DNA from: Thermospira aquatica
GTDB lineage: Bacteria > Spirochaetota > Brevinematia > Brevinematales > Thermospiraceae
DNA length: 64,000 nucleotides
Direction of reading: 5' to 3'
Assembly (NCBI RefSeq): GCF_023525255.1
Contig: NZ_CP073355.1
Coordinates: 1 to 64,000 of the forward strand
Shown: piece by piece, positions 1 to 64,000 of the stretch
Position numbering within the stretch: position 1 is the first letter of the stretch
Layout of the letters: every line of letters starts with the position of its first letter
Translations under genes and position numbers: made by a program
Notes under the pieces: generated by a model
Told to the model about the DNA's origin: nothing
Seen by the model: the letters and a program-made list of their open reading frames with translations, nothing else
Database searches by the model: none

Positions 1-1632
1 ATGAAAAGACTTTTCTCTTTTGTTGGGTTGTTTCTGGTGGTGGGATGGTTCTGGGGATACAAGCTTCCAGAACTTCCCACAAAGGTAAAACCGGTGAAGA
101 ATGTGATTATTCTCATTCCGGATGGGATGAGCATGGGTGGATACACTCTTGCTCGCTGGTACAAAAATGGAGCCCCCCTCGCCATGGATGATATGGCTTG
201 CGGACTGGTACGAACCTACTCTTCGGATGCGGTTATCGCCGACTCCGCCCCTGCTGCTACTGCCTACGCCTGTGGCGTCAAAGCAGTGACCAAAAATATC
301 GGCGTTATGCCCCAAAAGGCTGGCATGCCTGGGGTTCCCGCAATTGTTCGCGGAGAAGAAAATCGTCCCATTGCCAATGTTTTTGAAGCAGCTCGTTTGA
401 TAGGCAAATCTACTGGTCTTGTTTTTACCTGTGAAGCACCGCACGCTACCCCTGCTGCCTATTCTGCCCATTCTCCAGACAGAAAACTCTACGACGACAT
501 CCTTGAACAACAAGTGTATACGGGTCTAGATGTAGTTTTTGGCGGTGGATGGAAATTTATGACCTCCGAAACACGCCAAGACAAAGAAAACCTCCTTGCC
601 ATCGTACAAAGCAATTATATTTATATCTCAAATAGGGCTCAACTCCTCGCCCTGCGACCTGGTAAAAAGGTATGGGGAATGTTTGCTCCCGTAGATCTTC
701 CCTACGAGATCGATAGAGATAAGGAAAAAGACCCTTCTTTAGCAGAAATGACAGCAAAAGCCATTGAAGTTCTCTCAGCAAACCCAAAAGGTTTTGTCTT
801 AATGGTAGAAGGAAGTAAGATTGACTGGGCTGCTCATGCCAATGATCCCGTTGCTCTTATCCACGATATTTTGGCATTTGATGAAGCTGTTCGTACAGCC
901 AAAGAATTCGCCCAAAAAGACAAAAATACCGTTGTCATCGTGTTGACCGATCACGGCAACGGTGGTATCACTATCGGAAATTCCTCTTCTGATAATAGTT
1001 ATGATAAACTAAAGATTCATGATGTTTTTCGGTTTATCAAATCAGCCAAAACAAGTGGTGAAAATTTAAAAAATCTCATTGCTTCAAACTCTTCTCCAAA
1101 AGAAATCCGAAAAACCGTAGCTTCCTACTATGGCATTCCCGACCTCAGTGATGAAGAAGTCCAAGAGATTCAAAAGGCCTCCACCAAAGGGAGCCCTTCT
1201 CTGAGCTATATCGTAGGTCCTATGTTAAGTAAACGTTCCTATATTGGATGGACAACCCATGGACATACCGGTGAAGATGTTCCCCTCTTCATCTATTCAC
1301 CACGGAACGATCATCCCACGGGTACGCTTGAAAACACACAAATAGCTGTCCTCACAGCAAACTATCTGAGAGTTTCTCTCTCAGAAACAACACGCCGACT
1401 CTTTGTAGAAGCTATTCCTGAGTTTGAGAAAAAGGGAGCTTCTGTTGAAACCGATACCACTGACCCCAATAACCCTGTGCTCACTGTGAAAAAAGGGAAT
1501 ACTACTCTTCGTTTCCCTGTAAACAAAAACATAGCCTTTATCAACAATCAGACTGTCACTCTCCCAGGCGTGACTGTGTACATCAACAAAAAGTGGTATC
1601 TCAGTCAGGACGGCTTAAACCTGCTCAAATAA
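1..1632 (+). CDS. Secreted alkaline phosphatase with C-terminal beta-domain
   Basis: Alkaline phosphatase superfamily phosphomonoesterase of 543 aa, exported to the periplasm or cell surface. An N-terminal hydrophobic stretch (residues 4-20) is a signal peptide or anchor. The metal-binding IPDG (Asp41), the nucleophile in DSAPAATA (Ser82), EGSKIDWAAHAND (about 270-282), TDHGNGG (Asp317/His318) and TTHGHTGEDVPLF (His420) are all present, so it should be active. After the catalytic domain, residues about 485-543 form a separate small domain with a VNKNIAFINNQTVTLPGV pattern resembling the copper amine oxidase N-like stalk domain often found on secreted proteins; that assignment is weaker. The ATG is the first base of the window, so its upstream signals are not visible. 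A strong hairpin terminator follows. Confidence 0.9.
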   Translation: MKRLFSFVGLFLVVGWFWGYKLPELPTKVKPVKNVIILIPDGMSMGGYTLARWYKNGAPLAMDDMACGLVRTYSSDAVIADSAPAATAYACGVKAVTKNIGVMPQKAGMPGVPAIVRGEENRPIANVFEAARLIGKSTGLVFTCEAPHATPAAYSAHSPDRKLYDDILEQQVYTGLDVVFGGGWKFMTSETRQDKENLLAIVQSNYIYISNRAQLLALRPGKKVWGMFAPVDLPYEIDRDKEKDPSLAEMTAKAIEVLSANPKGFVLMVEGSKIDWAAHANDPVALIHDILAFDEAVRTAKEFAQKDKNTVVIVLTDHGNGGITIGNSSSDNSYDKLKIHDVFRFIKSAKTSGENLKNLIASNSSPKEIRKTVASYYGIPDLSDEEVQEIQKASTKGSPSLSYIVGPMLSKRSYIGWTTHGHTGEDVPLFIYSPRNDHPTGTLENTQIAVLTANYLRVSLSETTRRLFVEAIPEFEKKGASVETDTTDPNNPVLTVKKGNTTLRFPVNKNIAFINNQTVTLPGVTVYINKKWYLSQDGLNLLK

Positions 1633-1670
1633 GGTTACTCATTTCCCTCCATCTGGATAAAAAACTGCTA

Positions 1671-1703
1671 TCCCCTTCCCATCGGGAAGGGGATTTTCTT
1701 TTC
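1671..1703 (+). terminator. Rho-independent terminator after the phosphatase
   Basis: Perfect 9-bp stem CCCCTTCCC/GGGAAGGGG (1672-1680 and 1684-1692) with a 3-nt loop, followed by a T-rich run. Confidence 0.85.
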
Positions 1704-1761
1704 TCTTTAAAAATTTATCCTATCAAAAAAAATGCCGAAAATAAGAAAAAAGGAGGCTTCT

Positions 1762-2637
1762 ATGGCAGATGTCGATATTATGGATCTCTTTGATAAAGAA
1801 TTTGTCACAGGAGAGGAAACACCACCACTCCGATCGTCGAGCATCCCCGACTATAAACCAAGTCGCTCGTATCAAACACAAAACACCAGACAAAACGGTG
1901 AAGTTCTCACCTCAAAAAAATCTATCGACGAGATAAAAAGAGAACCATCACTTTCACCAACATCCAATGATATTGACGAAAAGCTTGTCTGGGTTGGTGC
2001 TATCTTTGTCTTTTTTGGGGTTTTTGCCTTTTTATTGGGATACTGGCTCGGTAATATGAAAGAAAAAGAAATCACCCAGCTCCGCAAAGAAAAACAAACT
2101 ACCCTGACCCAGCAAATTGAAGAAAAGAAAACAGAGATTGCACTTAAACAAAATGCTCTGCCGGTACAACAGGCTGTGGAGGTAGTACAGCCCGTTCCAA
2201 CCCCGGCGCCACAAGCATCAACACCGGCACCCACTGTGCAAGAGGTTCCTGTAGTTCCCTCTCTCACTGAAACAACCCAGCCAAAAACCACCTCCCAACC
2301 CAGGACGCAAACCAAACCTCCTTCCCAATCTCAAACCACCGTTCAGACAACTACCACGCAAACCACAAAACCATCCCCACAAACGACTACTTCTTCAGGG
2401 GGTTCCTATACCATCCAGATCTCTGCTCATACGGATCTCACAAAGGCTCAAGCTGTAGAAACACAACTCCGAAAGTCTGGCTTTAGTCCCTACATCGTAG
2501 AGTCAGTTCTCAATGAGGTTACCTATTATCGTGTCCGTGTAGGAAGCTATGGATCTAAAGCCGAAGCCGAGACAGCCCTGGCTAAACTTAAACAACTCTC
2601 GCTCGCCAAAGATGCCTACATCCTCTCTCTCAAATAG
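1762..2637 (+). CDS. SPOR-domain single-pass membrane protein
   Basis: A 291-aa inner-membrane protein. Cytoplasmic N-terminus, one transmembrane helix (LVWVGAIFVFFGVFAFLLGYW, near residues 75-95), a short charged coiled segment, a long Pro/Thr/Gln-rich linker, and a C-terminal SPOR domain (about 215-291, from GSYTIQISAHTDLTKAQAVE to the end). SPOR domains bind denuded glycan strands of peptidoglycan at the division site, so a role in envelope or division is likely by family. The ATG at 1762 has an AGGAGG at 1751-1756 with 5-nt spacing; an in-frame ATG at 1732 has no ribosome site and is rejected. It is monocistronic between two terminators. Confidence 0.85.
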   Translation: MADVDIMDLFDKEFVTGEETPPLRSSSIPDYKPSRSYQTQNTRQNGEVLTSKKSIDEIKREPSLSPTSNDIDEKLVWVGAIFVFFGVFAFLLGYWLGNMKEKEITQLRKEKQTTLTQQIEEKKTEIALKQNALPVQQAVEVVQPVPTPAPQASTPAPTVQEVPVVPSLTETTQPKTTSQPRTQTKPPSQSQTTVQTTTTQTTKPSPQTTTSSGGSYTIQISAHTDLTKAQAVETQLRKSGFSPYIVESVLNEVTYYRVRVGSYGSKAEAETALAKLKQLSLAKDAYILSLK

Positions 2638-2680
2638 ACCTACCCCCAAGTCTCCTTTTTCCGATTTTTTATCAAAAAAA

Positions 2681-2702
2681 AGCGGTGCCGGAAAGCACCG
2701 CT
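2681..2702. terminator. Bidirectional terminator between SPOR gene and ilvD
   Basis: Stem AGCGGTGC/GCACCGCT with a 6-nt loop, an A-run on its left and a T-run on its right, so it can stop transcription from both convergent genes. Confidence 0.85.
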
Positions 2703-2715
2703 TTTTTTCTCTATT

Positions 2716-4389
2716 TTACCTTTTCTCAAACACTCCTCCCTTGTTCGCAGAGGTAACATGCTGTGCATAACGTACCAGATAACCAGTGGTAATTTTTGGA
2801 GAAAGTGGCTGAAATTTCTCTTTTCTTCGAGCAATCTCAGTCTCATCGACCAGGAGATTAATCTGACGATTGGGAATGTCTATTTCAATCATATCTCCCT
2901 CTTCGATCAAGCCAATAAGTCCTCCAGCAGCTGCTTCAGGCGAAATGTGCCCTATAGAAGCCCCTCGTGTTGCCCCACTGAAACGTCCGTCAGTAATCAG
3001 AGCAACTTCCTTGTCCAAGCCAAGACCCGCCACTGTGGAAGTAGGAGCAAGCATCTCTCGCATCCCTGGTCCACCCTTTGGTCCTTCATAACGGATCACA
3101 ATGACGTCACCTTTTTTGATCTTGCCTTTGAGCAGAGCCTCCACAGCCTCTTCCTCACTGTTAAACACACGGGCAGGGCCTTTGTGATGAAGCATGCTTG
3201 GGTCCACGGCTGCCTGTTTTACGATACACCCATCGGGAGCAAGATTTCCCGTAAGGACAGCGAGTCCCCCCTTCTCATGAACAGGCTGATCGATAGGACG
3301 AATGACAGAAGGATCCTTGATACCTGCACGATATTCTTTAAGCGTATCACCAAGGGTTTTACCATTGACCGTCATTGTATCGAGATGGATAAGCTTTTTC
3401 TTGGCGAGCTCTGCAAGAACTGCAGGAACACCACCTGCACGATAGAGATCAAGAATATGGTGTGGCCCGGCAGGGGAAATTGTCGTGAGATGGGGAACCT
3501 TTTCAGTAAACGGAGCAAAATCTTTAAGTTCCAGATCTACCTCACCATAATAAGCAATGGCAGGAAGATGAAGCGTGGTATTGGTTGAACCGCCGAGAGC
3601 CATATCCAGAGCAATCGCATTTTCAAAAGCTTTTCTGGTCATGATGTCACGAGCTCGAATATTTTTTTCCACCAGCTCTACAATTTTAAGACCGGACTTT
3701 TTAGCAATACGGATCCTGTCTGCAAATACTGCAGGAGCACTTCCATTAAACGGAAGGGAAATACCCAGGGCTTCAGAAAGGTTACTCATCGTGTTGGCCG
3801 TAAACATCCCGGAACAGGATCCCTCTCCGGGGCATGCCTGACACTCAAGTTCGAGAAGCTCATCATCTGAGATTTCCTTTTTCGCGTATTTCCCAACAGC
3901 TTCAAAGACGGTACTGAGATCAACTTTTTTATTTTGCGCAAGGTTTCCAGGAAGCATTGGTCCGCCGCTTACAAAGATAGAGGGTAGATTCATTCGCATG
4001 GCTGCAATCAGCATTCCGGGAATAATTTTATCACACGAGGCAATAAAAACCAACCCATCAAACTGGTAGGCCTCAACCATAATCTCAATCGAATCGGCTA
4101 TCAACTCTCTCGAGGGAAGGGAGTACTTCATCCCCTTGTGACCCATGGCAATACCATCACATACTCCGATAGTATTGAATTCCACCGGCATACCACCGGC
4201 TGCATACACCCCCCTTTTTACCGCATCGGCAATCTTGTTCAAATGAATGTGTCCGGGGATCGTTTCGTTAAAAGAGTTTACAATACCGATTAAGGGACGT
4301 TCCAGTTCCCAATCGTCAAAACCCATGGCCCTGAAAAGTGACCGATGTGGTGAACGTTGAAAACCCTTTTTTACCGCATCACTACGCAT
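2716..4389 (-). CDS. ilvD: Dihydroxy-acid dehydratase
   Basis: Dehydrates 2,3-dihydroxy-isovalerate and its homologue in valine/isoleucine synthesis; 557 aa, the usual length. The iron-sulfur ligand motifs are seen: [14 protein letters not shown] and [17 protein letters not shown]. The C-terminal signature around [20 protein letters not shown] is intact. The start at 4389 ([10 protein letters not shown]) is set by AGGAGG at 4395-4400 with 5-nt spacing; an upstream in-frame ATG at 4470 gives an atypical N-terminal extension. No other ilv gene is adjacent. The isopropylmalate-dehydrogenase-type gene at 24.3 kb belongs to the same branched-chain area of metabolism but is unlinked. Confidence 0.95.
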
Positions 4390-4486
4390 ATCTTCCTCCT
4401 TGCCAAGTTTCTCTGTTTCCACAACAAAACAGCTAAAATTATTGTAATGCAGAGAGTATTTTTTTTCCACAAATTTTACAAAATAA

Positions 4487-4513
4487 AAAGGACCGCCTCA
4501 ACGACGGTCCTTT
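4487..4513 (-). terminator. Terminator of the HAMP gene
   Basis: 9-bp stem AAAGGACCG/CGGTCCTTT; on the minus strand it is followed by a T-rich run. It lies 20 bp beyond the stop of the gene at 4534 and just upstream of ilvD, so it insulates ilvD. Confidence 0.75.
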
Positions 4514-4533
4514 GGAGTTTTCTTGAAAATTGG

Positions 4534-5040
4534 CTATGACTTATTAATCTTGTCAAGGAATCGATTGAGACTCTTCACCACATCGTGAAGCTCATCTTGT
4601 TTACGCAGACGAAACTCCACCGTCTTAATATCAATCTTGCCTTCCGTAGCTTCATCCAATGTCTTTTTAATACGATAGATAGGCCCGGCCATCTTGTGAG
4701 AAATAAAAAGCCCAAAAACAGCTATAAGCACCAGATACAACACACTGAGCCATATCATTGGCCACATCTGAATCTGAAATTCATTGTAGGATCTACTCAT
4801 ATCAAAAACCACATAGTAAGGAAGATCGGGATTGGTTTTTATCATCTCCTGAAACTCTTCTACATTCTTTACCTGATAAAAGAGATTTTTCGAATACCGC
4901 TGCCTATAGAATATACCCATAGAAAGCAGAGAAACAACAAGTCCTAAAATGATTAGAAAAGAAAATCTCGCAATAAACCTGATCTGAAAGGGTTTGTCGA
5001 TAAAATATCTCCAGCGCATTTTCTTATTTGTCTGTTTCAC
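4534..5040 (-). CDS. HAMP-domain membrane protein, no output domain
   Basis: A 168-aa protein with two transmembrane helices (IARFSFLIILGLVVSLLSMG and MIWLSVLYLVLIAVFGLFI), a roughly 50-residue periplasmic segment between them, and a cytoplasmic HAMP-like segment from SHKMAGPIYRIKKTLDEATE to the end. This is the membrane half of a chemoreceptor or kinase with nothing after HAMP. The GTG at 5040 is chosen because AAGGAGG lies at 5046-5052, five bases away; GTG 5055 overlaps that site. The partner is unknown. It could be a truncated sensor, but the in-frame end and the tidy terminator argue for a real short gene. Confidence 0.7.
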   Translation of the reverse strand: MKQTNKKMRWRYFIDKPFQIRFIARFSFLIILGLVVSLLSMGIFYRQRYSKNLFYQVKNVEEFQEMIKTNPDLPYYVVFDMSRSYNEFQIQMWPMIWLSVLYLVLIAVFGLFISHKMAGPIYRIKKTLDEATEGKIDIKTVEFRLRKQDELHDVVKSLNRFLDKINKS

Positions 5041-5158
5041 GTTGGCCTCCTTCACGCATTACTTTGTATTATCATCGGATAACGAGAGCTAAAAATTTAT
5101 AGTTTAGGAAAAAAAATATACGTTTCACATCGCTGAGATACCACCAGAGGCTGGAGGA

Positions 5159-5198
5159 GGCTGGCGCCTCGATACGCGGAGCTACTCGGCGACCAGCC
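5159..5198. repeat. GC-rich palindromic REP-like island
   Basis: In a gene-free, otherwise AT-rich tract (5060-5922) there is a GC-rich island from about 5128 to 5285. It contains a hairpin GGCTGG/CCAGCC whose loop holds CTCGATACGCGGAGCTACTC, a pattern like palindromic intergenic repeats of many genomes. No coding frame in it looks real. Confidence 0.45.
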
Positions 5199-5369
5199 CC
5201 CTGCGGTCAAGACTTCTCCCCCTTGCCTCCGTGCTTCGGAAGTGTAATCGTGCGGCTGGAGGAATACGTCCTTGCTGCCCACATCTTGGGTAGGAGGTTG
5301 TTTTTTTAGCCCAGTCCACGGTTTTTTTGTTGGTGGTTGGTTTTCCCCTGATCACCTCGGGAGGAGGGT

Positions 5370-5779
5370 GCTCTTCCCTTGTTGCAGTGGGTTAGCAAGA
5401 GAAATCCTGTGATACGACAAGAGCATGGTTTTTTTCCTGCGATATGGGAATAGCTTTGGATTTTTCACTTTCACTGTTACAGGGAAACAGCTAACAATCC
5501 TTTGTTTTTCACAGCAACAGGAAAAGAATATTCTCAAAACAGTTGAGCGAGTGAGATGGAGGAGCGCTGTTAAATGTTTAATCTACAATTTCCGACATAA
5601 GCTCTTTCCATGTTGCAGTTTTGGCAAAAAATGTACTATGATAAAGGAAGAGCTCATTTTTCCAAAGGCGAAGAAAGTGCTCTTTCCATATTTCAGTTTT
5701 GTGATCTTCTTTAATGGTTTCTTTTGACTGCGATAAGGGAAGAACTAACATTCTCTCCAAGCTGCAACATGGGAAGAGC
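5370..5779. repeat. Interspersed 19-mer array C (mixed orientation)
   Basis: Ten degenerate copies of the 19-mer GCTMTTMCCNTRTYRCAGT in the gene-free tract before murA. Forward copies start at 5370, 5601 and 5679. Reverse-complement copies start at 5406, 5436, 5473, 5511, 5635, 5727 and 5761. The pairs 5601/5635 and 5679/5727 face each other and could form imperfect stem-loops. The best copies differ from the consensus at one or two positions; 5406 and 5511 are poor. No protein is encoded here. The same motif forms the arrays at 31.3 and 39.3 kb. Confidence 0.75.
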
Positions 5780-5863
5780 TAAGCTTTCATCGAAAACAAC
5801 CACTCCATCGAAATTTCGGACACAGCAAACGGTGCGTTATAAATATACCTACTCCCATGAAAA

Positions 5864-5892
5864 TTGATTTTTATTCTTTTTTCTGTTATACT
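5864..5892 (+). promoter_or_regulatory. Sigma-70-type promoter of murA
   Basis: TTGATT (5864-5869), 17-bp spacer, TATACT (5887-5892); the murA ATG follows at 5923 with GAAGGA upstream. Confidence 0.7.
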
Positions 5893-5922
5893 ATATTTCT
5901 ATCATAGAGAGAAGGACACTTT

Positions 5923-7194
5923 ATGGATAAGTATGTTATTCACGGTCAACATCGACTTCAAGGCACTGTTTCTATAAGTGGAGCCAAAAACTCCTCCCTT
6001 CCACTTATGGCAGCATCACTCCTCACGGCAGAGCCTGTCATTCTTCACAATGTGCCATATCTCATGGATATTCGGACAATGGTTTCTCTTCTCACCCAGT
6101 TAGGGAAATCCATTTCTTACCTTGATCCCCACACGATAAAAATTGAAGAAAAATCTGCAGAGCCATATGAAGCACCCTACGACATTGTTCGCAAAATGCG
6201 TGCTTCTATCGCTGTTCTCGGTCCCCTTTTGGGGCGCCGTGGAAAAGCAAGGGTTTCTTTCCCTGGAGGATGCACCATTGGACCCCGTCCTATTGATCTC
6301 CATATCAAAGGCATGAAAGCTCTCGGCGCAGAAATCACCATCGAAGAAGGTTACATCAACGCCACCTGTCCAGAACTCAAAGGATGTCAGATGAACCTTC
6401 TTGGAAGTTTTGGTCCCAGTGTTCTGGGAACTGAAAATGTTATGATGGCTGCCGTCCTTGCAAAGGGCACAACCATCATTGAGGGTGCTGCCGCAGAACC
6501 AGAAGTAGCCGACCTCGCCAATTTTCTCAACCAGATGGGAGCAAACATCACAGGGGCTGGAACAAGTATTATCACTATCGAGGGCGTTGATTCTCTCCAC
6601 GGTGTAGAATACACGACCATCCCTGATAGAATTGAGGCGGGAACATTCATCGCCGCAGCAGGCATTACGGGGGGAGAAATCAGGATAGAGAATGCCTGTG
6701 TTCATCATCTCGCGGAACCCATCGAGATTTTCTCCAGGGCAGGGGTAGAGATTGAGATTCTCTCCGATACTACCCTCATCGCTCGAGGCAAAAATATCCG
6801 TCCTATTGAGGTAGAGACCAAACCTTACCCCTTCTTCCCAACTGATCTTCAAGCACAATTAATGGCTCTCGTCACCCTTTCGGATGGGATCAGCATCATC
6901 TCAGAAAAAATCTTCCCAGATCGTTTTCTCCATGCCGCAGAACTTTGCCGTATGGGCGCCGACATCCACATTGATGGTGCGGTTGCCGTCGTAAAAGGGG
7001 TTCCTTACCTTTCTGGGGCTGCCATCATGGCATCTGATCTCCGTGCCGGGGCAGGACTTGTCCTCGCAGGCCTTGCTGCACGCGGTAAGACAGAGGTACT
7101 CCGTATTTACCATATCGATCGTGGCTACGAACACTTTGAAGAAAAACTTCGTGCCCTTGGAGCTGATATCGAGAGACGTCCCCAGGAGGAATAA
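5923..7194 (+). CDS. murA: UDP-N-acetylglucosamine 1-carboxyvinyltransferase
   Basis: First committed step of peptidoglycan synthesis in the cytoplasm: transfers enolpyruvate from PEP to UDP-GlcNAc. 423 aa, normal length. Lys22-Asn23 in SGAKNSSLP and the catalytic Cys117 in GGCTIGPRPIDLH are present; the Cys, rather than Asp, predicts the fosfomycin-binding form. The ending RAGAGLVLAGLAARG matches the family. The TraB-like gene begins on the base after the stop codon, so the two are co-transcribed from the promoter at 5864-5892. Confidence 0.96.
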   Translation: MDKYVIHGQHRLQGTVSISGAKNSSLPLMAASLLTAEPVILHNVPYLMDIRTMVSLLTQLGKSISYLDPHTIKIEEKSAEPYEAPYDIVRKMRASIAVLGPLLGRRGKARVSFPGGCTIGPRPIDLHIKGMKALGAEITIEEGYINATCPELKGCQMNLLGSFGPSVLGTENVMMAAVLAKGTTIIEGAAAEPEVADLANFLNQMGANITGAGTSIITIEGVDSLHGVEYTTIPDRIEAGTFIAAAGITGGEIRIENACVHHLAEPIEIFSRAGVEIEILSDTTLIARGKNIRPIEVETKPYPFFPTDLQAQLMALVTLSDGISIISEKIFPDRFLHAAELCRMGADIHIDGAVAVVKGVPYLSGAAIMASDLRAGAGLVLAGLAARGKTEVLRIYHIDRGYEHFEEKLRALGADIERRPQEE

Positions 7195-8379
7195 ATGCTA
7201 AAAGAACAGCTTGCTCCAAACATCATCAAGCTCACGCTTCAGGAAAGACAGATCATTCTCCTGGGGACAGCCCACATCTTTGAGGATAGTGTCAATCAAG
7301 TAAAAGAGTGGATAGAAAACTACCAGCCTGACAGTGTTTACGTAGAACTCTGCGAAGCCCGCTATCAAGCACTCTCTTCACATGATCGCTGGAAAAACCT
7401 CGATATCATTCAAGTGATCAAATCAGGACAGGGGTTTCTCCTCCTTGCCTCACTTCTCCTTAGTGGCTTACAAAAAAAGATGGGTATCCAGCTTGATGAA
7501 GAGGTTGGAGAGGATATGCTTTCCGCTATACGACTCTCACAGGAAAAAAATATTCCTTTCATACTTGCCGACAGGGATCTCAATACCACCCTTCGCAGAA
7601 CCTGGCAACTCGCCTCTTTCAAAGACAAAATGCGAATACTCGAAATTCTTTTTGAGAGCCTCTTTGAAGACGAAACCATTTCCGAAGAAGATATAAAAAA
7701 CATGCTCGGGGAAGGAAATCTTTACACCACCATGATGAATGAACTGGGAAAATCTCTGCCTGCCGTCAAGCGTGTCCTCATCGACGAGCGAAACCACTAC
7801 ATAGCACAAAAAATCCTCTCCGGACCAGGCAAGCGGTGTCTTGTAGTTATTGGAAGAGGTCACCTCGAAGGTATAGTTGAAGCCCTGGAAGAACCCTCAC
7901 GCCTCCCCCCTCTCGAAACGCTTGACAACCTTCCTCAAAAAACATCTCCAGGACACTGGATTGGATGGGGAATACTTGTCTTATTTCTTGGATTGGTGAT
8001 AACCGGATTTTTCAAAGGAGGCTCAACCGTAGCCCTCTCCATGATCAAAGAATGGATCATCATCAATGGAACAGGCGCTGCCCTTGGATGTCTTCTTGCC
8101 CTTGCCCATCCTGTCACCATCCTGAGTAGCTGGATTATTGCTCCCATTACAAGCCTCAATCCTTTCGTAGGAGCAGGGATGTTTCTCGCTCTTATCGAAA
8201 CCTTCTTCCACAAACCGAGAGTAAAAGACTTTGAAAACCTCCCCCAGGACATCACCAGTTTCAAGGGTTTCTGGAACAACCGTGTCACCAAAATTTTACT
8301 TGTCTTTGTAACCGGTTCTCTTGGCTCAGCTATAGGAACCTTTGTCAGTATCCCCTGGATGTCCAGACTTCTCAAATAA
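7195..8379 (+). CDS. TraB/PrgY-family membrane protein
   Basis: A 394-aa protein. The N-terminal domain has the TraB family marks: IILLGTAHIFEDS near residue 17, YVELCEARYQAL, and VVIGRGHLEGI near 220. The C-terminal third (about 250-394) holds several transmembrane helices. The TraB/PrgY group is named for proteins that shut down peptide pheromone in enterococci and is related to the Tiki/GumN metallopeptidase-like fold. What it does here is unknown. Its ATG directly abuts the murA stop, with AGGAGGA (7184-7190) inside the end of murA, so it is translationally coupled to murA. Confidence 0.8.
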   Translation: MLKEQLAPNIIKLTLQERQIILLGTAHIFEDSVNQVKEWIENYQPDSVYVELCEARYQALSSHDRWKNLDIIQVIKSGQGFLLLASLLLSGLQKKMGIQLDEEVGEDMLSAIRLSQEKNIPFILADRDLNTTLRRTWQLASFKDKMRILEILFESLFEDETISEEDIKNMLGEGNLYTTMMNELGKSLPAVKRVLIDERNHYIAQKILSGPGKRCLVVIGRGHLEGIVEALEEPSRLPPLETLDNLPQKTSPGHWIGWGILVLFLGLVITGFFKGGSTVALSMIKEWIIINGTGAALGCLLALAHPVTILSSWIIAPITSLNPFVGAGMFLALIETFFHKPRVKDFENLPQDITSFKGFWNNRVTKILLVFVTGSLGSAIGTFVSIPWMSRLLK

Positions 8380-8381
8380 AC

Positions 8382-8411
8382 TGGACAATTTCCGCGAGTT
8401 TTCTTTATAAT
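8382..8411 (+). promoter_or_regulatory. Promoter of purE
   Basis: TGGACA (8382-8387), 18-bp spacer, TATAAT (8406-8411). The predicted transcript start near 8418 would leave the ATG at 8422 almost leaderless, which supports the later ATG at 8440. Confidence 0.65.
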
Positions 8412-8439
8412 ATACCACCATATGAATAAGGGGAATACT

Positions 8440-8964
8440 ATGCCATCTCCTCTCGTCGCTATTATCATGGGAAGTGATTCGGATCTCGAGATCATGAAAG
8501 ACGCAGCACTCGTTTTAGAAGAAATGCATATTCCTTATGAAATTCACATCCTTTCAGCCCACAGAACACCTTTCCAGGCCATGCAATACGCACAAGAAGC
8601 TTCTTCAAAAGGGATAGAGGTGATTATTGCGGGTGCTGGGGCTGCTGCCCACCTCGCAGGGGTGATTGCCGCGGTGACAGAGCTTCCTGTCATTGGTGTG
8701 CCCACCAAAAGCTCCTACCTTCAGGGGCTTGATTCCCTTCTGTCCATGGTACAGATGCCAGGAGGTATCCCTGTAGCCACGGTCGCCATCAACCAGGCCA
8801 AAAACGCAGGACTTTTGGCCGTAAGCATTCTCGGCATCAAATACCCTGAATATCGTGAAGCCTATAAAACCTATAAGAAAAAACTCGAAGAAGAAGTTCT
8901 CGCCAAAGACAAAAAACTCACGACAAAAGGCTGGCAAGCCTATCTCGAGGAAAAAAAGAAATGA
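8440..8964 (+). CDS. purE: N5-carboxyaminoimidazole ribonucleotide mutase
   Basis: Converts N5-CAIR to CAIR in purine synthesis. The class I PurE marks are seen: IIMGSDSDLEIM, LSAHRTP with the active-site His, IIAGAGAAAHLAGV and GVPTKSSYLQGLDSLLSMVQMPGG. Start 8440 is preferred (AAGGGGA just upstream); ATG 8422 would add six residues without a ribosome site. No purK is next to it; the following gene overlaps by 4 bp (ATGA) and is not a known pur gene. Confidence 0.93.
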   Translation: MPSPLVAIIMGSDSDLEIMKDAALVLEEMHIPYEIHILSAHRTPFQAMQYAQEASSKGIEVIIAGAGAAAHLAGVIAAVTELPVIGVPTKSSYLQGLDSLLSMVQMPGGIPVATVAINQAKNAGLLAVSILGIKYPEYREAYKTYKKKLEEEVLAKDKKLTTKGWQAYLEEKKK

Positions 8965-9338
8965 AACTCTTTTGGTGTGACAAAGCCCGATCCCACTTTC
9001 TCCAGGCTTCCCATGGAATCGGAGAAACTCTTGAACTCTTTCTCAGAGAAAAGCGTTTCTTCTTGATTCCAGAGGTTCTTCTCCAATGGATTGAGGATCT
9101 TGTTGTCGCCTCCACCAGTGAAATTCCCCACTCCAGTGTCGTGGAAATGTGCCGTATCCTCAATATCCCCCTCACCCTCGAAGAAGAACACTTCCTCCGA
9201 CTCATGGAAAAGGCAAGTCGTAAAGAAGATGCCTACCGCAACTTTGTGGACACCCTCGATGGAAACCCTTTCCTTCCCACACTCATAGACAAAGTACATC
9301 AGGCCCATCTCCGCATTTTTTCGTCCCTCAAAGGATAA
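8961..9338 (+). CDS. Conserved-looking hypothetical protein, coupled to purE
   Basis: 125 aa, not recognised. It reads as a soluble, helical protein with no signal peptide or membrane segment. Its ATG overlaps the purE stop (ATGA), so it is translated from the same messenger. No metal or nucleotide motif is evident. The coding character (codon use, no internal stops, tight junction) makes it a real gene, but no function can be given. Confidence 0.7.
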   Translation: MKLFWCDKARSHFLQASHGIGETLELFLREKRFFLIPEVLLQWIEDLVVASTSEIPHSSVVEMCRILNIPLTLEEEHFLRLMEKASRKEDAYRNFVDTLDGNPFLPTLIDKVHQAHLRIFSSLKG

Positions 9339-9343
9339 AAAAA

Positions 9344-9366
9344 GGCGTATCCCTCACGGATACGCC
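9344..9366 (-). terminator. Terminator of lpxC
   Basis: Perfect 9-bp stem GGCGTATCC/GGATACGCC with a 5-nt loop; the A-run on its left is a T-run for minus-strand transcripts. It starts 27 bp after the lpxC stop. Confidence 0.85.
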
Positions 9367-9392
9367 CCAGGAATATGGGAAGGTAGTTATAG

Positions 9393-10325
9393 TCAGGAAG
9401 CAAGATGAACCGCAGTCGGTTCCAGATTAAGAAGGGTAGAAACCTGATAGGAATATCCTTCACTGAACACAGGCTGAAGTTCTGTCGTCTTCACAGCGTA
9501 TTCTGAGAGAACTCGTACAAAATCTACATCCAGAGCATGTCCACCCTTGTAAGAAACCAAGAAACCCTCAAGATCGTATGGTAAAAGAGCCAATGCTCCC
9601 AGTAAATCAAGAATCTTGTGCCTTACTGGCTCATCATCATAGCGTGCCCCATTCACAGAACGGTTTTCCCTGCGGCTATAGACATGAACATTCTCAAAAC
9701 CACCACCAAGTACAAGCCCATTCTTTTGATAATAGTCAAGATCCTCTACAAAACCAAATGTCCTTGCCTGGAAAATAGAGGAAAAAGCCTCTTCTTCAAC
9801 CATATTTAGCTGAAAGGTCTGGGTTCCAATAGGGGAATTGGGAAAAGAAATAGTATAATTAATCTTCAACCCATAAAAAGGCAACCCCACAAGAAACTTA
9901 TCTTCTTTCGTAACCCAGAGAGACTCCATAAGACGAAGCGTCGGTCGATACGCATCTTGCTCGATAACCCCGGCCTTCATAAAAGCCTCCACAAAAGGAC
10001 CCGCACTCCCATCCATAATGGGCATTTCAGGGCCTGTAAACTCGAGAATAGCATTGGATATCCCCAGGCCATAGAGTGCAGCCATCATATGCTCCACTGT
10101 TTTATAAGAGACCACACCGTCCGATACGGTGATATTATTCCTCGTATCGGTAATATAATCAATCGTATAAGGCAGCACCCTGTCCTTGCCTTTATATCTC
10201 GTCACAAAAACCAATCCTGTATTCTCAGAAGCCGGATGAACCTCTATTGTGCTTGTTTCGCCGGTATGGAGCCCGATCCCTTCAAACCGAACAGAAGAAC
10301 GAAGTGTCTTTTGTTTTCTTTTCAT
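9393..10325 (-). CDS. lpxC: UDP-3-O-acyl-N-acetylglucosamine deacetylase
   Basis: Zinc deacetylase, the committed step of lipid A synthesis; its presence says the organism has a lipid A type outer membrane. 310 aa. Zinc ligands and active-site residues are visible: VEHMMAAL, RHKILDLLG (His and Asp) and GGHALDVDF (general-base His). The opening RSSVRFEGIGLHTGE and MPIMDGSAGPFV are typical. AAGGAGT lies 5 bp before the ATG. It is alone between its own terminator and its own promoter, unlike the common layout near ftsZ, and the promoter looks sigma-54 dependent (10350-10363). Confidence 0.95.
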   Translation of the reverse strand: MKRKQKTLRSSVRFEGIGLHTGETSTIEVHPASENTGLVFVTRYKGKDRVLPYTIDYITDTRNNITVSDGVVSYKTVEHMMAALYGLGISNAILEFTGPEMPIMDGSAGPFVEAFMKAGVIEQDAYRPTLRLMESLWVTKEDKFLVGLPFYGLKINYTISFPNSPIGTQTFQLNMVEEEAFSSIFQARTFGFVEDLDYYQKNGLVLGGGFENVHVYSRRENRSVNGARYDDEPVRHKILDLLGALALLPYDLEGFLVSYKGGHALDVDFVRVLSEYAVKTTELQPVFSEGYSYQVSTLLNLEPTAVHLAS

Positions 10326-10349
10326 ACGAAACTCCTTACTAATTAAATA

Positions 10350-10363
10350 GCAAATTTTATGCC
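10350..10363 (-). promoter_or_regulatory. Sigma-54-type -24/-12 promoter before lpxC
   Basis: On the minus strand TGGCATA-N4-TTGCT is read, with GG (complement of 10362-10363) and GC (10350-10351) exactly 10 bp apart, as sigma-54 requires. Predicted start near 10338 leaves a leader of about 13 nt, just enough to hold the AAGGAGT. No good -10 hexamer lies at a correct distance for a sigma-70 reading. The palindrome TTTGTATACAAA farther upstream (about 10432-10443) could be an operator. Confidence 0.5.
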
Positions 10364-10453
10364 AAAAATAAAAATTTATAATTTATTGTTAGAATTAAAC
10401 TTAAAAGAAAAACAAAAACCTATCGGGATATTTTGTATACAAAAAAATACAAC

Positions 10454-11014
10454 CTAAAAAAGATATGTAGACAAAACCGATTTCAAATATTGGTACGCTT
10501 CTTCAAGATCTCTATTTTCAATTTGTACACTATAAAAATCTGCTTTTTTCATTTCTTCAGAAGCTTGTTTAAGCCTTCTCTCGATAGTCTCGGGATCGTC
10601 ACTGCAGCGTTTCTGAATCCTTTTTCTCAGTTCCTCGATAGAAGGCGGTTTAATAAAAACCAGAAAAGCCTCAGGAAAGGCTTTCTTGATACTCATTCCT
10701 CCCTGAACATCAACATCCAGTAAGGCTGTCTTACCCTCTGACATGATCTGCTCTAACTCAGACTTAAGCGTACCATAATAGTTACCGTACACCTCAGCCC
10801 ATTCCGCAAATTCTCCATTCTCCTTTGCTTTTTCAAAATCTTCTCTCGTATAAAAATAGTAGTCTACTCCATGAACCTCACCCGGTCGCGGTTTTCTCGT
10901 CGTTGCCGAAACAGAAAAAGCGAGTCTCTCAGGAAACTCTGCTAAAAGTCTTTTATAAAGTGTGGTCTTGCCTACACCAGATGGGCCTGAAATTATCACA
11001 ATCCCTGTTTTCAT
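10454..11014 (-). CDS. gmk: Guanylate kinase
   Basis: Phosphorylates GMP to GDP. 186 aa. The P-loop GPSGVGKTTL at the N-terminus, the GMP-binding SVSATTRKPRPGEVHGVDYYF and the lid region RIQKRCSDDPETIERRL are intact. It overlaps yicC by ATGA and is the last gene of the rpmF-to-gmk operon. The yicC-gmk pair is a common bacterial arrangement. Confidence 0.95.
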   Translation of the reverse strand: MKTGIVIISGPSGVGKTTLYKRLLAEFPERLAFSVSATTRKPRPGEVHGVDYYFYTREDFEKAKENGEFAEWAEVYGNYYGTLKSELEQIMSEGKTALLDVDVQGGMSIKKAFPEAFLVFIKPPSIEELRKRIQKRCSDDPETIERRLKQASEEMKKADFYSVQIENRDLEEAYQYLKSVLSTYLF

Positions 11015-11904
11015 TCGAGGTTCCTTAACTGTTCCCGTATTTTCTCAATCTCTCCTTTAATTTCTATCGTAGCCTGGGCAATCTCATAATCCTGTGACTT
11101 GGAAGCTATAGTATTGGTCTCTCGATTCATCTCCTGAGCAATAAAATCCAGTTTCTTCCCATCTCCTATGAGTTTCCCTTCAAGGATCAGCAAAAACTGG
11201 TGAAGATGGCTCTTAAGCCTGACTATTTCCTCGTTAATGGCTACGCGAGAGGCAACCAGCTCCATCTCTAACAGCAAACGATTTTGTAAAAGTTCTAAGG
11301 TACTTTCCCCCAGAGACTGGGAAAATTCGAGAAGTTTCTTCTGGAGTTCCTGTTGATAACGACTTAAACTTTCCGGATACCTTGTCTCAATTACTTCTAA
11401 AGCCTGCTGAATCTTGCCAAGAGACTGTTGAATATCCTGAACTGTTTTTTGCCCTTCGATGCGCATCATTTCTGTAATTTTTGTGAGCACATCATCCAGA
11501 ATTACCTTCAATCGTTCAAAAAGATACACATCCGCATCGAGTTTCTCCACTTCAACAATGAGTCCCAGAGACAAAAGATCCCTCAAGGTAAGCTCTGTTG
11601 CTATCCCCAGTTTCTTTGAAAGAGACAGCAAAGCTTCATAATACTGCTGGGCAAGCTCCATATTGAGAACAACTTTTGAGTTTTTCGCGCTCTTTTCAAC
11701 CACTCTCATAAAGAGATCTATCTTTCCCCTCTTTAATACCGCGAATACCTGCTGACGAAATTCGTTTTCCCACTCTGCAGGAAGTGCTGTCCCCAACAAA
11801 CGAAACTCAAAATATCGTGAATTGACACTTTTGAGCTCAATCTCCACATCAAAGTCTTCATATGTCACAAAGCTTCTAGCATAGCCCGTCATACTACGAA
11901 GCAT
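11011..11904 (-). CDS. yicC: YicC/YloC-family endoribonuclease
   Basis: 297 aa with the diagnostic start MLRSMTGYARS and the C-terminal DUF1732-type block DFIAQEMNRETNTIASKS. Members are endoribonucleases involved in RNA turnover. The start at 11904 follows AGGAGA; an upstream in-frame start would lie deep inside rnc. It overlaps rnc by 11 bp and gmk by 4 bp, so three RNA- or nucleotide-related genes are translated in a coupled way. Confidence 0.9.
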   Translation of the reverse strand: MLRSMTGYARSFVTYEDFDVEIELKSVNSRYFEFRLLGTALPAEWENEFRQQVFAVLKRGKIDLFMRVVEKSAKNSKVVLNMELAQQYYEALLSLSKKLGIATELTLRDLLSLGLIVEVEKLDADVYLFERLKVILDDVLTKITEMMRIEGQKTVQDIQQSLGKIQQALEVIETRYPESLSRYQQELQKKLLEFSQSLGESTLELLQNRLLLEMELVASRVAINEEIVRLKSHLHQFLLILEGKLIGDGKKLDFIAQEMNRETNTIASKSQDYEIAQATIEIKGEIEKIREQLRNLE

Positions 11905-12664
11905 TCTCTTTCTCCTTTTCGTGTTCCTCCTGAACAAGAGAGAACAGCTGTTCTGCTGCTTTTTGTTCCGCATCTTTTTTGCTCCGTCCGGTAGAAATGG
12001 CTCGCCATTTGTTATGGAGAGTCACCTCCACGGTAAAGAGCTTGTTGTGATCTGGACCTTCTTCTCCTATTACTTTATAAACAGGATACTCTTTATAACG
12101 AGCAAGCGCCCATTTCTGAAGTTGACTTTTGTAGTCCCTGATCCCATCCTCAAGTCTTCGTTGCAAAACAGGAGAAAAGAGACGCTTGATTAAACGAAAA
12201 GAATTTTCCCATCCATGCTCAAGAAAATACACAGCAAGAAAAGACTCCATCACATCCGCTAAAACCTTTACCCTTGCTCTTTCATCGGACAATGATTCAC
12301 CCTTACCCAGTTTAAGATAGTCGTAAAACGAAAACTGTTCGGCAATCTCAAACAAGGTTTTTTCATCCACCAGACTTGAACGAAGTGCCGAGAGAGAACC
12401 TTCTTTTTCGTTGGGACGGGTTTCATAGAGGAGTTTTGCAATCCCAAGGTTGAGCACGGAATCCCCCAGAAACTCAAGCCTCTCATAATTGTACAAAGGA
12501 TCCCGGTTTTCATGACTATAAGAAGCATGTGTAAAAGCCCTGTCCAACAAGGCCAGGGCTTTTACATGAACATTAAGTTTTCGACAAAGATCTTTCAGCT
12601 GTTTTCTCCTAGCTGGAGAAATCTCTCCACTACTTGTATTTTTTGAAAACCAGAGAGACATCAT
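11894..12664 (-). CDS. rnc: Ribonuclease III
   Basis: Double-strand RNA endonuclease for rRNA and mRNA processing. 256 aa. The RNase III signature NYERLEFLGDSVLNL and the second metal site region VLADVMESFLAVYFL are followed by a double-stranded RNA binding domain (about 170-245, DYKSQLQKWALA to KKDAEQKAAEQLF). The ATG at 12664 lies inside the 3' end of fabF (35-bp overlap) behind a weak GGTGG; a second ATG directly follows at 12661. The fabF-rnc order is widespread. Confidence 0.93.
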   Translation of the reverse strand: MMSLWFSKNTSSGEISPARRKQLKDLCRKLNVHVKALALLDRAFTHASYSHENRDPLYNYERLEFLGDSVLNLGIAKLLYETRPNEKEGSLSALRSSLVDEKTLFEIAEQFSFYDYLKLGKGESLSDERARVKVLADVMESFLAVYFLEHGWENSFRLIKRLFSPVLQRRLEDGIRDYKSQLQKWALARYKEYPVYKVIGEEGPDHNKLFTVEVTLHNKWRAISTGRSKKDAEQKAAEQLFSLVQEEHEKEKENAS

Positions 12665-13880
12665 GTCCACCAAATCCAAAAGAGTTGCTGATAGCGTATT
12701 CCACATCCATCTTTATCGCTTTATGGGGAACGTAGTCAAGATCACACTGCTCATCAGGATTATCCAGATTAATCGTTGGATGAATAATTCCCTCCTGAAG
12801 CATCTTCACTACAGCAACTGCCTCGATACCACCAGCAGCTCCCAGGGTGTGGCCTGTCATACATTTCGTCGAATTTACCTTCAGTTTGTAAGCATAGTCG
12901 CCAAACACCCGCTTAATAGCCATCGTTTCTGCCACATCGCCAAGTGGTGTGGAAGTACCATGAGTATTTACCAGCTGAATATCGGTGGGCTTAAGGCCAG
13001 TCTTACGGAGAGCCACCTCCATCGCCAGAGCTGCCCCCGCACCATCCGGACAGGGAGCCGTGATGTGATGTGCATCGGCACTCATACCGTACCCTAGCAT
13101 CTCCGCATAAATCGGTGCCCCACGCTTCAGAGCATGATTCAGCTCTTCAAGAACAAGCACACCTGCTCCCTCTCCCATCACAAAACCATCTCTATCCTTA
13201 TCAAAGGGACGAGAACCCTTCGTCGGCTCGTCGTTATAATGGGTAGAAAGCGCCATTGCCTGAGTAAAGCCAGCAAACCCGAGAGGGGTAATAGCTGCCT
13301 CCGCACCACCAACCACCATCACATCCGCATCATCCACGAGAATATGGTTGTAAGCCATCGCTATCGCATGGGCAGCCGAAGCACATGCAGAGGACACAGA
13401 ATAATTTGGACCCCGATAGCCATACCTGATAGAAACATACCCTGAAGTAATGTCCGTAATAATCATCGGAATCATCAACGGAGAGACTCGCTTATGACCA
13501 TCTCTCTCCATTTTAATAGAGTTTTCATAAAAGGTCTGAATCCCGCCGATACCAGCAGCAATCAGCACCCCCACTCTATCTTTGTCCACGTTAGCGTTCT
13601 CAAGCCCACTGGACTTGACAGCCTCCTCTGCTGCCACCCAACCAAAATGGCTAAAACGATCCATGCGCTTTGCAAGCTTCTTGTCTATAAATTCTTCGGG
13701 ATTGAAAACATCGTTTTTCACCTCTCCACCAATCAAGGAAGGAGAATCCTTGAGGTCAACATTCGTTACCCGAGATATGCCGGAACGACCATTCTTCAAA
13801 GAATCCCAGAAGGACTCCACATTTAATCCACAGGCATTGATGGTACCGATTCCGGTAACAACGACTCTTCTTTTCTCCAT
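12630..13880 (-). CDS. fabF: Beta-ketoacyl-ACP synthase II
   Basis: Condensing enzyme for fatty acid chain elongation. 416 aa. Catalytic Cys166 in SSACASAAHAIAMAY, and the two His residues in NTHGTSTPLGD and CMTGHTLGAAGG complete the Cys-His-His triad. AGGAGG precedes the ATG. It lies only 19 bp after fabG; the acyl carrier protein gene that usually sits between these two is missing here. Confidence 0.95.
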   Translation of the reverse strand: MEKRRVVVTGIGTINACGLNVESFWDSLKNGRSGISRVTNVDLKDSPSLIGGEVKNDVFNPEEFIDKKLAKRMDRFSHFGWVAAEEAVKSSGLENANVDKDRVGVLIAAGIGGIQTFYENSIKMERDGHKRVSPLMIPMIITDITSGYVSIRYGYRGPNYSVSSACASAAHAIAMAYNHILVDDADVMVVGGAEAAITPLGFAGFTQAMALSTHYNDEPTKGSRPFDKDRDGFVMGEGAGVLVLEELNHALKRGAPIYAEMLGYGMSADAHHITAPCPDGAGAALAMEVALRKTGLKPTDIQLVNTHGTSTPLGDVAETMAIKRVFGDYAYKLKVNSTKCMTGHTLGAAGGIEAVAVVKMLQEGIIHPTINLDNPDEQCDLDYVPHKAIKMDVEYAISNSFGFGGHDVSLVFKKYK

Positions 13881-13899
13881 GATTTCCTCCTGGCGAGGC

Positions 13900-14646
13900 T
13901 TAGGCCATCACCATTCCTCCATCAACGGTAATCGTCTGACCCGTCACATAATCAGAATCAGGTGAAGCAAGGAAAAATACAACACTTGCCACATCTTCAG
14001 GGAGACCCATGCGTTTCATGGGCACGAGCTTAAGCATCTCCTCTTTTACTGCATCAGGAAGCTGATCTGTCATCGCCGTTTTAATGTATCCGGGAGCCAC
14101 AGCGTTCACCTGGACACCACGACCTGCCAGTTCTTTTGCTGCCGTCTTTGTCAAAGCTATCACTCCAGCTTTACTTGCAGCGTAGTTTGCCTGTCCTGCA
14201 TTCCCCATGAGACCAATAATAGAGGCGATGTTGATAATCTTTCCACTTCTCTGCTTCATCATCACAGGGTAAACAGCCTTAATGCCATTAAACACACCCT
14301 TGAGGTTGATATCAATCACAAGATCAAAATCCTCAGGGGTCATCTTGAGGATGAGGTTATCTCTTGTGATACCAGCATTATTCACGAGGATATCCACACT
14401 TCCCCATGCCTCTTTGGTCTTGTTCACCATGGCTTCCACTTCCTCATAATTCACCACATTGACCTTCATGGCCATCGTTTTTACCCCTTTGGCTGCCAAC
14501 TCTTTTGCTGTCTCTTCAGCTGCATCGAGGTTCACATCAACGATCACAACATTTGCACCTTCATCTGCCAGACGGGTAGCAATAGCCTTGCCAATACCAC
14601 GAGCAGAACCGGTTACAATTGCATTCTTTCCAGCAAGTCTTCCCAT
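13900..14646 (-). CDS. fabG: 3-oxoacyl-ACP reductase
   Basis: NADPH-dependent short-chain dehydrogenase of fatty acid elongation, 248 aa. Seen: TGSARGIG cofactor loop, NNAG, catalytic Ser in SIIGLMGN and Tyr-Lys in YAASKAG, and AVAPGYIKT. Start at 14646 with GGAGG 7-8 bp upstream; the longer reading into fabH is rejected. It falls in the operon between fabH and fabF. Confidence 0.95.
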   Translation of the reverse strand: MGRLAGKNAIVTGSARGIGKAIATRLADEGANVVIVDVNLDAAEETAKELAAKGVKTMAMKVNVVNYEEVEAMVNKTKEAWGSVDILVNNAGITRDNLILKMTPEDFDLVIDINLKGVFNGIKAVYPVMMKQRSGKIINIASIIGLMGNAGQANYAASKAGVIALTKTAAKELAGRGVQVNAVAPGYIKTAMTDQLPDAVKEEMLKLVPMKRMGLPEDVASVVFFLASPDSDYVTGQTITVDGGMVMA

Positions 14647-14671
14647 ATCACGTCCTCCATAAATTATGTTT

Positions 14672-15658
14672 TTATAATCTGAGAAGGGCTGCACCCCAGG
14701 TAAACCCTCCTCCAAATGCTACCATTGCCACCAGATCACCCTTCTTCACACGGCCCTCCTCTATAGCCTCATAGAGAGCCATCGGAATCGTTGCAGAACT
14801 GGTATTTCCGTACTTCTGGAGATTCACCATCACACGATCCTCTCCAACACTCAACCTTTCAGCAATAGCCGAGATGATCCGTAAATTTGCCTGATGGGGC
14901 ACAATAAGCTTCACTTCTGAGGGATCGATATTATGCTCTTTTAAAATAGACTCAAGTGCCTCTGTCATCGTACGCACAGCCACCTTAAAGGTAGCGTTAC
15001 CGTTCATTTTCATATAGTGGAGCCTTTGATCTACCGTTTCATGAGAAGCAGGATTTTTAGATCCACCGGCAGGAAGCGCAAGAAGATCTGCATACGACCC
15101 ATCACCACCAAGACTAAAACCAATAAAACCAGAACTCTCTTTCGCATCACCCTGTCCTATCACAGCAGCACCCGCCCCATCACCAAAGAGAATACAGGTA
15201 GTTCTGTCTTGCCAGTCCACAATCCTCGAGAGTGTCTCCGCTCCAATCACAAGGACATTCTTGTACATGCCACTTACCACGTAGGCATTAGCCATAGAAA
15301 GAGCATAAATAAAACCAGAACATGCGGCCTCAATATCCACTGTGCCCGTATGAGGTATCCCCAGTTTGTCCTGCACCAGTGCAGCTGTTGCTGGAAACAC
15401 ATAGTCAGGGGTAATCGTCGCCACAATCACCATGTCAATATCCTGTGGTGTAAGACCCGCCTTTTCAATAGCCTGCCGTGCTGCTATTACCGCCAGATCC
15501 GAAGTGGCCTGATCATCAGCTGCTATCCGGCGTTCTTTTATACCTGTGCGGGTCGTAATCCACTCATCATTAGTTTCCACCATCTTTTCCAGGTCATGGT
15601 TGGTGAGTACCTTTTCAGGTACATACATACCCATACCTTTAATGACAGCTTTGTACAT
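14672..15658 (-). CDS. fabH: Beta-ketoacyl-ACP synthase III
   Basis: Starts fatty acid synthesis by joining an acyl-CoA to malonyl-ACP. 328 aa. Catalytic Cys113 in EAACSGFIYAL, His in VPHQANLRI and Asn in the QKYGNTSSATIP segment are visible. I place the start at ATG 15658 (MYKAVIKGMG), 8 bp after GAGAGG; a GTG at 15667 is the alternative. plsX-fabH is a standard pairing. Confidence 0.95.
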   Translation of the reverse strand: MYKAVIKGMGMYVPEKVLTNHDLEKMVETNDEWITTRTGIKERRIAADDQATSDLAVIAARQAIEKAGLTPQDIDMVIVATITPDYVFPATAALVQDKLGIPHTGTVDIEAACSGFIYALSMANAYVVSGMYKNVLVIGAETLSRIVDWQDRTTCILFGDGAGAAVIGQGDAKESSGFIGFSLGGDGSYADLLALPAGGSKNPASHETVDQRLHYMKMNGNATFKVAVRTMTEALESILKEHNIDPSEVKLIVPHQANLRIISAIAERLSVGEDRVMVNLQKYGNTSSATIPMALYEAIEEGRVKKGDLVAMVAFGGGFTWGAALLRL

Positions 15659-15684
15659 TTTTTGCACCTCTCTTCTATGGTTTT

Positions 15685-16710
15685 CTATACGAGATGAAAA
15701 TCCTCCAGCTCTGTATGAATTTTGGCAAGCACCTCGTGACGAACAGCGCGAGCTGCCGCCTTAATACCATACCGTATAGCATCCTTTCCTGATGCTCCGT
15801 GACCAATATAGACATTTCCATTAACACCCAACAGGGGTGCGCCACCGTAACGCTCAGGATCAGTTTTCTCCTTGAGCTCAGCAATCGCCCCCATATACAA
15901 AGGCAAACCCAAAAGGGCAAGAAGACGTCTTTTGATCGCTGACTTCAAAAGCTTCGAGATAGCTTTAGCGGCTCCTTCGGCTGTTTTAAGAGCAATATTT
16001 CCAATATATCCGTCACAGACAATCACATCTGCTTTCGTGCCAAAAATATCCCCGCCCTCAACATTCCCTATAAAGTTTAAAGGAAGCTCCTTCAGGGTTT
16101 TGTAAACTCCCTTCATCTCCTGTGTACCCTTGTGCTCTTCTTCACCAATATTCAAAAGTCCAATGCGAGGCTTTTCCACACCAAGCATTTCCCGACTATA
16201 GATCTCTCCCATCACACAAAACTTCACATAATCCTGCGCCTCACACTGAGCACTAGCCCCAACATCTAAAAGGATGTTGGCTTTCCCCTCTATGTTAGGC
16301 ATAAAGGTTGCAAGCGCAGGCTTTTTTACTCCCTTTACTCTCCCAAGAATAAGCGCAGCCGCTACTACAATAGCACCAGTGTTCCCAGGAGAGAAGAAGG
16401 CATCTATCTGTTTCTCTTTGTGTGCACGAAGACCTACATAGATGCTCGCATCTTTTTTTTGTTTCATGACATTGAGAGGATCATCTTCCATGGTAACTAC
16501 TTCTGCAGCGTGAAGAAAATCTATCCTCTCAAGCACATGAGAAGGATACCTTTTGCGATGCTGAAGCTTTTCTAAAATTTGCTGATAGGTCTCTTTTGGA
16601 CCTATCAAAACAACGGTGATATCCTTCTCTTCAGCAACAGCCTCAAGAGCACCCTCAACGAGCTCAAGAGGATCTCTTTCTCCGCTAATAATATCAACAC
16701 CGATTTTCAT
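15685..16710 (-). CDS. plsX: Phosphate acyltransferase
   Basis: Makes acyl-phosphate from acyl-ACP for phospholipid synthesis with PlsY. 341 aa. N-terminal MKIGVDIISGERDPLELVEGA replaces the more usual VDAMGGDxxP form, a mild deviation; FFSPGNTGAIVVAAALILGR, NILLDVGAS and VCDGYIGNIALKTAEG match the family well. It lies between rpmF and fabH in the normal order. Confidence 0.92.
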   Translation of the reverse strand: MKIGVDIISGERDPLELVEGALEAVAEEKDITVVLIGPKETYQQILEKLQHRKRYPSHVLERIDFLHAAEVVTMEDDPLNVMKQKKDASIYVGLRAHKEKQIDAFFSPGNTGAIVVAAALILGRVKGVKKPALATFMPNIEGKANILLDVGASAQCEAQDYVKFCVMGEIYSREMLGVEKPRIGLLNIGEEEHKGTQEMKGVYKTLKELPLNFIGNVEGGDIFGTKADVIVCDGYIGNIALKTAEGAAKAISKLLKSAIKRRLLALLGLPLYMGAIAELKEKTDPERYGGAPLLGVNGNVYIGHGASGKDAIRYGIKAAARAVRHEVLAKIHTELEDFHLV

Positions 16711-16738
16711 AGAATTTCCTACCTTCCCATATATGCCC

Positions 16739-16933
16739 TTACGCTTCGTGAATCGTGCGCGTTAGAATCTGCTTGCCTTTGTAATATCCACACGCAGGAC
16801 ATACCCTGTGAGAAAGTTTGCGTGATCCACAGTTTGGACAAAGCGAAATCCCGGGAGCCTGCATATTGTAATAACCAATGGAACGACGCATTCTGGTCTT
16901 ACACTTCGCGGTTTTATGTTTGGGTACTGGCAT
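16739..16933 (-). CDS. rpmF: Ribosomal protein L32
   Basis: 64 aa. Typical opening MPVPKHKTAKCKTRMRR and a zinc ribbon with CPNCG and CPACG pairs, i.e. the zinc-binding C+ form. AAAGGAGG precedes the ATG. First gene of the lipid operon; the DUF177 gene that often precedes rpmF is absent because an insertion sequence lies 69 bp upstream. Confidence 0.95.
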   Translation of the reverse strand: MPVPKHKTAKCKTRMRRSIGYYNMQAPGISLCPNCGSRKLSHRVCPACGYYKGKQILTRTIHEA

Positions 16934-16968
16934 AGGTGTCCTCCTTTAGGTTCAGTATATGTCCTGTT

Positions 16969-16998
16969 ATTTTAAGGTTAAAGGGAGAAATTGTCAAA
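16969..16998 (-). promoter_or_regulatory. Promoter of the rpmF-plsX-fab operon, at an IS end
   Basis: Minus strand TTGACA (16993-16998), 18-bp spacer, TAAAAT (16969-16974). The left end of the insertion sequence begins within a few bases of the -35 box, so the -35 is either resident or supplied by the element. Confidence 0.65.
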
Positions 16999-17091
16999 TT
17001 TTCGAATTGCTTCATAATAAAAGTACTCGAAAAGGGAACGCTATTGCAAAATAAAAAAGTACTTTAAATTTGTGTAAAATAATCCAGTTCA

Positions 17092-17160
17092 TGGCTCGAC
17101 AAGCTCGCCAACCGTGGCTCGACAAGCTCGCCAACCGTGGCTCGACAAGCTCGCCAACCG
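17092..17160 (+). repeat. Three tandem copies of a 23-bp unit inside the IS
   Basis: Unit TGGCTCGACAAGCTCGCCAACCG repeated exactly three times before the transposase. Copy 2 of the IS has two units (36143-36188) and copy 3 one (41661-41683). Confidence 0.9.
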
Positions 17161-17174
17161 GAATTGGGGTGGCG

Positions 17175-18421
17175 ATGTTTGAAAGGAGACCTATTTACAG
17201 GGAAACGGCGAAATGATATGCTGAGCTTGTCGAAGCAGAGTATCAAAAAGCCAGCAAAAAGGAAAAAATGGAGATACTGGATTATTTTGTGAGGATAACA
17301 GGTTTAAAAAACCGAAACTATGCCGCCAGACTCTTGAGGCAGCACGGAAAAACCATCTATGTAGGCAAGAAAAATTACCTTAAAGCCGACATAGCCAAGA
17401 AGGGCAAAAGACCTGGCAGAAAGAAAAAATTCGGCGAAGAGGAACTAAAACTTCTAAAAAAGGTCTGGGAAATTGAAAACTACATGTGTGGCAAACGTTT
17501 AAAGCCAATTTTAAATGAAGTTTTAGATAATCTCTTAGCAAACGGACATCTCCACGGTTCTCCACAGGCTATAGAAAACTTGCGCCATATAAGTGCTTCA
17601 AGTATTGACCGACTTTTGAAACATGAGCGTAAAAAGCTTGAGATAAAAGGACGAAAAGGTACAAAGCCTGGAACGTTGTTAAAGCAACAAATAGCTATAC
17701 GCACGTGGGCAGAGTGGGATGAAAATTGCCCTGGTTTTATGGAGATTGATCTGGTTGCCCATGAGGAGGAAATGGCCGGGAGATTTTGCTCAAACATTAA
17801 ATATGGTGGATGTTTGGAGCGGTTGGACAGAACTTGTGGCAATCAAAAACAAAGCTTCAAAATGGGTAAGAGAAGCCATAGAAAAAGTCCAAAGAAGACT
17901 TCCTTTTGATTTACGGGGAATTGATTCTGATACCGGTGCTGAATTTATTAATCATCCTCTGCGTGATTGGTGTGAGAAGAACCAGATAAAATTTACAAGG
18001 GGGAGAAGCTCCCGTTCCAATGATAACTGCTACGTTGAGCAGAAAAACTATTCCATAGTCCGCCAGAATGTTGGATACTTCCGCTACGATACCGAGGAAG
18101 AAGTCTACTACTTGAACCAACTCTATGCCTATCTTCGACTGTATACCAACTTTTTTCAACCGGTTATGAAAATGACAGAGAAAAAGAGAATCGGAAGCAA
18201 GGGTGCAAAAGCATGATGATATTAAAACTCCCTACCAGCGGCTTTTAGAAAGCTCTTATGTAAGTGAGGCACAAAAGGAACGCCTAACAAGGCTTTATAA
18301 GGCTCTCGATTTGTTTCACCTAAGACAAAAAATTACAGCTTGCCAGAGAAAACTTTTCAGCCTTCAAAAGAAAAAGAATGTAAAAAACAAAAATTTGGAG
18401 GAAACTGTATGGAATTTTTGA
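17175..18421 (+). pseudogene. Transposase, rve-type DDE, copy 1 (broken)
   Basis: Equivalent of the intact 40420-41646 gene. A 24-bp net insertion near 17211-17240, absent from copy 3, brings an in-frame TGA right after the 14th or so residue. Small deletions near 17768-17785 (relative to copy 2) shift the frame in the middle of the catalytic core, after MEIDLVAHE, and another indel near 18203 (extra bases in the KVQKKHDD region) shifts it again. It cannot make a working enzyme. Confidence 0.85.
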
Positions 18422-18611
18422 GTACTTTTTTTTGTGAGGCAATGATTCGAATTTCGAGTACTTTTTTATTTGACGCAACGGGATTTTCGCTTAAAATACA
18501 AGATAGCACATCCTTCAATCATGTAAGCAAAAAAACTCTGCAAGCCAAAAAAGAAAACACAAGAGAAGAGAGAAGAAATGAGACATTTTTTAGGGTTTCT
18601 CGTAAACAAAA

Positions 18612-18637
18612 AAGCGCCGGCACAAAAACCGGCGCTT
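18612..18637 (-). terminator. Terminator of the amylase gene
   Basis: Stem AAGCGCCGG/CCGGCGCTT with 8-nt loop; T-run on the minus strand. Ten bases beyond the stop. Confidence 0.85.
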
Positions 18638-18646
18638 GTAAGTTTT

Positions 18647-21600
18647 TTAACGAAGATACAGTCCATCGACACCTATCTTTCCCGGGCCATTGAGAACATA
18701 GATACCAGCAGAATTCGCCTTCACTGTAAAGGTAATTGTACCGTTATTCACAGTAATAACATTGCCTGTAACAGCATCACGATAGGTGCCATTCCGCACC
18801 CCTGAAACGGTTATCGTTTGCTGACTCCCTATAGTAAGCCCCACCACCACATAACTCTCGCCGTTGTTGTAATCACGAACAAAACTCATTCCACTTCCCC
18901 ACTCGTTGACCTGTTGCATCGGTGCCTTCTGAAGAGCGGGAATGGCACGCCGAATCTGATTGAGGCGCTTGATATGCTGATAAAGGGGATGAGACTTTGT
19001 TGTCGCAATCTGAGACGAAGTAAGATTATTGCCATAATATGCTCTTCCTGTTTGGTCAATCGTCATCGTGGCGTTTATAATATCCTGAGGAGCTCCCTTC
19101 TGAAACTCTATTTCCTCACCGTAGTAGAGACACGGTATGCCACGAATCGTCCAGAGAAGATTGTATGCAGCCGCTGCCATCCATTGTTCACCTTTAAAAC
19201 GGTAGGTAAAATCATTATCCGGCCCCACATCATGATTTTGGAGGAAGGTCACCAGCTTGGTGGCATCACCATACACCCAATCCATAGCCAGAATCCCGCC
19301 AATACCACTAAACGATCCTTTGCTCACATTGTCTCTGAAAGTGGAAAAGAGAGAAAAGTCCAGCACCGAAAAACCAGAATCCCCTCCCGAATTTGGATTG
19401 TTCTCGTCATTTCCAAGACGGGTGTACCACCAGGGACGAAGTCGAGAAGGAGCATTATCCCAGCCGAGATTCCCCCATCCTGTTCCCTTGACCAGGTTCT
19501 CACCAAAAACAAAGAGATCAGGCTTGTGAGCCTTCCAGCGGTTCACAAAACCGTTCAGAAGACTGTTTCTCTCCACATGTTTCACAGTATCCAGACGGAT
19601 GGCATCTACACCCATATCAAGGTACTGGTAGATGGCTTCATTAATGTAATTTCGAACCACTTCACTCTCTGTATTGAGATCGATACAATCCCCTGCCATA
19701 CTGGTTACCCAGAGTCTTTCAGGGTTTTCCCAATCACCCCCCTGGACATAGCCAGCCTGATGATACCAGTCATTCACAGTCGTTCCCGATACTGTAGAGC
19801 CCGTAAGAGGATAAAAGGTACCAAAGAATTTTCCACCATCATTGATGTTGAGTAGAGCTCCCGTGGTCTGATCGTAGATCACATTTGTCCCTCGTGGATC
19901 GCTCGTCTGGTATGCCCTAAACCAGGCTGGGGCAACAGGATTGTCGTTATCCTCTCGATAAGGGTGTTTATAATCCCCCAGGTTGTAAAGATAGGGAGAG
20001 GTTGCCCAGTTTGTTGAAGTTACTGGCACCCCCTGCGGACGGAAGTACTTGATAGGATACCGTGTTAACCATACCTTGCCACGAATACCGTAACTTGAAG
20101 AATGGTTCACCACCACATCCATCACGATCTTCAGTCCTTTTGCATGAGCCGCGTTGATCAAATCCTGGAAGGTTGCGCCAGGGGATTCCAATCTAGGATC
20201 CACCCTCGTCCAGTCATAAATATGATACCCATGATAATCCAGGCCGCTACGGTTCTCAAAAGGAGGGGTAATCCAGATAGCCGTAAAACCAAGATCTTTA
20301 ATATAATCCAACTGCTGGATCAACCCTTTAAAATCACCCCGCCAATGAGGATCTCCCGGCTTGATCCGATCCCGATTATAGTAATTGTTGTTTGGATCAC
20401 CGTCGTAGAAACGAGTGGTAATGAGAAAATAAATTGTTTCCTCTCTAAAATCCACTCCTGAAGGCTGACTCCCCACTACCAAACTCACGCTATCTTCCGC
20501 AGTATTTCCCGCGGTATTGCTCACCTGGACCCGAACCGTTTTGGTTCCGCTACTACTAAAGGTAAGAGAAATCGCCGCCGTAGGTAAAAACGCTGTATCC
20601 CAGGTTCCATTTCCATCTTTATCCCATCGGAAACGAAGCTGGGAGAAACTATCCTTCTCATCCCAGGAGTTGGAAGCATTGAAATAAAAGAGTGTCGAAG
20701 TTGTCCCACTTGCGGGGCTTGCCGTAAGAATAGCTGTCGGAATACGCAGCATACGGAAGACCACCGAGTTCGTCGTTGAATACAGCCCAGCCGTATCCTT
20801 AGCATACACAAAGACTCGATTGGTCCCCTCGGGAAGATCATATATCACACTCCAGTTGGAGCTATTGGCATCCACAAGAACAAAACTCCCATTGTTCGTC
20901 TTAATATAGACTCCAGCCACACCCCGGTTGTCCCAAACATATCCTTGAATGGTGATCGTGGGCGTTTTAGCTACCGCATTGTTTGTTGGTGCCACAATGG
21001 TGACCACCGGACGAACCGTATCCGGACCATTGGGATTATTGGTTGTCATTGTCCCATTGGATAACCAGACCTCTTTATACGAAGTACGGTAATCCATATT
21101 ATTATTATTGTCCCACGTGCTCCCGTTGTTAAAGACAAACGTCAGCACATTACTGTACATTGGAATCTCTCTCACATACCAGTTTCCCCCTTCAGCTGTC
21201 ATAGGCTGCCCGGGAACAGTCGTCCACCCCAATCCATTGTTATAATGTATATTAACCGTCGACCATCCTGTTCTGAAGTAATGCACCTTGATACTGTTGG
21301 TATTGGTCACAAGAGCAAGAGACCTCACCACCAGTTTTTCCTCATTCTCATAGTAAATAAACTCATACTTGCCACTGGCTGGAATCGAAAGGGAGATATT
21401 TCCACCACCCTGGGCAAGTGACGTCACCGTCTGCGGTAACGAAGTGCCACTCGAGGACCCAAGACCACGGTTGATATCCCACGCATTGTTCATCACAAGC
21501 TTGTAGGATACCGAACCAGCCGAAAGATAAATCACTCCCTGCCAGACCTGATTGGATACCAGGGTCAGGGCCGGAGCCGTGGTTGCCGACCAACTCCCCA

Positions 21601-22132
21601 ATTCCGCTGTACTCCCCGGTACACGTACTGACGTATACTGAGAAACAAAATTCCCACCACCAGAGGCAACCGTCACCGTGAGCTTCTCCTGACTTTCAAA
21701 GTACGTAAAAGTATAATACCCGTTCGAAGGGACTGAAAGAGAGATGTTTCCACCACCCTGGGCAAGTGACGTCACCGTCTGCGGTAACGAAGTGCCACTC
21801 GACGACCCAAGACCACGGTTGATATCCCACGCATTGTTCATCACAAGCTTGTAGGATACCGAACCAGCCGAAAGATAAATCACTCCCTGCCAGACCTGAT
21901 TGGATACCAGGGTCAGGGCCGGAGCCGTGGTTGCCGACCAGTTCGAAAGTTCAGGCGTACTCCCTGTGACACGAACCACAGAATACCCGGAAGAAAACGT
22001 TGCATAGGCTATAGCCGGAGCCTTTGCTGCCTCTTCGTTTGCCTCCTTTACCTCCAGTGGAGTTAACTGACAACCAAAAAACAACAATAACAAAACACCC
22101 AGAAAAAATCCCACCAACCATCGGCTTTTCAT
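18647..22132 (-). CDS. Multidomain GH13 alpha-amylase-type lipoprotein
   Basis: 1161-aa secreted lipoprotein that should bind and cleave starch or related alpha-glucans at the cell surface. Signal peptide with lipobox LFFGC (lipidated Cys21). Then two almost identical beta-sandwich modules (about 41-156 and 161-272), a CBM26-like module (about 279-370, SIKVHYFRTGWSTVNIHYNN), an Ig-like module (about 375-461), a PKD-like module (about 464-553), and a GH13 barrel (about 563-1150). GH13 residues: Asp848 in DAIRLDTV (nucleophile), Glu878 in FGENL (acid/base), Asp968 in LQNHDV. The exact substrate cannot be read. AGGAGGT precedes the ATG. Monocistronic, with its own promoter and terminator. The C-terminal VDGLYLR closes right at the terminator. 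Confidence 0.9.
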   Translation of the reverse strand: MKSRWLVGFFLGVLLLLFFGCQLTPLEVKEANEEAAKAPAIAYATFSSGYSVVRVTGSTPELSNWSATTAPALTLVSNQVWQGVIYLSAGSVSYKLVMNNAWDINRGLGSSSGTSLPQTVTSLAQGGGNISLSVPSNGYYTFTYFESQEKLTVTVASGGGNFVSQYTSVRVPGSTAELGSWSATTAPALTLVSNQVWQGVIYLSAGSVSYKLVMNNAWDINRGLGSSSGTSLPQTVTSLAQGGGNISLSIPASGKYEFIYYENEEKLVVRSLALVTNTNSIKVHYFRTGWSTVNIHYNNGLGWTTVPGQPMTAEGGNWYVREIPMYSNVLTFVFNNGSTWDNNNNMDYRTSYKEVWLSNGTMTTNNPNGPDTVRPVVTIVAPTNNAVAKTPTITIQGYVWDNRGVAGVYIKTNNGSFVLVDANSSNWSVIYDLPEGTNRVFVYAKDTAGLYSTTNSVVFRMLRIPTAILTASPASGTTSTLFYFNASNSWDEKDSFSQLRFRWDKDGNGTWDTAFLPTAAISLTFSSSGTKTVRVQVSNTAGNTAEDSVSLVVGSQPSGVDFREETIYFLITTRFYDGDPNNNYYNRDRIKPGDPHWRGDFKGLIQQLDYIKDLGFTAIWITPPFENRSGLDYHGYHIYDWTRVDPRLESPGATFQDLINAAHAKGLKIVMDVVVNHSSSYGIRGKVWLTRYPIKYFRPQGVPVTSTNWATSPYLYNLGDYKHPYREDNDNPVAPAWFRAYQTSDPRGTNVIYDQTTGALLNINDGGKFFGTFYPLTGSTVSGTTVNDWYHQAGYVQGGDWENPERLWVTSMAGDCIDLNTESEVVRNYINEAIYQYLDMGVDAIRLDTVKHVERNSLLNGFVNRWKAHKPDLFVFGENLVKGTGWGNLGWDNAPSRLRPWWYTRLGNDENNPNSGGDSGFSVLDFSLFSTFRDNVSKGSFSGIGGILAMDWVYGDATKLVTFLQNHDVGPDNDFTYRFKGEQWMAAAAYNLLWTIRGIPCLYYGEEIEFQKGAPQDIINATMTIDQTGRAYYGNNLTSSQIATTKSHPLYQHIKRLNQIRRAIPALQKAPMQQVNEWGSGMSFVRDYNNGESYVVVGLTIGSQQTITVSGVRNGTYRDAVTGNVITVNNGTITFTVKANSAGIYVLNGPGKIGVDGLYLR

Positions 22133-22156
22133 ACCGACCTCCTTTATACATGATGT

Positions 22157-22185
22157 TTTATAAATATTTGCAAAAAATATGCCAA
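22157..22185 (-). promoter_or_regulatory. Amylase promoter, sigma-54-like and sigma-70-like readings overlap
   Basis: Minus strand TGGCATA-N4-TTGCA (GG complement of 22182-22183, GC at 22170-22171, 10 bp apart) is a perfect -24/-12 element, giving a leader of about 26 nt. The same stretch can be read as TTGGCA (22180-22185)-17 bp-TATAAA (22157-22162). The 13-mer TATTTTTGGCATA is identical in the lpxC promoter. Confidence 0.5.
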
Positions 22186-22577
22186 AAATATATTCTTTTA
22201 TAATATTCTAACTGTAGAATATATGAAAAATTAAAATAAAGACTCTTCAAAAACGGAAACTTTTAAAAAATCAATTGCACAAAAGTTTTACATTCTGCTT
22301 TTTTTTAAAAGGGCACTTTGCACTCTTTTCATTTGCACTCTTTTCATAAAGAAGAGACGCTCTTCCTAAAAAATTTTCTCCACAATCTGTTTCCCTCTAA
22401 AGTTTTTCAATATTATTTATCATCCTTACAAGAAGAAAAAGCACTTCTCACATTTTTATCATCAAAAGAGAGAACGCTTTCTCAACACGTTGGCAAAATC
22501 TCCCCGCCAACAAAAAATGCAAAAAATAGCATTTTTTTCCAGGTTATGGTATACTATAATTCAATTTTATCATACCA
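22186..22577. other. Gene-free AT-rich stretch before the phosphohexomutase
   Basis: No gene seen. It holds a direct 15-bp duplication (TTTGCACTCTTTTCA, 22317-22331 and 22332-22346) and an AT-rich stem-loop AAAAATGC/GCATTTTT near 22514-22537 followed by Ts. TATACT and TATAAT (22550-22560) are candidate -10 boxes for the next gene, but no good -35 is visible. Confidence 0.5.
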
Positions 22578-22592
22578 ATGTGGAGGCAATCC

Positions 22593-24314
22593 ATGAATCA
22601 AAATGTCCAGAAACGCATCCAGGAATGGCTTGGTCCAGAGTACGATGAAGAAACCAGAGCCGAGATCCAGAATCTGATCGACGCGGGAAACGAAAAAGAG
22701 CTCGAAGATCGTTTCTACACCGAGCTTGAGTTTGGGACAGGTGGTCTCCGTGGAATCATAGGAGCTGGGACCAACCGCATGAATCGTTATGTGGTACGAA
22801 AAGCCACCCAGGGACTTGCTAACTACATCTATGCCAAGGGAGACCCCAAAAAAGGAATCGTTATAGGGCGGGATTCCCGTATTATGTCTGATGTTTTTGC
22901 TTTTGAAACTGCCGCAGTGATGGCTGCCAATGGAATCAAGGTATATTTCTACGAGGATATTCATCCTACCCCCATGGTTTCTTTTGCTATACGAGAGCTC
23001 AAAGCGCAAGCAGGGGTCATGATCACCGCTTCTCACAACCCCAAAGAATACAACGGATACAAGGTCATGTGGGACGATGGTTGTCAGGTTACTCCTCCCG
23101 CTGACAAAGGCATCATCGAAGAAGTGCGCAAGATTACTTCCCTGTCGCAGGTAAAGTACCTCCCTTTTGAAGAAGCAAAAGCACAAGGTCTCATCGAGGT
23201 TATTGATACAAAAATAGATGCCCTCTATCTCGAGAGAGTAAAAACAATAAGCATCCACCCGGAGGTAGCCCCCTCCTCGGACGTCAAGATCTGTTATTCT
23301 CCCCTCTATGGGACAGGGTACAAGATTATCCCTGCGGCTCTCAAAGTGTGGGGATTTGAGAACGTGTATGTTCTCCCGGAACAGGCTACGCCAAATGGCA
23401 ATTTCCCTACCACCCCTTATCCCAACCCTGAAGAAACAGAAGCCATGGCCAGAGGGATAAATTTCGCTTCAGAGAACAACTACGATATCTTTATCGCCAC
23501 TGACCCGGATGCCGATCGTCTCGGTGTCGCACTCCGGGACAGAACGGGGAAGATGGTGCTTTTAAACGGAAACCAGATTGCTACCCTTTTAGCCTATTAT
23601 GTAGCAACGGAGAAAAAACTCCCCCCCAATCCCTGGATGGTCAAAACAATCGTAACCACCGACCTTATCGCCGATATTACCAACGAACACAAGATTGGAC
23701 TAACCGATGTACTCACGGGTTTTAAGTGGATTGGACTTAAGATCCGGGAGTTCGAAAATGAAGGGAAAAACTTTGTTTTCGGTTGTGAGGAAAGCCATGG
23801 GGTCCTTCTCGCAGACTTTGTACGAGACAAGGACGCCATCATGGGAGTATCTTTATTTGCAGAGCTTACTGCCTACTACAAATCAAAGGGTACTTCCGCG
23901 CTTAATGTCCTCTACGACATTTACAGAAAGTACGGTTTTTACAAGGAAAGTCAAAAATCTCTCACCCTTTCAGGAGTGGAAGGGCTTTCTCAGATCAAAG
24001 CCATGATGGAAAAACTTCGCACAAATACCCCCAAAAACCTTGGGAAATGGCAGGTACTTGAGAAACAAGACATGAAAACAGATGAAATCATCGATATGAC
24101 TACCGGTCAAAAGAAAGGAAGAACAGGGCTTCCTTCTTCTGATGTGGTGGTTCTCAAACTCTCCGATGGAGCAAAGGTGGTTGCCCGTCCCTCAGGAACA
24201 GAACCTAAAATCAAGTTTTACTTTACCACCCGTGGACGATTTGATGAGATGAATACCGTAGAGAAAGAACACGAGATGCTTCGTCAGGCATTTCTCTTGT
24301 ATATTCAAGGTTAA
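22593..24314 (+). CDS. Alpha-D-phosphohexomutase (phosphoglucomutase/phosphomannomutase)
   Basis: 573 aa. Interconverts hexose 1- and 6-phosphates. Active phosphoserine loop TASHNPKEYNGYK, metal loop DPDADRLG, sugar-binding GCEESHG and phosphate-binding RPSGTEPKIKFY are all intact, and the opening FGTGGLRGIIGAGTNRMN is that of the long PgcA/PGM2-like type. The ATG at 22593 is preferred because GGAGG lies 6 bp before it; a start at 22578 would lie on top of that site. Glucose 1-phosphate from glucan breakdown would feed through this enzyme, which fits the neighbouring amylase, but the two are divergently arranged. Confidence 0.92.
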   Translation: MNQNVQKRIQEWLGPEYDEETRAEIQNLIDAGNEKELEDRFYTELEFGTGGLRGIIGAGTNRMNRYVVRKATQGLANYIYAKGDPKKGIVIGRDSRIMSDVFAFETAAVMAANGIKVYFYEDIHPTPMVSFAIRELKAQAGVMITASHNPKEYNGYKVMWDDGCQVTPPADKGIIEEVRKITSLSQVKYLPFEEAKAQGLIEVIDTKIDALYLERVKTISIHPEVAPSSDVKICYSPLYGTGYKIIPAALKVWGFENVYVLPEQATPNGNFPTTPYPNPEETEAMARGINFASENNYDIFIATDPDADRLGVALRDRTGKMVLLNGNQIATLLAYYVATEKKLPPNPWMVKTIVTTDLIADITNEHKIGLTDVLTGFKWIGLKIREFENEGKNFVFGCEESHGVLLADFVRDKDAIMGVSLFAELTAYYKSKGTSALNVLYDIYRKYGFYKESQKSLTLSGVEGLSQIKAMMEKLRTNTPKNLGKWQVLEKQDMKTDEIIDMTTGQKKGRTGLPSSDVVVLKLSDGAKVVARPSGTEPKIKFYFTTRGRFDEMNTVEKEHEMLRQAFLLYIQG

Positions 24315-24330
24315 AGAAAGGAGGTTTAGC

Positions 24331-25404
24331 ATGGCATACAAAATTGCCGTTATCCCCGGTGATGGAACAGGTCCAGAGGTTATTCGAGAGGGACTCAAAG
24401 TACTCAATGCTGTGAGCCACGTCTATGGTATCAAGTTTGATTTTCATACCTATGACTTTGGTGGTGAACGCTATCTCAAAACAGGGAAGATTATCGATGC
24501 TGAAGAAATTGAAGAGCTCAAGCAGTATGATGCTATTTATCTCGGTGCCATTGGTCATCCTGATGTAAAACCGGGTATCCTCGAAAAGGGACTTCTTCTG
24601 CGTATTCGGTTTGACCTGGATCAGTACATCAACCTCCGTCCTGTAAAACTCTATCCGGGCGTTGAAACACCTATTAAGGAGAAGACTCCAGAACATATCG
24701 ATTTTGTTGTCATACGGGAAAACACCGGTGGTATCTACACAGGACACGGTGGAGCTACTCGTGTAGGAACTCCCGATGAGGTGACCACCCAGGTGATGGT
24801 CTATGATCGAAAAACCGTTGATCGTTGTCTGAAGTATGCCTTTGAACTCAAGAAGAGACGAAACCAGATAAGTGCTTCCTACGCTGCCAAGCCTTTGCAT
24901 CTCGTTCACAAGAGAAACGTGCTCACGTATGCCGGCGATCTCTGGTTTCGAGCTTTTGAAGAAATGGGACAGAAATCCTATCCCGATATTCCCAGAGACT
25001 ATCTCCATGTGGATGCTACTACGATGTGGTTTGTGAAAAATCCGGAGTGGTTCGATGTTATTGTAACAGAAAACCTCTTTGGAGATATTATCACTGATCT
25101 GGGTGCCATGATCCAGGGTGGCATGGGTATCGCCGCCGGTGGAAACATCAATCCAGAAGGCGTGTCTATGTTTGAACCTATCGGTGGTTCAGCTCCAAAA
25201 TACACAGGTAAAAATGTCATTAACCCCCTTGCAGCTATCGAAGCGGCTCGTATGATGATCGACGAGCTCGGTGAACATAAAGCTGCCGATGCTATTCAAA
25301 AAGCTGTGGCCACCACCTGTACACGTCTTAAAAGCCTCTCCGCTGGAAAGATGGGCTACTCCACCACCGAAGTGGGAGACATGGTTGCCAGCCTCATTTC
25401 CTGA
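24331..25404 (+). CDS. leuB: 3-isopropylmalate dehydrogenase-type decarboxylating dehydrogenase
   Basis: 357 aa of the isocitrate/isopropylmalate dehydrogenase family. PGDGTGPEV at the N-terminus, LRPVKLYPGVETP, the catalytic VVIRENTGGIYTGHGG, VDATTMWFVKNPEWFDVIVTENLFGDIITDLGA and EPIGGSAPKYTGKN are visible. The substrate loop LLLRIRFDLDQYINLR fits isopropylmalate-type enzymes better than isocitrate enzymes, but I cannot separate the two for certain. AAAGGAGG precedes the ATG, 16 bp after the mutase stop, so the two genes are co-transcribed. leuC and leuD are not adjacent. Confidence 0.8.
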   Translation: MAYKIAVIPGDGTGPEVIREGLKVLNAVSHVYGIKFDFHTYDFGGERYLKTGKIIDAEEIEELKQYDAIYLGAIGHPDVKPGILEKGLLLRIRFDLDQYINLRPVKLYPGVETPIKEKTPEHIDFVVIRENTGGIYTGHGGATRVGTPDEVTTQVMVYDRKTVDRCLKYAFELKKRRNQISASYAAKPLHLVHKRNVLTYAGDLWFRAFEEMGQKSYPDIPRDYLHVDATTMWFVKNPEWFDVIVTENLFGDIITDLGAMIQGGMGIAAGGNINPEGVSMFEPIGGSAPKYTGKNVINPLAAIEAARMMIDELGEHKAADAIQKAVATTCTRLKSLSAGKMGYSTTEVGDMVASLIS

Positions 25405-25427
25405 CACAAAACCTCTTAGAGCGAATT

Positions 25428-25640
25428 TTAAAAGCCCCCCTTAACAGGGGGGCTTTCTAAATGAGAGAATATAGGTAAAAGATACATTATTTTTTCTCCC
25501 GGTGTCACACTCCCAAAGTCAAACAAAAACTCCTCGCTACTGCTATTGATTAAGGCAAAGTTTGAGTAACTCACTCCATTGGCCCTATCCGTAAAGTTTA
25601 TCTTCAGACTTTGTCCATTATTACTCTTGTGTCTTTCCAT
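25428..25640 (-). CDS. Small DUF3467-like protein, probably 3'-truncated
   Basis: 70 aa. The first 50 residues resemble DUF3467 (YSNFALINSSSEEFLFDFGSVTPGE). After GEKIMYLLPIF the sequence departs from the family and runs into the terminator of the leuB operon, ending with the residues encoded by the hairpin (ESPPVKGGF). The likely history is loss of the 3' end at this junction. AGAGGG precedes the ATG. Confidence 0.5.
   Translation of the reverse strand: MERHKSNNGQSLKINFTDRANGVSYSNFALINSSSEEFLFDFGSVTPGEKIMYLLPIFSHLESPPVKGGF
25431..25456 (+). terminator. Terminator of the mutase-leuB operon
   Basis: 10-bp stem AAAGCCCCCC/GGGGGGCTTT with a 6-nt loop. It marks the left edge of the accessory region. 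Confidence 0.75.
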
Positions 25641-25659
25641 ATCTACCCTCTTTTTGAAA

Positions 25660-26205
25660 TCATTTGCTTCTTGACAAAACTATCTGCATACCTATACTTC
25701 CAAATAAAAGGACTACCCACGAAAATACAATTGTTCCTTTGAAAAAGTCAAAGCCTTTCCAATACTCTTTCCACCTTCTTTTAAAACGGCTAAAACCACT
25801 CTCTCCCTCAACCTTCGAAACAACTTTGTTAGTACTTAATATAAAATGTATACCTAACATAACAAGTATCACTAAAAATATAAACCAATACCCCAAACCT
25901 ATTGCCAGAAGAGAAATGGGATATAGCAATATCACCATCACACTTTTCCCTAAGTTAACATCCTTCCAGAAGAGCCTCCATCTTTCTTTGAAACTGAGTT
26001 TCTTCCCTGTAAACATTTTGCTTGTATCAAACAAAATACCCCCAATATTTATTGCTGTGACAAGAAAGAATATCAACCACAAGGGACTTATCCCATGTTC
26101 CTCCAGAAACCTCATAATATCCCCAAAAAGGTACTCTACTATTAGGTATCTATTCTCCACCATTCTTTCCACTCTTTTAAAAAAAGATACAACAATATCC
26201 ATCAT
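25660..26205 (-). CDS. Hypothetical membrane protein
   Basis: 181 aa, not recognised. Hydrophobic helices at ISPLWLIFFLVTAINIGG, SVMVILLYPISLLAIGLGYWFIFLVILVMLGIHF (two helices) and TIVFSWVVLLFGSIGMQIV suggest four transmembrane segments with basic loops between. GGAGGG precedes the ATG. It follows the gene at 26227 by 21 bp and may form an effector/helper pair with it; membrane-spanning partners of this size are common as immunity proteins, but nothing here proves it. Confidence 0.6.
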   Translation of the reverse strand: MMDIVVSFFKRVERMVENRYLIVEYLFGDIMRFLEEHGISPLWLIFFLVTAINIGGILFDTSKMFTGKKLSFKERWRLFWKDVNLGKSVMVILLYPISLLAIGLGYWFIFLVILVMLGIHFILSTNKVVSKVEGESGFSRFKRRWKEYWKGFDFFKGTIVFSWVVLLFGSIGMQIVLSRSK

Positions 26206-26226
26206 ATCTTCTCCCTCCTAATTTTT

Positions 26227-26991
26227 CTACCTTCCGTACTTCAAATAATCATAGTTTTTTTTCCCGTTATACATTATATTCGTATCAAAGCTCGGTACCT
26301 GTATATTGGGATAATTAGAGTTTTGGTTATATTCCCACAATTTTTCGACCCCAACTAATACAGTATTCTGAAAAGCTTCCATTCCCCTTAAAAATTCCCG
26401 TTGTGCCATCTCCGTGGTCATCTGTGAAAGTTCTCGCTGGTATTCAAAATAGAAGTGCAATTGCTCTGAACTAATAAATCTCCCTGGCTTGGTTCCAAAC
26501 CAATCAGCAACCCCTTTGTATCCTGCCTTTACATAAGGTTTACCATTTTTGTAGGCTATCGCCACCAAATCATCCACATTCTGAATTGCTGGTTTAAAGA
26601 CAAGTTTAGAAACCCCTTTGGTTGCCCAGCTGAGACCAATGTCTATACCAAACATCACAAAATTCTTTATTGCACCCCCTAATGCCTTACCATCTTTTGA
26701 CTCTAACCCAACAGCACCCAAATAGGAGCCTGCTGAAACCTCTGTGGTCACTGTAGAAGCTGTAAATAAATATCCAGCTGTCGCAAAAAAGAATGGTGCA
26801 GCAGGTTGTGCTCCAGGTATTACAGTACAAACTACTCCTCCAGCAAAGGAAACTCCACCTGCAATTGCTGACCACTTCGAAGCTCCTTCAAAAAATCTTC
26901 CCCCACCTTTCCCGCTTCCCCACACGTATCGAATGGCAGCTGGTAGACCATGCTCATAGCTATATTCAAGCTCCTTAGGCCTTTTAATCAT
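26227..26991 (-). CDS. Glycine-rich protein related to the toxin remnant next door
   Basis: 254 aa from ATG 26991 (GGAGA upstream). It contains LPAAIRYVWGSGKGG near the start, matching YAIRYVLGTQKGG of the toxin remnant at 27.8 kb, so the two share a module. A hydrophobic Gly/Ala-rich stretch follows (WSAIAGGVSFAGGVV, then FFFATAGYLFTAS), then a hydrophilic C-terminal half with no motif I know. It may be a polymorphic-toxin-type effector whose C-terminal domain is unrecognised. An in-frame start at 27063 exists. A short signal-peptide-like frame (27012-27095) just upstream, in another frame, may be a detached leader. Confidence 0.5.
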   Translation of the reverse strand: MIKRPKELEYSYEHGLPAAIRYVWGSGKGGGRFFEGASKWSAIAGGVSFAGGVVCTVIPGAQPAAPFFFATAGYLFTASTVTTEVSAGSYLGAVGLESKDGKALGGAIKNFVMFGIDIGLSWATKGVSKLVFKPAIQNVDDLVAIAYKNGKPYVKAGYKGVADWFGTKPGRFISSEQLHFYFEYQRELSQMTTEMAQREFLRGMEAFQNTVLVGVEKLWEYNQNSNYPNIQVPSFDTNIMYNGKKNYDYLKYGR

Positions 26992-27219
26992 GATTCTTTT
27001 CTCCAACTTTCTCAAGGTACCCCAAACTTTTTTAAAACTCCATTTACCATTACAAACATACAAATTAGAGCTAACATCCCATTTGTCTTATTCACCAACA
27101 AGTCCTATTCCATGAAATTTACTTGTGAACTTTTCACATTTAACAAAACTCTCCTTTTTAATATTTCGAACATGATGCACCAAAAAACTTACCAGTTCCT
27201 CATCCCTAGGGTTTTGAGA

Positions 27220-27444
27220 TTAGTCGGGTTTCAATACTATTCTCAAATGATTGATTAGTTCATTATTCTCATCTTGTTTTTCTTCCGTCAATTCGTGACC
27301 ACCCCAGGATGGTGTCATTAAATGTACATGACCACCGTTTTTTTCTAAAATATCTAATTGCTTTTTTAATAATTTAATACCTTCTTTATCGCAATAAATC
27401 TCGATTGATTCATCTTTTCTATTCAATTCAACAGTCAATACCAT
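27220..27444 (-). CDS. Imm32-type immunity protein
   Basis: 74 aa. The segments IEIYCDKEGIKLLKKQLDIL and HVHLMTPSWGGHELTE match the Imm32 immunity family found beside polymorphic toxins. GGAGG lies 7 bp before the ATG. The restored toxin frame stops two bases before this ATG, the usual toxin-immunity coupling. The toxin is broken but this frame is intact. Confidence 0.75.
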   Translation of the reverse strand: MVLTVELNRKDESIEIYCDKEGIKLLKKQLDILEKNGGHVHLMTPSWGGHELTEEKQDENNELINHLRIVLKPD

Positions 27445-27446
27445 AA

Positions 27447-27837
27447 TTAATCCTCCAAGAAATATTTCTTTTTAGGTAAGTCTCCTTTATAAGTTTTTGG
27501 CCTAGTAACATCAACTTATCTATTTTTTGAACAGTTTTTCCCTTAAATGGATTTGCAAGCCCTTTCTCCGCCGTCGATGCGGCTTTAACTACCCTCGTAG
27601 GAGACTTCACCCCAAAACTACCTTCGTGCCTTTTACCGCCCCAACACCAATCGTTACCACTCCAAATGCCTCTTCTCCAGCCCTCTCCCAATCCACACCA
27701 CCTTTCTGAGTCCCCAACACATATCGAATGGCATAATGGCTAAAGCCTAATCTCCCTCGCTGCTCTGGAACTATCACAGCAGTCCTTGCCACACAACCTA
27801 CTACTAAAAAACACAATACCCAAACCCCTTTCTTCAT
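27447..27837 (-). pseudogene. Polymorphic-toxin-like lipoprotein, dead
   Basis: Starts with a lipoprotein signal (MKKGVWVLCFLVVGC), continues LGFSHYAIRYVLGTQKGG, and after a one-base shift near 27620 (GTTTTGGGG tract) reads GVKSPTRVVKAASTAEKGLANPFKGKTVQKID. A second shift near 27515 leads to VDVTRPKTYKGDLPKKKYF and a stop just before the Imm32 gene. NPFKGKT and the DVTRP...GDLPKKKYF tail are typical of toxins that pair with such immunity proteins, but the catalytic part that normally lies between them is missing, so there is also an internal deletion. Confidence 0.65.
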
Positions 27838-27863
27838 TTCCCCATCCTTTTCTAAAATTTTCT

Positions 27864-27893
27864 CCCTCTCCCCGGATATTTCCAGGGAGAGGG
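27864..27893 (-). terminator. Terminator after the 189-aa-class lipoprotein gene
   Basis: Stem CCCTCTCCC/GGGAGAGGG; on the minus strand followed by AGAAAATTTT. Confidence 0.6.
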
Positions 27894-27902
27894 GAATGGT
27901 AT

Positions 27903-28460
27903 TTAATCTTCGAGTTTAAACTTCCAGGCTGCGTTTACCACCTTGAGATCCTTTGCCTCGGGAATATCCCGATACAACATATCCAGATCCTCTTTCATCG
28001 TGTCAGTCGAAACGATGTCGTAGGTTATCCAGTAAGAATCATCCTTGGTATAACCACTTTGATGAAATCGGACATAGCCAAGATAGGTGATCGTATTCTC
28101 CTTCACCTCAAACTCGTAACCAACAGGGAAAGACCGAGCCCCGCTATCTCCCCCACTCACACCCCATTCATCGATAGCGTACGTCCCTGGTTTCACCCGA
28201 TAGAAATAGTATCCCTTCGTCGATGAGGTTGCTCCAATTGAAAAAGGCTTTTCGCCGTTTTCCGAAAGCGGAACAATCTGGAGATTCATCATGAGATTAA
28301 ACGAGGTGTTTTCCCTGATAAGCTCACGCGTCCCATAAAGATAGCCCCAGGGACCACCAGCCTCTTGTTTCAAAAAGGTCTCCCGTGTCAGGCTCTCCTT
28401 ACACCCCATCGTCACCAACACAAACAACACCATACTTACCCATGCGATACATCTCTTCAT
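27903..28460 (-). CDS. Hypothetical lipoprotein
   Basis: 185 aa from ATG 28460. Lipobox VTMGC gives a lipidated Cys near residue 20. The mature part is predicted to be beta-rich (YYFYRVKPGTYAIDEWGV, GYEFEVKENTITYLGYVRF), similar in style to small transthyretin-like surface lipoproteins, with no family I can name. GGAGG sits 5 bp before this ATG and overlaps an alternative ATG at 28472. Own terminator downstream. Confidence 0.7.
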   Translation of the reverse strand: MKRCIAWVSMVLFVLVTMGCKESLTRETFLKQEAGGPWGYLYGTRELIRENTSFNLMMNLQIVPLSENGEKPFSIGATSSTKGYYFYRVKPGTYAIDEWGVSGGDSGARSFPVGYEFEVKENTITYLGYVRFHQSGYTKDDSYWITYDIVSTDTMKEDLDMLYRDIPEAKDLKVVNAAWKFKLED

Positions 28461-28515
28461 CTTTTCCTCCATTTTTTATATATTTTATGGTCTTATCTCT
28501 TTTTGTGCCTCATCA

Positions 28516-29529
28516 TCAATGCCCTGGATGACCCATTTCCAGTATCTCATCCATCCCATCCTCCTCGTCATACTCAATACCCTCCAGAAAGGTACCAGAA
28601 AAGTGCCTGAAATCGGTCGTTTTCTCCCACTGTTTCCCCCCGAGAGGCTTCACCATGAGTTCAGAAAACTCTGAAAGCTTCCAGTCACCTATCCTGTTCG
28701 CTACCGCTCTATTCATCTTCACTTTGCCTGTTTTGGGATCTCGTATCGTGAAATCCTCCCCACTGTAGTCTTTTCTTGTCTTGCGGTAGACATAGATCCC
28801 ACCATCCGTCATATCAAACTCAATGATATGCACATCATGGGTGATCCCCATCTTCTTGAGACTCCCGGCAAACCGACTGCTGGGATCATACCAAATAAAA
28901 TGGGGCACGTAGGCAGGGATTCGGACAAGAAAACGATCTTTGTACACCTCGAGAAAATTCTTCTTATCCTCTTCGAGAACAACTACATCGTATTTTTTAC
29001 CCTGGTAAAAGAATTCTATCTCACTTATACACGTATCATCATATCGGGTTCCAGGATAGGTAGAGAGGACTCTAAAAGAAAACCATTGAACCTTTACAGC
29101 TCTTCCCAACTTTATCTCTTGAGGTCCCCACTCATCTTTTAATGGAAACACTTCTCCATTGATCACATATTCATCCTCAATTTCTCCCTCCTTTTCTACA
29201 TAGAGAACTCCTGCTATACCAATTTCTTTTACCCTGTTGTTAGCCAGGTACACATTTGTATTCTTTTGATACCCATTGTAAATCACTATAGTGTCAATAA
29301 AAAAGGGTTCTCTAAATACTATTCGAAAATAAGGAGGGACATCACTCGCTGTGTAGTTGGTGTTTACAGCTACACAGGTAGAGAGGTTTTTGTCTAACGC
29401 CAGATAAGGAAAATAGGGGGGTACCACCGCCTGCCAGGCATTCTCTCTATTCGTTCCATCTAGGCGTATCTGCCCATACGCTACCGTTATCCCCAAGATG
29501 AACCATACTATCACAAAAAATCGTTTCAT
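28516..29529 (-). CDS. Secreted discoidin/NADase-type glycan-binding-like protein
   Basis: 337 aa. Signal peptide MKRFFVIVWFILGITVAYG. Residues about 25-190 have the pattern of a discoidin-like glycan-binding module (ALDKNLSTCVAV, YFRIVFREPFFIDTIVIYNGYQKN, WFSFRVLSTYPGTRYDDTCISEIEFF). The C-terminal block KPLGGKQWEKTTDFRHFSGTFLEG also ends the two 70-aa proteins at 30960 and 39003, so it is a shared module. AAAGGAGG precedes the ATG. Confidence 0.65.
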   Translation of the reverse strand: MKRFFVIVWFILGITVAYGQIRLDGTNRENAWQAVVPPYFPYLALDKNLSTCVAVNTNYTASDVPPYFRIVFREPFFIDTIVIYNGYQKNTNVYLANNRVKEIGIAGVLYVEKEGEIEDEYVINGEVFPLKDEWGPQEIKLGRAVKVQWFSFRVLSTYPGTRYDDTCISEIEFFYQGKKYDVVVLEEDKKNFLEVYKDRFLVRIPAYVPHFIWYDPSSRFAGSLKKMGITHDVHIIEFDMTDGGIYVYRKTRKDYSGEDFTIRDPKTGKVKMNRAVANRIGDWKLSEFSELMVKPLGGKQWEKTTDFRHFSGTFLEGIEYDEEDGMDEILEMGHPGH

Positions 29530-29542
29530 ATTTTTCCTCCTT

Positions 29543-29713
29543 TTATTGGGTGACTATGAAACTGCGCCCTTCTTTACCATACACACTTTGAGCAAATGCC
29601 CACTTATCCTCTGACTTTTTCCCGCCAAACAGCTTGGCGAATTCTTCAAAGTCGTCCCTGTAAATGGTCTGACAGCCGTGAGACCAGTTCCACTGGGAGG
29701 TATGAGAAACCAT
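29543..29713 (-). pseudogene. Fragment with SHGCQ motif
   Basis: 56-codon frame that begins right after the stop of the SH3 gene. It reads MVSHTSQWNWSHGCQTIYRD, then DDFEEFAKLFGGKK and so on. SHGCQ resembles the catalytic Ser-His-Gly-Cys of L,D-transpeptidase-like proteins, but the rest of a domain is missing. It looks like the 3' end of a larger gene; no ribosome site of its own is seen. Confidence 0.45.
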
Positions 29714-29719
29714 CGCTTG

Positions 29720-30601
29720 CTACTCCTCCTCATCCAGATAGATATCCACCACCCAGCCTTTAATTGTATTACCCTTCTTGTCCTTAACGCCTGTGTCTAT
29801 GTATACCCACTTAGCCGTTCTGTCACTAATCGTAAAAGTAACATCCGACCGCTTAAGTATCTTAACCCTTGCTCCCTTCTTTAGCTTTAGTAATACAGCC
29901 GAGTTTGTAGAAGCTTCGGCACGAACGTTTACATTGTCGCCGGTGAGGATGTGGTAGTCATTGGTTAAATTTTCCAAACTATAGGACGAAGAATAAATTT
30001 TACTTTTTATTCTTACCAATTGACCATTTTCATCTTCACAAGAAAAATTATAATAACCTTCGTTGTCAAGTACGAATAAATTATAGAGATAATATTTTGA
30101 GTCCGTTGGTGTTGAATCTCTTGCTAAAAATACAACTCCCTTCTTAAATACTCTGCCTCTTATCTTTTTCCCTTTTTCATTATATCTAATATATGTGCCG
30201 TCTTTATAAAAAGAGTAGTTATAATATGAATCCCCCATTGAACCAATGACTTTAAAAGATTCAAAGTTCGTCACTCTTTCAAAATCATCGGGTTTAGCTA
30301 CACCACTTTTTCTTGCCCATCCAAATATTATATCTTCTCCTTTAGCAGGATTTTTATATACCCCAGTATTTATATAGACCCATTCTCCATATTTATCAGC
30401 CAGATTTTTATTTATCAACTCAGGGTTATAAACCACAAAGAAACCCGCTTTAAGAGTAGTAATTATATTGGAAGAAATGGAAGGGTATTCATAGACATTA
30501 AGATTTTCCTCAACAACAATCATACCAATGTCTTTTGAATGGCCAAAAATAGGATTAAAAATAACCAATGATACAAGTAAGGTTATAACTTTGTTTATCA
30601 T
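29720..30601 (-). CDS. Secreted protein with two SH3b-like domains
   Basis: 293 aa. Signal peptide (MINKVITLLVSLVIFNPIFG), an N-terminal SH3b domain (about 28-100, VEENLNVYEYPSISSNIITTLKAG ... EWVYINTG), a middle beta-rich region, and a C-terminal SH3b domain (about 220-290, GDNVNVRAEASTNSAVLLKL ... KWVYIDTGVKDKKG). Bacterial SH3 domains usually bind cell wall peptides. Markedly AT-rich compared with the core genes. It follows the peptidase-like gene by 20 bp. A decayed relative lies at 37699-38620. Confidence 0.7.
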   Translation of the reverse strand: MINKVITLLVSLVIFNPIFGHSKDIGMIVVEENLNVYEYPSISSNIITTLKAGFFVVYNPELINKNLADKYGEWVYINTGVYKNPAKGEDIIFGWARKSGVAKPDDFERVTNFESFKVIGSMGDSYYNYSFYKDGTYIRYNEKGKKIRGRVFKKGVVFLARDSTPTDSKYYLYNLFVLDNEGYYNFSCEDENGQLVRIKSKIYSSSYSLENLTNDYHILTGDNVNVRAEASTNSAVLLKLKKGARVKILKRSDVTFTISDRTAKWVYIDTGVKDKKGNTIKGWVVDIYLDEEE

Positions 30602-30621
30602 AAAATTACTCCTGTTCTTAT

Positions 30622-30963
30622 TTACCGTATTGTTATATGCAAGTGATGTCTATGATTATAGTAGTCTCCTGATTTTAAGTTCTGTTGTCTCCAGAGATTT
30701 GGATGTCTTTCTGGTCTTGAACTATACCCATAAAATTCCCAAGGTCCAAGAGCTTGACTTACTCTATTATCTCCAACAAATTGATTATAGACTTCCCTTA
30801 TGAATGCTGTCTGTGTTTGTCCATTTTCATTATTAAAGTAAGCCACTTCATTTCCACGATATACTCTTATAATATCTATCCCTCTTCCCGACCCATGAGG
30901 GCTTGTAGCGCTATTCCTCCACAAGCTTGATACCTGAATACTATCCACATTCACACTCCTCAC
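30622..30963 (-). CDS. Small LAS-type (M15-like) metallopeptidase, copy A
   Basis: 113 aa. SPHGSGRGIDI supplies HxxxxxxD and HRHHLHITIR supplies HxH, together the zinc site of the LAS fold (D-Ala-D-Ala peptidases of the M15 kind), so a peptidoglycan peptidase is likely. It starts with GTG overlapping the TGA of the upstream gene (GTGA). No signal peptide of its own. Compared with copy B (38626-39006) the first 31 residues and the last ten are nearly identical while the middle differs. Confidence 0.6.
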   Translation of the reverse strand: MRSVNVDSIQVSSLWRNSATSPHGSGRGIDIIRVYRGNEVAYFNNENGQTQTAFIREVYNQFVGDNRVSQALGPWEFYGYSSRPERHPNLWRQQNLKSGDYYNHRHHLHITIR

Positions 30964-31172
30964 TGACTACTTCTATCCAGAACCATCCCCATCCAACCTA
31001 CGTCATGCATAACACCCTCCAGAAATGTCCCACTAAAGTCTTTAAAATACGGCGTCTTTTCCCACTCTTTACTCTCTCGTGGTCTTACCATAAGCCCATA
31101 CACCACACCTCCAGCTACTGCAAACTTTCTCACACCACGCTTCAGTGCTTCTTCATACTCTTTCCACATCAT
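30960..31172 (-). CDS. 70-aa protein with WEKT-FSGTFLEG tail, copy A
   Basis: Starts MMWKEYEEALKRGVRKFAV, has a short hydrophobic AVAGGVVYGLMV stretch, and ends in the WEKTPYFKDFSGTFLEG block shared with the discoidin-like protein. Stop overlaps the GTG of the peptidase gene. Function unknown; may be the remnant of a larger secreted protein used as a leader cistron. Almost identical to 39003-39215. Confidence 0.55.
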   Translation of the reverse strand: MMWKEYEEALKRGVRKFAVAGGVVYGLMVRPRESKEWEKTPYFKDFSGTFLEGVMHDVGWMGMVLDRSSQ

Positions 31173-31264
31173 AGACACTTCCACGTTTTTTTATTTTTTG
31201 TTTTTTTTCGGTACATTATACATTCACTGGAAAATTTTGTCAATGGGCATTTGTCACAATTTTT

Positions 31265-32180
31265 GCTGTTTCCTTGTTGCAGTGTAAGAAGGGACGCTTG
31301 TTGCTATTACCTTATCGCAGTACAAAAAACTCCAGCTATTACCATATTGCAGTTAATGCGTGAAACCCGAAAGTTATTCCCTTGTTGCAGTGGAAAACAG
31401 CAATGCTCTTACCTTTTCACAGTCAAAACGAGAAAATTTATTCCCTTATCGCAGTTGGTCTTTCCCCGGTAGCTCTTTCTTTATTGCAGTTGAGAAGCAG
31501 GAAATTTTTTAGCTATTACCCTGTTGCAGTCGGAAGGTATTGTTTAGTGTTGCGGGAAAAACTCTTGCTGTTACCTTGTCACAGTGGGAAAAATTCCGGT
31601 TATTACCATGTCGCAGTGAAAGCTTGAAACCTGAAAGCTCTTCCCGTGTTGGAGGGGAAGGGAGAGAGGATATGAGCTATTACCTTATCGCAGTTAAAAA
31701 GACTGCCATGCTCTTCCCTTGTCGCAGTGTGCCTGTCATGCGGGCTATTACCTTGTCGCAGTGAACTGGAGGGAATTAAGAGCTCTTCCCGTGTTGCAGG
31801 AGAAAAAAAATCTTTTGCTATTACCATGTTGCAGTTTGGAGTTCAAGACTTAAAAGCTTTTTCACTATTGCAGTGGTGGATGAAGAGGAGTCTTTTGCTC
31901 TTCCCATATTGCAGTCAAAAACACCGTGAAAGCCGTTGCAATTGCAGTGGCAATCGAGGGAGAAGCTCTTACCCTATCACAGTTTTACACTCCGCGCTCA
32001 CACTGCAAAAAAGTAATAGCTCATGTTGAAAATTCCAGAGTCACCATCTCCCCGGATTTTGCTTATCCTCCTCAAAACTTGCTATTCCCTTATCACAGTC
32101 TAAGATGAAGGGCTAAACTGCAACAAGGAAAGAGCACCCGAAAAGTTCAACAAAGAAAAAAGATCTTCCTTTATCACAGC
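31265..32180 (+). repeat. Interspersed 19-mer array A
   Basis: About 24 degenerate copies of GCTMTTMCCNTRTYRCAGT. Forward copies start at 31265, 31303, 31335, 31373, 31405, 31437, 31472, 31512, 31567, 31599, 31637, 31676, 31710, 31744, 31782, 31817, 31856, 31897, 31932 (short), 31965, 32081 and 32162; reverse copies at 32002 and 32117. In the regular part the period is mostly 32-41 bp; spacers are 13-22 nt, unlike each other and rich in A and G. No credible gene. The array is cut off at about 32192 by an insertion sequence. Confidence 0.85.
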
Positions 32181-32292
32181 CACAACAAAAACCATTGTGT
32201 CAAGAAAATTGTGTCTAGTCTCTGTCAAATAAATTAAAATGTCACCTTTTTATTGAAATAGAAATGTCACTTTTTTATGCCGAAACTCTACG

Positions 32293-33564
32293 GGCAGTGT
32301 ATACTTAATTGTGTCTGGTAGGAAAAAGATAACCTCCTGTGATAATATAAATAAAACTATCACAGGAGGCCAGATATGATTGAGACGAAGAATATTTTAG
32401 AGCTATTCAAACCAATTGTCAAGGAAGTATTAGAGAGTATGTTAAAAGAGGAAAGAGAGATTTACCTGGAAAACAATCCTCCCACAAAAGGCAATGGCTT
32501 TTACGAAAGGGATTTAAAGACAGCTTTTGGCGAGCTTACAGCCATACGTGTTCCAAGAACAAGGGATAATGGATTTAAAAGTGCCCTTCTTCCCTATCGC
32601 AAACGCATCACAGAAGACTTAGATGCATTAATCAGGGCTATGTTGATATCAGGAATGTCAACAAGGAAGATAGCAGAAGTTTTAAAAGAGCTTTATGAAA
32701 TAAAGATTTCTTATGCTAACATCTCAAGGATAAGCCAGGTAGGCATAGAAGAGATTCAGAAGTGGCGTAGTCGCCCTCTCATGGAAGAATATGCCGTGGT
32801 ATTTCTGGATGCTATGGTGTTTCTATCAAGAGAGATAGGGTAGAAAATGAATCAATATATGTAGCTATAGGCATTACACCTGAGGGAAGACGGGAGATTT
32901 TAGGATACTACCTGCCAGGAGGCATGGAAAGTGCTTATAACTGGCGGGAAATTTTGGCAGATATAAGAGAAAGAGGTGTCAAACAGATTCATTTTATTGT
33001 CTCTGATGGCTTAAGTGGTATGAAAAACGTCATAACAGAGATATATCCCCACGCAAAGTATCAGCCCTGTGTAGTCCATGTCATGAGAAACATACTGGCT
33101 AAAGTGAGAGTTCAACACAGAAATATCATTGCCACTGAAATAAAGAGGTATTTCATGCCAAAGACAAACAGGAGGCAGAACAATTGTTTATGAAATTTAT
33201 ACAAAAATGGAAAAATATCTATCCCAACTTAATGAATAACCTCTTGACAATAAGAGAGAGAATATATTAACTTACATGGAATACCTGAAGGAATACGAAG
33301 CATGGTGTATACAAACAATGCCCTGGAAAGACTCTTTAAAGAACTTAAAAGGAGATTAAAAACAATGGAAATGTGTCAAAGCGAGGCTTCAGCTGAGAAA
33401 TATCTTTACCTGTTATTAAGATACCAAAATGAGAAGTTCTTAAAAAGAAAGTTAAAAAATTGGGAGTATTACTTTCAACTCTATCGTGAGCAACACTCAT
33501 ACACCAAAGAAAATATTCACAGCGAGGTTATCCTATGACTAGACACAATTTTCTTGACACAATG
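32293..33564 (+). mobile_element. IS256-type element 1, innermost
   Basis: 1272 bp inserted at the very 3' end of the ISNCY-type transposase. Perfect 8-bp target duplication ACTCTACG (32285-32292 and 33565-33572). Imperfect terminal repeats share AATTGTGTCT 14 bp from each end. A stem-loop CCTCCTGTGATA/TATCACAGGAGG (about 32334-32369) lies before the transposase start, overlapping its ribosome site. Confidence 0.85.
32376..33538 (+). pseudogene. IS256-family (mutator) transposase 1, broken
   Basis: N-terminal 150 residues are good (RDLKTAFGELTAIRVPRTRDNGF, VVFLDAMVF), then a one-base loss near 32822 shifts the frame. A middle piece (FIVSDGLSGMKNVITEIYPHAKYQPCVVHVMRN) and a C-terminal piece (YTNNALERLFKELKRRLKTME) follow in other frames. 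The frame break near 33152 (an A missing in EIKEVFHAKDK) is shared with element 2. Confidence 0.85.
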
Positions 33565-34727
33565 ACTCTACGACCATAATCATCTATTTCAAAAAAGTTC
33601 AATTCGATATTTTTCTTAAAAATATGTATACTTCCATCAAGCCAGGTTTTTAAGATAACATTGTCCCCGGGTTTTATGGCTATAGGTTGTTTCTTTTCAA
33701 TCTGGTATATTCTTTTAGAAAACTTTATTGTATAATCTCTATAGACTTTGCACTCGGCCGTATAACAAACATAGTTCCTTAAGTCCTGATCAGGCATTAA
33801 TGCAATATGAAAATCTTCATCCGACAGAGGTTTTTTACTAAATTTTCGGTTATTCTTTTCCCAGTAATATTCTTTCAAAAAACGATTGGCACTGTCAATA
33901 TCCTTTATGTTTTTAGTTTCATTTCTGCTATTAACCTGTCCTGATGGATCCCATTCCATCTCTACGCGTCCTTTTGCCTGGGGACTATGGGCATATATCA
34001 TTTCTATCCCCAGCCTATGGCAGACCTCTCCAAACTTTGTTAGAGGCAATTTCCCTGCAAGCTGTTCTTCTATGGTCGCTTCCCGTTTCGTATAGAACAG
34101 GCTTTTATAATCACAATAGATCGAATAAGGAATACCGTATTTCATTATCCAGTCAAACAAACATTGCAGCGCTACTTGTGTCGTTTCTCCTGTGTCGAAA
34201 AGACCGTAAGATGTGCCTGTAGCATCATCCACCATATTCATCAGACAGACTTCTTTGCCTGTCCCAAACCAGTCGTGAATGCTGCCGTCCATTTGAATCA
34301 TTTCTCCAAAATGCTCTTTTCTCGGCCTTCTGGTACGGTGTTTCGCAGTTTTTCTTATTTTCTTCCACAATCCTGTTTCCATCATCCATAAACGAAGCGT
34401 TGATGCTCCTATTTTTATATGATGTTCCTCATAAAGCTTTTCAGCTATAAATGTCGGCTTAAAACCTTTATAATTATTCCGTACTATCTGCATAATTTTC
34501 TCTTTGATATCACTGCTAATTCTGTGATTCCCCGGTTTGCCTATTAATTTGTGATTGAGGGCTTCATCACCCTTTGATAAATATTCTTTAAAAATTCGAA
34601 TAAGTTGCCTTCTGCAAATCCCCAGTATTATTGCAGCATCTTTCTGCTTGATTTTCTTGTTCTTTACCATCTCCAGTATTTTTGCCCTCTTCTGTGCTTT
34701 AAGTGTCATCGTTATCACCTCTCTCAT
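33528..34727 (-). CDS. ISNCY-family DDE transposase 1, last residues replaced
   Basis: 399 aa from ATG 34727 (AGAGG 6 bp upstream). N-terminal helix-turn-helix (KKIKQKDAAIILGICRRQLIRIFKEYL), then the integrase-like core FGEMIQMDGSIHDWFGTGK, CLMNMVDDATGTSYGLF and a later Glu in the KGRVEMEW region. The natural end is GRRVSA (seen in element 2). Here the inner IS256-type insertion changed it to GRRV plus 11 foreign residues, so the enzyme may still work. All other ISNCY and IS256 transposases in the window are frameshifted. Confidence 0.8.
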   Translation of the reverse strand: MREVITMTLKAQKRAKILEMVKNKKIKQKDAAIILGICRRQLIRIFKEYLSKGDEALNHKLIGKPGNHRISSDIKEKIMQIVRNNYKGFKPTFIAEKLYEEHHIKIGASTLRLWMMETGLWKKIRKTAKHRTRRPRKEHFGEMIQMDGSIHDWFGTGKEVCLMNMVDDATGTSYGLFDTGETTQVALQCLFDWIMKYGIPYSIYCDYKSLFYTKREATIEEQLAGKLPLTKFGEVCHRLGIEMIYAHSPQAKGRVEMEWDPSGQVNSRNETKNIKDIDSANRFLKEYYWEKNNRKFSKKPLSDEDFHIALMPDQDLRNYVCYTAECKVYRDYTIKFSKRIYQIEKKQPIAIKPGDNVILKTWLDGSIHIFKKNIELNFFEIDDYGRRVIVSRKLCLVIG

Positions 34728-34830
34728 CTGCAACCTCTCGTTTTTTTAGTTGCAGTATTTTAAAAGGTGACATTTCTATTTGCACAAAGTGTGACATTTT
34801 AAATTGTTTTCGACAGAAAATTGTGTCTAG

Positions 34831-35992
34831 TCATAGGATAACCTCGCTGTGAATATTTTCTTTGGTGTATGAGTGTTGCTCACGATAGAGTTGAAAGTAA
34901 TACTCCCAATTTTTTAACTTTCTTTTTAAGAACTTCTCATTTTGGTATCTTAATAACAGGTAAAGATATTTCTCAGCTGAAGCCTCGCTTTGACACATTT
35001 CCATTGTTTTTAATCTCCTTTTAAGTTCTTTAAAGAGTCTTTCCAGGGCATTGTTTGTATACACCATGCTTCGTATTCCTTCAGGTAATTCCATGTAAGT
35101 GAATATATTCTCTCTTATTGTCAAGAGGTTATTCATTAAGTTGGGATAGATATTTTTCCATTTTTGTGTAAATTTCATAAACAATTGTTCTGCCTCCTGT
35201 TTGTCTTTGGCATGAAATACCTCTTTATTTCAGTGGCAATGATATTTTTCTGTGTTGAACTCTCACTTTAGCCAGTATGTTTCTCATGACATGGACTACA
35301 CAGGGCTGATACTTTGCGTGGGATATATCTCTGTTATGACGTTTTTCATACCACTTAAGCCATCAGAGACAATAAAATGAATCTGTTTGACACCTCTTTC
35401 TCTTATATCTGCAAAATTTCCCGCCAGTTATAAGCACTTTCCATGCCTCCTGGCAGGTAGTATCCTAAAATCTCCGTCTTCCCTCAGGTGTAATGCCTAT
35501 AGCTACATATATTGATTCATTTTCTACCCTATCTCTCTTGATAGGAAACACCATAGCATCCAGAAATACCACGGCATATTCTTCCATGAGAGGGCGACTA
35601 CGCCACTTCTGAATCTCTTCTATGCCTACCTGGCTTATCCTTGAGATGTTAGCATAAGAAATCTTTATTTCATAAAGCTCTTTTAAAACTTCTGCTATCT
35701 TCCTTGTTGACATTCCTGATATCAACATAGCCCTGATTAATGCATCTAAGTCTTCTGTGATGCGTTTGCGATAGGGAAGAAGGGCACTTTTAAATCCATT
35801 ATCCCTTGTTCTTGGAACACGTATGGCTGTAAGCTCGCCAAAAGCTGTCTTTAAATCCCTTTCGTAAAAGCCATTGCCTTTTGTGGGAGGATTGTTTTCC
35901 AGGTAAATCTCTCTTTCCTCTTTTAACATACTCTCTAATACTTCCTTGACAATTGGTTTGAATAGCTCTAAAATATTCTTCGTCTCAATCAT
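34831..35992 (-). pseudogene. IS256-family transposase 2, broken
   Basis: N-terminal 172 residues intact to VAIGITPEGRR, then a G is lost near 35476 (element 1 keeps it). The frameshift in the EIKEVFHAKDK stretch is the same as in element 1. The C-terminal 117 codons are open (34831-35184). Confidence 0.85.
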
Positions 35993-36142
35993 ATCTGGCC
36001 TCCTGTGATAGTTTTATTTATATTATCACAGGAGGTTATCTTTTTCCTACCAGACACAATTAAGTATACACTGCCTCGAAAAGGGAACGTTGCTTCAAAA
36101 TAAAAAAGTACTCCAAATCTGTGTATAAAATAATCCAGTTCA

Positions 36143-36188
36143 TGGCTCGACAAGCTCGCCAACCGTGGCTCGACAAGCTCGCCAACCG
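36143..36188 (+). repeat. Two tandem 23-bp units in IS copy 2
   Basis: Two exact copies of TGGCTCGACAAGCTCGCCAACCG, same place as the three-unit run in copy 1. Confidence 0.9.
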
Positions 36189-36202
36189 GAATTGGGTTGG
36201 CG

Positions 36203-37453
36203 ATGTTTGAAAAAAGACCTATTTACAGGGAAACGGCGAAATGATATGCTGAGCTTGTCGAAGCAGAGTATCAAAAAGCCAGCAAAAAGGAAAAAATGGA
36301 GATACTGGATTACTTTGTGAGGATAACAGGTTTAAAAAACCGAAACTATGCCGCCAGGCTCTTGAGGCAGCACGGAAAAACCATCTATGTAGGCAAGAAA
36401 AATTACCTTAAAGCCGACATAGCCAAGAAGGGCAAAAGACCTGGCAGAAAGAAAAAATTCGGCGAAGAGGAACTAAAACTTCTAAAAAAGGTCTGGGAAA
36501 TTGAAAACTACATGTGTGGCAAACGTTTAAAGCCGATTCTCAATGAAGTTTTAGATAATCTCTTAGCAAACGGACATCTCCACGGTTCTCCACAGGCTAT
36601 AGAAAACTTGCGCCATATAAGTGCTTCAAGTATTGACCGACTTTTGAAACATGAGCGTAAAAAGCTTGAGATAAAAGGACGAAAAGGCACAAAACCTGGA
36701 ACGTTGTTAAAGCAACAAATAGCTATACGCACGTGGGCAGAGTGGGATGAAAATTGCCCTGGTTTTATGGAGATTGATCTGGTTGCCCATGAGGGAGGAA
36801 ATAGCCGGGGAGATTTTGCTCAAACATTAAATATGGTGGATGTTTGGAGCGGTTGGACAGAACTTGTGGCAATCAAAAACAAAGCTTCAAAATGGGTAAG
36901 AGAAGCCATAGAAAAAGTCAAAGGAAGACTTCCTTTTGATTTACGGGGAATTGATTCTGATACCGGTGCTGAATTTATTAATCATCCTCTGCGCGATTGG
37001 TGTGAGAAGAACCAGATAAAATTTACAAGGGGAAGAAGCTCCCGTTCCAATGATAACTGCTACGTTGAGCAGAAAAACTATTCCATAGTCCGCCAGAATG
37101 TTGGATACTTCCGCTACGATACCGAGGAAGAAGTCTACTACTTGAACCGACTCTATGCCTATCTTCGACTGTATACCAACTTTTTTCAACCGGTTATGAA
37201 AATGACAGAGAAAAAGAGAATCGGAAGCAAGGTGCAAAAGAAGCATGATGATATTAAAACTCCCTACCAGCGGCTTTTAGAAAGCTCTTATGTAAGTGAG
37301 GCACAAAAGGAACGCCTAACAAGGCTTTATAAGGCTCTCGATTTGTTTCACCTAAGACAAAAAATTACAGCTTGCCAGAGAAAACTTTACAGCCTTCAAA
37401 AGAAAAAGAATGTAAAAAACAAAAATTTGGAGGAAACTGTATGGAATTTTTGA
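36203..37453 (+). pseudogene. Transposase, rve-type DDE, copy 2 (in-frame stop near start)
   Basis: The core frame 36296-37453 is fully open (385 aa) with MEIDLVAHEGGN, GIDSDTGAEFINHP and NDNCYVEQKN. However the natural start at 36203 is followed by the same 24-bp net insertion as in copy 1, with an in-frame TGA at about residue 15. Initiation at the Met at 36296 could give a shortened protein lacking about 27 N-terminal residues; whether that works is unknown. Confidence 0.7.
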
Positions 37454-37530
37454 GTACTTTTTTTTATGAGGCAATGATTCGAATTTCGAGTACTTTTTTA
37501 TTTGACGCAACGGGATAGATGATATACCAT

Positions 37531-37584
37531 CAACAGGCAAGGTCGCTCGGCCTCCTGCCTCGCTTGCTTCAGTGGAATGCCTGT
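37531..37584. repeat. GC-rich palindromic island
   Basis: Stem CAGGCA/TGCCTG (37534-37539 and 37579-37584) around a GC-rich loop in AT-rich surroundings, similar in style to the island at 5.16 kb. The rest of 37515-37698 shows nothing. Confidence 0.4.
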
Positions 37585-37698
37585 GAAAGTATGCTTCTTA
37601 TGCTTCGTTGCTTTATGGCTTTGTTCTTACACATAAGCACTATGTTAACAATTTCATAAATCCATCGCTTAGAATTATCGTAGAAGTGGATGAGGAGT

Positions 37699-38620
37699 TT
37701 AATACTCCTCCTCTAAATACACATCCATTACCCAGCCTTTTATTGTATCTCCTTTTTTATCCTTTATCCCTGTATCTACATAAAGCCAGTATCCCTTCCT
37801 TCTTACACCATCTGAATTTTCTATTTCATACCCAACAACTAACCAATCACTTATCTTTACCCTTGTCCCTCTCTTTAATTGAATTATCACTGCTGAATTA
37901 GTATCCGGCTTTTCAAGAAGATTAACATCGTCACCATATATATAGTAGTATCCCTCACGCTGCCCGGATTCTCATACTCCGCCCATTTCGGAAATTTATT
38001 CTTGTCGGTTATTACCTTTGTACTATAAGCAAATGGAACTCGTAGTTTACCTTTTTCATCGTAATAGAATATATCAACATTATTACCTAACATGATTATA
38101 TTTTTGAATTTATAAATTTTCCTTTCAAACTTTTATTATCAACATTGTATACAAGATTTTTAGTTATTATCCTATAGGTACCATTTGAGTATATCCGATA
38201 ATAAACAACTCCTCCTTCTTCATCAAAGGCTTCTATGAACATTTCCTGTATCTTTTTTACCGGTTTAAAATCGTTCTTACCAGCTAAATGCCTTCTCTCA
38301 GTCCAACCTTGGATTGTTAAAACTTTCCAACCATTATCAGTTAGAACCATCTCCTGATTACTACTCATTCCAGAATCAATATAGAACCACTCAGTAACAT
38401 TTGAATTACTTGCCATTATAATATTCGTCTTACCTAAAATATTAACACATTGAAGATAAGGTAACTGCATTAGTTTCATTGAGTTAGCACTTGGCTGTTC
38501 AAATAATTCCACTTCTCTATCTATAACATAAACCGAATTACTTCCAAAAGGTTTTATTTCAATTGAATAAACACCATTAGAAATGACACATATTACCAGT
38601 ATGAATAATAAAGAGCGCAT
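37699..38620 (-). pseudogene. SH3b-like secreted protein, copy B, frameshifted
   Basis: Signal peptide MRSLLFILVICVISNGVYS, a first SH3b-like part (VIDREVELFEQPSANSMKLMQL ... EWFYIDSG), then a one-base loss in an A-run near 38098 and a second shift near 37945, after which the C-terminal SH3b reads LLEKPDTNSAVIIQLKRGTRVKIS ... WLYVDTGIKDKKGDTIKGW. Homologous throughout to the intact 29720-30601 gene but clearly diverged. Confidence 0.75.
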
Positions 38621-38625
38621 TTAAA

Positions 38626-39006
38626 TTACCTCCTAATAGTTAAGTGTAGATGATGTCTATGTTTATACATAAAATTATACCTCTTTTTAGACAAATTTCC
38701 GTTTGGATATCCTTGTTGCCAAACATTTGGTTGATTATATGTGTTACCTGGTATTTTACTTTTCACCCACCACGGATCCAGCGCCTGACTTACTCTTTGG
38801 TCATTTACCATACTGTTGTACACTTCATTTCTTAACGCCATCGCAGCTTGTGATTGTGGCCCTACAGTCGAATTATTAAACCTTACTGTTAAATTACCCC
38901 TTGTTACAGCTACAATATCTATCCCTCTTCCCGACCCATGAGGGCTTGTAGCGCTATTCCTCCACAAGCTTGATACCTGAATACTATCCACATCCACACT
39001 CCTCAC
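38626..39006 (-). CDS. Small LAS-type (M15-like) metallopeptidase, copy B
   Basis: 126 aa. Same first 31 residues as copy A apart from one change, with SPHGSGRGIDI and a C-terminal HRHHLHLTIRR completing the zinc motif. The centre differs in sequence and is 13 residues longer. GTG start overlaps the TGA of the upstream gene. Followed after 5 bp by the decayed SH3 gene. Confidence 0.6.
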   Translation of the reverse strand: MRSVDVDSIQVSSLWRNSATSPHGSGRGIDIVAVTRGNLTVRFNNSTVGPQSQAAMALRNEVYNSMVNDQRVSQALDPWWVKSKIPGNTYNQPNVWQQGYPNGNLSKKRYNFMYKHRHHLHLTIRR

Positions 39007-39215
39007 TGACTACTTCTATCCAGAACCATCCCCATCCAACCTACGTCATGCATAACACCCTCCAGAAATGTCCCACTAAAGTCTTTAAAATACGGCGTCT
39101 TTTCCCACTCTTTACTCCCTCGTGGTCTTACCATAAGCCCATACACCACACCTCCAGCTACTGCAAACTTTCTCACACCCTTCTTCAAGGCTTCTTCATA
39201 CTCTTTCCACTTCAT
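39003..39215 (-). CDS. 70-aa protein with WEKT-FSGTFLEG tail, copy B
   Basis: Near-identical to 30960-31172. GGGGAGG lies 6 bp before the ATG, a better ribosome site than in copy A, which fixes the start in both. Upstream lies array B. Confidence 0.55.
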   Translation of the reverse strand: MKWKEYEEALKKGVRKFAVAGGVVYGLMVRPRGSKEWEKTPYFKDFSGTFLEGVMHDVGWMGMVLDRSSQ

Positions 39216-39319
39216 AGATACCTCCCCATTTTTTATGTTGGAGCTTTGTTTTATAACTTTTTCGAATGTATTATACCACCAGTTGGGGATTTTTGCAATG
39301 GGCATTTGTCACAATTTTT

Positions 39320-40287
39320 GCTGTTTCCTTGTTGCAGTGTAAGAAGGGACGCTTGTTGCTATTACCTTATCGCAGTACAAAAAACTCCAGCTATTACCAT
39401 ATTGCAGTTAATGCGTGAAACCCGAAAGTTATTCCCTTGTTGCAGTGGCAATCGAGGGATATAGCTATTACCCTGTCACAGTCCCCAGAAACATAAAAAC
39501 TGAAACAAGGTAATAGCAATCCCCCTACCTAACTATTACCATGTTACAGTGTAAAAAGAAACACCCAGATTTTCCCTTGTCGCAGTAAACTCCTGCTCTT
39601 CCCTTTTTGCAGTGGAAAAAATTCCGGTTATTACCATGTCGCAGTGAAAGCTTGAAACCTGAAAGCTCTTCCCGTGTTGGAGGGGAAGGGAGAGAGGATA
39701 TGAGCTATTACCTTATCGCAGGGAGAGTGAAAAAACAAAAGCTCTTCCCTTGTCGCAGTCGGAAGAGGAACCTCTGGCTATTACCTTGTTGCAGTGAACT
39801 GGAGGGAATTAAGAGCTCTTCCCGTGTTGCAGGAGAAAAAAAATCTTTTGCTATTACCATGTTGCAGTTTGGAGTTCAAGACTTAAAAGCTTTTTCACTA
39901 TTGCAGTGGTGGATGAAGAGGAGTCTTTTTGCTCTTCCCATATTGCAGTCAAAACGTACACCGTGAAAGCCCTTCCCTTGTTGCAGTGGCAATCGAGGGA
40001 GAAGCTCTATCACAGTTTTACACTCCGCGCTCACACTGCAAAAAAGTAATAGCTCATGTTGAAAATTCCAGAGTCACCATCTCCCCGGATTTTGCTTATC
40101 CTCCTCAAAACTTGCTATTCCCTTATCACAGTCTAAGATGAAGGGCTAAACTGCAACAAGGAAAGAGCACCCGAAAAGTTCAACAAAGAAAAAAGATCTT
40201 CCTTTATCACAGCCACAACAAAAATATCCTTGCCCTCTTTCTCTGTCACAGCTAAAAACGCTTCCGGTACTCTTCCCATGTCGCAGG
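39320..40287 (+). repeat. Interspersed 19-mer array B
   Basis: Duplicate of array A with changes. The first four units and many later units have the same spacers as array A. Between about 39447 and 39610 the content is different, including a reverse copy near 39499-39517. The spacer GGCAATCGAGGGA appears twice (about 39447 and 39988). Two more units beyond the point where array A is cut (about 40234 and 40269-40287) show the original right edge. No gene seen; 40288-40358 is plain. Confidence 0.85.
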
Positions 40288-40358
40288 AGAAAAACATAAG
40301 CAAAAACTAAAAAAATATCCCTCTACATCTCCCCAGACCAAATCTATCTATGAAAAAA

Positions 40359-41773
40359 CCCGTTGCGTCAAATAAAAAAGTACTCGAAATTCGAATCATT
40401 GCCTCATAAAAAAAAGTACTCAAAAATTCCATACAGTTTCCTCCAAATTTTTGTTTTTTACATTCTTTTTCTTTTGAAGGCTGAAAAGTTTTCTCTGGCA
40501 AGCTGTAATTTTTTGTCTTAGGTGAAACAAATCGAGAGCCTTATAAAGCCTTGTTAGGCGTTCCTTTTGTGCCTCACTTACATAAGAGCTTTCTAAAAGC
40601 CGTTGGTAGGGAGTTTTAATATCATCATGCTTCTTTTGCACCTTGCTTCCGATTCTCTTTTTCTCTGTCATTTTCATAACCGGTTGAAAAAAGTTGGCAT
40701 AAAGCCTGAGATACGCATAGAGTCGGTTCAAGTAGTAGACTTCTTCCTCGGTATCGTAGCGGAAGTATCCAACATTCTGGCGGACTATGGAATAGTTTTT
40801 CTGCTCAACGTAGCAGTTATCATTGGAACGGGAGCTTCTACCCCTTGTAAATTTTATCTGGTGCTTCTCACACCAATCACGCAGAGGATGATTAATAAAT
40901 TCAGCACCGGTATCAGAATCAATTCCCCGTAAATCAAAAGGAAGTCTTCTTTGGACTTTTTCTATGGCTTCTCTTACCCATTTTGAAGCCTTGTTTTTGA
41001 TTGCCACAAGCTCTGTCCAACCGCTCCAAACATCCACCATATTTAATGTTTGAGCAAAGTCTCCCCGGCTATTTCCTCCCTCATGGGCTACCAGATCAAT
41101 CTCCATGAACCCAGGGCAATTTTCATCCCACTCTGCCCACGTGCGTATAGCTATTTGTTGCTTTAACAACGTTCCAGGCTTTGTACCTTTTCGTCCTTTT
41201 ATCTCAAGCTTTTTACGCTCATGTTTCAAAAGTCGGTCAATACTTGAAGCACTTATATGGCGCAAGTTTTCTATAGCCTGTTGAAAACCCTGGAGATGTC
41301 CGTTTGCTAAGAGATTATCTAAAACTTCATTTAAAATCGGCTTTAAACGTTTGCCACACATGTAGTTTTCAATTTCCCAGACCTTTTTTAGAAGTTTTAG
41401 TTCCTCTTCGCCGAATTTTTTCTTTCTGCCAGGTCTTTTGCCCTTCTTGGCTATGTCGGCTTTAAGGTAATTTTTCTTGCCTACATAGATGTTTTTTCCG
41501 TGCTGCCTCAAGAGCCTGGCGGCATAGTTTCGATTTTTTAGGCCTGTTATCCTCACAAAATAATCCAGTATCTCCATTTTTTCCTTTTTGCTGGCTTTTT
41601 GATATTGTTTTGCCGTTTCCCTGTAAATAGGTCTCCTTTCAAACATCGCCACCCCAATTCCGGTTGGCGAGCTTGTCGAGCCATGAACTGGATTATTTTA
41701 CACAAATTTAAAGTACTTTTTTATTTTGAAGCAACGTTCCCTTTTCGAGTACTTTTATTATGAAGCAATTCGA
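40359..41773 (-). mobile_element. rve-type insertion sequence, copy 3 (intact)
   Basis: Complete, with an intact transposase. Right end CCCGTTGCGTCAAAT at 40359, left end at about 41773. Its left end carries the 17-bp site into which the second ISNCY-type element inserted. One 23-bp unit only (41661-41683). Confidence 0.85.
40420..41646 (-). CDS. rve-type DDE transposase, copy 3
   Basis: 408 aa from ATG 41646 (MFERRPIYRE). An N-terminal helical DNA-binding region (LDYFVRITGLKNRNYAARLLRQHG), then an integrase core with DDE candidates in MEIDLVAHEGGN, GIDSDTGAEFINHPLRDWC and SRSNDNCYVEQKN, and a basic coiled C-terminus (LRQKITACQRKLFSLQKKK). It is the only full-length member of four copies and probably mobilises the others. 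I place it among rve-core transposases near the IS481 type; the exact family name is uncertain. Confidence 0.85.
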   Translation of the reverse strand: MFERRPIYRETAKQYQKASKKEKMEILDYFVRITGLKNRNYAARLLRQHGKNIYVGKKNYLKADIAKKGKRPGRKKKFGEEELKLLKKVWEIENYMCGKRLKPILNEVLDNLLANGHLQGFQQAIENLRHISASSIDRLLKHERKKLEIKGRKGTKPGTLLKQQIAIRTWAEWDENCPGFMEIDLVAHEGGNSRGDFAQTLNMVDVWSGWTELVAIKNKASKWVREAIEKVQRRLPFDLRGIDSDTGAEFINHPLRDWCEKHQIKFTRGRSSRSNDNCYVEQKNYSIVRQNVGYFRYDTEEEVYYLNRLYAYLRLYANFFQPVMKMTEKKRIGSKVQKKHDDIKTPYQRLLESSYVSEAQKERLTRLYKALDLFHLRQKITACQRKLFSLQKKKNVKNKNLEETVWNF

Positions 41774-41777
41774 AAAA

Positions 41778-43091
41778 TGTCGAAAACAATTTAAAATGTC
41801 ACCCTTTGTGCAAATAGAAATGTCACCTTTTAAAATACTGCAACTAAAAAAACGAGAGGTTGCAGATGAGAGAGGTGATAACGATGACACTTAAAGCACA
41901 GAAGAGGGCAAAAATACTGGAGATGGTAAAGAACAAGAAAATCAAGCAGAAAGATGCTGCAATAATACTGGGGATTTGCAGAAGGCAACTTATTCGAATT
42001 TTTAAAGAATATTTATCAAAGGGTGATGAAGCTCTCAATCACAAATTAATAGGCAAACCGGGGAATCACAGAATTAGCAGTGATATCAAAGAGAAAATTA
42101 TGCAGATAGTACGGAATAATTATAAAGGTTTTAAGCCGACATTTATAGCTGAAAAGCTTTATGAGGAACATCATATAAAAATAGGAGCATCAACGCTTCG
42201 TTTATGGATGATGGAAACAGGATTGTGGAAGAAAATAAGAAAAACTGCGAAACACCGTACCAGAAGGCCGAGAAAAGAGCATTTTGGAGAAATGATTCAA
42301 ATGGACGGCAGCATTCACGACTGGTTTGGGACAGGCAAAGAAGTCTGTCTGATGAATATGGTGGATGATGCTACAGGCACATCTTACGGTCTTTTCGACA
42401 CAGGAGAAACGACACAAGTAGCGCTGCAATGTTTGTTTGACTGGATAATGAAATACGGTATTCCTTATTCGATCTATTGTGATTATAAAAGCCTGTTCTA
42501 TACAAAACGGGAAGCGACCATAGAAGAACAGCTTGCAGGAAATTGCCTCTAACAAAGTTTGGAGAGGTCTGCCATAGGCTGGGATAGAAATGATATATGC
42601 CCATAGTCCCCAGGCAAAAGGGCGCGTAGAGATGGAATGGGATCCATCAGGACAGGTTAATAGCAGAAATGAAACTAAAAAACATAAAGGATATTGACAG
42701 TGCCAATCGTTTTTTGAAAGAATATTACTGGGAAAAGAATAACCGAAAATTTAGTAAAAAACCTCTGTCGGATGAAGATTTTCATATTGCATTAATGCCT
42801 GATCAGGACTTAAGGAACTATGTTTGTTATACGGCCGAGTGCAAAGTCTATAGAGATTATACAATAAAATTTTCTAAAAGAATATACCAGATTGAAAAGA
42901 AACAACCTATAGCCATAAAACCCGGGGACAATGTTATCTTAAAAACCTGGCTTGATGGAAGTATACATATTTTTAAGAAAAATATCGAATTGAACTTTTT
43001 TGAAATAGATGATTATGGTCGTAGAGTTTCGGCATAAAAAAGTGACATTTCTATTTCAATAAAAAGGTGACATTTTAATTTATTTGACAGA
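41778..43091 (+). mobile_element. ISNCY/IS1202-family (ISTde1-like) element 2
   Basis: 1314 bp. Ends TGTCGAAAAC and ...ATTTGACAGA. Perfect 17-bp target duplication TGAAGCAATTCGAAAAA (41761-41777 and 43092-43108), which is the left end of rve-type copy 3 plus a few bases. Same length of duplication as element 1. Confidence 0.88.
41866..43037 (+). pseudogene. ISNCY-family transposase 2, frameshifted
   Basis: Same protein as 33528-34727. Three small indels: a lost G at about 42540 (LAGKLPL becomes LAGNCL stop), a lost G at about 42583, and an extra A at about 42680. The C-terminus GRRVSA is the native one. Confidence 0.85.
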
Positions 43092-43108
43092 TGAAGCAAT
43101 TCGAAAAA

Positions 43109-43137
43109 TTGACTTATTTATTTATTTATGCTATAAT
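43109..43137 (+). promoter_or_regulatory. Promoter of the padR-like gene, at an IS junction
   Basis: TTGACT (43109-43114), 17 bp, TATAAT (43132-43137). The -35 starts on the base after the 17-bp duplication that contains the left end of rve-type copy 3. Confidence 0.75.
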
Positions 43138-43167
43138 AAAAATAAGGGGCAAAAAAGGAGTTGAGCG

Positions 43168-43716
43168 ATGAAATACTCCAATGTCGAACTCATCATTCTT
43201 CATCTCATCAGTGAAAAGAAATCTCTTTCCGGGTATGAGATTAACCGTCTGGTGGAAGAGAGGGGGTACCGAAACTGGGCCGAAATAGGCACATCTTCCA
43301 TTTACATTGGACTAGAAAAACTTGAAAACAAAGGACTTGTTGTATCCTCTCTCGATACTCAAAAACAGGGGAAAGGACCCTTACCAAAAAAATATTCACT
43401 TACACCAGAAGGAGAAAAGGTTCTCCTTGAAGAGATGCGCAAAGCTCTTTCTGGTAAAGCAGATATCCCAGGCAGGTTTACCATTGGGCTGTCGGGTCTT
43501 GCCCTTTTTACGATTGAAGAGGCTATTGTTCACCTCGGAAACAAAAAAAGCCAGCTCGCCGATCAGATCCAGCATCAAAACAATCAATGGCAGGCTATTG
43601 GTGGAGAAAAAGCCCCCTTTCATGTATGGGCGCTCTTTCGTCACACGACGTACATGCTTGAGAAAGAACTTGAATTTGTAGAAAAGCTTATATCGGATCT
43701 AAAAAAACTTCTTTAA
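43168..43716 (+). CDS. PadR-family transcriptional regulator
   Basis: 182 aa. Winged-helix N-terminus ELIILHLISEKKSLSGYEINRLVEERG, IGTSSIYIGLEKLENKGLV and KKYSLTPEGEKVLLEEM is typical of PadR; the C-terminal half (about 100-182) is helical, as in the longer subgroup that dimerises through it. AAAGGAG precedes the ATG. It converges on the MATE exporter gene, ending 14 bp from it; PadR proteins often control exporters, so the MATE gene is a candidate target by position only. Confidence 0.85.
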   Translation: MKYSNVELIILHLISEKKSLSGYEINRLVEERGYRNWAEIGTSSIYIGLEKLENKGLVVSSLDTQKQGKGPLPKKYSLTPEGEKVLLEEMRKALSGKADIPGRFTIGLSGLALFTIEEAIVHLGNKKSQLADQIQHQNNQWQAIGGEKAPFHVWALFRHTTYMLEKELEFVEKLISDLKKLL

Positions 43717-43730
43717 AAAGGACTTTTTTG

Positions 43731-45101
43731 TTAGCGAATTTCCTCATCGGCAGTACTCACCACATGGTGTTCCAGGGGTTTTGCCCGATGAACCTCCTGA
43801 GAAAAAAGACGGTAAAATATTGCAGAAAGAACAGCTACCGTTACCGTAAGTCCAAACCAGGCTCCAATTACTCCCCACTTAAAAACAAACGTTCCCAGCC
43901 ATGCAAGCGGTAACCAAAGAAGATAATCAATAACCAGGGAAATATTCCGAATAAGCTTTGTTTTGCCTAAACCCTCAAGACCTGCCCTATAGGCGATAAA
44001 AAGCCCGTCCACGATTTGATACAGTGCCATAAAACGCAAAAGACGGCTTCCCGAGACAATCAAAGTCTCATCCTGAGAGACCAGCCGCACAAGATCTTCG
44101 GGGAAAAACCAATAAATCACGCCAATGATCCCCATCATAATCATGTTTATCTGTACCCCCTGTCGTGTCACACGCCTCGCTTCTCCGGGATTTTGCTGGC
44201 CAATGAAAAAGCTCACCTGCTGGGTAATCACACTTGCCAATGCTATTCCAAGCAAAAGCGACAGATCTTTGATTTTAAGGGCAATCTCATGGGTCGCCAC
44301 CGCCGCTGTTCCGAGGCGAGCAATAATGCTTACAAAAACCGTCCAGGCGAGAATCTCGATGAGGTAGGTTGCCCCCATAGGCCATCCTATATGGGCAAAT
44401 TCTTTTAAAAACGACCATGAAAACCACGATTTTTTCAGAGAAGAATGGATAAACCGTCTTCCAAAAATCAAAAAAAGTCCCACATTTACCCCCTGAGCAA
44501 AAACAGTTGCCCCGGCTGCCCCGCCAACCCCCAATGCTGGAAAAGGCCCTGGCCCGAAAATAAAAAGCCAATTCCCGAGAATATTGATTCCCACAACAAG
44601 ATACGAAAAAACTGCTATCAGAAAATTCTTCTCAAAAGCAAGAAATATTCGCCACCAAACAATACCCATCGTTGAGAAAATAGCTCCCCCAAGTCGAATG
44701 AAGAGGTACGATCTTGCCATTCGAAGCACCACAGGATCAGAAGACATTGTACCAAGATAGAAAGACAAAAGCGGGTACAAAAAAAGAAAAAGTACTCCCA
44801 CAACTCCAGAAACAATCGTAAGAGTAGAGGATGCCTGTGCTATTTCTTTTTCTGACTTTCGTGCGACCATAGCAGGCAAAAGGATAAGCGTCGCCCCGAG
44901 AAATCCCTCTACAGGAGCAAGGACAAAGAAAAAAAGCGTATTTGCCAGACCGACAGCAGCGAGAGCCTCCGGACCAAGACGTCCTACCATGACTACATCA
45001 ATGATTCCCAGTACATGAAAAGCCAGAAACCCCGTCATAACAGGGATAGCTAACGAAAAGAGTCTACGATACTCTACAAAACGATGAGAAATATTCTTCA
45101 T
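43731..45101 (-). CDS. MATE-family multidrug/Na+ antiporter
   Basis: 456-aa inner-membrane exporter with about twelve helices. Family features: the opening SLAIPVMTGFLAFHVLGIIDVVMVGRLGPEALAAVGLAN and its internal repeat near residue 240 (IGWPMGATYLIEILAWTVF ... TAAVATHEIALKI). The start overlaps the recX stop by 4 bp. Substrate cannot be told from sequence. Confidence 0.9.
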   Translation of the reverse strand: MKNISHRFVEYRRLFSLAIPVMTGFLAFHVLGIIDVVMVGRLGPEALAAVGLANTLFFFVLAPVEGFLGATLILLPAMVARKSEKEIAQASSTLTIVSGVVGVLFLFLYPLLSFYLGTMSSDPVVLRMARSYLFIRLGGAIFSTMGIVWWRIFLAFEKNFLIAVFSYLVVGINILGNWLFIFGPGPFPALGVGGAAGATVFAQGVNVGLFLIFGRRFIHSSLKKSWFSWSFLKEFAHIGWPMGATYLIEILAWTVFVSIIARLGTAAVATHEIALKIKDLSLLLGIALASVITQQVSFFIGQQNPGEARRVTRQGVQINMIMMGIIGVIYWFFPEDLVRLVSQDETLIVSGSRLLRFMALYQIVDGLFIAYRAGLEGLGKTKLIRNISLVIDYLLWLPLAWLGTFVFKWGVIGAWFGLTVTVAVLSAIFYRLFSQEVHRAKPLEHHVVSTADEEIR

Positions 45102-45550
45102 TCATGCTCCTTTTGTTTCCAGCCACGAAGATAAAAAAGCGCCTTCTCATAAGGATACCCCCTTCTCATCAAAAGAGCAAGAATCCACTTCTCATCTTTT
45201 CCTGGCTTTACTTTTTTGTCAAGAAGAGAAAATACCACCTCTTGCTCATCATAGCTCACCTCAGAGATGGCCATATCGATGACCTCTTCGAGGATCCCCT
45301 TACGACGAAGTTCCTGGCGTATAGCGGAAAGCGAAAGACCCCGTGTTCTCAGCCGTTCCTCAATCCACTGCCTGGCAAGAGAGAGTTCATCAAACCAATT
45401 TTCTTTTTCCAGTTCGATGAGAACCTCACTTATCAAATCCATATCGTATTTTGCACGGCTAAGCCGTTTTCTTACTTCCTCTCTTGTCCGAGGTTTGTAT
45501 TTAAGATAACGAATGGCAAGCTGCATAGCTTTGTGCTTGTTGTCATCCAT
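45098..45550 (-). CDS. recX: RecX-type regulator of RecA
   Basis: 150 aa. Three-helix repeats of RecX: AIRYLKYKPRTREEVRKRL, WFDELSLARQWIEERLRTRGLSLSAIRQELRRKG, and the third ILALLMRRGYPYEKALFYL. RecX binds RecA filaments and blocks them. recA is not adjacent. Overlaps its neighbours at both ends. Confidence 0.88.
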   Translation of the reverse strand: MDDNKHKAMQLAIRYLKYKPRTREEVRKRLSRAKYDMDLISEVLIELEKENWFDELSLARQWIEERLRTRGLSLSAIRQELRRKGILEEVIDMAISEVSYDEQEVVFSLLDKKVKPGKDEKWILALLMRRGYPYEKALFYLRGWKQKEHE

Positions 45551-46091
45551 ACATTCTTTCCTTGAGTTGTTCCCAGAGGAGATCTACATCACCCTCGACC
45601 ACAAGAGAACGTCGCAGTGGGGCATCAATAAATCCCTCTTCAAGCATCATGTCCAGCTGTTTCAAAAACCCATCAAAAAATCCCCGAAAATTCAGGATAG
45701 CAATCTCTCCGCGATAGAGTTCGAGCTTTTTCCAGGAGATGGCCTGACTGAGTTCCTCAAGTGTTCCAACCCCTCCCGGGATAGCAATCACGGCTCGGGA
45801 GAGCGCAAGCATCTGACGTTTCCGTTCGTCAATATCCTGCGTAATACGGAGTTCAGACAGTGATGGATACGCAACCTCAATATGCTGAAGAAACTCAGGC
45901 AAGATACCTATCGCCTTGCCATTATTTTTCACCACTGTTTCGGCAAGCTTGCCCATGAGTCCCACTGACGTACCCCCATAGACAAGCCCTACATTGTCTT
46001 TGACCAGCTTCTCTCCCAGTGATTGAACTATCTGCACGTACATGGGATCTTTTCCAAGCTGGGAGCCGCAAAATACAGTGACATAATGCAT
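45543..46091 (-). CDS. LOG-family nucleotide phosphoribohydrolase
   Basis: 182 aa. The Rossmann-like LOG family: VYGGTSVGLMGKLAETV, and the signature PGGVGTLEELSQAISWKKL. Members cleave cytokinin-type or ordinary nucleoside 5'-monophosphates to free base and ribose 5-phosphate. GGAGG sits before the ATG; overlaps recX by 8 bp. Confidence 0.88.
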   Translation of the reverse strand: MHYVTVFCGSQLGKDPMYVQIVQSLGEKLVKDNVGLVYGGTSVGLMGKLAETVVKNNGKAIGILPEFLQHIEVAYPSLSELRITQDIDERKRQMLALSRAVIAIPGGVGTLEELSQAISWKKLELYRGEIAILNFRGFFDGFLKQLDMMLEEGFIDAPLRRSLVVEGDVDLLWEQLKERMYG

Positions 46092-46133
46092 GTTCAGCCT
46101 CCAATTCCTTTCCTATCGCCTGACAAAAATCCT

Positions 46134-48599
46134 TTAGATAAACAGGTTGGTATCTGCTTTCTCCGCGGTTTCAAGGTAGGTAGCTACTCCACCAACTTCA
46201 ACACCATCAATAAGCTCTTCCTTGCGAATACCCATAAGATCCATCGACATCTGGCAAGCTATAAGCCTTGCTCCACCAGCGATGGCATTTTTGATCATGA
46301 TCTCAAGGGCATCCACTCGTTTTATCTTCATAAGGAATCGGATCATCTTTGGCCCCATTCCCATCATGTTCATGCGGGAAAGAGGAAGTTTAGTACTTCC
46401 ACGAGGAAGCATCCAACCAAACATCTTTTCCAGAAGATTTTTCTTGAGCTTTCGTACTTTTTTGGGTTTTCTCAGAATCGTAAGTCCCCAGAAGGTGAAA
46501 AACATCGTCACTTTTCTTCCCATGGCAAGAGCCCCATTGGCGATGATAAAGCTGGCTATTGCCTTGTCGAGATCACCGTCAAAAACAATGATGGTTTTCT
46601 CATTGCCGCTTGAAGTAACGACGGGAGCGCTGGTTTCCTCTCCCTTGATAATCACAGCATTCACAAGTCCTTTGTCCATAGAAAGGCTTTCTAAGCGGTT
46701 TCCTGTAACCTTTGCCCAGGAACCCACATCATTGTAGAACCCTGGGTCACTTGCCACTACCTCAAGCCTATCCCCGGGTCTCAGTTTATCGATCTCCTGT
46801 TTTACCCGCGAGATAGGTCCGGGACATTGAAGCCCACACACATCAAGCTTAATAGTTTTAGAGGGAAGCGAAACCTGCAAAGGTTTCGATACATGAACCC
46901 CTGTGTCCACCCCTTCCTCGAAAGTTGCCTCAGAAGAGGATTGTTTTTTCATCACAGCACTATACGTAAGATAGCCTCCGCTAAGATTGTACACCTCTTT
47001 GTAACCATTTTGCATGAGGATACGAGCAGCGATATACCCGCGAAGCCCCACACGACAGTAGACAATGATCTTTTTGTTTTTGGGAACTTCATGTAAACGC
47101 TCCCGTAAGCTATCCACAGGAATATTTACCGACCCCGGAATGGTTCCACTTGCAAACTCATGAGGGGTACGCACATCAAGAAGCAAAGCCCCTTCCTCTA
47201 CCAGTTTTGAAACCGCCTTGTAGTCTATGACATTCACTTTCCCCATGAGAACGTTCTCTGCCATAAAGCCTACCATATTGACAGGATCCTTTGCTGAAGA
47301 GAAAGGAGGCGCATACGCATGATCCCAATCAGTAAGATCGTCGATAGTTGCCCCCTTCAGAAGAGCCATGGCAAGCACATCAATACGCTTATCAACGCCA
47401 TCGTATCCTACTGCTTGAGCACCAAGGATTCTCCCATCCTCAGGTGAAAAGAGAAGTTTAAGGGAAAGTTGTGTAGCCCCAGGATAATATCCTGCATGGT
47501 GCCCGCCGTGGTAGAGAACACTTTTATAAGGAATTTTAGCCGCCTCAAGCGCTTTTTCGTTTGCTCCCGTCGTAGCCACTGTCTGGTCAAAAACCTTGGC
47601 AATAGCTGTGGCAAAATCTCCTTTATAAGGCTTCTTATGACCCAGAACAATATTGTCTGCGACCATACGCCCCTGCTGGTTAGCAGGCCAAGCAAGGGGT
47701 ATTGATTGAATATTTCCTGTGACTCTATGAGGTATTTCAATCGCGTCACCAATCGCGTAGATATCCGGATCAGAGGTCTGGAGATATTCATTAACCGAAA
47801 TCCCTCGTGTGCCAAGACGAAGCCCTGCATCTTTTGCCAATTTGGTTTCAGGTCTGACGCCAACAGACATCACCACCACATCGGTACGGAGCTCTTTTCC
47901 ACTTTTCAGGGTAACAACAAGCTCACTCCCATCCCGTCGAAAAGACTGGGCTGCCTCTTCGAGAAAGAGGGCCACACCTTTGGCACGCAAATGATCATGA
48001 ACAAGTGCTGCCATCTCGTAATCGATTACAATCATCACTTGAGGGGCAAGTTCAACCAAGGTAACCTGAAAACCTGCATGATGAAGGTTTTCAGCCATCT
48101 CGAGTCCAATAAACCCACCACCAATCACCACTGCCCGTTTTTGGGGTTTGTTGATCGCCTGAATATATTCTTTAATAGCAAAGGTATCTTCCACTGAACG
48201 GACAGTAAAAATTCCCTCACTCTCTATACCAGGAAGGGGTGGACGAACAGGTTCTGCCCCAGGAGAAAGGATCAGTTTATCGTAATTTTCGGTAAACTCT
48301 TCTCCTGTCACAAGGTTTTTTACACGAACTTGCTTTTTTTCTCTATCGATTCCCAAGACCTCATGTTTTACTCGAACGTTCACCCGAAAACGAGCGTGAA
48401 ATGCCTCTGGTGTTTGAACAAAAAGTTTCTCCTTTTCTGCGATTACTCCACCAACGTAATAGGGAAGCCCACAATTTGCATACGATATATATCCTCCCCG
48501 CTCAAAAACCGTAATTTCTGCTGTTTCATCAAGTCGACGGAGCCTGGCTGCTGCAGACATGCCCCCCGCAACACCGCCCACTATCACATATTTGGCCAT
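46134..48599 (-). CDS. CoA-disulfide reductase fused to rhodanese, TusA and DsrE domains
   Basis: 821 aa in the cytoplasm. FAD/NAD(P)H disulfide reductase (1-450) with the CoADR-type redox Cys43 in SYANCGLPYYVGG and GxGxxG sites near 9 and 160. Rhodanese domain (about 460-555) with Cys515 in VYCRVGLRGY. TusA-like domain (about 580-655) with Cys588 and Cys592 in LDVCGLQCPGP. DsrE-like domain (about 667-821, TIIVFDGDLDKAIASFIIANGA to the C-terminus). All are persulfide-handling parts, so it likely moves sulfane sulfur and reduces CoA disulfide or persulfide. The ATG at 48599 follows GGAGG; a longer frame to 48644 is rejected. First gene of a group with LOG, recX and MATE genes. Confidence 0.9.
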   Translation of the reverse strand: MAKYVIVGGVAGGMSAAARLRRLDETAEITVFERGGYISYANCGLPYYVGGVIAEKEKLFVQTPEAFHARFRVNVRVKHEVLGIDREKKQVRVKNLVTGEEFTENYDKLILSPGAEPVRPPLPGIESEGIFTVRSVEDTFAIKEYIQAINKPQKRAVVIGGGFIGLEMAENLHHAGFQVTLVELAPQVMIVIDYEMAALVHDHLRAKGVALFLEEAAQSFRRDGSELVVTLKSGKELRTDVVVMSVGVRPETKLAKDAGLRLGTRGISVNEYLQTSDPDIYAIGDAIEIPHRVTGNIQSIPLAWPANQQGRMVADNIVLGHKKPYKGDFATAIAKVFDQTVATTGANEKALEAAKIPYKSVLYHGGHHAGYYPGATQLSLKLLFSPEDGRILGAQAVGYDGVDKRIDVLAMALLKGATIDDLTDWDHAYAPPFSSAKDPVNMVGFMAENVLMGKVNVIDYKAVSKLVEEGALLLDVRTPHEFASGTIPGSVNIPVDSLRERLHEVPKNKKIIVYCRVGLRGYIAARILMQNGYKEVYNLSGGYLTYSAVMKKQSSSEATFEEGVDTGVHVSKPLQVSLPSKTIKLDVCGLQCPGPISRVKQEIDKLRPGDRLEVVASDPGFYNDVGSWAKVTGNRLESLSMDKGLVNAVIIKGEETSAPVVTSSGNEKTIIVFDGDLDKAIASFIIANGALAMGRKVTMFFTFWGLTILRKPKKVRKLKKNLLEKMFGWMLPRGSTKLPLSRMNMMGMGPKMIRFLMKIKRVDALEIMIKNAIAGGARLIACQMSMDLMGIRKEELIDGVEVGGVATYLETAEKADTNLFI

Positions 48600-48635
48600 A
48601 AAAGCCTCCTTTATTTTTCGATGTTTGATATTTAA

Positions 48636-48664
48636 AGTATACATCTTTTTTATTTTTTTAGCAA
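48636..48664 (-). promoter_or_regulatory. Promoter of the CoA-disulfide reductase fusion gene
   Basis: Minus strand TTGCTA (48659-48664), 17 bp, TATACT (48636-48641). Confidence 0.6.
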
Positions 48665-48951
48665 GGAAAAAACAAATAAATAGATTTTAATATGATTATT
48701 TTTTCATATAAAAGAGGAATATGTGATAAAAATACAAAAAATGAACGCTCTACCCTTTTTACAGTTTGTTATTTTGTAAGTCTCTCCCAAAATCAGGGAA
48801 TAGCCAATCGATTCTCCAGGTTCTGGCCAAAAGATCGTCAGAGGCCATTTCTCGGACTTTTAAATAGGAAAGAAAAGAAAGCCATCGTACCCAAAATACA
48901 ACCTCTTTTGTTCCCTGTGAAAACACGTCACACACCCACTTTTCAGATTTT
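48665..48951. other. Gene-free stretch
   Basis: Nothing is visible here beyond AT-rich spacer; short open frames do not look coding and the 19-mer is absent. Confidence 0.5.
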
Positions 48952-50166
48952 TTACGCAGGAAAAATTACCGTAAATACCGAACCCTCATCCTCTACACTC
49001 TGAACCGAAATCGTCGCCCCATAATATCCCAAAAACTTCTTCACCAGGAAAAGCCCAAGACCAGCCCCTTTATCATTGTGTTTTTCTGAACCAGGAACAC
49101 GATAAAACTGCTCAAAAATCAAACCCTGGAACTCCACAGGAATCCCTTTCCCTGTATCCTGAATCTCTATTATATGTCCACGATTATCGCTATAAGCGTA
49201 AATACGTATTTTCCCTTTTTCTCGATTATAATACACAGCATTGCTGATCAACTCATCAAAAATGGTACGAAAAACATCCTCATTCCCCCGCAAAAGAGGA
49301 AACTTCTCATGAAAAACAACCTCGACCTTAATATGACGCTTCTTGATTTCCTCTTCATAGTTTTTGAGAATACGATCAATCATATGGCAAATATTCACTT
49401 CCTTCTGGAAGATGTCCTCAATATTTGCCCCAATCTTTCCCAGATTAAGAGATTTTTCCAGGGTGAGATAAATCTGAGAAAGTCGACGATAAATCTCTCC
49501 AAAATGTGATACACATCCCTCAGGAACAGCAGATTCTATTTCATTCATAAAATGAAGCGTTTTTTCCAGGGGATTTTCAATATTCGCTGTAATTTGCCTT
49601 ACTATTTCATTTTTAAAATTGGCAAGTTTCAAGAGTTCAAGTTGTTGCATTCTCATTGTCTCATACATCTGCCTATAATAAAGAGAAAGACTGGCTTGAA
49701 CTACCAGAATATGGATCAGATCAATATCCAGCCGCTCCGAATGATTTCGAACGTCAGCATAGAATATGCCATACAAAGTCTTTTCACGTGTCACAGGGAG
49801 AACCAGATACGTAAGAAAAACCTCGTTGCCATCCAGAACAACTGGAATCCTTCTCTGCATCCAGCGTAAACTCAATGACGACTCAAGAATATCTGAAACA
49901 ATCTGAGTAAAATACGATCGATGTCGTTCCTCTTCGGTGATACCTTTTGACACTCCCCACCGAAGCCCTTTCCCCTTTTCAAAACGGTAATACACCACCC
50001 GTTCAAAACCAAAAAGCTCAACAAAAGCTTCTAAAAAGATCTGAAGAAGTATATCTTCATTCTCTTCAAGATCACAGTTCTGCACGCGGATCAACACCTC
50101 TAAAAGCCTATCCTTCAGCTGAAGCTCACGAAACGCAAAGTCAAGAAGAGGATTTTTCTTTGCCAT
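48952..50166 (-). CDS. GAF-like/histidine-kinase-like protein lacking the phosphoacceptor His
   Basis: 404 aa, soluble. Residues about 20-165 form a GAF-like sensor; about 185-250 a helical dimerisation-like region; about 285-404 a full ATPase domain with N-box ELISNAVYYN, IQDTGKGIP, FEQFYRV and GAGLGLFLVKK. The H-box region reads QITANIENPL (191-200), where kinases have SHELRTPL-type sequence; the His position is Ala194. It may bind ATP and act as a pseudokinase, or pass phosphate by another residue. No response regulator is adjacent. Last gene of the long minus-strand run. Confidence 0.8.
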   Translation of the reverse strand: MAKKNPLLDFAFRELQLKDRLLEVLIRVQNCDLEENEDILLQIFLEAFVELFGFERVVYYRFEKGKGLRWGVSKGITEEERHRSYFTQIVSDILESSLSLRWMQRRIPVVLDGNEVFLTYLVLPVTREKTLYGIFYADVRNHSERLDIDLIHILVVQASLSLYYRQMYETMRMQQLELLKLANFKNEIVRQITANIENPLEKTLHFMNEIESAVPEGCVSHFGEIYRRLSQIYLTLEKSLNLGKIGANIEDIFQKEVNICHMIDRILKNYEEEIKKRHIKVEVVFHEKFPLLRGNEDVFRTIFDELISNAVYYNREKGKIRIYAYSDNRGHIIEIQDTGKGIPVEFQGLIFEQFYRVPGSEKHNDKGAGLGLFLVKKFLGYYGATISVQSVEDEGSVFTVIFPA

Positions 50167-50200
50167 ACCCCCACTCTCTTTTGGGATTTACTAAAACCAG

Positions 50201-50821
50201 TTATTGCTGAATCTTCTCCCAACCTATGACAGCCGTGATACTTTTCTCAGGGTGAAGAATATGACTCTCCGGTTGAGAAGAAAGCCCTATCTCCTCCGCA
50301 TGCAAAAAATCAAGCAGTTGTGGTTGTACTTTCAGCTTCCAATCCCCATAGCCAGGACTAAAACGCATCGTAGGTCCATACCCAAACCTCAGGCGTTCCC
50401 TCACAAGAATAGCCTGCATCCAATCCACAAAATGCTCCACTGCCTCACTGGCTATGGCATCCAGAATAGCTGCCTGAGTCACCTCCTGCTGTGCTATCAG
50501 TTTTTCTATAGTTTCTATCACCCCGTATCCAAGAGTTGCAGCACACACCGTCACCTCTTCACTTCGCGCCAGAACCGTTGCCAATTTCCTGGATACCAGC
50601 GCTATTCCCCCTGCTAAAATGATAGTATCCTCTGTGCGCTGCACCACAGGAACAGTATCTACAACTCCTTTCGCCTCAAGAAGATTTTCATAAGCTGAAA
50701 TCGCGTGCTCAATCCTCTGGCGCCAATCCGCCACATCCGTTTTGTGTGGATTATACCCCAGCCTCCCCAGAACAGCGCCAACATCAGGCAAACTACACTG
50801 AAGTCGAAACAGTCTTCGCAT
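50201..50821 (-). CDS. Cobalamin-dependent methionine synthase activation-domain-like protein
   Basis: 206 aa. The C-terminal [21 protein letters not shown] ... [17 protein letters not shown] block matches the MetH reactivation (AdoMet-binding) domain, here as a free-standing protein, and [19 protein letters not shown] is seen in such stand-alone forms. It probably supports reductive activation of a corrinoid enzyme encoded elsewhere. ATG 50821 lies within the end of glyQ (29-bp overlap); the longer frame to 50887 is less likely. Confidence 0.75.
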
Positions 50822-51689
50822 CTTTGAGTAATGGAAAACCAAGGGATTCACGCTTTTTGTAGTAAGCCTGGGCACAAAGCGAAGCAAGCCGACGAACCCT
50901 GAGAATGTACCCCTCTCTCTGAGTTACAGAGATGGCATTTCGCGCATCGAGAATATTAAAGACATGCGAACACTTCATCGTAAGATCATAGGCAGGCAAA
51001 ACGGCATCCGCCTCAAGCGCCTTTTCACATTCCTTCTCAAAGTCGTCAAATAACCTTCGGTACAACTCTATATCCGCGATCTCAAAGTGGTATCGCGAAA
51101 ACTCTACTTCTTCCTGCTTTTGCAAATCGCCATAGGTAAACTGTTCATTCCACTGAATATCAAAAACATTGTTTTTATTCTGGAGATACATGGCAATGCG
51201 TTCCGTCCCATAGGTAATCTCTACAGGTATCGAGGGAAGATCAAGCCCTCCTACCTGTTGAAAATAGGTAAACTGGGTTATCTCCATTCCATTCAACCAC
51301 ACCTCCCAACCGAGTCCCCATGCCCCAAGGGTCGGAGATTCCCAATCATCATGAACAAAACGAATATCCTGATGGCTCAGATCCAGTCCTAACTCTTCCA
51401 GACTCTTGAGATACAGCTCTTGAATATTATCTGGAGAAGGTTTCATGATCACCTGAAACTGAAAATAATATCCCAACCGATTAGGATTCTCTCCATAACG
51501 CCCATCTGCTGGACGTCTCGACGGCTCTACATACGCTACATTCCACGGCTCGGGGCCAATCGCCCTGAGAAAAGTATCAGGATTAAAAGTGCCAGCCCCT
51601 TTTTCCAGATCATACGGCTCACGGATAAGACAACCTTGCTCACCCCAAAACTTTTTCAAACGAAAAATGATCTCCTGATAGGTCAGCAT
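50793..51689 (-). CDS. glyQ: Glycyl-tRNA synthetase alpha subunit
   Basis: 298 aa, class II synthetase catalytic subunit of the alpha2beta2 type. [68 protein letters not shown] and [18 protein letters not shown] are diagnostic. AAGGAG precedes the ATG. The beta subunit glyS is not next to it, which is unusual; the following gene is the MetH-activation-like gene. Confidence 0.95.
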
Positions 51690-51765
51690 ACTTACTCCTT
51701 TTTTCCTGTGCTCTTATTATGCAACAACTTCACATTTTTTTCAAATTTTAAACTTAAAAGCTCTC

Positions 51766-52870
51766 TTACCTTTTCTGAGACAACATCATCTTGAGATACG
51801 CCATAATAAAATCGTCCAGATCTCCATCCATCACTGCCTGGATATTCCCAACCTCCACATCTGTGCGATGGTCCTTCACCATCGTATACGGCTGAAAAAC
51901 ATAGCTTCTGATCTGGTTTCCCCATTCGATGTTTTTTTTCTCTGGCTGAAGCTTCGCAAGCTCAGCATCTCGTTTTTGTCTTTCATGCTCATAGAGTTTT
52001 GAACGTAGCATCCGCATCGCCATTTCGCGGTTTTGCAGCTGAGATCGTTCTACCTGACAGGCTACCACAATCCCTGTTGGAATATGGGTAATACGAACAG
52101 CAGACTCCGTCTTGTTGACATACTGACCACCAGCCCCTCCTGCCCTATACGTATCAATACGAAGATCATCAGGGTTGATCTCCACTTCTATATCATCATC
52201 CACCTCGGGGGTAACGGTTACAGCACAAAAAGACGTTTGTCGTTTGTTATTGGCATTAAAAGGAGAGAGCCGAACAAGCCTATGGATACCGCTTTCCGCC
52301 TTGAGATACCCATACGCATAACGCCCCTTGATATAAAGGGTAGCATCCTTGATACCTGCCACCTCTCCGGGATCGTAGTTTACCACCTCAACAGAAAACC
52401 CATGACGTTCCGCCCATCGCTGATACATGCGCAAAAGCATCTCTCCCCAATCCTGAGACTCCGTGCCCCCAGCTCCCGGATGAATATTAAGAAACGCATT
52501 TCCCTTGTCCACTTCCTCAGAAAAAAGCATGTACAATTCGAGTTGTTTGAGTTCTTTTAAAAGCTTATCATATTCCTTGTTTAATTCTTCCAGCATGGTA
52601 TCATCATTTTCCTCTTCAGCAAGAAGAACCATATCCTTCAACTCTTCAAGCTTTTTACGAAAGCTAACCCAATCTTCGATTTCTTTCTGAAGATCACTTA
52701 ACCTCTTTTGAAGCTCGCTGTATTTCTTATGATCCTGCCAGAGAGTTTCATCCTGAAGCCGAGTAGAGAGTGTCTGAGTTTCTGCCTGCATGCCATCGAT
52801 GTCAAAGTACCCTCCAGTTTTCAAGAAATTGCTCTTCCATAGCCTCAAGCTTTTCAAAAAGTGCTCCCAT
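51766..52870 (-). CDS. prfB: Peptide chain release factor 2, programmed +1 frameshift
   Basis: Recognises UGA and UAA stop codons. Frame 0 starts at ATG 52870 (AGGAG upstream), gives [19 protein letters not shown] and RVL, and reaches an in-frame TGA at 52804-52802. Skipping one base and reading GAC (52803-52801) enters the main frame ([10 protein letters not shown]...), which ends at 51766; total about 367 aa. The GGQ catalytic motif ([17 protein letters not shown]) is intact. Confidence 0.95.
52801..52815 (-). promoter_or_regulatory. prfB recoding site
   Basis: Minus strand GGAGGGTACTTTGAC: a Shine-Dalgarno-like GGAGG (52811-52815) three bases before CTT-TGA-C. This is the classic arrangement by which RF2 senses its own level: low RF2 allows slippage on CTTT. 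Confidence 0.93.
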
Positions 52871-52880
52871 ACCTCTACTC

Positions 52881-53387
52881 CTAAGAAATTTGCTCAATTA
52901 TTATATAATACTCTCCATGAGAAATCAAGAAAAACAAGTAATACATTACCAAGAGACGACTTCGTGCTGAACGATACTTGATCTGAATACCCGAAAATGG
53001 TTGAGAAATCCACTCTACAAGTTCATGGTTAATGGCATATCCCTCTGCCGACTGAACGTCTACAGGTTCTAGATCTAGCCGTTTTGCCCAGTGTTCAACG
53101 GTAACAATATCGTTGGCACCAATACACCGCCATCCATCAGCATGTTTCTCCAGTCCAATTAGATCCTGCAACATTGCCAGAAGAAAACGTTCCTGGACAT
53201 GAAATAACCTCAATGTCCCCTCTTCTATACTCACTCCGAGAATATTTTTCACCAAGGGATAAGCCACTCCCACTTCTATATTCTCATCCTCTGACTTACC
53301 AAGCCGTTGTCGAAGATACTGCTTTGTCACCGGTATGATAAGCCCATGCATCAACTCCGTATTCCAGCAACCCCAACGCTTCCTCAT
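52881..53387 (-). CDS. Hypothetical protein
   Basis: 168 aa, not recognised. Soluble, no signal peptide; contains [22 protein letters not shown] and a C-terminal hydrophobic stretch ([20 protein letters not shown]). GGAGA lies before ATG 53387, and it begins 2 bp after the cyclase stop. Ten bases separate it from the prfB start, so it is likely co-transcribed with both. Confidence 0.65.
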
Positions 53388-53388
53388 A

Positions 53389-55062
53389 TTACTTCTCCAA
53401 CAAGGTCTCTGCCCCATCCCAAACACTGGGTGGGTTAGCATGATAGTATTCACAACGTTCGATATACATATACGCGAGATAATCCTGGGGATCCTGCTTC
53501 ACACATTCTTGAAAAACAGCAAGGCCACCAGTAAAATCGCCAGCAAGATAACGACGAAGCCCCTCTTCAAAACGCGTAAAGTATTCTATCCTATCCTCTA
53601 CTTCCGAAAGAACAAACGGCTGGTATATTCGAACGGGTTTATCTTTTCCTTTCACTCTTACAAAGTCCAACAAACGGAAAAAATACCCTTCCTGACTTTT
53701 CAAAGCTGCTCTGGTAAACTCGCTAATAACAAGAGAGGCTTTATACTTTTTTGTAAGCCCCTCAAGACGGGATGCAAGGTTCACCGTATCTCCTATAACG
53801 GTATAATCTACTTTGTTTTCACTCCCAATATTGCCAACAATAGCCTCCCCTGTGTTGATACCTATCCCGATTTTAAAGGTGATTCCGTACTTCTCCTCTG
53901 CCATGGCATTGAACACCTTCAGTCCCTCCTGCATAGCAAAGGCTGCCTGCAGTGCCTGATCAACATCATCCTCGTGCTGAACAGGTGCCCCAAATATCGC
54001 CATAATCGCATCACCAATATACTTATCAATAATACCATTATGTTGTCTGATCCGTTCATCCATAATGCTAAAATACTGGTTAAGCACCGTCACAAGAAAA
54101 TCCGGGGCAAATTGTTCCGAAATATGGGTAAAATCCCGGATATCCGAAAAAAGTACCGTAACCTCCTGTTTTGTGCCAATAAGCATCGTCTCCGAAGAGA
54201 TATTCAATATACGGTTAATCACCTCTGTAGGAACATATTTCTGAAAAATAAAACGTATTTTCTCCTCTTTATTTTTCGCCTGGATAGTCTGATAAGCGTA
54301 GTTTTTTATCTGATGATAAGCGAGTTCGAGATCTCTCACCATGGTATTAAAGGCATACGCAAGATACCCTATCTCATCATTGTATTCCACACGAGCTCGT
54401 TTCGACAGATCTCTGGTTTCTGATATGCTTTCAATGGTTTCCACGAGATGTCCCACCGGTTTCATGAGATGACGCACATAGGAAAGCATCACTACCGTAG
54501 CTATCACGACAGAAATCACAAGTATCACACCAATATACCAGAGAATGGCATTCACAGGACGGTAAAACTCTTCTCTCTCATTCGCTAGAAGGAGAAAAAT
54601 CTCCGCATCAGAGAAATAAATCCCCACACCCACATAATCTTTTCCCTTGGCTTTAAACTCAATCCATCCCCCTTCCTTTTCTACCAGTTTGGTATAAAGA
54701 GAGGTAAACTCCTCTGGCATCATATCCACACTGCTACGAATCTTTTGCCCATCACGAGAAAGGATAAAAAATCCCCCTTTGGCCCCCGAAAGAGTCCCAA
54801 GTCCATAGGAATAAAGAGATTCGTACAGGCTCTCTTTATCGATAAGCTGTATCTCTTTAGCCAGAGAAAACTGTCGTGTCGTATATTTGTAAATATCCAT
54901 CACTTTATAGCCTAAAAATTCCTTGGCTATCGCGGTAACACCATTACGAGCGGTATAATAGGCCATAAAACCCACAAATACCACTGTAAGAATAAGCAGG
55001 GGCAACATAACAAACACAATTTTTTTTCGAAAAACTGCTTTTTGTTTCTTCTGTCTTTTCAT
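53389..55062 (-). CDS. Membrane-bound class III adenylate/guanylate cyclase
   Basis: 557 aa. Two transmembrane helices (about 15-37 and 175-200) flank an extracytoplasmic sensor; then a HAMP domain (about 198-250) and a class III cyclase domain (about 290-480) with VLFSDIRDFTHISEQF (metal Asp), IDKYIGDAIMAIFGAP (metal Asp), VDYTVIGDTVNLASRLEG (substrate and transition-state region). The C-terminal 60 residues look like a TPR-type helix pair (LRRYLAGDFTGGLAVFQECVKQDPQDYLAY). Makes cAMP or cGMP; specificity not decided. Three bases separate it from the upstream gene. Confidence 0.9.
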   Translation of the reverse strand: MKRQKKQKAVFRKKIVFVMLPLLILTVVFVGFMAYYTARNGVTAIAKEFLGYKVMDIYKYTTRQFSLAKEIQLIDKESLYESLYSYGLGTLSGAKGGFFILSRDGQKIRSSVDMMPEEFTSLYTKLVEKEGGWIEFKAKGKDYVGVGIYFSDAEIFLLLANEREEFYRPVNAILWYIGVILVISVVIATVVMLSYVRHLMKPVGHLVETIESISETRDLSKRARVEYNDEIGYLAYAFNTMVRDLELAYHQIKNYAYQTIQAKNKEEKIRFIFQKYVPTEVINRILNISSETMLIGTKQEVTVLFSDIRDFTHISEQFAPDFLVTVLNQYFSIMDERIRQHNGIIDKYIGDAIMAIFGAPVQHEDDVDQALQAAFAMQEGLKVFNAMAEEKYGITFKIGIGINTGEAIVGNIGSENKVDYTVIGDTVNLASRLEGLTKKYKASLVISEFTRAALKSQEGYFFRLLDFVRVKGKDKPVRIYQPFVLSEVEDRIEYFTRFEEGLRRYLAGDFTGGLAVFQECVKQDPQDYLAYMYIERCEYYHANPPSVWDGAETLLEK

Positions 55063-55065
55063 AAC

Positions 55066-57165
55066 CTATTCTCCCACCACAAGATCAGCTACCTGAACTT
55101 TTCCCGATCCCCTCTGAACTTTTGCTTGCACTATCCACTGGCTTACACGGGTAATCAAGGCTTTTGCTACCTCTTCCACCTCGGTATCGCTTATCCGTCG
55201 ATAGATTTTTACCACCTCTCCCGTCTGAAGCCGCTGATCCTGAGCAAGAGAAAGTGTCAAAACATCTCCTTCGACTACCATTACCCTCCCCTTCACAAAT
55301 GGTTCAATTTCAGTAGTTTTCTTTCTCGCGACAAGGAGTTGATAGTACATTTTATCGAGATTCTCCAGGCTTTTGTCCACATACGAGGAAAGGGGTGCCC
55401 GAAGAATCAGTTGCTGGTAGAGCTGGAGCGCGGTCTGATAGTCAGCCTTTGCTTTGGCAGACTCTGCACGGGTGTATAGCGATGCCGCCTCTTCTTCCTG
55501 TTTTTTCTTCAGAGAATCATAAGAGGTTGAAGAGGTCTTGGTCTCATAAATCTTTTGAATATATTCAAGAGAAAGGGTAACATACGAGGTCAAAGGTTGT
55601 TTTTCAATCACGGCCACAAACGAAGGAAGTGATGCCAGAGGATTCGTCTGATAAATAGTTAAGGCGTTCGTAAACAACTTCCCAGCTGTTATCTCATCTC
55701 CCTTAAGCACTACCTTCACTTCATTGGTGATAACATTGGTCAGGATATTCGTCACAACCTTCGACAACGCTGGTATATCGCCTGCTCTATTTGTCTGAAG
55801 AACTGTTACGACATTCGTTACCGTATTGGTTACGGTGCGTCCCATGGTGGTCTGTTGCCAGGAGTTGATAGATTCCGATATTCTTTTAAAAACCTTTTCC
55901 CTCTGGGTACTCAAAGGATATTTCCGGGCAAGTGCCGTATACGCCAGAAGTGCAGCCTTATAATCCTTGAGAGCGTAGAGATTGTCTGCTTCGCGTAGTT
56001 CTCGTTGAAGCTGGGCAGTTTGTGTTCTCCCTAGATAATCCTGATACTGACTATAAAAAACAAACACCTCGGGCATCTCTCGAGCTAAAGATTTCAATTC
56101 CGCCTCAAGTTGAGTGGGATTTTTATCATAGGTGCCCCTCTGAAGGGCTTCCGACAGGGTCTTCAGTCTTGTTAAAGAAACAGAGGGGGTCTCTGGCATA
56201 ACGGCTCCCTGTTTCAGGCGAATATAGTCCTGCAAAGCCTCAACAAAAAAGGTATCCAGCGCCTGTTTCACAGAAGAAACCTGGATATCCTTCGGTTTCG
56301 TACTGTAGAGATTTGACACCTGCCTCAATCTGATCTGCGCCTCTTCGTACTTCCCTTCACGGATAAGGCGCATGGCCACGGAAAACTCCGCATCTATTTG
56401 AGAACGAAAAGCCTCCTCACGCTGTCTTCCCTCCAGCTGAGCTCGCAAAAGATTAATCGTCTGCTGATTTGTCTGTTGTAAGGCCTGGAGACGTGCCTCA
56501 TAATCTGATTGGAGCGTGGTAAGCTCCCTGCGAGCCGTTTCCAGCGCCTGTTGCTGATTAGAAGATTGTGCGAGGAGTTTCTTTTGCTCCTCGAGAAGGG
56601 TTTTACGGTACTCTTCTTCTTTTCTGGCGTATTCCTGGCTCACCGTCTCAGAAAGGCGCCTTTTCTCCTCCTCCAGCTGTTCAAGGAGTTTTTTCCTCTC
56701 GGCAGCCGAAGCCTGTTGAAATGACTGCTGATAGCGTTCCTCAAGCTCACGTTTCCGTTTCTCCAGATCAGAGGCGAGCGTCTTCTGAAGCTCCTCGCGA
56801 TACGAAGACATTTTCTTCTCGAGTTCATCAAGCCTTGCCCTGGTAGAAGCAAGCTCCGCCTCTTTGGTTGCCAGCTCCTGGGCTATCTTTTTTTGAAGCT
56901 CCTGGTAGAGAGCTTCTTCCAGTCCTTTAATGCTCTCAGGCTTTCCAACCAGATTATACTCTGTGGCTCGAAAACGAAGATACACCAACAGTCCACCCAC
57001 CATAACCAGAAAAAGGAGACTAAGATTAATAAGCATCGCCATAGTATAATTCCCTTTTGTACGATGCGGAAGAGTAAGGGATTTTTTTGTCTCAGAAGAT
57101 GACAACAGTTCTTTTTCTATATGCTCAAATATCTCCTCTCTCGAAAGTTCCGAGCGGTTTTCCAT
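55066..57165 (-). CDS. Membrane-anchored coiled-coil protein with TPR-like repeats
   Basis: 699 aa, not assigned to a family. One transmembrane helix (about 42-64, MAMLINLSLLFLVMVGGLLVYL), a long Glu/Lys/Gln-rich coiled coil (about 85-275), then helical repeats with TPR spacing (ALKDYKAALLAYTALARKYPL and KADYQTALQLYQQLILRAPL). Between them lie Thr/Asn/Val-rich runs (VTNTVTNVVTVLQTN, VVTNILTNVITNEV). The last 70 residues look like a small beta domain. A structural or envelope-spanning scaffold is plausible. Confidence 0.75.
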   Translation of the reverse strand: MENRSELSREEIFEHIEKELLSSSETKKSLTLPHRTKGNYTMAMLINLSLLFLVMVGGLLVYLRFRATEYNLVGKPESIKGLEEALYQELQKKIAQELATKEAELASTRARLDELEKKMSSYREELQKTLASDLEKRKRELEERYQQSFQQASAAERKKLLEQLEEEKRRLSETVSQEYARKEEEYRKTLLEEQKKLLAQSSNQQQALETARRELTTLQSDYEARLQALQQTNQQTINLLRAQLEGRQREEAFRSQIDAEFSVAMRLIREGKYEEAQIRLRQVSNLYSTKPKDIQVSSVKQALDTFFVEALQDYIRLKQGAVMPETPSVSLTRLKTLSEALQRGTYDKNPTQLEAELKSLAREMPEVFVFYSQYQDYLGRTQTAQLQRELREADNLYALKDYKAALLAYTALARKYPLSTQREKVFKRISESINSWQQTTMGRTVTNTVTNVVTVLQTNRAGDIPALSKVVTNILTNVITNEVKVVLKGDEITAGKLFTNALTIYQTNPLASLPSFVAVIEKQPLTSYVTLSLEYIQKIYETKTSSTSYDSLKKKQEEEAASLYTRAESAKAKADYQTALQLYQQLILRAPLSSYVDKSLENLDKMYYQLLVARKKTTEIEPFVKGRVMVVEGDVLTLSLAQDQRLQTGEVVKIYRRISDTEVEEVAKALITRVSQWIVQAKVQRGSGKVQVADLVVGE

Positions 57166-57186
57166 AATCCCACCTTGTCTTTCTCT

Positions 57187-57831
57187 TTAGCGAAGAAGTC
57201 TCTCTAGACTTCTCCAATCACTTTTCATAATATACTCCCAGATCATCTGTTCCCGGGTCTGAGAGGAGATCTTTTTTATGGGAAGAAACTGTATGGTTAT
57301 TAGAAAACCCTGTTGAAGGGTATTCTCTTTTTCTTCTACTATTCGGAAATAGGAATACACATCCTTTTCCCGCCATATGGTATAAACCACGCCTCGATTC
57401 GTTTGATTTTGCCACCAGAGACTGCCCTGAGTAAGATACGGTAAACTCTTCACCAGATTATAGGAGCGCTCGTTGTAAGAAGGACTATAATACCATGTCA
57501 AAACCATAAGAACGTTCTCATTACTCAAACGGGCAATAAACCGGTATTCAAAATCAGCAAAATCATTACCCATCTGGAAATAATATGAATTCGTTTTCTC
57601 AACCAACAACATCCCCTGAGGCAGAGGGAGGTTACTTTCCACCTGCCTTAAAAAAACCGATGCCGTATCCTGAAAAGCCCGTAACTGCGCCTGAACCGCT
57701 GACACAAAGCGTCTTCTTGCCACAGCCTGGGAAGCAGAAATCAAATCTGACCGCTGGGACCAAACCTCTCCTCTCACCCCCAGGTATATCATACAAGCCA
57801 CAACGACCCAAAATACCCTATTTCTTCTCAT
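57187..57831 (-). CDS. Hypothetical secreted protein
   Basis: 214 aa, not recognised. Signal peptide (MRRNRVFWVVVACMIYLGVRG), then an alpha/beta sequence with several aromatic beta strands (LWWQNQTNRGVVYTIWREKDVYSYFRIVEE). Start overlaps the end of the metallophosphoesterase gene by 14 bp; AGGTGG serves as ribosome site. Confidence 0.65.
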   Translation of the reverse strand: MRRNRVFWVVVACMIYLGVRGEVWSQRSDLISASQAVARRRFVSAVQAQLRAFQDTASVFLRQVESNLPLPQGMLLVEKTNSYYFQMGNDFADFEYRFIARLSNENVLMVLTWYYSPSYNERSYNLVKSLPYLTQGSLWWQNQTNRGVVYTIWREKDVYSYFRIVEEKENTLQQGFLITIQFLPIKKISSQTREQMIWEYIMKSDWRSLERLLR

Positions 57832-58699
57832 CTGCCACCTCTATACGTATCATCGTGACATCAGGATGCGCAAAAAATCGCAGGGGAAGATAATGACTCA
57901 CCCCTACTCCCTTGGAAACATAAAGCACAGTGGTATCATGGATAGACGCTCCCCTTGCCTCACGGCGCCGGATTTTGGCTTTGGCAGTTACAGGATATCC
58001 CCAGACCGTAATCTGTCCTCCATGGGTATGCCCACTAAAAACTACATCCACCCTTCCCTTGATATGATGAATCACGTCAGGAAAATGCGCAAGGACCATT
58101 TTGTATGAATTATCCTCAGGAATCTGAATATGAGGCCAGCTGTATCTCCCCTGGAGAAAATTATCCACTCCCACCAGAGTAAGCTTATTTTCCTTGTAGG
58201 TCATCTGTAAAACCTCGTTTCTCAAGACACGCACACCCCCATTTTTCAACACCTTGAGAAGCCTCTCCACGTCTGTTGATTTCTTCTCATGGAGAAAAAA
58301 AAGCGGTGAAAACACATGAAGCACATTGTACTCAAAATAATCATGGTTCCCGAGAACAGCAAACACTCCCCCCTCTGCCTGCAAAAGGGGAAGAATCTTT
58401 CTCTCAAGCACGTCGATCCCTGAGTTTTTATCAATAAGATCCCCGGTAAGAAAGATAAAATCCACAGGCTTTTTAAGGTTTCCCCGTATCACCTCCTGGA
58501 TACGCGCCAGACGAACAGAACTCATATTCTTAAAAAGATGAAGATCTGACAAATGCATGATAGAAAGTCCCTTTTTTATCCCATCCGTATAAAGCGTAAG
58601 GTGTTCAATATGGATACGACTCCCCTCTCGGTAGGCATAAACCACCCAAAGTAAAGCCATCAACAACAAAAGGATCCCCAAAATCACCAAAACAAACAT
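57818..58699 (-). CDS. Membrane-anchored metallophosphoesterase (YkuE/LpxG-like)
   Basis: 293 aa from ATG 58699 (AAGGGG 5 bp upstream). N-terminal membrane anchor (MFVLVILGILLLLMALLWVVY). Complete calcineurin-type site: SDLHLF, LTGDLID, GNHDYFEY, LAHFPD and FSGHTHGGQI. This membrane-bound type includes enzymes that cut UDP-diacylglucosamine or other lipid-linked substrates; the substrate here is not known. Confidence 0.85.
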   Translation of the reverse strand: MFVLVILGILLLLMALLWVVYAYREGSRIHIEHLTLYTDGIKKGLSIMHLSDLHLFKNMSSVRLARIQEVIRGNLKKPVDFIFLTGDLIDKNSGIDVLERKILPLLQAEGGVFAVLGNHDYFEYNVLHVFSPLFFLHEKKSTDVERLLKVLKNGGVRVLRNEVLQMTYKENKLTLVGVDNFLQGRYSWPHIQIPEDNSYKMVLAHFPDVIHHIKGRVDVVFSGHTHGGQITVWGYPVTAKAKIRRREARGASIHDTTVLYVSKGVGVSHYLPLRFFAHPDVTMIRIEVADEKK

Positions 58700-58743
58700 A
58701 TGCACCCCTTAGCGCTATGGTATAGCAAGACTTTAGTCCCCTG

Positions 58744-59109
58744 TCAAATCTCCATCCTGGAGAGTGGAAATTTTTCCCTGATCCAGGATAAACAAACTTC
58801 TAAAAGGCTTTCTTTTTTGACCTGCTGAACCACATCATCCTTTGACGACAATTCCACCCGATAAACATCCCGATACCCAATGGGCTTCGCTTTCACCGAA
58901 GAAGACAAAACAGTAAGCGAAAGTTTGCTTTTCTCCATCATGAGTTCCTGCAGCTGTGTTTCCATCTGCGTCATAACTTGAAAAGTCTTCCGCATTTCTC
59001 TTTTTGTCATTAAAACATCCTGTCTCACTTCGATTAAGAGAAAACCAATCACAAATAAAAAGAAAAGCCCAGACAAGACAAGGAGAGCTTTTACCCCACG
59101 GGGAATCAT
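58744..59109 (-). CDS. FtsL-like small bitopic protein
   Basis: 121 aa with one transmembrane helix near the N-terminus (ALLVLSGLFFLFVIGFLLIEV) and then a coiled coil (MTKREMRKTFQVMTQMETQLQELMMEKSKLSL). Its position right after rsmH with an ATGA overlap is that of ftsL in division clusters. FtsL diverges too much in sequence to be certain. ftsI and the mur genes that usually follow are absent here. Confidence 0.6.
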   Translation of the reverse strand: MIPRGVKALLVLSGLFFLFVIGFLLIEVRQDVLMTKREMRKTFQVMTQMETQLQELMMEKSKLSLTVLSSSVKAKPIGYRDVYRVELSSKDDVVQQVKKESLLEVCLSWIREKFPLSRMEI

Positions 59110-59993
59110 ACAGCCATCCTTTCGACTACACGTAATTTTGCACTTCGAGATGCTTTGTTTCTCATAATCTCCTCATGAGAAGGTACCACCGGTTTAGGAG
59201 TAAGTATCTTCACCTTGCCCTCCTTGGCGAGTGATTGAAAACTCCTTTTCACTATGCGATCCTCCAGCGAGTGAAAACTTATCACCGCGAGACGACCACC
59301 GATATGTAAATTATCGGCAGCAAGGGGTAAAAAACTTTCGAGAATTTCTAATTCTTTGTTTAAAAAAATTCTCAAAGCCTGGAAAGTTTTCGTCGCTGGA
59401 TGAATTTTATGATATCCTTGACTTCTCTTGGCCTTAAGCACCACACGGGAGAGATGCGCAGCACTCCTAATAGGACGATTTTGACAGATAGCCCGAGCAA
59501 TCCGGTACGCATCATACTCCTCACCATACGTATACAAAATATCTGCTATCTCCTCCTGAGAAAAGGTATTGACCACCTCTTGAGCAGTAATACCCGTCGA
59601 CCTATCCAATCGCATATCCAGGCCTTCATCATCATGAATACTCAAACCCCGTCCTTTTGTCCCCTCATGGAGGATGAAATGGTACATAGAAACTCCCAAA
59701 TCAGCAAGAATAGCATCACACCCATCGAGATTTTCCGCACGCAAAATCTCTGGCAATCTGTCAAAAGCAGCATGATGAAAACTTACCCCTGGAAATCGAG
59801 CAAGCCTCTCTCTCGCTACGGAGAGAATAGTCGCATCCCTATCAATACAAATCAACCTTTTATAGGAAAGATGTGAAACAATAACCTCACTGTGCCCCCC
59901 TTCCCCGCACGTAGCATCAACAAAAACACCCCCACTACAGGGGGTAAAAAAATTGACAATCTCTGCTGCCATAATAGGAGTATGATAAATCAC
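59106..59993 (-). CDS. rsmH: 16S rRNA (cytosine1402-N4)-methyltransferase
   Basis: 295 aa, AdoMet-dependent. HTPIMAAEIVNFF, FVDATCGEGGHSEVIVS (AdoMet site), AILADLGVSMYHF, GLDMRLDRSTGITAQEVVN and AVISFHSLEDRIVKRSF are diagnostic. Start overlaps the stop of the PP2C phosphatase gene by 4 bp. Confidence 0.95.
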   Translation of the reverse strand: MIYHTPIMAAEIVNFFTPCSGGVFVDATCGEGGHSEVIVSHLSYKRLICIDRDATILSVARERLARFPGVSFHHAAFDRLPEILRAENLDGCDAILADLGVSMYHFILHEGTKGRGLSIHDDEGLDMRLDRSTGITAQEVVNTFSQEEIADILYTYGEEYDAYRIARAICQNRPIRSAAHLSRVVLKAKRSQGYHKIHPATKTFQALRIFLNKELEILESFLPLAADNLHIGGRLAVISFHSLEDRIVKRSFQSLAKEGKVKILTPKPVVPSHEEIMRNKASRSAKLRVVERMAV

Positions 59994-62302
59994 ACCTTCT
60001 CCTCACAGACCGGTTTTTCAAAACGCAACAACATGACCACTTCATTTCCCGTCCTGTTATACTTCACCCGCGTCATCAGTTTACGCATCATAAAGATGCC
60101 ACGTCCTGAGGGTTTGAGAAGATTTTGTTTATCCAGTGGATTCGGCACATCCTCAACCACAAAACCTTTTCCTTCATCACGGACTTTAATCACAATAGCC
60201 TGCTTAAGAACACGATAAAAAACATGAACACGTTTCTGAACATCAAAACGATTCCCATGTTCCACAGCGTTAATCAAAGCCTCGTACAGAGCCGTATACA
60301 ACCGCCATTTTTCATCATCATTGAGGTCCGCCACCGAGAGAATGTTTGCCTGAATTTTGACAATAGCGTGATCAATCTCCAGAACATTCGAAGGCAAAGA
60401 AAGATACTGTTTCGTACGAAACGGGGGTTCCAGAACAACCATCACCATAGTTGCATCATCCTCCGTTAACGGAAAATAAGACCGTAACAATGTATCATAC
60501 ATTTCCGGAAGCACACGAGAAATCTGCCGCTCAGCATGACGAGCAAACAAATCAGCTAATTTTTCATGATTGAAAAACCCTCCCTCATTACGAAAAACAA
60601 ACAACCCATCTGTGTAAAATAAAAGTCTTGTATTATCTGAAAGCTTCTGAGAGTGGATATAATCAGAAAATACCACCGAGTGGATACTTCCGAGCGGAGG
60701 AGCCATTCCCTCGAGGCTACTTACACTCTTGGTTGTAGGAGAAAAAAAGAGGGGCTTTGGATTTCCGCAGTTAATATAGCTAATAGTAGAAGTCTTTGTA
60801 TCAATAACCCCATAAAAAAGTGTCACAAACTGATCTGGAGGCAAAACTTTAGAAAGGATATAATGAAGATACCGGAGTACATCCGAAATCTTGTGAGGAT
60901 CCTTGGGATTAAACTCAAAATAAATCTTAAGCATAGATGTAATAAGTGCTGCCGAAACCCCATGGCCAGAAACATCCGCCACCACCACACCTATATGCGT
61001 ATCATCCAGGGCAAAGAGATCGTAAAAATCTCCCCCCAAATGCGAGGATGGTTTAGAAAAAACCTCAAACCGTATACGAGAATTATAAATCGTAGGCACC
61101 GTAAGAATATGTTCCCATACTCTTTTTGCCGTCATCAATTCTTCTTCGACACGCTTAGACTTTTCATCAAGTTGACGATAGAGCTCATTCTCCAGACTTA
61201 CATCCTCAAGAGTAGCCTGAAAAACCTCCTTCTCACCCAACAGCAAGGGACGAATATGTACCGAAAAAACCCGATTCCCATACTGAGGACGAAGCCCTAC
61301 CCGAAAATAGAGCAAAGGATTTTTTTGAACCTGCTGAAGAATATTACGAAAATCTGTATCCGTCACATTCAAAATATCACTAATATGCTTTTGATATAAT
61401 TCAACATCATTGTACATCCCTATAAGAAACAAAAAAGCCTCATTCGCCAGATAGATCTTTCCACTCGGTTCAAAAATAACCAATCCCACTGGAAGCTGCT
61501 GAAAGAGTTGTTTAAATTGTTCTTCGCTCTGAGAAATCTTCTGGGAAAGGAGATAATTTTTTGTCTCATTGACAATGGAAAAAATATACCCGCGTATACT
61601 TCCCGTATCTTCATAAAGAGGGATTCCTTTTATATGAAGATAGAGTTCTTTGTACATTTTCAAAACATCAAGGTTTTGATGACGAACCAACACGTCAAAA
61701 AGATCTTCACCTATAACAAATTGGATTCGTCTCACCTCTCCTGCGAGATCAAAAAATTCTCGATTGTACTTACGAATAACCCCATCAGACCCCGTAATCA
61801 CCAAACCAACAGGATTTTTGTTAAAAACACTAAAAAGAAATTCCTGACTCTCTTTATAACGTTTTGTCTCTTCTTCGAGATAAAGATTAAGAAAAAACTG
61901 ACGTATCAAGAAAGAGGCCAGAGAGATCTGTTTTTTCTTGACCATACTTTTGGGCATAACAAGAATCAGAAAATACTTCACATCAAAGGGATAAAGAGGA
62001 AAAACATACACCCATAACACGTGTTTTTTAGGAGAATAAAGCGGCGACACAAGAGAATCAAGAGGACCTACATCGTAAATCTGAACAACATGATCCACAC
62101 CGGAAGAATTGATCTCTCCAAGAAAGGAAGAAAACGACGAAAAAGGCAGCGTTGTTGAACGTTTTATATCCACAATACTTTGCTGGGAGGCAACCAAGAG
62201 CTCATAAGAAACAAAACCCAATACTCTCTGAAGAAAATCGAGAATCTCCTGACGATTTTCTCCCGGCTGAGGAAGAACAACTTCTCGCCGATAGAGATTC
62301 AA
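59990..62302 (-). CDS. PAS-PP2C (SpoIIE) phosphatase with HATPase domain
   Basis: 770 aa. N-terminal regulatory region, two PAS-like domains (about 160-275, FSVFNKNPVGLVITGSDGVIRKYN; about 280-390, QLPVGLVIFEPSGKIYLANEAFL), SpoIIE-type PP2C domain (about 405-620, SHLGGDFYDLFALDD, VVADVSGHGVSAALI, LLFYTDGLF, DDATMVMV) and a C-terminal RsbW-type ATPase domain (about 640-765, ALYEALINAVEHGN, VRDEGKGF, GRGIFMMRKLM). It thus combines the phosphatase and kinase of a partner-switching module whose antagonist is probably the STAS protein encoded just upstream. Start is TTG 62302, overlapping the TGA of a 40-codon frame. Confidence 0.85.
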   Translation of the reverse strand: MNLYRREVVLPQPGENRQEILDFLQRVLGFVSYELLVASQQSIVDIKRSTTLPFSSFSSFLGEINSSGVDHVVQIYDVGPLDSLVSPLYSPKKHVLWVYVFPLYPFDVKYFLILVMPKSMVKKKQISLASFLIRQFFLNLYLEEETKRYKESQEFLFSVFNKNPVGLVITGSDGVIRKYNREFFDLAGEVRRIQFVIGEDLFDVLVRHQNLDVLKMYKELYLHIKGIPLYEDTGSIRGYIFSIVNETKNYLLSQKISQSEEQFKQLFQQLPVGLVIFEPSGKIYLANEAFLFLIGMYNDVELYQKHISDILNVTDTDFRNILQQVQKNPLLYFRVGLRPQYGNRVFSVHIRPLLLGEKEVFQATLEDVSLENELYRQLDEKSKRVEEELMTAKRVWEHILTVPTIYNSRIRFEVFSKPSSHLGGDFYDLFALDDTHIGVVVADVSGHGVSAALITSMLKIYFEFNPKDPHKISDVLRYLHYILSKVLPPDQFVTLFYGVIDTKTSTISYINCGNPKPLFFSPTTKSVSSLEGMAPPLGSIHSVVFSDYIHSQKLSDNTRLLFYTDGLFVFRNEGGFFNHEKLADLFARHAERQISRVLPEMYDTLLRSYFPLTEDDATMVMVVLEPPFRTKQYLSLPSNVLEIDHAIVKIQANILSVADLNDDEKWRLYTALYEALINAVEHGNRFDVQKRVHVFYRVLKQAIVIKVRDEGKGFVVEDVPNPLDKQNLLKPSGRGIFMMRKLMTRVKYNRTGNEVVMLLRFEKPVCEEKV

Positions 62303-62421
62303 AAGTCTGGCAAGCCAAAAGCTATCCTCTTTTTTCTCTCTAGAAAAAAAACCTTTTTCCCTATCCAGGAAAAAACCGCCAACAACCCCAGCCCTGATAA
62401 AATCCAGATAAATACTGGCAT
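62299..62421 (-). CDS. Possible 40-aa single-pass membrane peptide
   Basis: ATG 62421 lies 4 bp after the STAS stop. The frame reads MPVFIWILSGLGLLAVFSWI followed by a basic segment (KKVFFLERKKRIAFG) and ends at a TGA that overlaps the TTG of the phosphatase gene (TTGA). The peptide is a typical bitopic helix with a positive cytoplasmic tail. No clear ribosome site, so coupling from the STAS gene is needed. Confidence 0.45.
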   Translation of the reverse strand: MPVFIWILSGLGLLAVFSWIGKKVFFLERKKRIAFGLPDF

Positions 62422-62425
62422 CTGT

Positions 62426-62752
62426 TTACTTAATCTGGCTCAAATCATCAACAATTTGAAAAAATTCATTCAGCCGAAAAGTAACAAACAGATCTCTAAT
62501 GTCTTTATTAAGACCCGTAACATAAAGCTTACCGCCCATATCATCCAGACGCTTGTACGCCAGGAGAAGCTTGCCAATACCACTGCTCCCGATAAAAACC
62601 ATGTCCGTAAAATCTATGATGATCTCTTTTTTCCCACTATCAATCAGATTGGTCAACACTTCCTTAAACTCCCTGGCATCGGGATCTGTAACAAGATTTT
62701 CTTTGATTTTAAGAAGAGTTTTGCCATTATAATCAGAGAGTTCATACTTCAT
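62426..62752 (-). CDS. STAS-domain anti-sigma factor antagonist
   Basis: 108 aa, one STAS domain. The phosphorylation-site loop FIGSSGIGKLLLAY with SerSer is intact. AAGGAGG precedes the ATG. Followed by the phosphatase/kinase gene, so the pair can form a partner switch: the ATPase domain would phosphorylate the Ser and the PP2C domain or another would remove the phosphate. No sigma factor gene is in sight. Confidence 0.88.
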   Translation of the reverse strand: MKYELSDYNGKTLLKIKENLVTDPDAREFKEVLTNLIDSGKKEIIIDFTDMVFIGSSGIGKLLLAYKRLDDMGGKLYVTGLNKDIRDLFVTFRLNEFFQIVDDLSQIK

Positions 62753-62783
62753 GACTCATCCTCCTTTGTCTAATAGTTAAGAT

Positions 62784-62812
62784 ATTATACAATGCTTTTT
62801 TATTTCTTGCAA
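62784..62812 (-). promoter_or_regulatory. Promoter of the STAS gene and downstream run
   Basis: Minus strand TTGCAA (62807-62812), 17 bp, TATAAT (62784-62789). Confidence 0.7.
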
Positions 62813-62895
62813 TCTTTTTTATCCCCTTTTCTATAAAAAGCTTAAAAATAATTGATTATATCCCAAAACACCTCTTTTCTTTTTTTATCAAAAAG

Positions 62896-64000
62896 CCCGT
62901 TGCGTCAAATAAAAAAGTACTCGAAATTCGAATCATTGCCTCACAAAAAAAAGTACTTAAAAATTCCATACAGTTTCCTCCAAATTTTTGTTTTTTACAT
63001 TCTTTTTCTTTTGAAGGCTGAAAAGTTTTCTCTGGCAAGCTGTAATTTTTTGTCTTAGGTGAAACAAATCGAGAGTCTTATAAAGCCTTGTTATTCCTTT
63101 TAGTGCCTCACTTACATAAGAGCTTTCTAAAAGCCGCTGGTAGGGAGTTTTAATATCATCATGCTTCTTTTGCACCTTGCTTCCGATTCTCTTTTTCTCT
63201 GTCATTTTCATAGCGGTTGAAAAAGTTGGCATAAAGCCTGAGATACGCATAGAGTCGGTTCAAGTAGTAGACTTCTTCCTCGGTATCGTAGCGGAAGTAT
63301 CCAACATTCTGGCGGACTATGGAATAGTTTTTCTGCTCAACGTAGCAGTTATCATTGGAACGGGAGCTTCTCCCCCTTGTAAATTTTATCTGGTGCTTCT
63401 CACACCAATCACGCAGAGGATGATTAATAAATTCAGCACCGGTATCAGAATCAATTCCCCGTAAATCAAAAGGAAGTCTTCCTTTGACTTTTTCTATGGC
63501 TTCTCTTACCCATTTTGAAGCTTTGTTTTTGATTGCCACAAGCTCTGTCCAACCGCTCCAAACATCCACCATATTTAATGTTTGAGCAAAATCTCCCTAT
63601 TTCCTCCCTCATGGGCTACCAGATCAATCTCCATGAACCCAGGGCAATTTTCATCCCACTCTGCCCACGTGCGTATAGCTATTTGTTGCTTTAATAGCGT
63701 TCCAGGTTTTGTGCCTTTTCGTCCTTTTATCTCAAGCTTTTTACGCTCATGTTTCAAAAGTCGGTCAATACTTGAGGCACTTATATGGCGCAAGTTTTCT
63801 ATGGCCTGTGGAGAACCGTGGAGATGTCCGTTTGCTAAGAGATTATCTAAAACTTCATTTAAAATTGGCTTTAAACGTTTGCCACACATGTAGTTTTCAA
63901 TTTCCCAGACCTTTTTTAGAAGTTTTAGTTCCTCTTCGCCGAATTTTTTCTTTCTGCCAGGTCTTTTGCCCTTCTTGGCTATGTCGGCTTTAAGGTAATT
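62896..64000 (-). mobile_element. rve-type insertion sequence, copy 4 (partial, runs off the window)
   Basis: Right end CCCGTTGCGTCAAAT at 62896, continuing past the end of the window. Inserted about 85 bp upstream of the STAS promoter. Confidence 0.8.
62957..64000 (-). pseudogene. Transposase, rve-type DDE, copy 4 (broken, partial)
   Basis: Same protein as 40420-41646. Frameshifts: a deletion near 63595 in the HEGGNSRGDF stretch, small changes near 63212 (FFQPV region) and near 63095 (AQKERLTRL region). The N-terminal part lies beyond the window. Confidence 0.85.

Follow-up and report, generated by a model that had tools for sequence, protein, structure and literature searches.

We consider it highly probable, on the comparisons described below, that lpxC of Thermospira aquatica is transcribed from a sigma-54 promoter, that this promoter is gated by an activator, most likely through an upstream box, which probably drives a sigma factor gene (sigA) as well, and that an amylase gene with a sigma-54 promoter of its own is probably under another activator. 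The window, i.e. the whole stretch of DNA analysed (64,000 nt), comprises bases 1-64000 of a genome assembled as a single contig of 2,515,453 bases. The features of the window relevant to this proposal are as follows.

9393..10325, minus strand: lpxC, UDP-3-O-acyl-GlcNAc deacetylase, 310 aa (PF03331, TIGR00325)
10338, minus strand: predicted lpxC transcription start, placed by spacing alone, 12 nt past the C of the -12 element
10349..10364, minus strand: predicted sigma-54 (-24/-12) promoter of lpxC, TGGCATA-N4-TTGCT (motif and conservation)
10433..10442: palindrome TTGTATACAA, a candidate site for an upstream activator; the GTATAC within it starts 76 nt before -24
10454..11014, minus strand: gmk (guanylate kinase), 128 nt 5' of lpxC, same strand
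18647..22132, minus strand: GH13 alpha-amylase, 1161 aa, with CBM20, CBM26 and X25 modules (profile matches)
22169..22184, minus strand: predicted sigma-54 (-24/-12) promoter of the amylase, TGGCATA-N4-TTGCA (motif and conservation)
22276-22280, 22319-22323, 22334-22338: three half-boxes (GTGCA/TGCAC) on the 5' side of the amylase promoter, a candidate for an activator box of another class

The LpxC product matches PF03331 with 273 bits and TIGR00325 above its cut-off; the only named relatives found, from Brevinematales MAGs, are 83-84% identical to it. The modules of the amylase are starch-binding, and its N terminus is lipobox-like by eye, as in a lipoprotein.

The pattern TGGCATA-N4-TTGCW has two matches in the window, at 10349-10364 and 22169-22184 on the minus strand, and no others; in 100 dinucleotide shuffles of the window the mean was 0.01 matches and no shuffle had two. 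Two exact -24/-12 motifs had been claimed at 10350-10363 and 22170-22183 in a reading of the letters alone (the sequence-only reading), and both intervals fall within the 16-mers that we observed. The 13-mer which that reading described as common to the two sites, TATTTTTGGCATA, was located at both (10358-10370 and 22178-22190, minus strand). In the lpxC site the GG occupies 10363-10362 and the GC 10351-10350; the C of the -12 element sits 25 nt 5' of the ATG, which is at 10325. A transcript starting near 10338 would have a 13-nt leader containing AAGGAG. At gathering thresholds no Rfam family matched anywhere in the window, so lpxC is not preceded by a riboswitch or leader RNA of a known family.

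When a sigma-70-like pair of boxes was sought in 10250-10700, none was found versus 0.8 expected, in agreement with the earlier remark that lpxC has no acceptable sigma-70 boxes; five weak pairs of this kind flank the amylase site, versus 2.0 expected. No terminator was found between gmk and lpxC, the sole terminator-like stem lying inside gmk. Since gmk is co-directional, close by and not separated from lpxC by a terminator, read-through into lpxC is possible, and sigma-54 may not be the sole supply of lpxC.

The presence of rpoN, on which the sequence-only reading had made its proposal depend, was established by profile search of the genome (RpoN DNA-binding domain, 194 bits). The genome has seven matches to Sigma54_activat, of which four are strong (~244-252 bits), each with an HTH_8 domain:

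activator A: 346 aa, without sensor domain, in the gene order rpoN-fapA-A
activator B: 695 aa, with two GAF domains
activator C: 451 aa, with a receiver domain, a histidine kinase gene lying directly upstream
activator D: 459 aa, with a receiver domain

A second, broken RpoN match with two TGA stops was seen in another member of the genus (G011:C8:106676-106993).

Genome-wide, TGGCN7TTGCW has 43 sites versus 13 for the reversed pattern; for the strict pattern TGGCAYRN4TTGCW the numbers are 14 versus 2 in this genome and 92 versus 16 across the 13 genomes of the order. Ten of the 14 strict sites were read as intergenic and four as lying within reading frames, and a clear gene stands behind eight of the ten. 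The targets are lpxC, the 1161-aa amylase, a second amylase of 479 aa, sigA, sigB, amtB-glnK, two hsp20 genes and a gene for an HD-GYP/GAF protein; the sites at 312842 and 1090440 are without a clear target. Perfect sites precede RpoS-like sigma factor genes, at both sigA and sigB. The products of these two genes belong to the sigma-70 family, and as their best NCBIfam model, rpoS_proteo, is matched below its cut-off, we call them RpoS/RpoH-like only. The site at 1090440-1090455 (L020, L138) lies ~140 nt past a gene that looks GH13-like by eye; a GC-rich hairpin and T-run follow ~50 nt further on, no gene intervening, and the site possibly serves a short untranslated RNA.

Within the order LpxC is encoded in 9 of the 13 genomes, the four f2 genomes being without it. 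All eight lpxC genes with a readable 5' end carry the strict TGGCAYR-N4-TTGCW pattern 33-47 nt before the start, versus a shuffle mean of 0.01 and no match to the reversed pattern. The lpxC gene of G005 is broken at the contig end; a site there lies 610 nt after lpxB, versus 619-634 nt in three f3 relatives, and because of this matching spacing G005 is probably the ninth case. The gene 5' of lpxC varies (gmk in f1; in f3 and f4 a ruvX-like gene, named by eye, with lpxB just before it), and the surroundings of the site have diverged among relatives in the order. The site of the 1161-aa amylase is kept in all three members of the genus (this genome, G011 and G012). Strict sites were also observed at orthologues of other targets: sigA in G011 and G012, sigB in G011, hsp20 in G011, G012 and G010, and amtB in several genomes. 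Such conservation makes sigma-54 control of lpxC very likely and gives strong support to the predicted control of the amylase by the same factor.

The f2 genomes (G001-G004) encode LpxB in 4/4 though LpxC in none. Strict sites precede groEL in G001, groES in 4/4 and grpE in 4/4, with dnaK next in L107 (genes named by eye; loci L105, L117 and L129 in G001, L106 and L118 in G002, L107 and L119 in G003, L108 and L120 in G004). Each f2 genome has a single activator, of group D, ending before the HTH_8 domain in 4/4. Judged by these features, f2 has a predicted sigma-54 heat-shock regulon whose activator is without a DNA-binding domain.

Among 247 genomes of the phylum, LpxC was found in 95 and RpoN in 242. 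We scanned 68 lpxC upstream regions from outside the order for the looser pattern GGYAYN5TTGC at a promoter-like place. The loose site was present at 28 of the 68 genes, confined to families f9 (7/7), f28 (14/15, L104 being the lone gene without it), f21 (3/3), f8 (3/3) and f26 (1/1); the other families had 0/39, including f14 (0/11) and f20 (0/8). It is therefore missing at 40 of the 68, including all three from f5, the one further family of the same class among those read. For the shuffle test those regions were taken whose gene starts had been mapped, 56 in all (8 from the order and 48 from elsewhere); of the 48, 25 had the loose motif, versus a shuffle mean of 0.17 and a maximum of 2 in 300 shuffles, and the reversed pattern was at 0 of the 56. 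On the LpxC tree, a quick tree with long branches that supports no statement on the root (the ancestral promoter), the site label needs 5 changes versus 18 with shuffled labels. From the family counts and the tree, the predicted site is old in several lineages and absent from others that possess RpoN. Loss of rpoN as an explanation of the site-less families was rejected, rpoN being in 242 of the 247 genomes. One genome with the site (AGGTATAAAAATTGCT), G045, gave no RpoN match (this genome is 89% complete).

Upstream of the lpxC and sigA promoters of the three genus members GTATAC occurs within 150 nt of -24 at 6/6 promoters (13 copies), versus 0/19 at the remaining sigma-54 promoters in these genomes; the highest count in 2000 shuffles was 2/6. 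Its distance to -24, counted from the first base of the box, is 75-77 nt at each of the three lpxC genes (G011 has a further copy, at 87 nt) and 87-147 nt at sigA. This genome (G000) has 8 copies of the full palindrome TTGTATACAA, one at lpxC, two at sigA and the others mostly in reading frames; G011 has 4, one at lpxC and two at sigA; and G012 has 3, one at sigA, the lpxC gene of G012 keeping the GTATAC core only. Two copies of the palindrome, at 38145-38154 of the window and 422424-422433 of the genome, lie inside near-identical versions of one reading frame (MRSLLFIL..., 174 and 307 aa), a duplicated locus. TTGTATACAA was not found at lpxC in f3 or f4, and a box common to lpxC and sigA, sought there via shared 9-mers, gave nothing convincing.

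The amylase promoters have a box of another class. GTGCA was found at 8/9 amylase promoters, 1/1 HD-GYP promoter, 1/6 lpxC and sigA promoters and 0/9 of the rest in the genus; comparing lpxC with the amylase, GTATAC is at 3/3 versus 0/9 and GTGCA at 0/3 versus 8/9. As the boxes differ, two different inputs are likely, and lpxC and the amylase probably share the sigma factor and have different activators. By eye, the hsp20 (L141) and sigB (L143) promoters of the genus have similar boxes resembling TGTRTCA/TGAYACA, which suggests a separate activator for these genes, responding to heat or stress. A box class seen by eye only, resembling TTTGCCTA-TAGGCAAA, lies near the amtB, gltB-like and glutamine synthetase genes in G010 (L191, L196, L214, L217).

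Activators A, B and C are present in 9/9 genomes with LpxC and in 0/4 without it (f2); D is in all genomes except G005 (73% complete). Naming the lpxC activator by distribution fails, as A, B and C fit the LpxC pattern equally. The gene of B is divergent from a type III glutamine-synthetase-like gene (by eye; L135), which carries a site itself in G011 and in G012, so B is probably the nitrogen activator. The recognition helix of C differs between f1 and f3/f4, as does the box, while that of A is identical. We prefer C over A for lpxC only because the helix of C changes along with the box; this points weakly to C as the candidate acting at lpxC and to A as the one acting at the GTGCA box. In f3 and f4 the sensorless A lies directly 3' of a lipoprotein-like gene (380-445 aa, ...SCTQEHL...; L299, L301, L302, L303, L305, L306), whose product is a possible envelope sensor.

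In the mechanism that we infer for promoter use, activator and signal, RpoN polymerase would wait in a closed complex at the lpxC promoter (10349-10364), which would be melted by an upstream-bound activator (bEBP) whose most likely binding site is TTGTATACAA (10433-10442); LpxC, and hence lipid A synthesis, would be raised upon a signal. As lpxC and sigA carry the same box, in the genus one activator probably drives both lpxC and this RpoS/RpoH-like sigma factor gene. The amylase, via its own sigma-54 promoter and a different box, would probably answer to another activator.

That the lpxC motif is a chance match without function is hardly credible: single sites can be due to chance, since over the 13 genomes the strict pattern has 16 matches even when reversed, versus 92 in its proper form, but correctly placed sites at 8/8 genes in the order and 25/48 outside stand against expectations of 0.01 and 0.17. 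A far more serious alternative, to which we give only slightly less than an even chance, is that lpxC has a dual supply, sigma-70 providing basal transcription, by read-through from the gmk side or from a non-consensus promoter, and sigma-54 only adding inducible expression. Its case is made by the co-directional gmk and the terminator-free 128-nt gap, by the arrangement in f3 and f4 of lpxB, the ruvX-like gene and lpxC on the same strand, and by the general circumstance that lpxC is essential in many bacteria and rpoN often dispensable. Less easily reconciled with a dual supply are the 0 sigma-70-like pairs in the gmk-lpxC gap and the retention of the sigma-54 site although the remaining sequence of the gap has diverged.

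The sequence-only reading had gone further, suggesting that lpxC and the amylase form one envelope or surface regulon, i.e. are under the same activator. Its first component, sigma-54 control of both genes, gains support from conservation, and both sites are indeed perfect, share the 13-mer and are conserved in the genus. The joint regulon is nevertheless improbable: a common upstream activator box was sought and is absent, lpxC having GTATAC and the amylase GTGCA, and the sigma-54 targets extend to amtB-glnK, hsp20, two RpoS/RpoH-like sigma factors and the HD-GYP protein. Somewhat less improbable, yet still unlikely, is that an ordinary repressor (e.g. GntR-like) governs lpxC and sigA through TTGTATACAA, which would then be its operator and not an enhancer. 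Short perfect palindromes in one to four copies, such as this one, are also bound by repressors, and the box is not retained in f3 and f4; on the other hand, the copies are 75-147 nt before -24 and 10-31 nt apart, too distant to cover the promoter, and 75-147 nt upstream of -24 is the usual enhancer range.

In Desulfovibrio vulgaris Hildenborough the NtrC-type regulator DVU2934 has lpxC (DVU2917) as its single target (PMC3333781), and a paper on the sigma-54 regulome lists DVU2934, with GAFTGA, under lipid A biosynthesis (PMC4641369). The present case resembles that system in the probable dependence of lpxC on sigma-54 and an activator. The DVU2934 operon also encodes a kinase and an HD-GYP regulator; C, here a candidate regulator only, has a kinase gene directly upstream and no adjoining HD-GYP gene. 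Apart from Hildenborough, just two strains were reported to have the DVU2934 motif at lpxC, D. vulgaris Miyazaki and D. desulfuricans G20, whereas the site described here spans families of another phylum; and, unlike in the DVU2934 case, lpxC shares its box with a sigma factor gene and so is probably not the sole target. Among spirochaetes, a sigma-54 promoter at Leptospira interrogans lpxC, of the same class as here, is a software prediction only (Hu et al. 2017, cited in the review PMC12655853); in the start-site paper on Leptospira the sigma-54 sites are those of amtB and two lipoprotein genes, and 'lpxC' is absent from its main text (PMC5243855). Borrelia burgdorferi likewise has RpoN above an RpoS-like factor, in the Rrp2-RpoN-RpoS cascade (PMC12655853); unlike in Borrelia, two RpoS/RpoH-like genes have sigma-54 sites here, and lpxC has the box of one of them.

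Francke et al. 2011 described sigma-54 as the controller of the bacterial exterior, with zero matches to 'lpx', 'lipid A' or 'spirochaet' in the main text (PMC3162934). In Escherichia coli the same committed step is controlled by proteolysis of LpxC through LapB/YejM-FtsH, not transcriptionally; 'promoter' and 'rpoN' are absent from the main text of the review concerned (PMC12444477). In Rhodobacter sphaeroides without NtrYX the lpxC transcript is raised, an effect judged indirect (PMC7240162). The description of such control of lpxC as unusual is therefore only partly right, given the D. vulgaris precedent (PMC3333781, PMC4641369) and the Leptospira prediction (PMC12655853). Searches of mostly open-access full text turned up no study that deals with lpxC promoters in Brevinematales or with how far these are conserved among the families of spirochaetes. 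A sigma-54-linked lpxC is of a known kind; the breadth across spirochaete families and the pairing with a sigma factor gene are new.

A stronger form of our proposal, which we hold tentatively and consider rather doubtful, is that lpxC in the genus is transcribed solely by sigma-54 and that one activator, via TTGTATACAA, starts both lpxC and the RpoS/RpoH-like sigma factor gene, as a switchable LPS programme with another form in relatives. If true, outer-membrane remodelling and a general stress state would be switched on as one unit, and RpoN would be required for lipid A, perhaps for life. The conserved sigma-54 promoter itself implies that several spirochaete families would switch lpxC at the level of transcription, upon a signal. 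It offers a direct test of the need for RpoN in making the outer membrane, and of whether an RpoS-like stress state is coupled to LPS synthesis.

Follow-up and report, generated by a model that had tools for sequence, protein, structure and literature searches.

In the 64,000-nucleotide stretch of Thermospira aquatica DNA analysed here (the window), a position weight matrix detects 23 copies of the 19-mer GCTMTTMCCNTRTYRCAGT at 31265-32180, 21 forward and 2 reverse, mostly spaced 32-41 bp apart. This agrees with the first-pass annotation, which had counted about 24 copies and had described GCT, CC and CAGT as steady and positions 4, 7, 10, 12, 14 and 15 as variable, as the matrix also finds. 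Its view of one array of a single motif holds in that the array is real, and has to be amended in that two copies are inverted and two further arrays are present, which brings the window total to three (Table 1). The foldback layout, the IS1595 origin and the partner protein described below also go beyond that annotation. The array consists chiefly of a left arm plus a core. Its homology to sister arrays stops near 32190, ~100 bp before a copy of an IS256-family element. Two such copies, inverted and 99% identical, flank an ISNCY-family transposase gene on this right-hand side (32293-36075), forming a composite structure. To the left of this array and of its sister at 39320-40287 lie two similar gene clusters, which encode short proteins ending in HRHHLHITIR together with an MKWKEYEEALKKG protein.

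Table 1. Arrays of the 19-mer in the window, parts of the array at 31265-32180 and neighbouring features (TIR, terminal inverted repeat)
Feature	Coordinates	Strand	Description
Array	31265..32180	+	Foldback-type, 23 TIR-derived 19-mers: 18-copy '+' arm, four-copy core, final '+' copy
Left arm	31265..31915	+	18 same-orientation 19-mers, 32-55 bp apart
Core	31965..32135	.	Four 19-mers, '+37-79+36-', nested inverted pairs
Inverted 19-mer in core	32002..32020	-	
Inverted 19-mer in core	32117..32135	-	
Sister array	39320..40287	+	25 copies, largely homologous to 31265-32180
Third array	5370..5779	.	9 copies, '+---+-+--', TTAAAYGTTTAA palindrome at 5570
IS256-family copy	~32293..33554		
IS256-family copy	34815..36075		
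Gene cluster	28516..31184		
Gene within this cluster	28516..29529		NADase-type glycan-binding domain protein
Gene cluster	38096..39305		

A scan of the 2.515-Mb contig gives 523 copies of the 19-mer with at most one mismatch and 0 of the reversed control pattern, which excludes chance and dispels the early concern that the motif might occur at background frequency. A decayed coding sequence, the other origin considered at first, is ruled out by the position of the copies, 640 of the 667 sampled (96%) lying outside called genes though called coding sequence makes up 83% of the total; the sample covers 1.46 of 2.5 Mb, taken in stretches, and genes were called with an ORF-and-codon script. The copies form dozens of scattered arrays, with up to 30 TIRs each in two opposed runs, and most arrays are gene-less, in the manner of MITEs. 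The common plan is a '+' run on the left, a core of the type '+36-79+36-' and a '-' run on the right. Among arrays of mixed orientation that have at least six copies, which are not independent samples, '+' copies lean to the left of '-' copies in 25 of 25 (mean 0.85; shuffled 0.50, maximum of 2000 shuffles 0.62). The gene context of the arrays resembles the background and none is preferred, on which ground a promoter or terminator role was rejected.

The spacers, first described as unique, do differ within the array, yet many recur elsewhere: of 113 same-orientation spacer clusters, 54 are represented in two or more arrays, and in 874 of 1326 comparisons a shared spacer has different neighbours. 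Alignment of three sister arrays reveals gain, loss and swap of complete motif+spacer units, as is evident between 39320-40287 and 31265-32180. This exchange of modules fits the initial idea of a recombination substrate. In duplicate arrays, which are not independent of one another, motif core positions differ by 4.2% versus 11.3% for spacers (p 2e-8).

Comparison with catalytically intact loci of other genomes identifies the 19-mer, from its sequence and position, as the terminal inverted repeat of the IS1595 family (ISPna2-like, DDNK). These loci bear it in the forms GCTATTGCCTTAACTCAGC (locus L139), GCTATCCCCTTAACTCAGC (L143) and CCTATCCCCTTAGCTCAGC (L137), and the right-end copy lies a constant 91 nt beyond the protein match (combined p 1e-12, 32 ends). 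The hosts include SAR324, Solidesulfovibrio, Pseudodesulfovibrio and others; in two of these genomes inward-facing copies of the 19-mer bound a 987-bp element on either side, with few copies elsewhere. Since intact IS1595 elements in other phyla end in the same 19-mer, the array motif is an amplified TIR. The field of protein-binding sites envisaged at first is in keeping with such a motif, which would be an end-binding site of a transposase. The SAR324 genome also contains many ordinary MITE-like IS1595 TIR pairs ~333 bp apart (range about 330-340 bp), for example at C89:2604/2938 and C207:12037/12370. In the T. aquatica genome no intact IS1595 transposase remains to account for the spread of the ~1.15-kb gene unit found in arrays. 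The homology limits of this unit fall at inner, outward-facing 19-mers and not at the outermost ones. No 8-bp target-site duplications (TSDs) were found around the arrays, only chance short repeats, and shuffling could have erased them.

Sixteen IS1595-like loci (genes or remnants) occur in the genome, and every one inspected lies within an array; an intact gene is enclosed by about 13 arrays, and a gene or remnant by about 16. The encoded protein, 266 aa long, has kept its zinc ribbon and HTH (PF12760, 36.5 bits, above cut-off; confident in the structure model). The catalytic half is partly matched by PF12762 (24.4 bits, cut-off 27) and NF033547 (64.3 bits, cut-off 75), both below cut-off, and has a pLDDT of about 40 in the structure model, which leaves room for an alternative active site. 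Of the catalytic positions, D1 and the third are occupied by other residues, and the D2 region is absent. A DDN/DDE triad is absent from all Brevinematales rows of the comparison and from 10 of 11 Paenibacillus rows, canonical rows being DDNK or DDxK, and its loss takes at least two changes on a tree whose base is weakly supported. Judged by its residues, the protein lacks the catalytic competence of an IS1595 transposase. Twelve intact gene copies have a dN of 0.029, a dS of 0.26 and a dN/dS of 0.11, values which indicate that the copies are old and held by purifying selection.

Coupling of the protein and the motif extends to other genomes. In the Brevinematales congener MAGs Ch60 and SKW221, proteins that are 40-45% identical lie amid the diverged motifs GCTATNACCNTRTYTCAGC and GCTATYACGATGTTTCAGC, and the dominant unit in Ch60 is an inverted doublet '+35-'. 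Ch60 and T. aquatica share 17 conserved gene pairs. The motif lies within 7 of these in at least one genome but within only 2 in both, and where a genome lacks it the two genes stand closer together (e.g. a gap of 274 bp vs 1497 bp), which argues that arrays come and go. Over the 17 informative gene pairs, conservation of array position between the species is not significant. A palindrome resembling the LacI operator, GGTTAAACGTTTAACC, keeps a constant distance from the 19-mer in each of these two species but lies on opposite sides of it (centre at -34.5 bp in T. aquatica and +30.5 bp in Ch60). In the two species, 18 of 20 and 20 of 22 palindromes lie within 200 bp of a 19-mer, with about 6.5% expected, which suggests a second bound protein. 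Sites are seen at 5570 of the window, at L225 9009-9739 and in many arrays.

In Paenibacillus, repeats beside the gene of a DDE-less homologue led to a homologous 19-mer, CTGANYNAAKGGGAKAGTG, whose complement fits the TIR frame RCTAT..CC.TT....CAG. It occurs in 7-181 copies per genome, with zero control matches, and builds foldback arrays such as '+51+51+51+53+52+76-45-45-45...'. In a survey of 30 genomes of this one genus, which are related and not independent samples, copies number 1-81 in the 26 genomes that encode the full-length protein and 3, 2, 0 and 0 in the 4 that do not (p 0.001). Those 26 usually encode one or two full-length proteins, and in the genomes listed in full a 19-mer lies within 1 kb of 8 of 10 full-length genes. 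The prediction derived from the protein is borne out in this genus.

The arrays probably form a population of foldback/MITE-like repeats to which a catalytically dead, IS1595-derived transposase binds, in a relationship like that of REPIN-RAYT systems but based on a DDE-family protein. The TIR identity, the foldback layout, DDE loss, purifying selection and protein-motif linkage in two phyla can be read from the DNA, as can module shuffling, protein-motif co-divergence and presence or absence between congeners; from these we would infer binding of the 19-mers, a route of spread, movement and any host benefit or function. IS1595 ends would have multiplied in the spirochaete lineage into composite foldback ends, each comprising an inward TIR run, a hairpin core and an inverted TIR run. 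The IS1595-derived protein has lost its catalytic triad, its gene being retained by selection. Its zinc-ribbon/HTH half most likely binds the 19-mers, and the protein could act as an end-binding, non-cutting partner, whether as a regulator, a synapsis factor or an architectural factor. Recombination at the 19-mers would allow arrays to grow, shrink and exchange motif+spacer modules, and spread may occur through recombination or catalysis supplied in trans, with arrays gained and lost between species. Points against this reading are the absence of TSDs around arrays and of an intact IS1595 transposase in the genome, the limits of the gene unit at inner 19-mers, and the Desulfobulbales homologues, DDE-less yet with no arrays seen beside the gene.

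Aspect by aspect, the arrays resemble different known systems: eukaryotic foldback elements in layout, REPIN-RAYT in biology and IS1595/Merlin in descent. Foldback elements, such as the Mutator/Foldback element Tm1, have composite TIRs made of tandem short repeats in variable number, comprise MITE-like and transposase-bearing members, and possess arms prone to ectopic recombination (PMC3169594). The arrays likewise have inverted arms of short tandem repeats in variable number, whereas the foldback elements known so far come from eukaryotes and have transposases of Mutator or P type, and the arrays are bacterial, of IS1595/Merlin type and DDE-less. As for mobility in the foldback sense, arrays are present or absent between congeners, with no TSD around them. 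With IS1595 elements (ISPna2-like, DDNK) and eukaryotic Merlin they share the 19-bp end and a protein with zinc ribbon, HTH and a C-terminal 'YHxGxxxxHxQRYLDEF' region; unlike in these, the protein lacks catalytic residues, the ends are multiplied into arrays and no TSD is found. For protists, internal tandem repeats of Merlin elements and Merlin-like genes without DDE have been reported (PMC8101967), though not as bacterial TIR arrays. IS1595 MITEs are gene-less units with the same TIR, as arrays are, but have two TIRs where an array has up to 30.

REPIN-RAYT systems consist of hundreds of intergenic short repeats, with hairpin-forming inverted doublets and a linked, co-diverging transposase-derived protein (PMC3116915, PMC8266576). 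The array repeats are likewise intergenic and over-represented, with inverted doublets and a linked co-diverging protein. RAYTs, however, are HuH/Y1 proteins, usually single copy and not mobile, whereas the array protein is a multi-copy zinc-ribbon derivative of the DDE family, and the array 19-mer itself is no palindromic hairpin. The arrays fall outside REPIN-RAYT because the linked protein, by its homology, is an IS1595 derivative and not a Y1/HuH protein (TnpA_REP). In one account, REPIN-RAYT is the first bacterial case of a domesticated transposase living alongside its repeats (PMC8266576). No description of TIR arrays with a DDE-less IS1595 protein was found in the literature searched, from which subscription papers are mostly absent. 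If the reading as a foldback population with a dead transposase is correct, it would add a second, independent case of a domesticated transposase and its repeats, from the DDE family, in spirochaetes and Paenibacillus, in which the ends were multiplied into foldback arms while the cutting residues are gone. The persistence of a repeat population without catalysis of its own, and the organisation of bacterial chromosomes by dead transposases, would become testable. A bolder generalisation, tentative and somewhat improbable, is that on at least two occasions a DDE-family transposase has lost catalysis and been kept as the cognate binder of genome-wide TIR arrays. Such a recurrent system would be a DDE-based counterpart of REPIN-RAYT that organises or regulates chromosomes, perhaps together with another protein at GGTTAAACGTTTAACC.

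The main rival likewise concerns a host role in chromosome organisation or regulation. It regards the whole as a domesticated chromosomal system, in which the DDE-less protein is a DNA-organising factor of the host and the arrays are binding sites kept for nucleoid architecture, insulation or gene regulation, and is somewhat improbable. The higher conservation of the motif core over the spacers, the fixed offset of the palindrome in two species, pointing to a second bound protein, and the one or two full-length copies usual in 26 of 30 Paenibacillus genomes speak for it, as do the dN/dS and dS of the intact copies, although a selfish element needing its protein would also be under purifying selection. 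Array positions mostly unshared between congeners (2 of 7), wide variation in the number of copies per array and of gene copies, and the lack of a preferred gene context weigh against a host system. A still active IS whose ends are unusual in having multiple sites, and which uses a non-canonical active site or catalysis from an unseen partner, is unlikely. It would account for the movement of the gene unit, with its limits at a 19-mer, among array contexts that are unrelated, and for the varying presence of arrays between species, but it has to contend with the altered catalytic residues, the lack of TSDs and a dS among copies too high to favour a recent burst.

Some ISs are known to target REP palindromes, and the IS1595-like copies always lie within arrays, so the arrays might be pre-existing unrelated repeats serving as insertion hot spots; this is very improbable, given that the array motif is identical to the TIR which IS1595 elements carry in other phyla and that motif and protein co-diverge across species. 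The weakest explanation, a guide-type or small-RNA array, can claim regular spacing and well-folding hairpin cores and is scarcely credible in view of degenerate repeats, spacers that are modules common to several arrays, a transposase-like linked gene, the lack of an Rfam family, a same-orientation run that folds like shuffles, and the absence of a match of the array to phage and plasmid collections (a search insensitive to single 13-22 nt spacers). The array at 31265-32180 is not a guide array; the doubt about CRISPR expressed at the outset was justified, and the likeness to guide-type arrays noted with it is not upheld.

RNA folding gives z -4.86 for the minus strand of the core and -0.65 for the plus strand, and hairpin cores generally fold well (z about -4). 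Strand-specific folding was rejected: differences between the two arms of hairpin pairs at positions 14-15 lower the energy of the antisense strand in many cores, yet z-scores do not separate the strands. The same-orientation run 31265-31930 shows no folding advantage over shuffles (z 0.00), on which ground a structured long RNA was rejected, and an Rfam covariance-model search of the window returned 0 matches. Of the short RNAs or hairpins proposed in the first-pass annotation, hairpins are present as inverted TIR pairs in DNA but not clearly as RNAs. Pairs ~36 bp apart combine one CA-type and one non-CA arm (TG, TT or TA) at positions 14-15 in 32 of 40 distinct cases, and CA-CA is never seen among the 40; examples in the window are 31965/32002 and 32081/32117. 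Arm covariation toward perfect palindromes was not found in these pairs, rather the opposite. Their polarity matches the strand of the linked gene in most cases.

Other DDE-less IS1595-like genes were encountered. One occurs in Desulfobulbales (L161, L164, L171, L173, L179, L186 and L203), with no arrays seen beside it, and is possibly a separate domestication. The congener SKW221 encodes a second such protein of 266 aa (L135 2491-5798), surrounded by an inverted repeat of its own, TTTGAGAAAAGGAGAGAACAT.

Follow-up and report, generated by a model that had tools for sequence, protein, structure and literature searches.

The window, i.e. the whole 64-kb stretch of the Thermospira aquatica genome that was analysed, contains arrays of a short repeat, a 19-mer with the consensus GCTMTTMCCNTRTYRCAGT, which matched 57 times in the window with up to three mismatches allowed, versus a mean of 0.44 and a maximum of 3 matches in shuffled sequences. 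The arrays, their immediate neighbours and a third paralogous array on the same contig are as follows.

5370 to 5779, no strand assigned: further 19-mer array of mixed orientation (+---+-+--), intergenic, upstream of murA
31265 to 32191, plus strand: array A, 19-mers mostly in plus orientation, ending in a mixed -+-+ module, right end truncated by an insertion sequence (IS)
32193 to 36300, no strand assigned: nested IS copies truncating array A, with 28-bp ends at 32193-32220 and 33537-33564 and fragments of Mutator-type and rve-type transposases inside
38626 to 39305, minus strand: two small ORFs with no Pfam match, directly left of array B
39320 to 40287, plus strand: array B, paralogous to array A, its middle block replaced and two further units present at the right
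40420 to 41652, minus strand: rve-type IS transposase, right of array B
48747 to 48765, plus strand: isolated 19-mer copy in an intergenic gap
423601 to 424770, same contig: array C, the third paralogue of arrays A and B

A preliminary description had compared A and B, and alignment bore out what it said of their layout. The first four units are common to both arrays (31265-31391 and 39320-39446), the middles are unlike (31392-31585 versus 39447-39613), and the later units follow in a common order, A 31586-32191 and B 39614-40224 being collinear at ~92% identity. The spacer GGCAATCGAGGGA, reported as occurring twice in B and once in A, lies at 39447-39459 and 39988-40000 in B and at 31949-31961 in A, and the A unit at 31932-31948 (GCCGTTGCAATTGCAGT) corresponds, as had been claimed, to the B unit at 39969-39987 (GCCCTTCCCTTGTTGCAGT) in shortened form. 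Two right-hand units, a weak one at ~40233-40251 and another at 40269-40287, are indeed extra in B; array A, said to have lost them to an IS, ends at 32191 next to the 28-bp IS end 32193-32220, of which 33537-33564 is an inverted copy. The frame of a local pair was nevertheless too narrow, since A and B are two of dozens of end-repeat arrays. A DNA search of the same genome returned the paralogous region of array C (422227-424384), which is 94-98% identical to B in the main blocks, and DNA homologous to 38626-39305 was found also to the left of arrays A and C and of those at 433 kb, 784 kb and 1344 kb, indicating that array and flank were duplicated as one; the small ORFs in it are possibly cargo, or merely duplicated flank.

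By a three-way alignment of A, B and C, in which C served as the third copy, the changes were polarised and three segments were distinguished.

31392 to 31585, plus strand: middle of array A, ancestral-like, with several units common to array C and to an element at 784 kb; lost from B
31676 to 31762, plus strand: exchanged two-unit block in array A, with spacers matching 424498-424546 in C and 1223181-1223229; B has other spacers there
39447 to 39613, plus strand: B-specific replaced block, opening with the re-used spacer GGCAATCGAGGGA (its second copy)

The block that follows unit 4 (31392-31530) is common to A and C, and 39447-39613 takes its place in B. Inside this replacement, 57 bp (39462-39518) match, at ~91% identity, the right arm of elements that carry the transposase (at 138139, 592807, 1562017, 2208842 and others), and the B unit at 39428 is unit 4 joined to the spacer of unit 39969. 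Array C has lost the segment common to A (31599-31694) and B (39627-39722), and its unit 423848, located at a deletion junction and reading GCTATTACCCTGTCGCAGT followed by CGGAAGAGGAACC, is a chimera of two 19-mers, with its left half from the A/C unit GCTATTACCCTGTTGCAGT and its right half from the B unit GCTCTTCCCTTGTCGCAGT; the units between are gone and the crossover falls inside the 19-mer. The two spacers of the exchanged block in A sit further downstream in C (424498-424546). In the 592 kb sampled, 141 of the 315 same-strand spacers had a close relative elsewhere, versus 0 for base-shuffled spacers. Thus, the A/B/C alignment and the spacer recurrence demonstrate that blocks of units have been gained, lost and re-used between 19-mers. 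The recombination between 19-mers put forward in the preliminary description is well supported by the chimeric unit and the re-used spacers, and its view of the arrays as dynamic holds between paralogues within one genome only. As the process behind the block changes we infer one of RecA type, slippage or another.

Among the unique same-strand spacers of the T. aquatica arrays, 130 of 200 had an odd length (P ~1e-5), with peaks at 11, 15 and 19 bp, an excess that may reflect residual relatedness. Individually palindromic spacers were not detected in fixed-offset tests, and the best-offset z was only 2.8.

Genome-wide, 713 copies of the 19-mer with no more than two mismatches were counted in the 2.5-Mb T. 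aquatica genome (G000), and 0 with the reversed control pattern; ~0.6 Mb was read in detail as sampled stretches, with one genome per species and with ORFs taken from a simple scan, not from annotation. Only 36 of 325 sampled copies fell inside ORFs of at least 150 aa, though such ORFs cover 79% of the bases. In these 325 copies T3, T5, T6, C8, T11, T13, C16, A17 and G18 were fixed, while four positions were persistently mixed (A/C at 4, A/C at 7, T/C at 14 and G/A at 15), a pattern of a degenerate binding site and not of drifting copies. On inspection the single 19-mer has no internal dyad and the palindrome arises from the pair, the arms of which mismatch mainly at positions 6, 7, 9, 10 and 12, so that arm pairing is imperfect. 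A CRISPR array, which would have near-identical repeats, unique spacers of constant length and cas genes, was rejected in view of the degenerate 19-mers and of the 7-41 bp spacers re-used between arrays; for a CRISPR-like or known RNA there was no Rfam match either, and none of the ~20 window ORFs scanned was cas-like. As to a terminator role, 19-mer clusters showed no clear excess between convergent genes in G000 or in the sister species G002. A search for the exact 19-mer in a wider set of genome contigs, from which the genome itself may be absent, gave three single chance-like matches.

The arrays accompany a gene. G000 has 13 intact genes (plus several broken ones) for a 266-aa IS1595-like protein, which in the sampled loci have 19-mer arrays on both sides, typically in the order (+)n - + - gene + + - + - + (-)n. 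As the left arm directly beside the intact gene at 784 kb begins with the same units as A, B and C, these three arrays are best read as left arms that lost the gene. The outer array units vary between the G000 copies, leaving the outer element ends fuzzy in this genome. Transposition is deduced from copies at unrelated places, no empty-site pair having been found.

In the protein, PF12760 (Zn_ribbon_IS1595) scored above cut-off in all members scanned, and only about the last 40 of the 153 profile positions of DDE_Tnp_IS1595 matched; the NCBIfam IS1595 model stayed below cut-off for the proteins of the genus. In an alignment that included full-length IS1595 proteins from the same phylum, which retain all three motifs (D, D, N/E), seven distinct homologues from four species were without these motifs, and ~80 residues were absent from the part that separates the first D region from the C-terminal helix. 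The region concerned aligns poorly, and the loss of DDE is therefore claimed from motif absence across the whole stretch rather than from single columns. On this alignment the protein appears catalytically dead and may not itself move anything. A C-terminal segment, YHxGCRxHxQxY, is invariant among the homologues, and dN/dS was 0.11 over the 78 pairs of the 13 G000 copies (median dN 0.027, dS 0.23), lowest in the zinc-ribbon/HTH part and in the C-terminal segment; judged by these rates, the protein is under purifying selection.

The AlphaFold model of the protein was poor (pLDDT 58), with the C-terminal half mostly below 50 and confidence only for the N-terminal part; comparing it with PDB folds gave no match at E <0.001, and a PDB sequence search returned zinc-ribbon look-alikes only. 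No relative was detected in viral contigs; in plasmids the ten best matches listed, at 24-29% identity, were all to ordinary IS1595 transposases or lacked annotation. No full-length IS1595 protein that might help in trans turned up in G000, G001 or G002, and the HUH (Y1) profile PF01797, which would mark a RAYT-type protein, had no match in these three genomes and was positive, as a control, in 5 of 14 named genomes.

As the protein diverges in the sister species, so does the repeat. The G002 homologues (42-44% identity) have on their flanks a variant of their own, GCTATTACCNTRTTTCAGC, present in 311 copies; in the stretches read, these 19-mers mostly form inverted doublets of 54 bp, whose arms lie 34-36 bp apart, the genes have hairpin pairs on both sides, and the element copies start and end exactly at the 19-mer. 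The G001 orthologue has a hairpin of a related motif on each side, with 7 motif copies genome-wide. More than 100 intergenic copies, largely in inverted doublets or clusters, are present in G000 (713) and G002 (311) and not in G001 (7). A second G001 paralogue (36% identity) has a different end, GCTCTCYCCTTKNATCAA, of which 33, 28 and 2 copies were counted in G001, G002 and G000, respectively, against 2, 3 and 4 for the reversed-pattern controls. In G001 this end forms inverted pairs 63-69 bp apart, mostly 65-69, with poorly conserved interiors, and 14 of its 24 places lie on the contig carrying the gene, which makes up 6% of the genome (P ~1e-11); a close hairpin was present only upstream of this gene. 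That protein and repeat belong together is argued most strongly by this second, separate case. No target-site duplication of at least 4 bp was found at any of 25 G002 hairpins (edges, 2-bp slack), and none at two full G002 elements.

On G001 contig C29, at 75-119 kb, the second DDE-less IS1595-like paralogue has ~85-bp hairpins clustered round its gene, and their right flanks usually begin with AT. A further DDE-less homologue was seen in another family of the order (G007), near the end of contig C63 (4345-5142 of stretch L127); in the flank examined, a hairpin pair was not apparent.

In REP/RAYT systems the repeat lies on both sides of the gene, in inverted doublets and in head-to-tail clusters with unrelated segments, repeat and protein co-diverge, and the repeats cluster locally round the gene (PMC2817692, PMC3116915). 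The present family is alike in having hundreds of short intergenic repeats, mostly as inverted doublets in G002, a gene between inverted repeat copies (hairpins in G002 and G001, array arms in G000), head-to-tail clusters with unrelated segments, repeat-protein co-divergence and local clustering round the gene. It is unlike them in that RAYTs are HUH (Y1) tyrosine transposases of IS200/IS605 type, whereas the present protein derives from IS1595, a single 19-mer is no clear palindrome and the gene is multicopy. Since the defining protein does not match a RAYT, the system works like REP/RAYT and is not a member of it. With the ISXO2-like ISs of the IS1595 family and their MITEs it shares the N-terminal zinc ribbon, the HTH, the C-terminal helix and the terminal inverted repeats. 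IS1595 elements generate 8-bp target-site duplications (PMC8101967). The family described here descends from IS1595, yet has no DDE motifs, no 8-bp duplication, and up to ~twenty end-repeats per side. The arms resemble those of another class in layout only, the proteins being different: foldback-type elements and transposons with multiple subterminal transposase sites have long inverted arms with many short direct repeats, the number of which varies by recombination.

We consider it probable that A and B are left-arm remnants of a DDE-less, IS1595-derived family with expanded arms of terminal and subterminal putative binding sites, reshuffled by homologous recombination. The 19-mer would be the recognition site of the 266-aa zinc-ribbon/HTH protein, placed at and just inside the element ends, a role that we infer from its position and its co-divergence with the protein. 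Binding as a dimer or oligomer could account for the fixed arm spacings. A full element would then consist of plus-oriented 19-mers, a mixed -+- module, the gene, a ++-+-+ module and minus-oriented 19-mers, and inverted pairs without the gene would be a REPIN-like dispersed form, the dispersed hairpins being the minimal units. The arrays would grow and shrink by recombination between units: with hundreds of degenerate 19-mers 30-40 bp apart, RecA-type or slippage recombination may delete, duplicate and swap blocks, yielding chimeric 19-mers and re-used spacers of the kind seen in A, B and C. A and B would have lost the gene and been trimmed by other ISs. Dispersal could have come from an unrelated helper, from an unrecognised activity, or from spread before the catalytic domain was lost, though with intact ORFs under selection pure decay is unlikely.

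An ordinary IS1595-family IS, with the protein as an active DDE transposase, the hairpins as its MITEs and nothing unusual except decay, would fit the match to Zn_ribbon_IS1595 and to the last 40 residues of DDE_Tnp_IS1595, the multiple copies, and the inverted repeats that bound the elements. We regard it as unlikely, because ~80 residues are missing, the D, D, N/E positions are unconserved in 7/7 distinct homologues, and the 8-bp duplications published for the family (PMC8101967) are seen at none of the 25 hairpins; nor was a full-length IS1595 protein able to act in trans found in the three genomes. The loss of catalytic motifs, the strong purifying selection, the binding-site-like degeneracy of the 19-mer and the intergenic position of the arrays could point to a host-domesticated DNA-binding protein, one with chromosomal site arrays for a nucleoid or segregation role that spread mainly by duplication and not by transposition. 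This, too, is improbable in our view, as 13 intact gene copies at unrelated places, each in its own arrays in the sampled loci, and a swing from 7 to 713 repeat copies between sister species look like a mobile family and not a host function. That the differences between A and B are artefacts of assembling near-identical arrays is very improbable: repeats of such type are hard to assemble, but A, B and C are several percent apart in sequence and have different flanking genes, blocks of the A type and of the B type both find support in C, and the genome, estimated to be 99.8% complete, forms one 2.5-Mb contig, all of which argues against a mis-assembled duplicate.

Beyond the DDE-less family with recombining arms, we raise, as a bolder and rather doubtful possibility, that the IS1595-derived protein, with its newly conserved YHxGCRxHxQxY, spreads REPIN-like hairpins through a mechanism using neither DDE nor HUH chemistry, or does so by recruiting host replication or repair. 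If true, this would be an independently evolved REP/RAYT-like system. In the papers cited (PMC2817692, PMC3116915), abundant bacterial REP-like repeats are tied to HUH-type RAYTs, and the partner here is an unrelated, catalytically reduced transposase relative, in a gene-repeat partnership seen in at least two separate paralogues. The combination of a DDE-less IS1595-like protein with a REP-like repeat was not found among the results listed from the open-access literature. Copy numbers that differ so widely between sister species (7 to 713), together with the unit record of A, B and C, make the birth, spread and recombination of the repeats directly testable.

Some further features were observed in the window and genome. 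A gene for a NADase_transloc-type F5/8C-domain protein (28516-29529) adjoins one for a bacterial SH3-domain protein (29720-30601), and a short SH3-like relative lies at 38096-38620. The genome has four FlaA (PF04620) genes, and 14 control genomes have 0, as would suit a spirochaete. A perfect 23-bp tandem repeat, TGGCTCGACAAGCTCGCCAACCG, occurs in three copies at 17092-17160 and in two at 36143-36188, the neighbouring DNA being common to both places.
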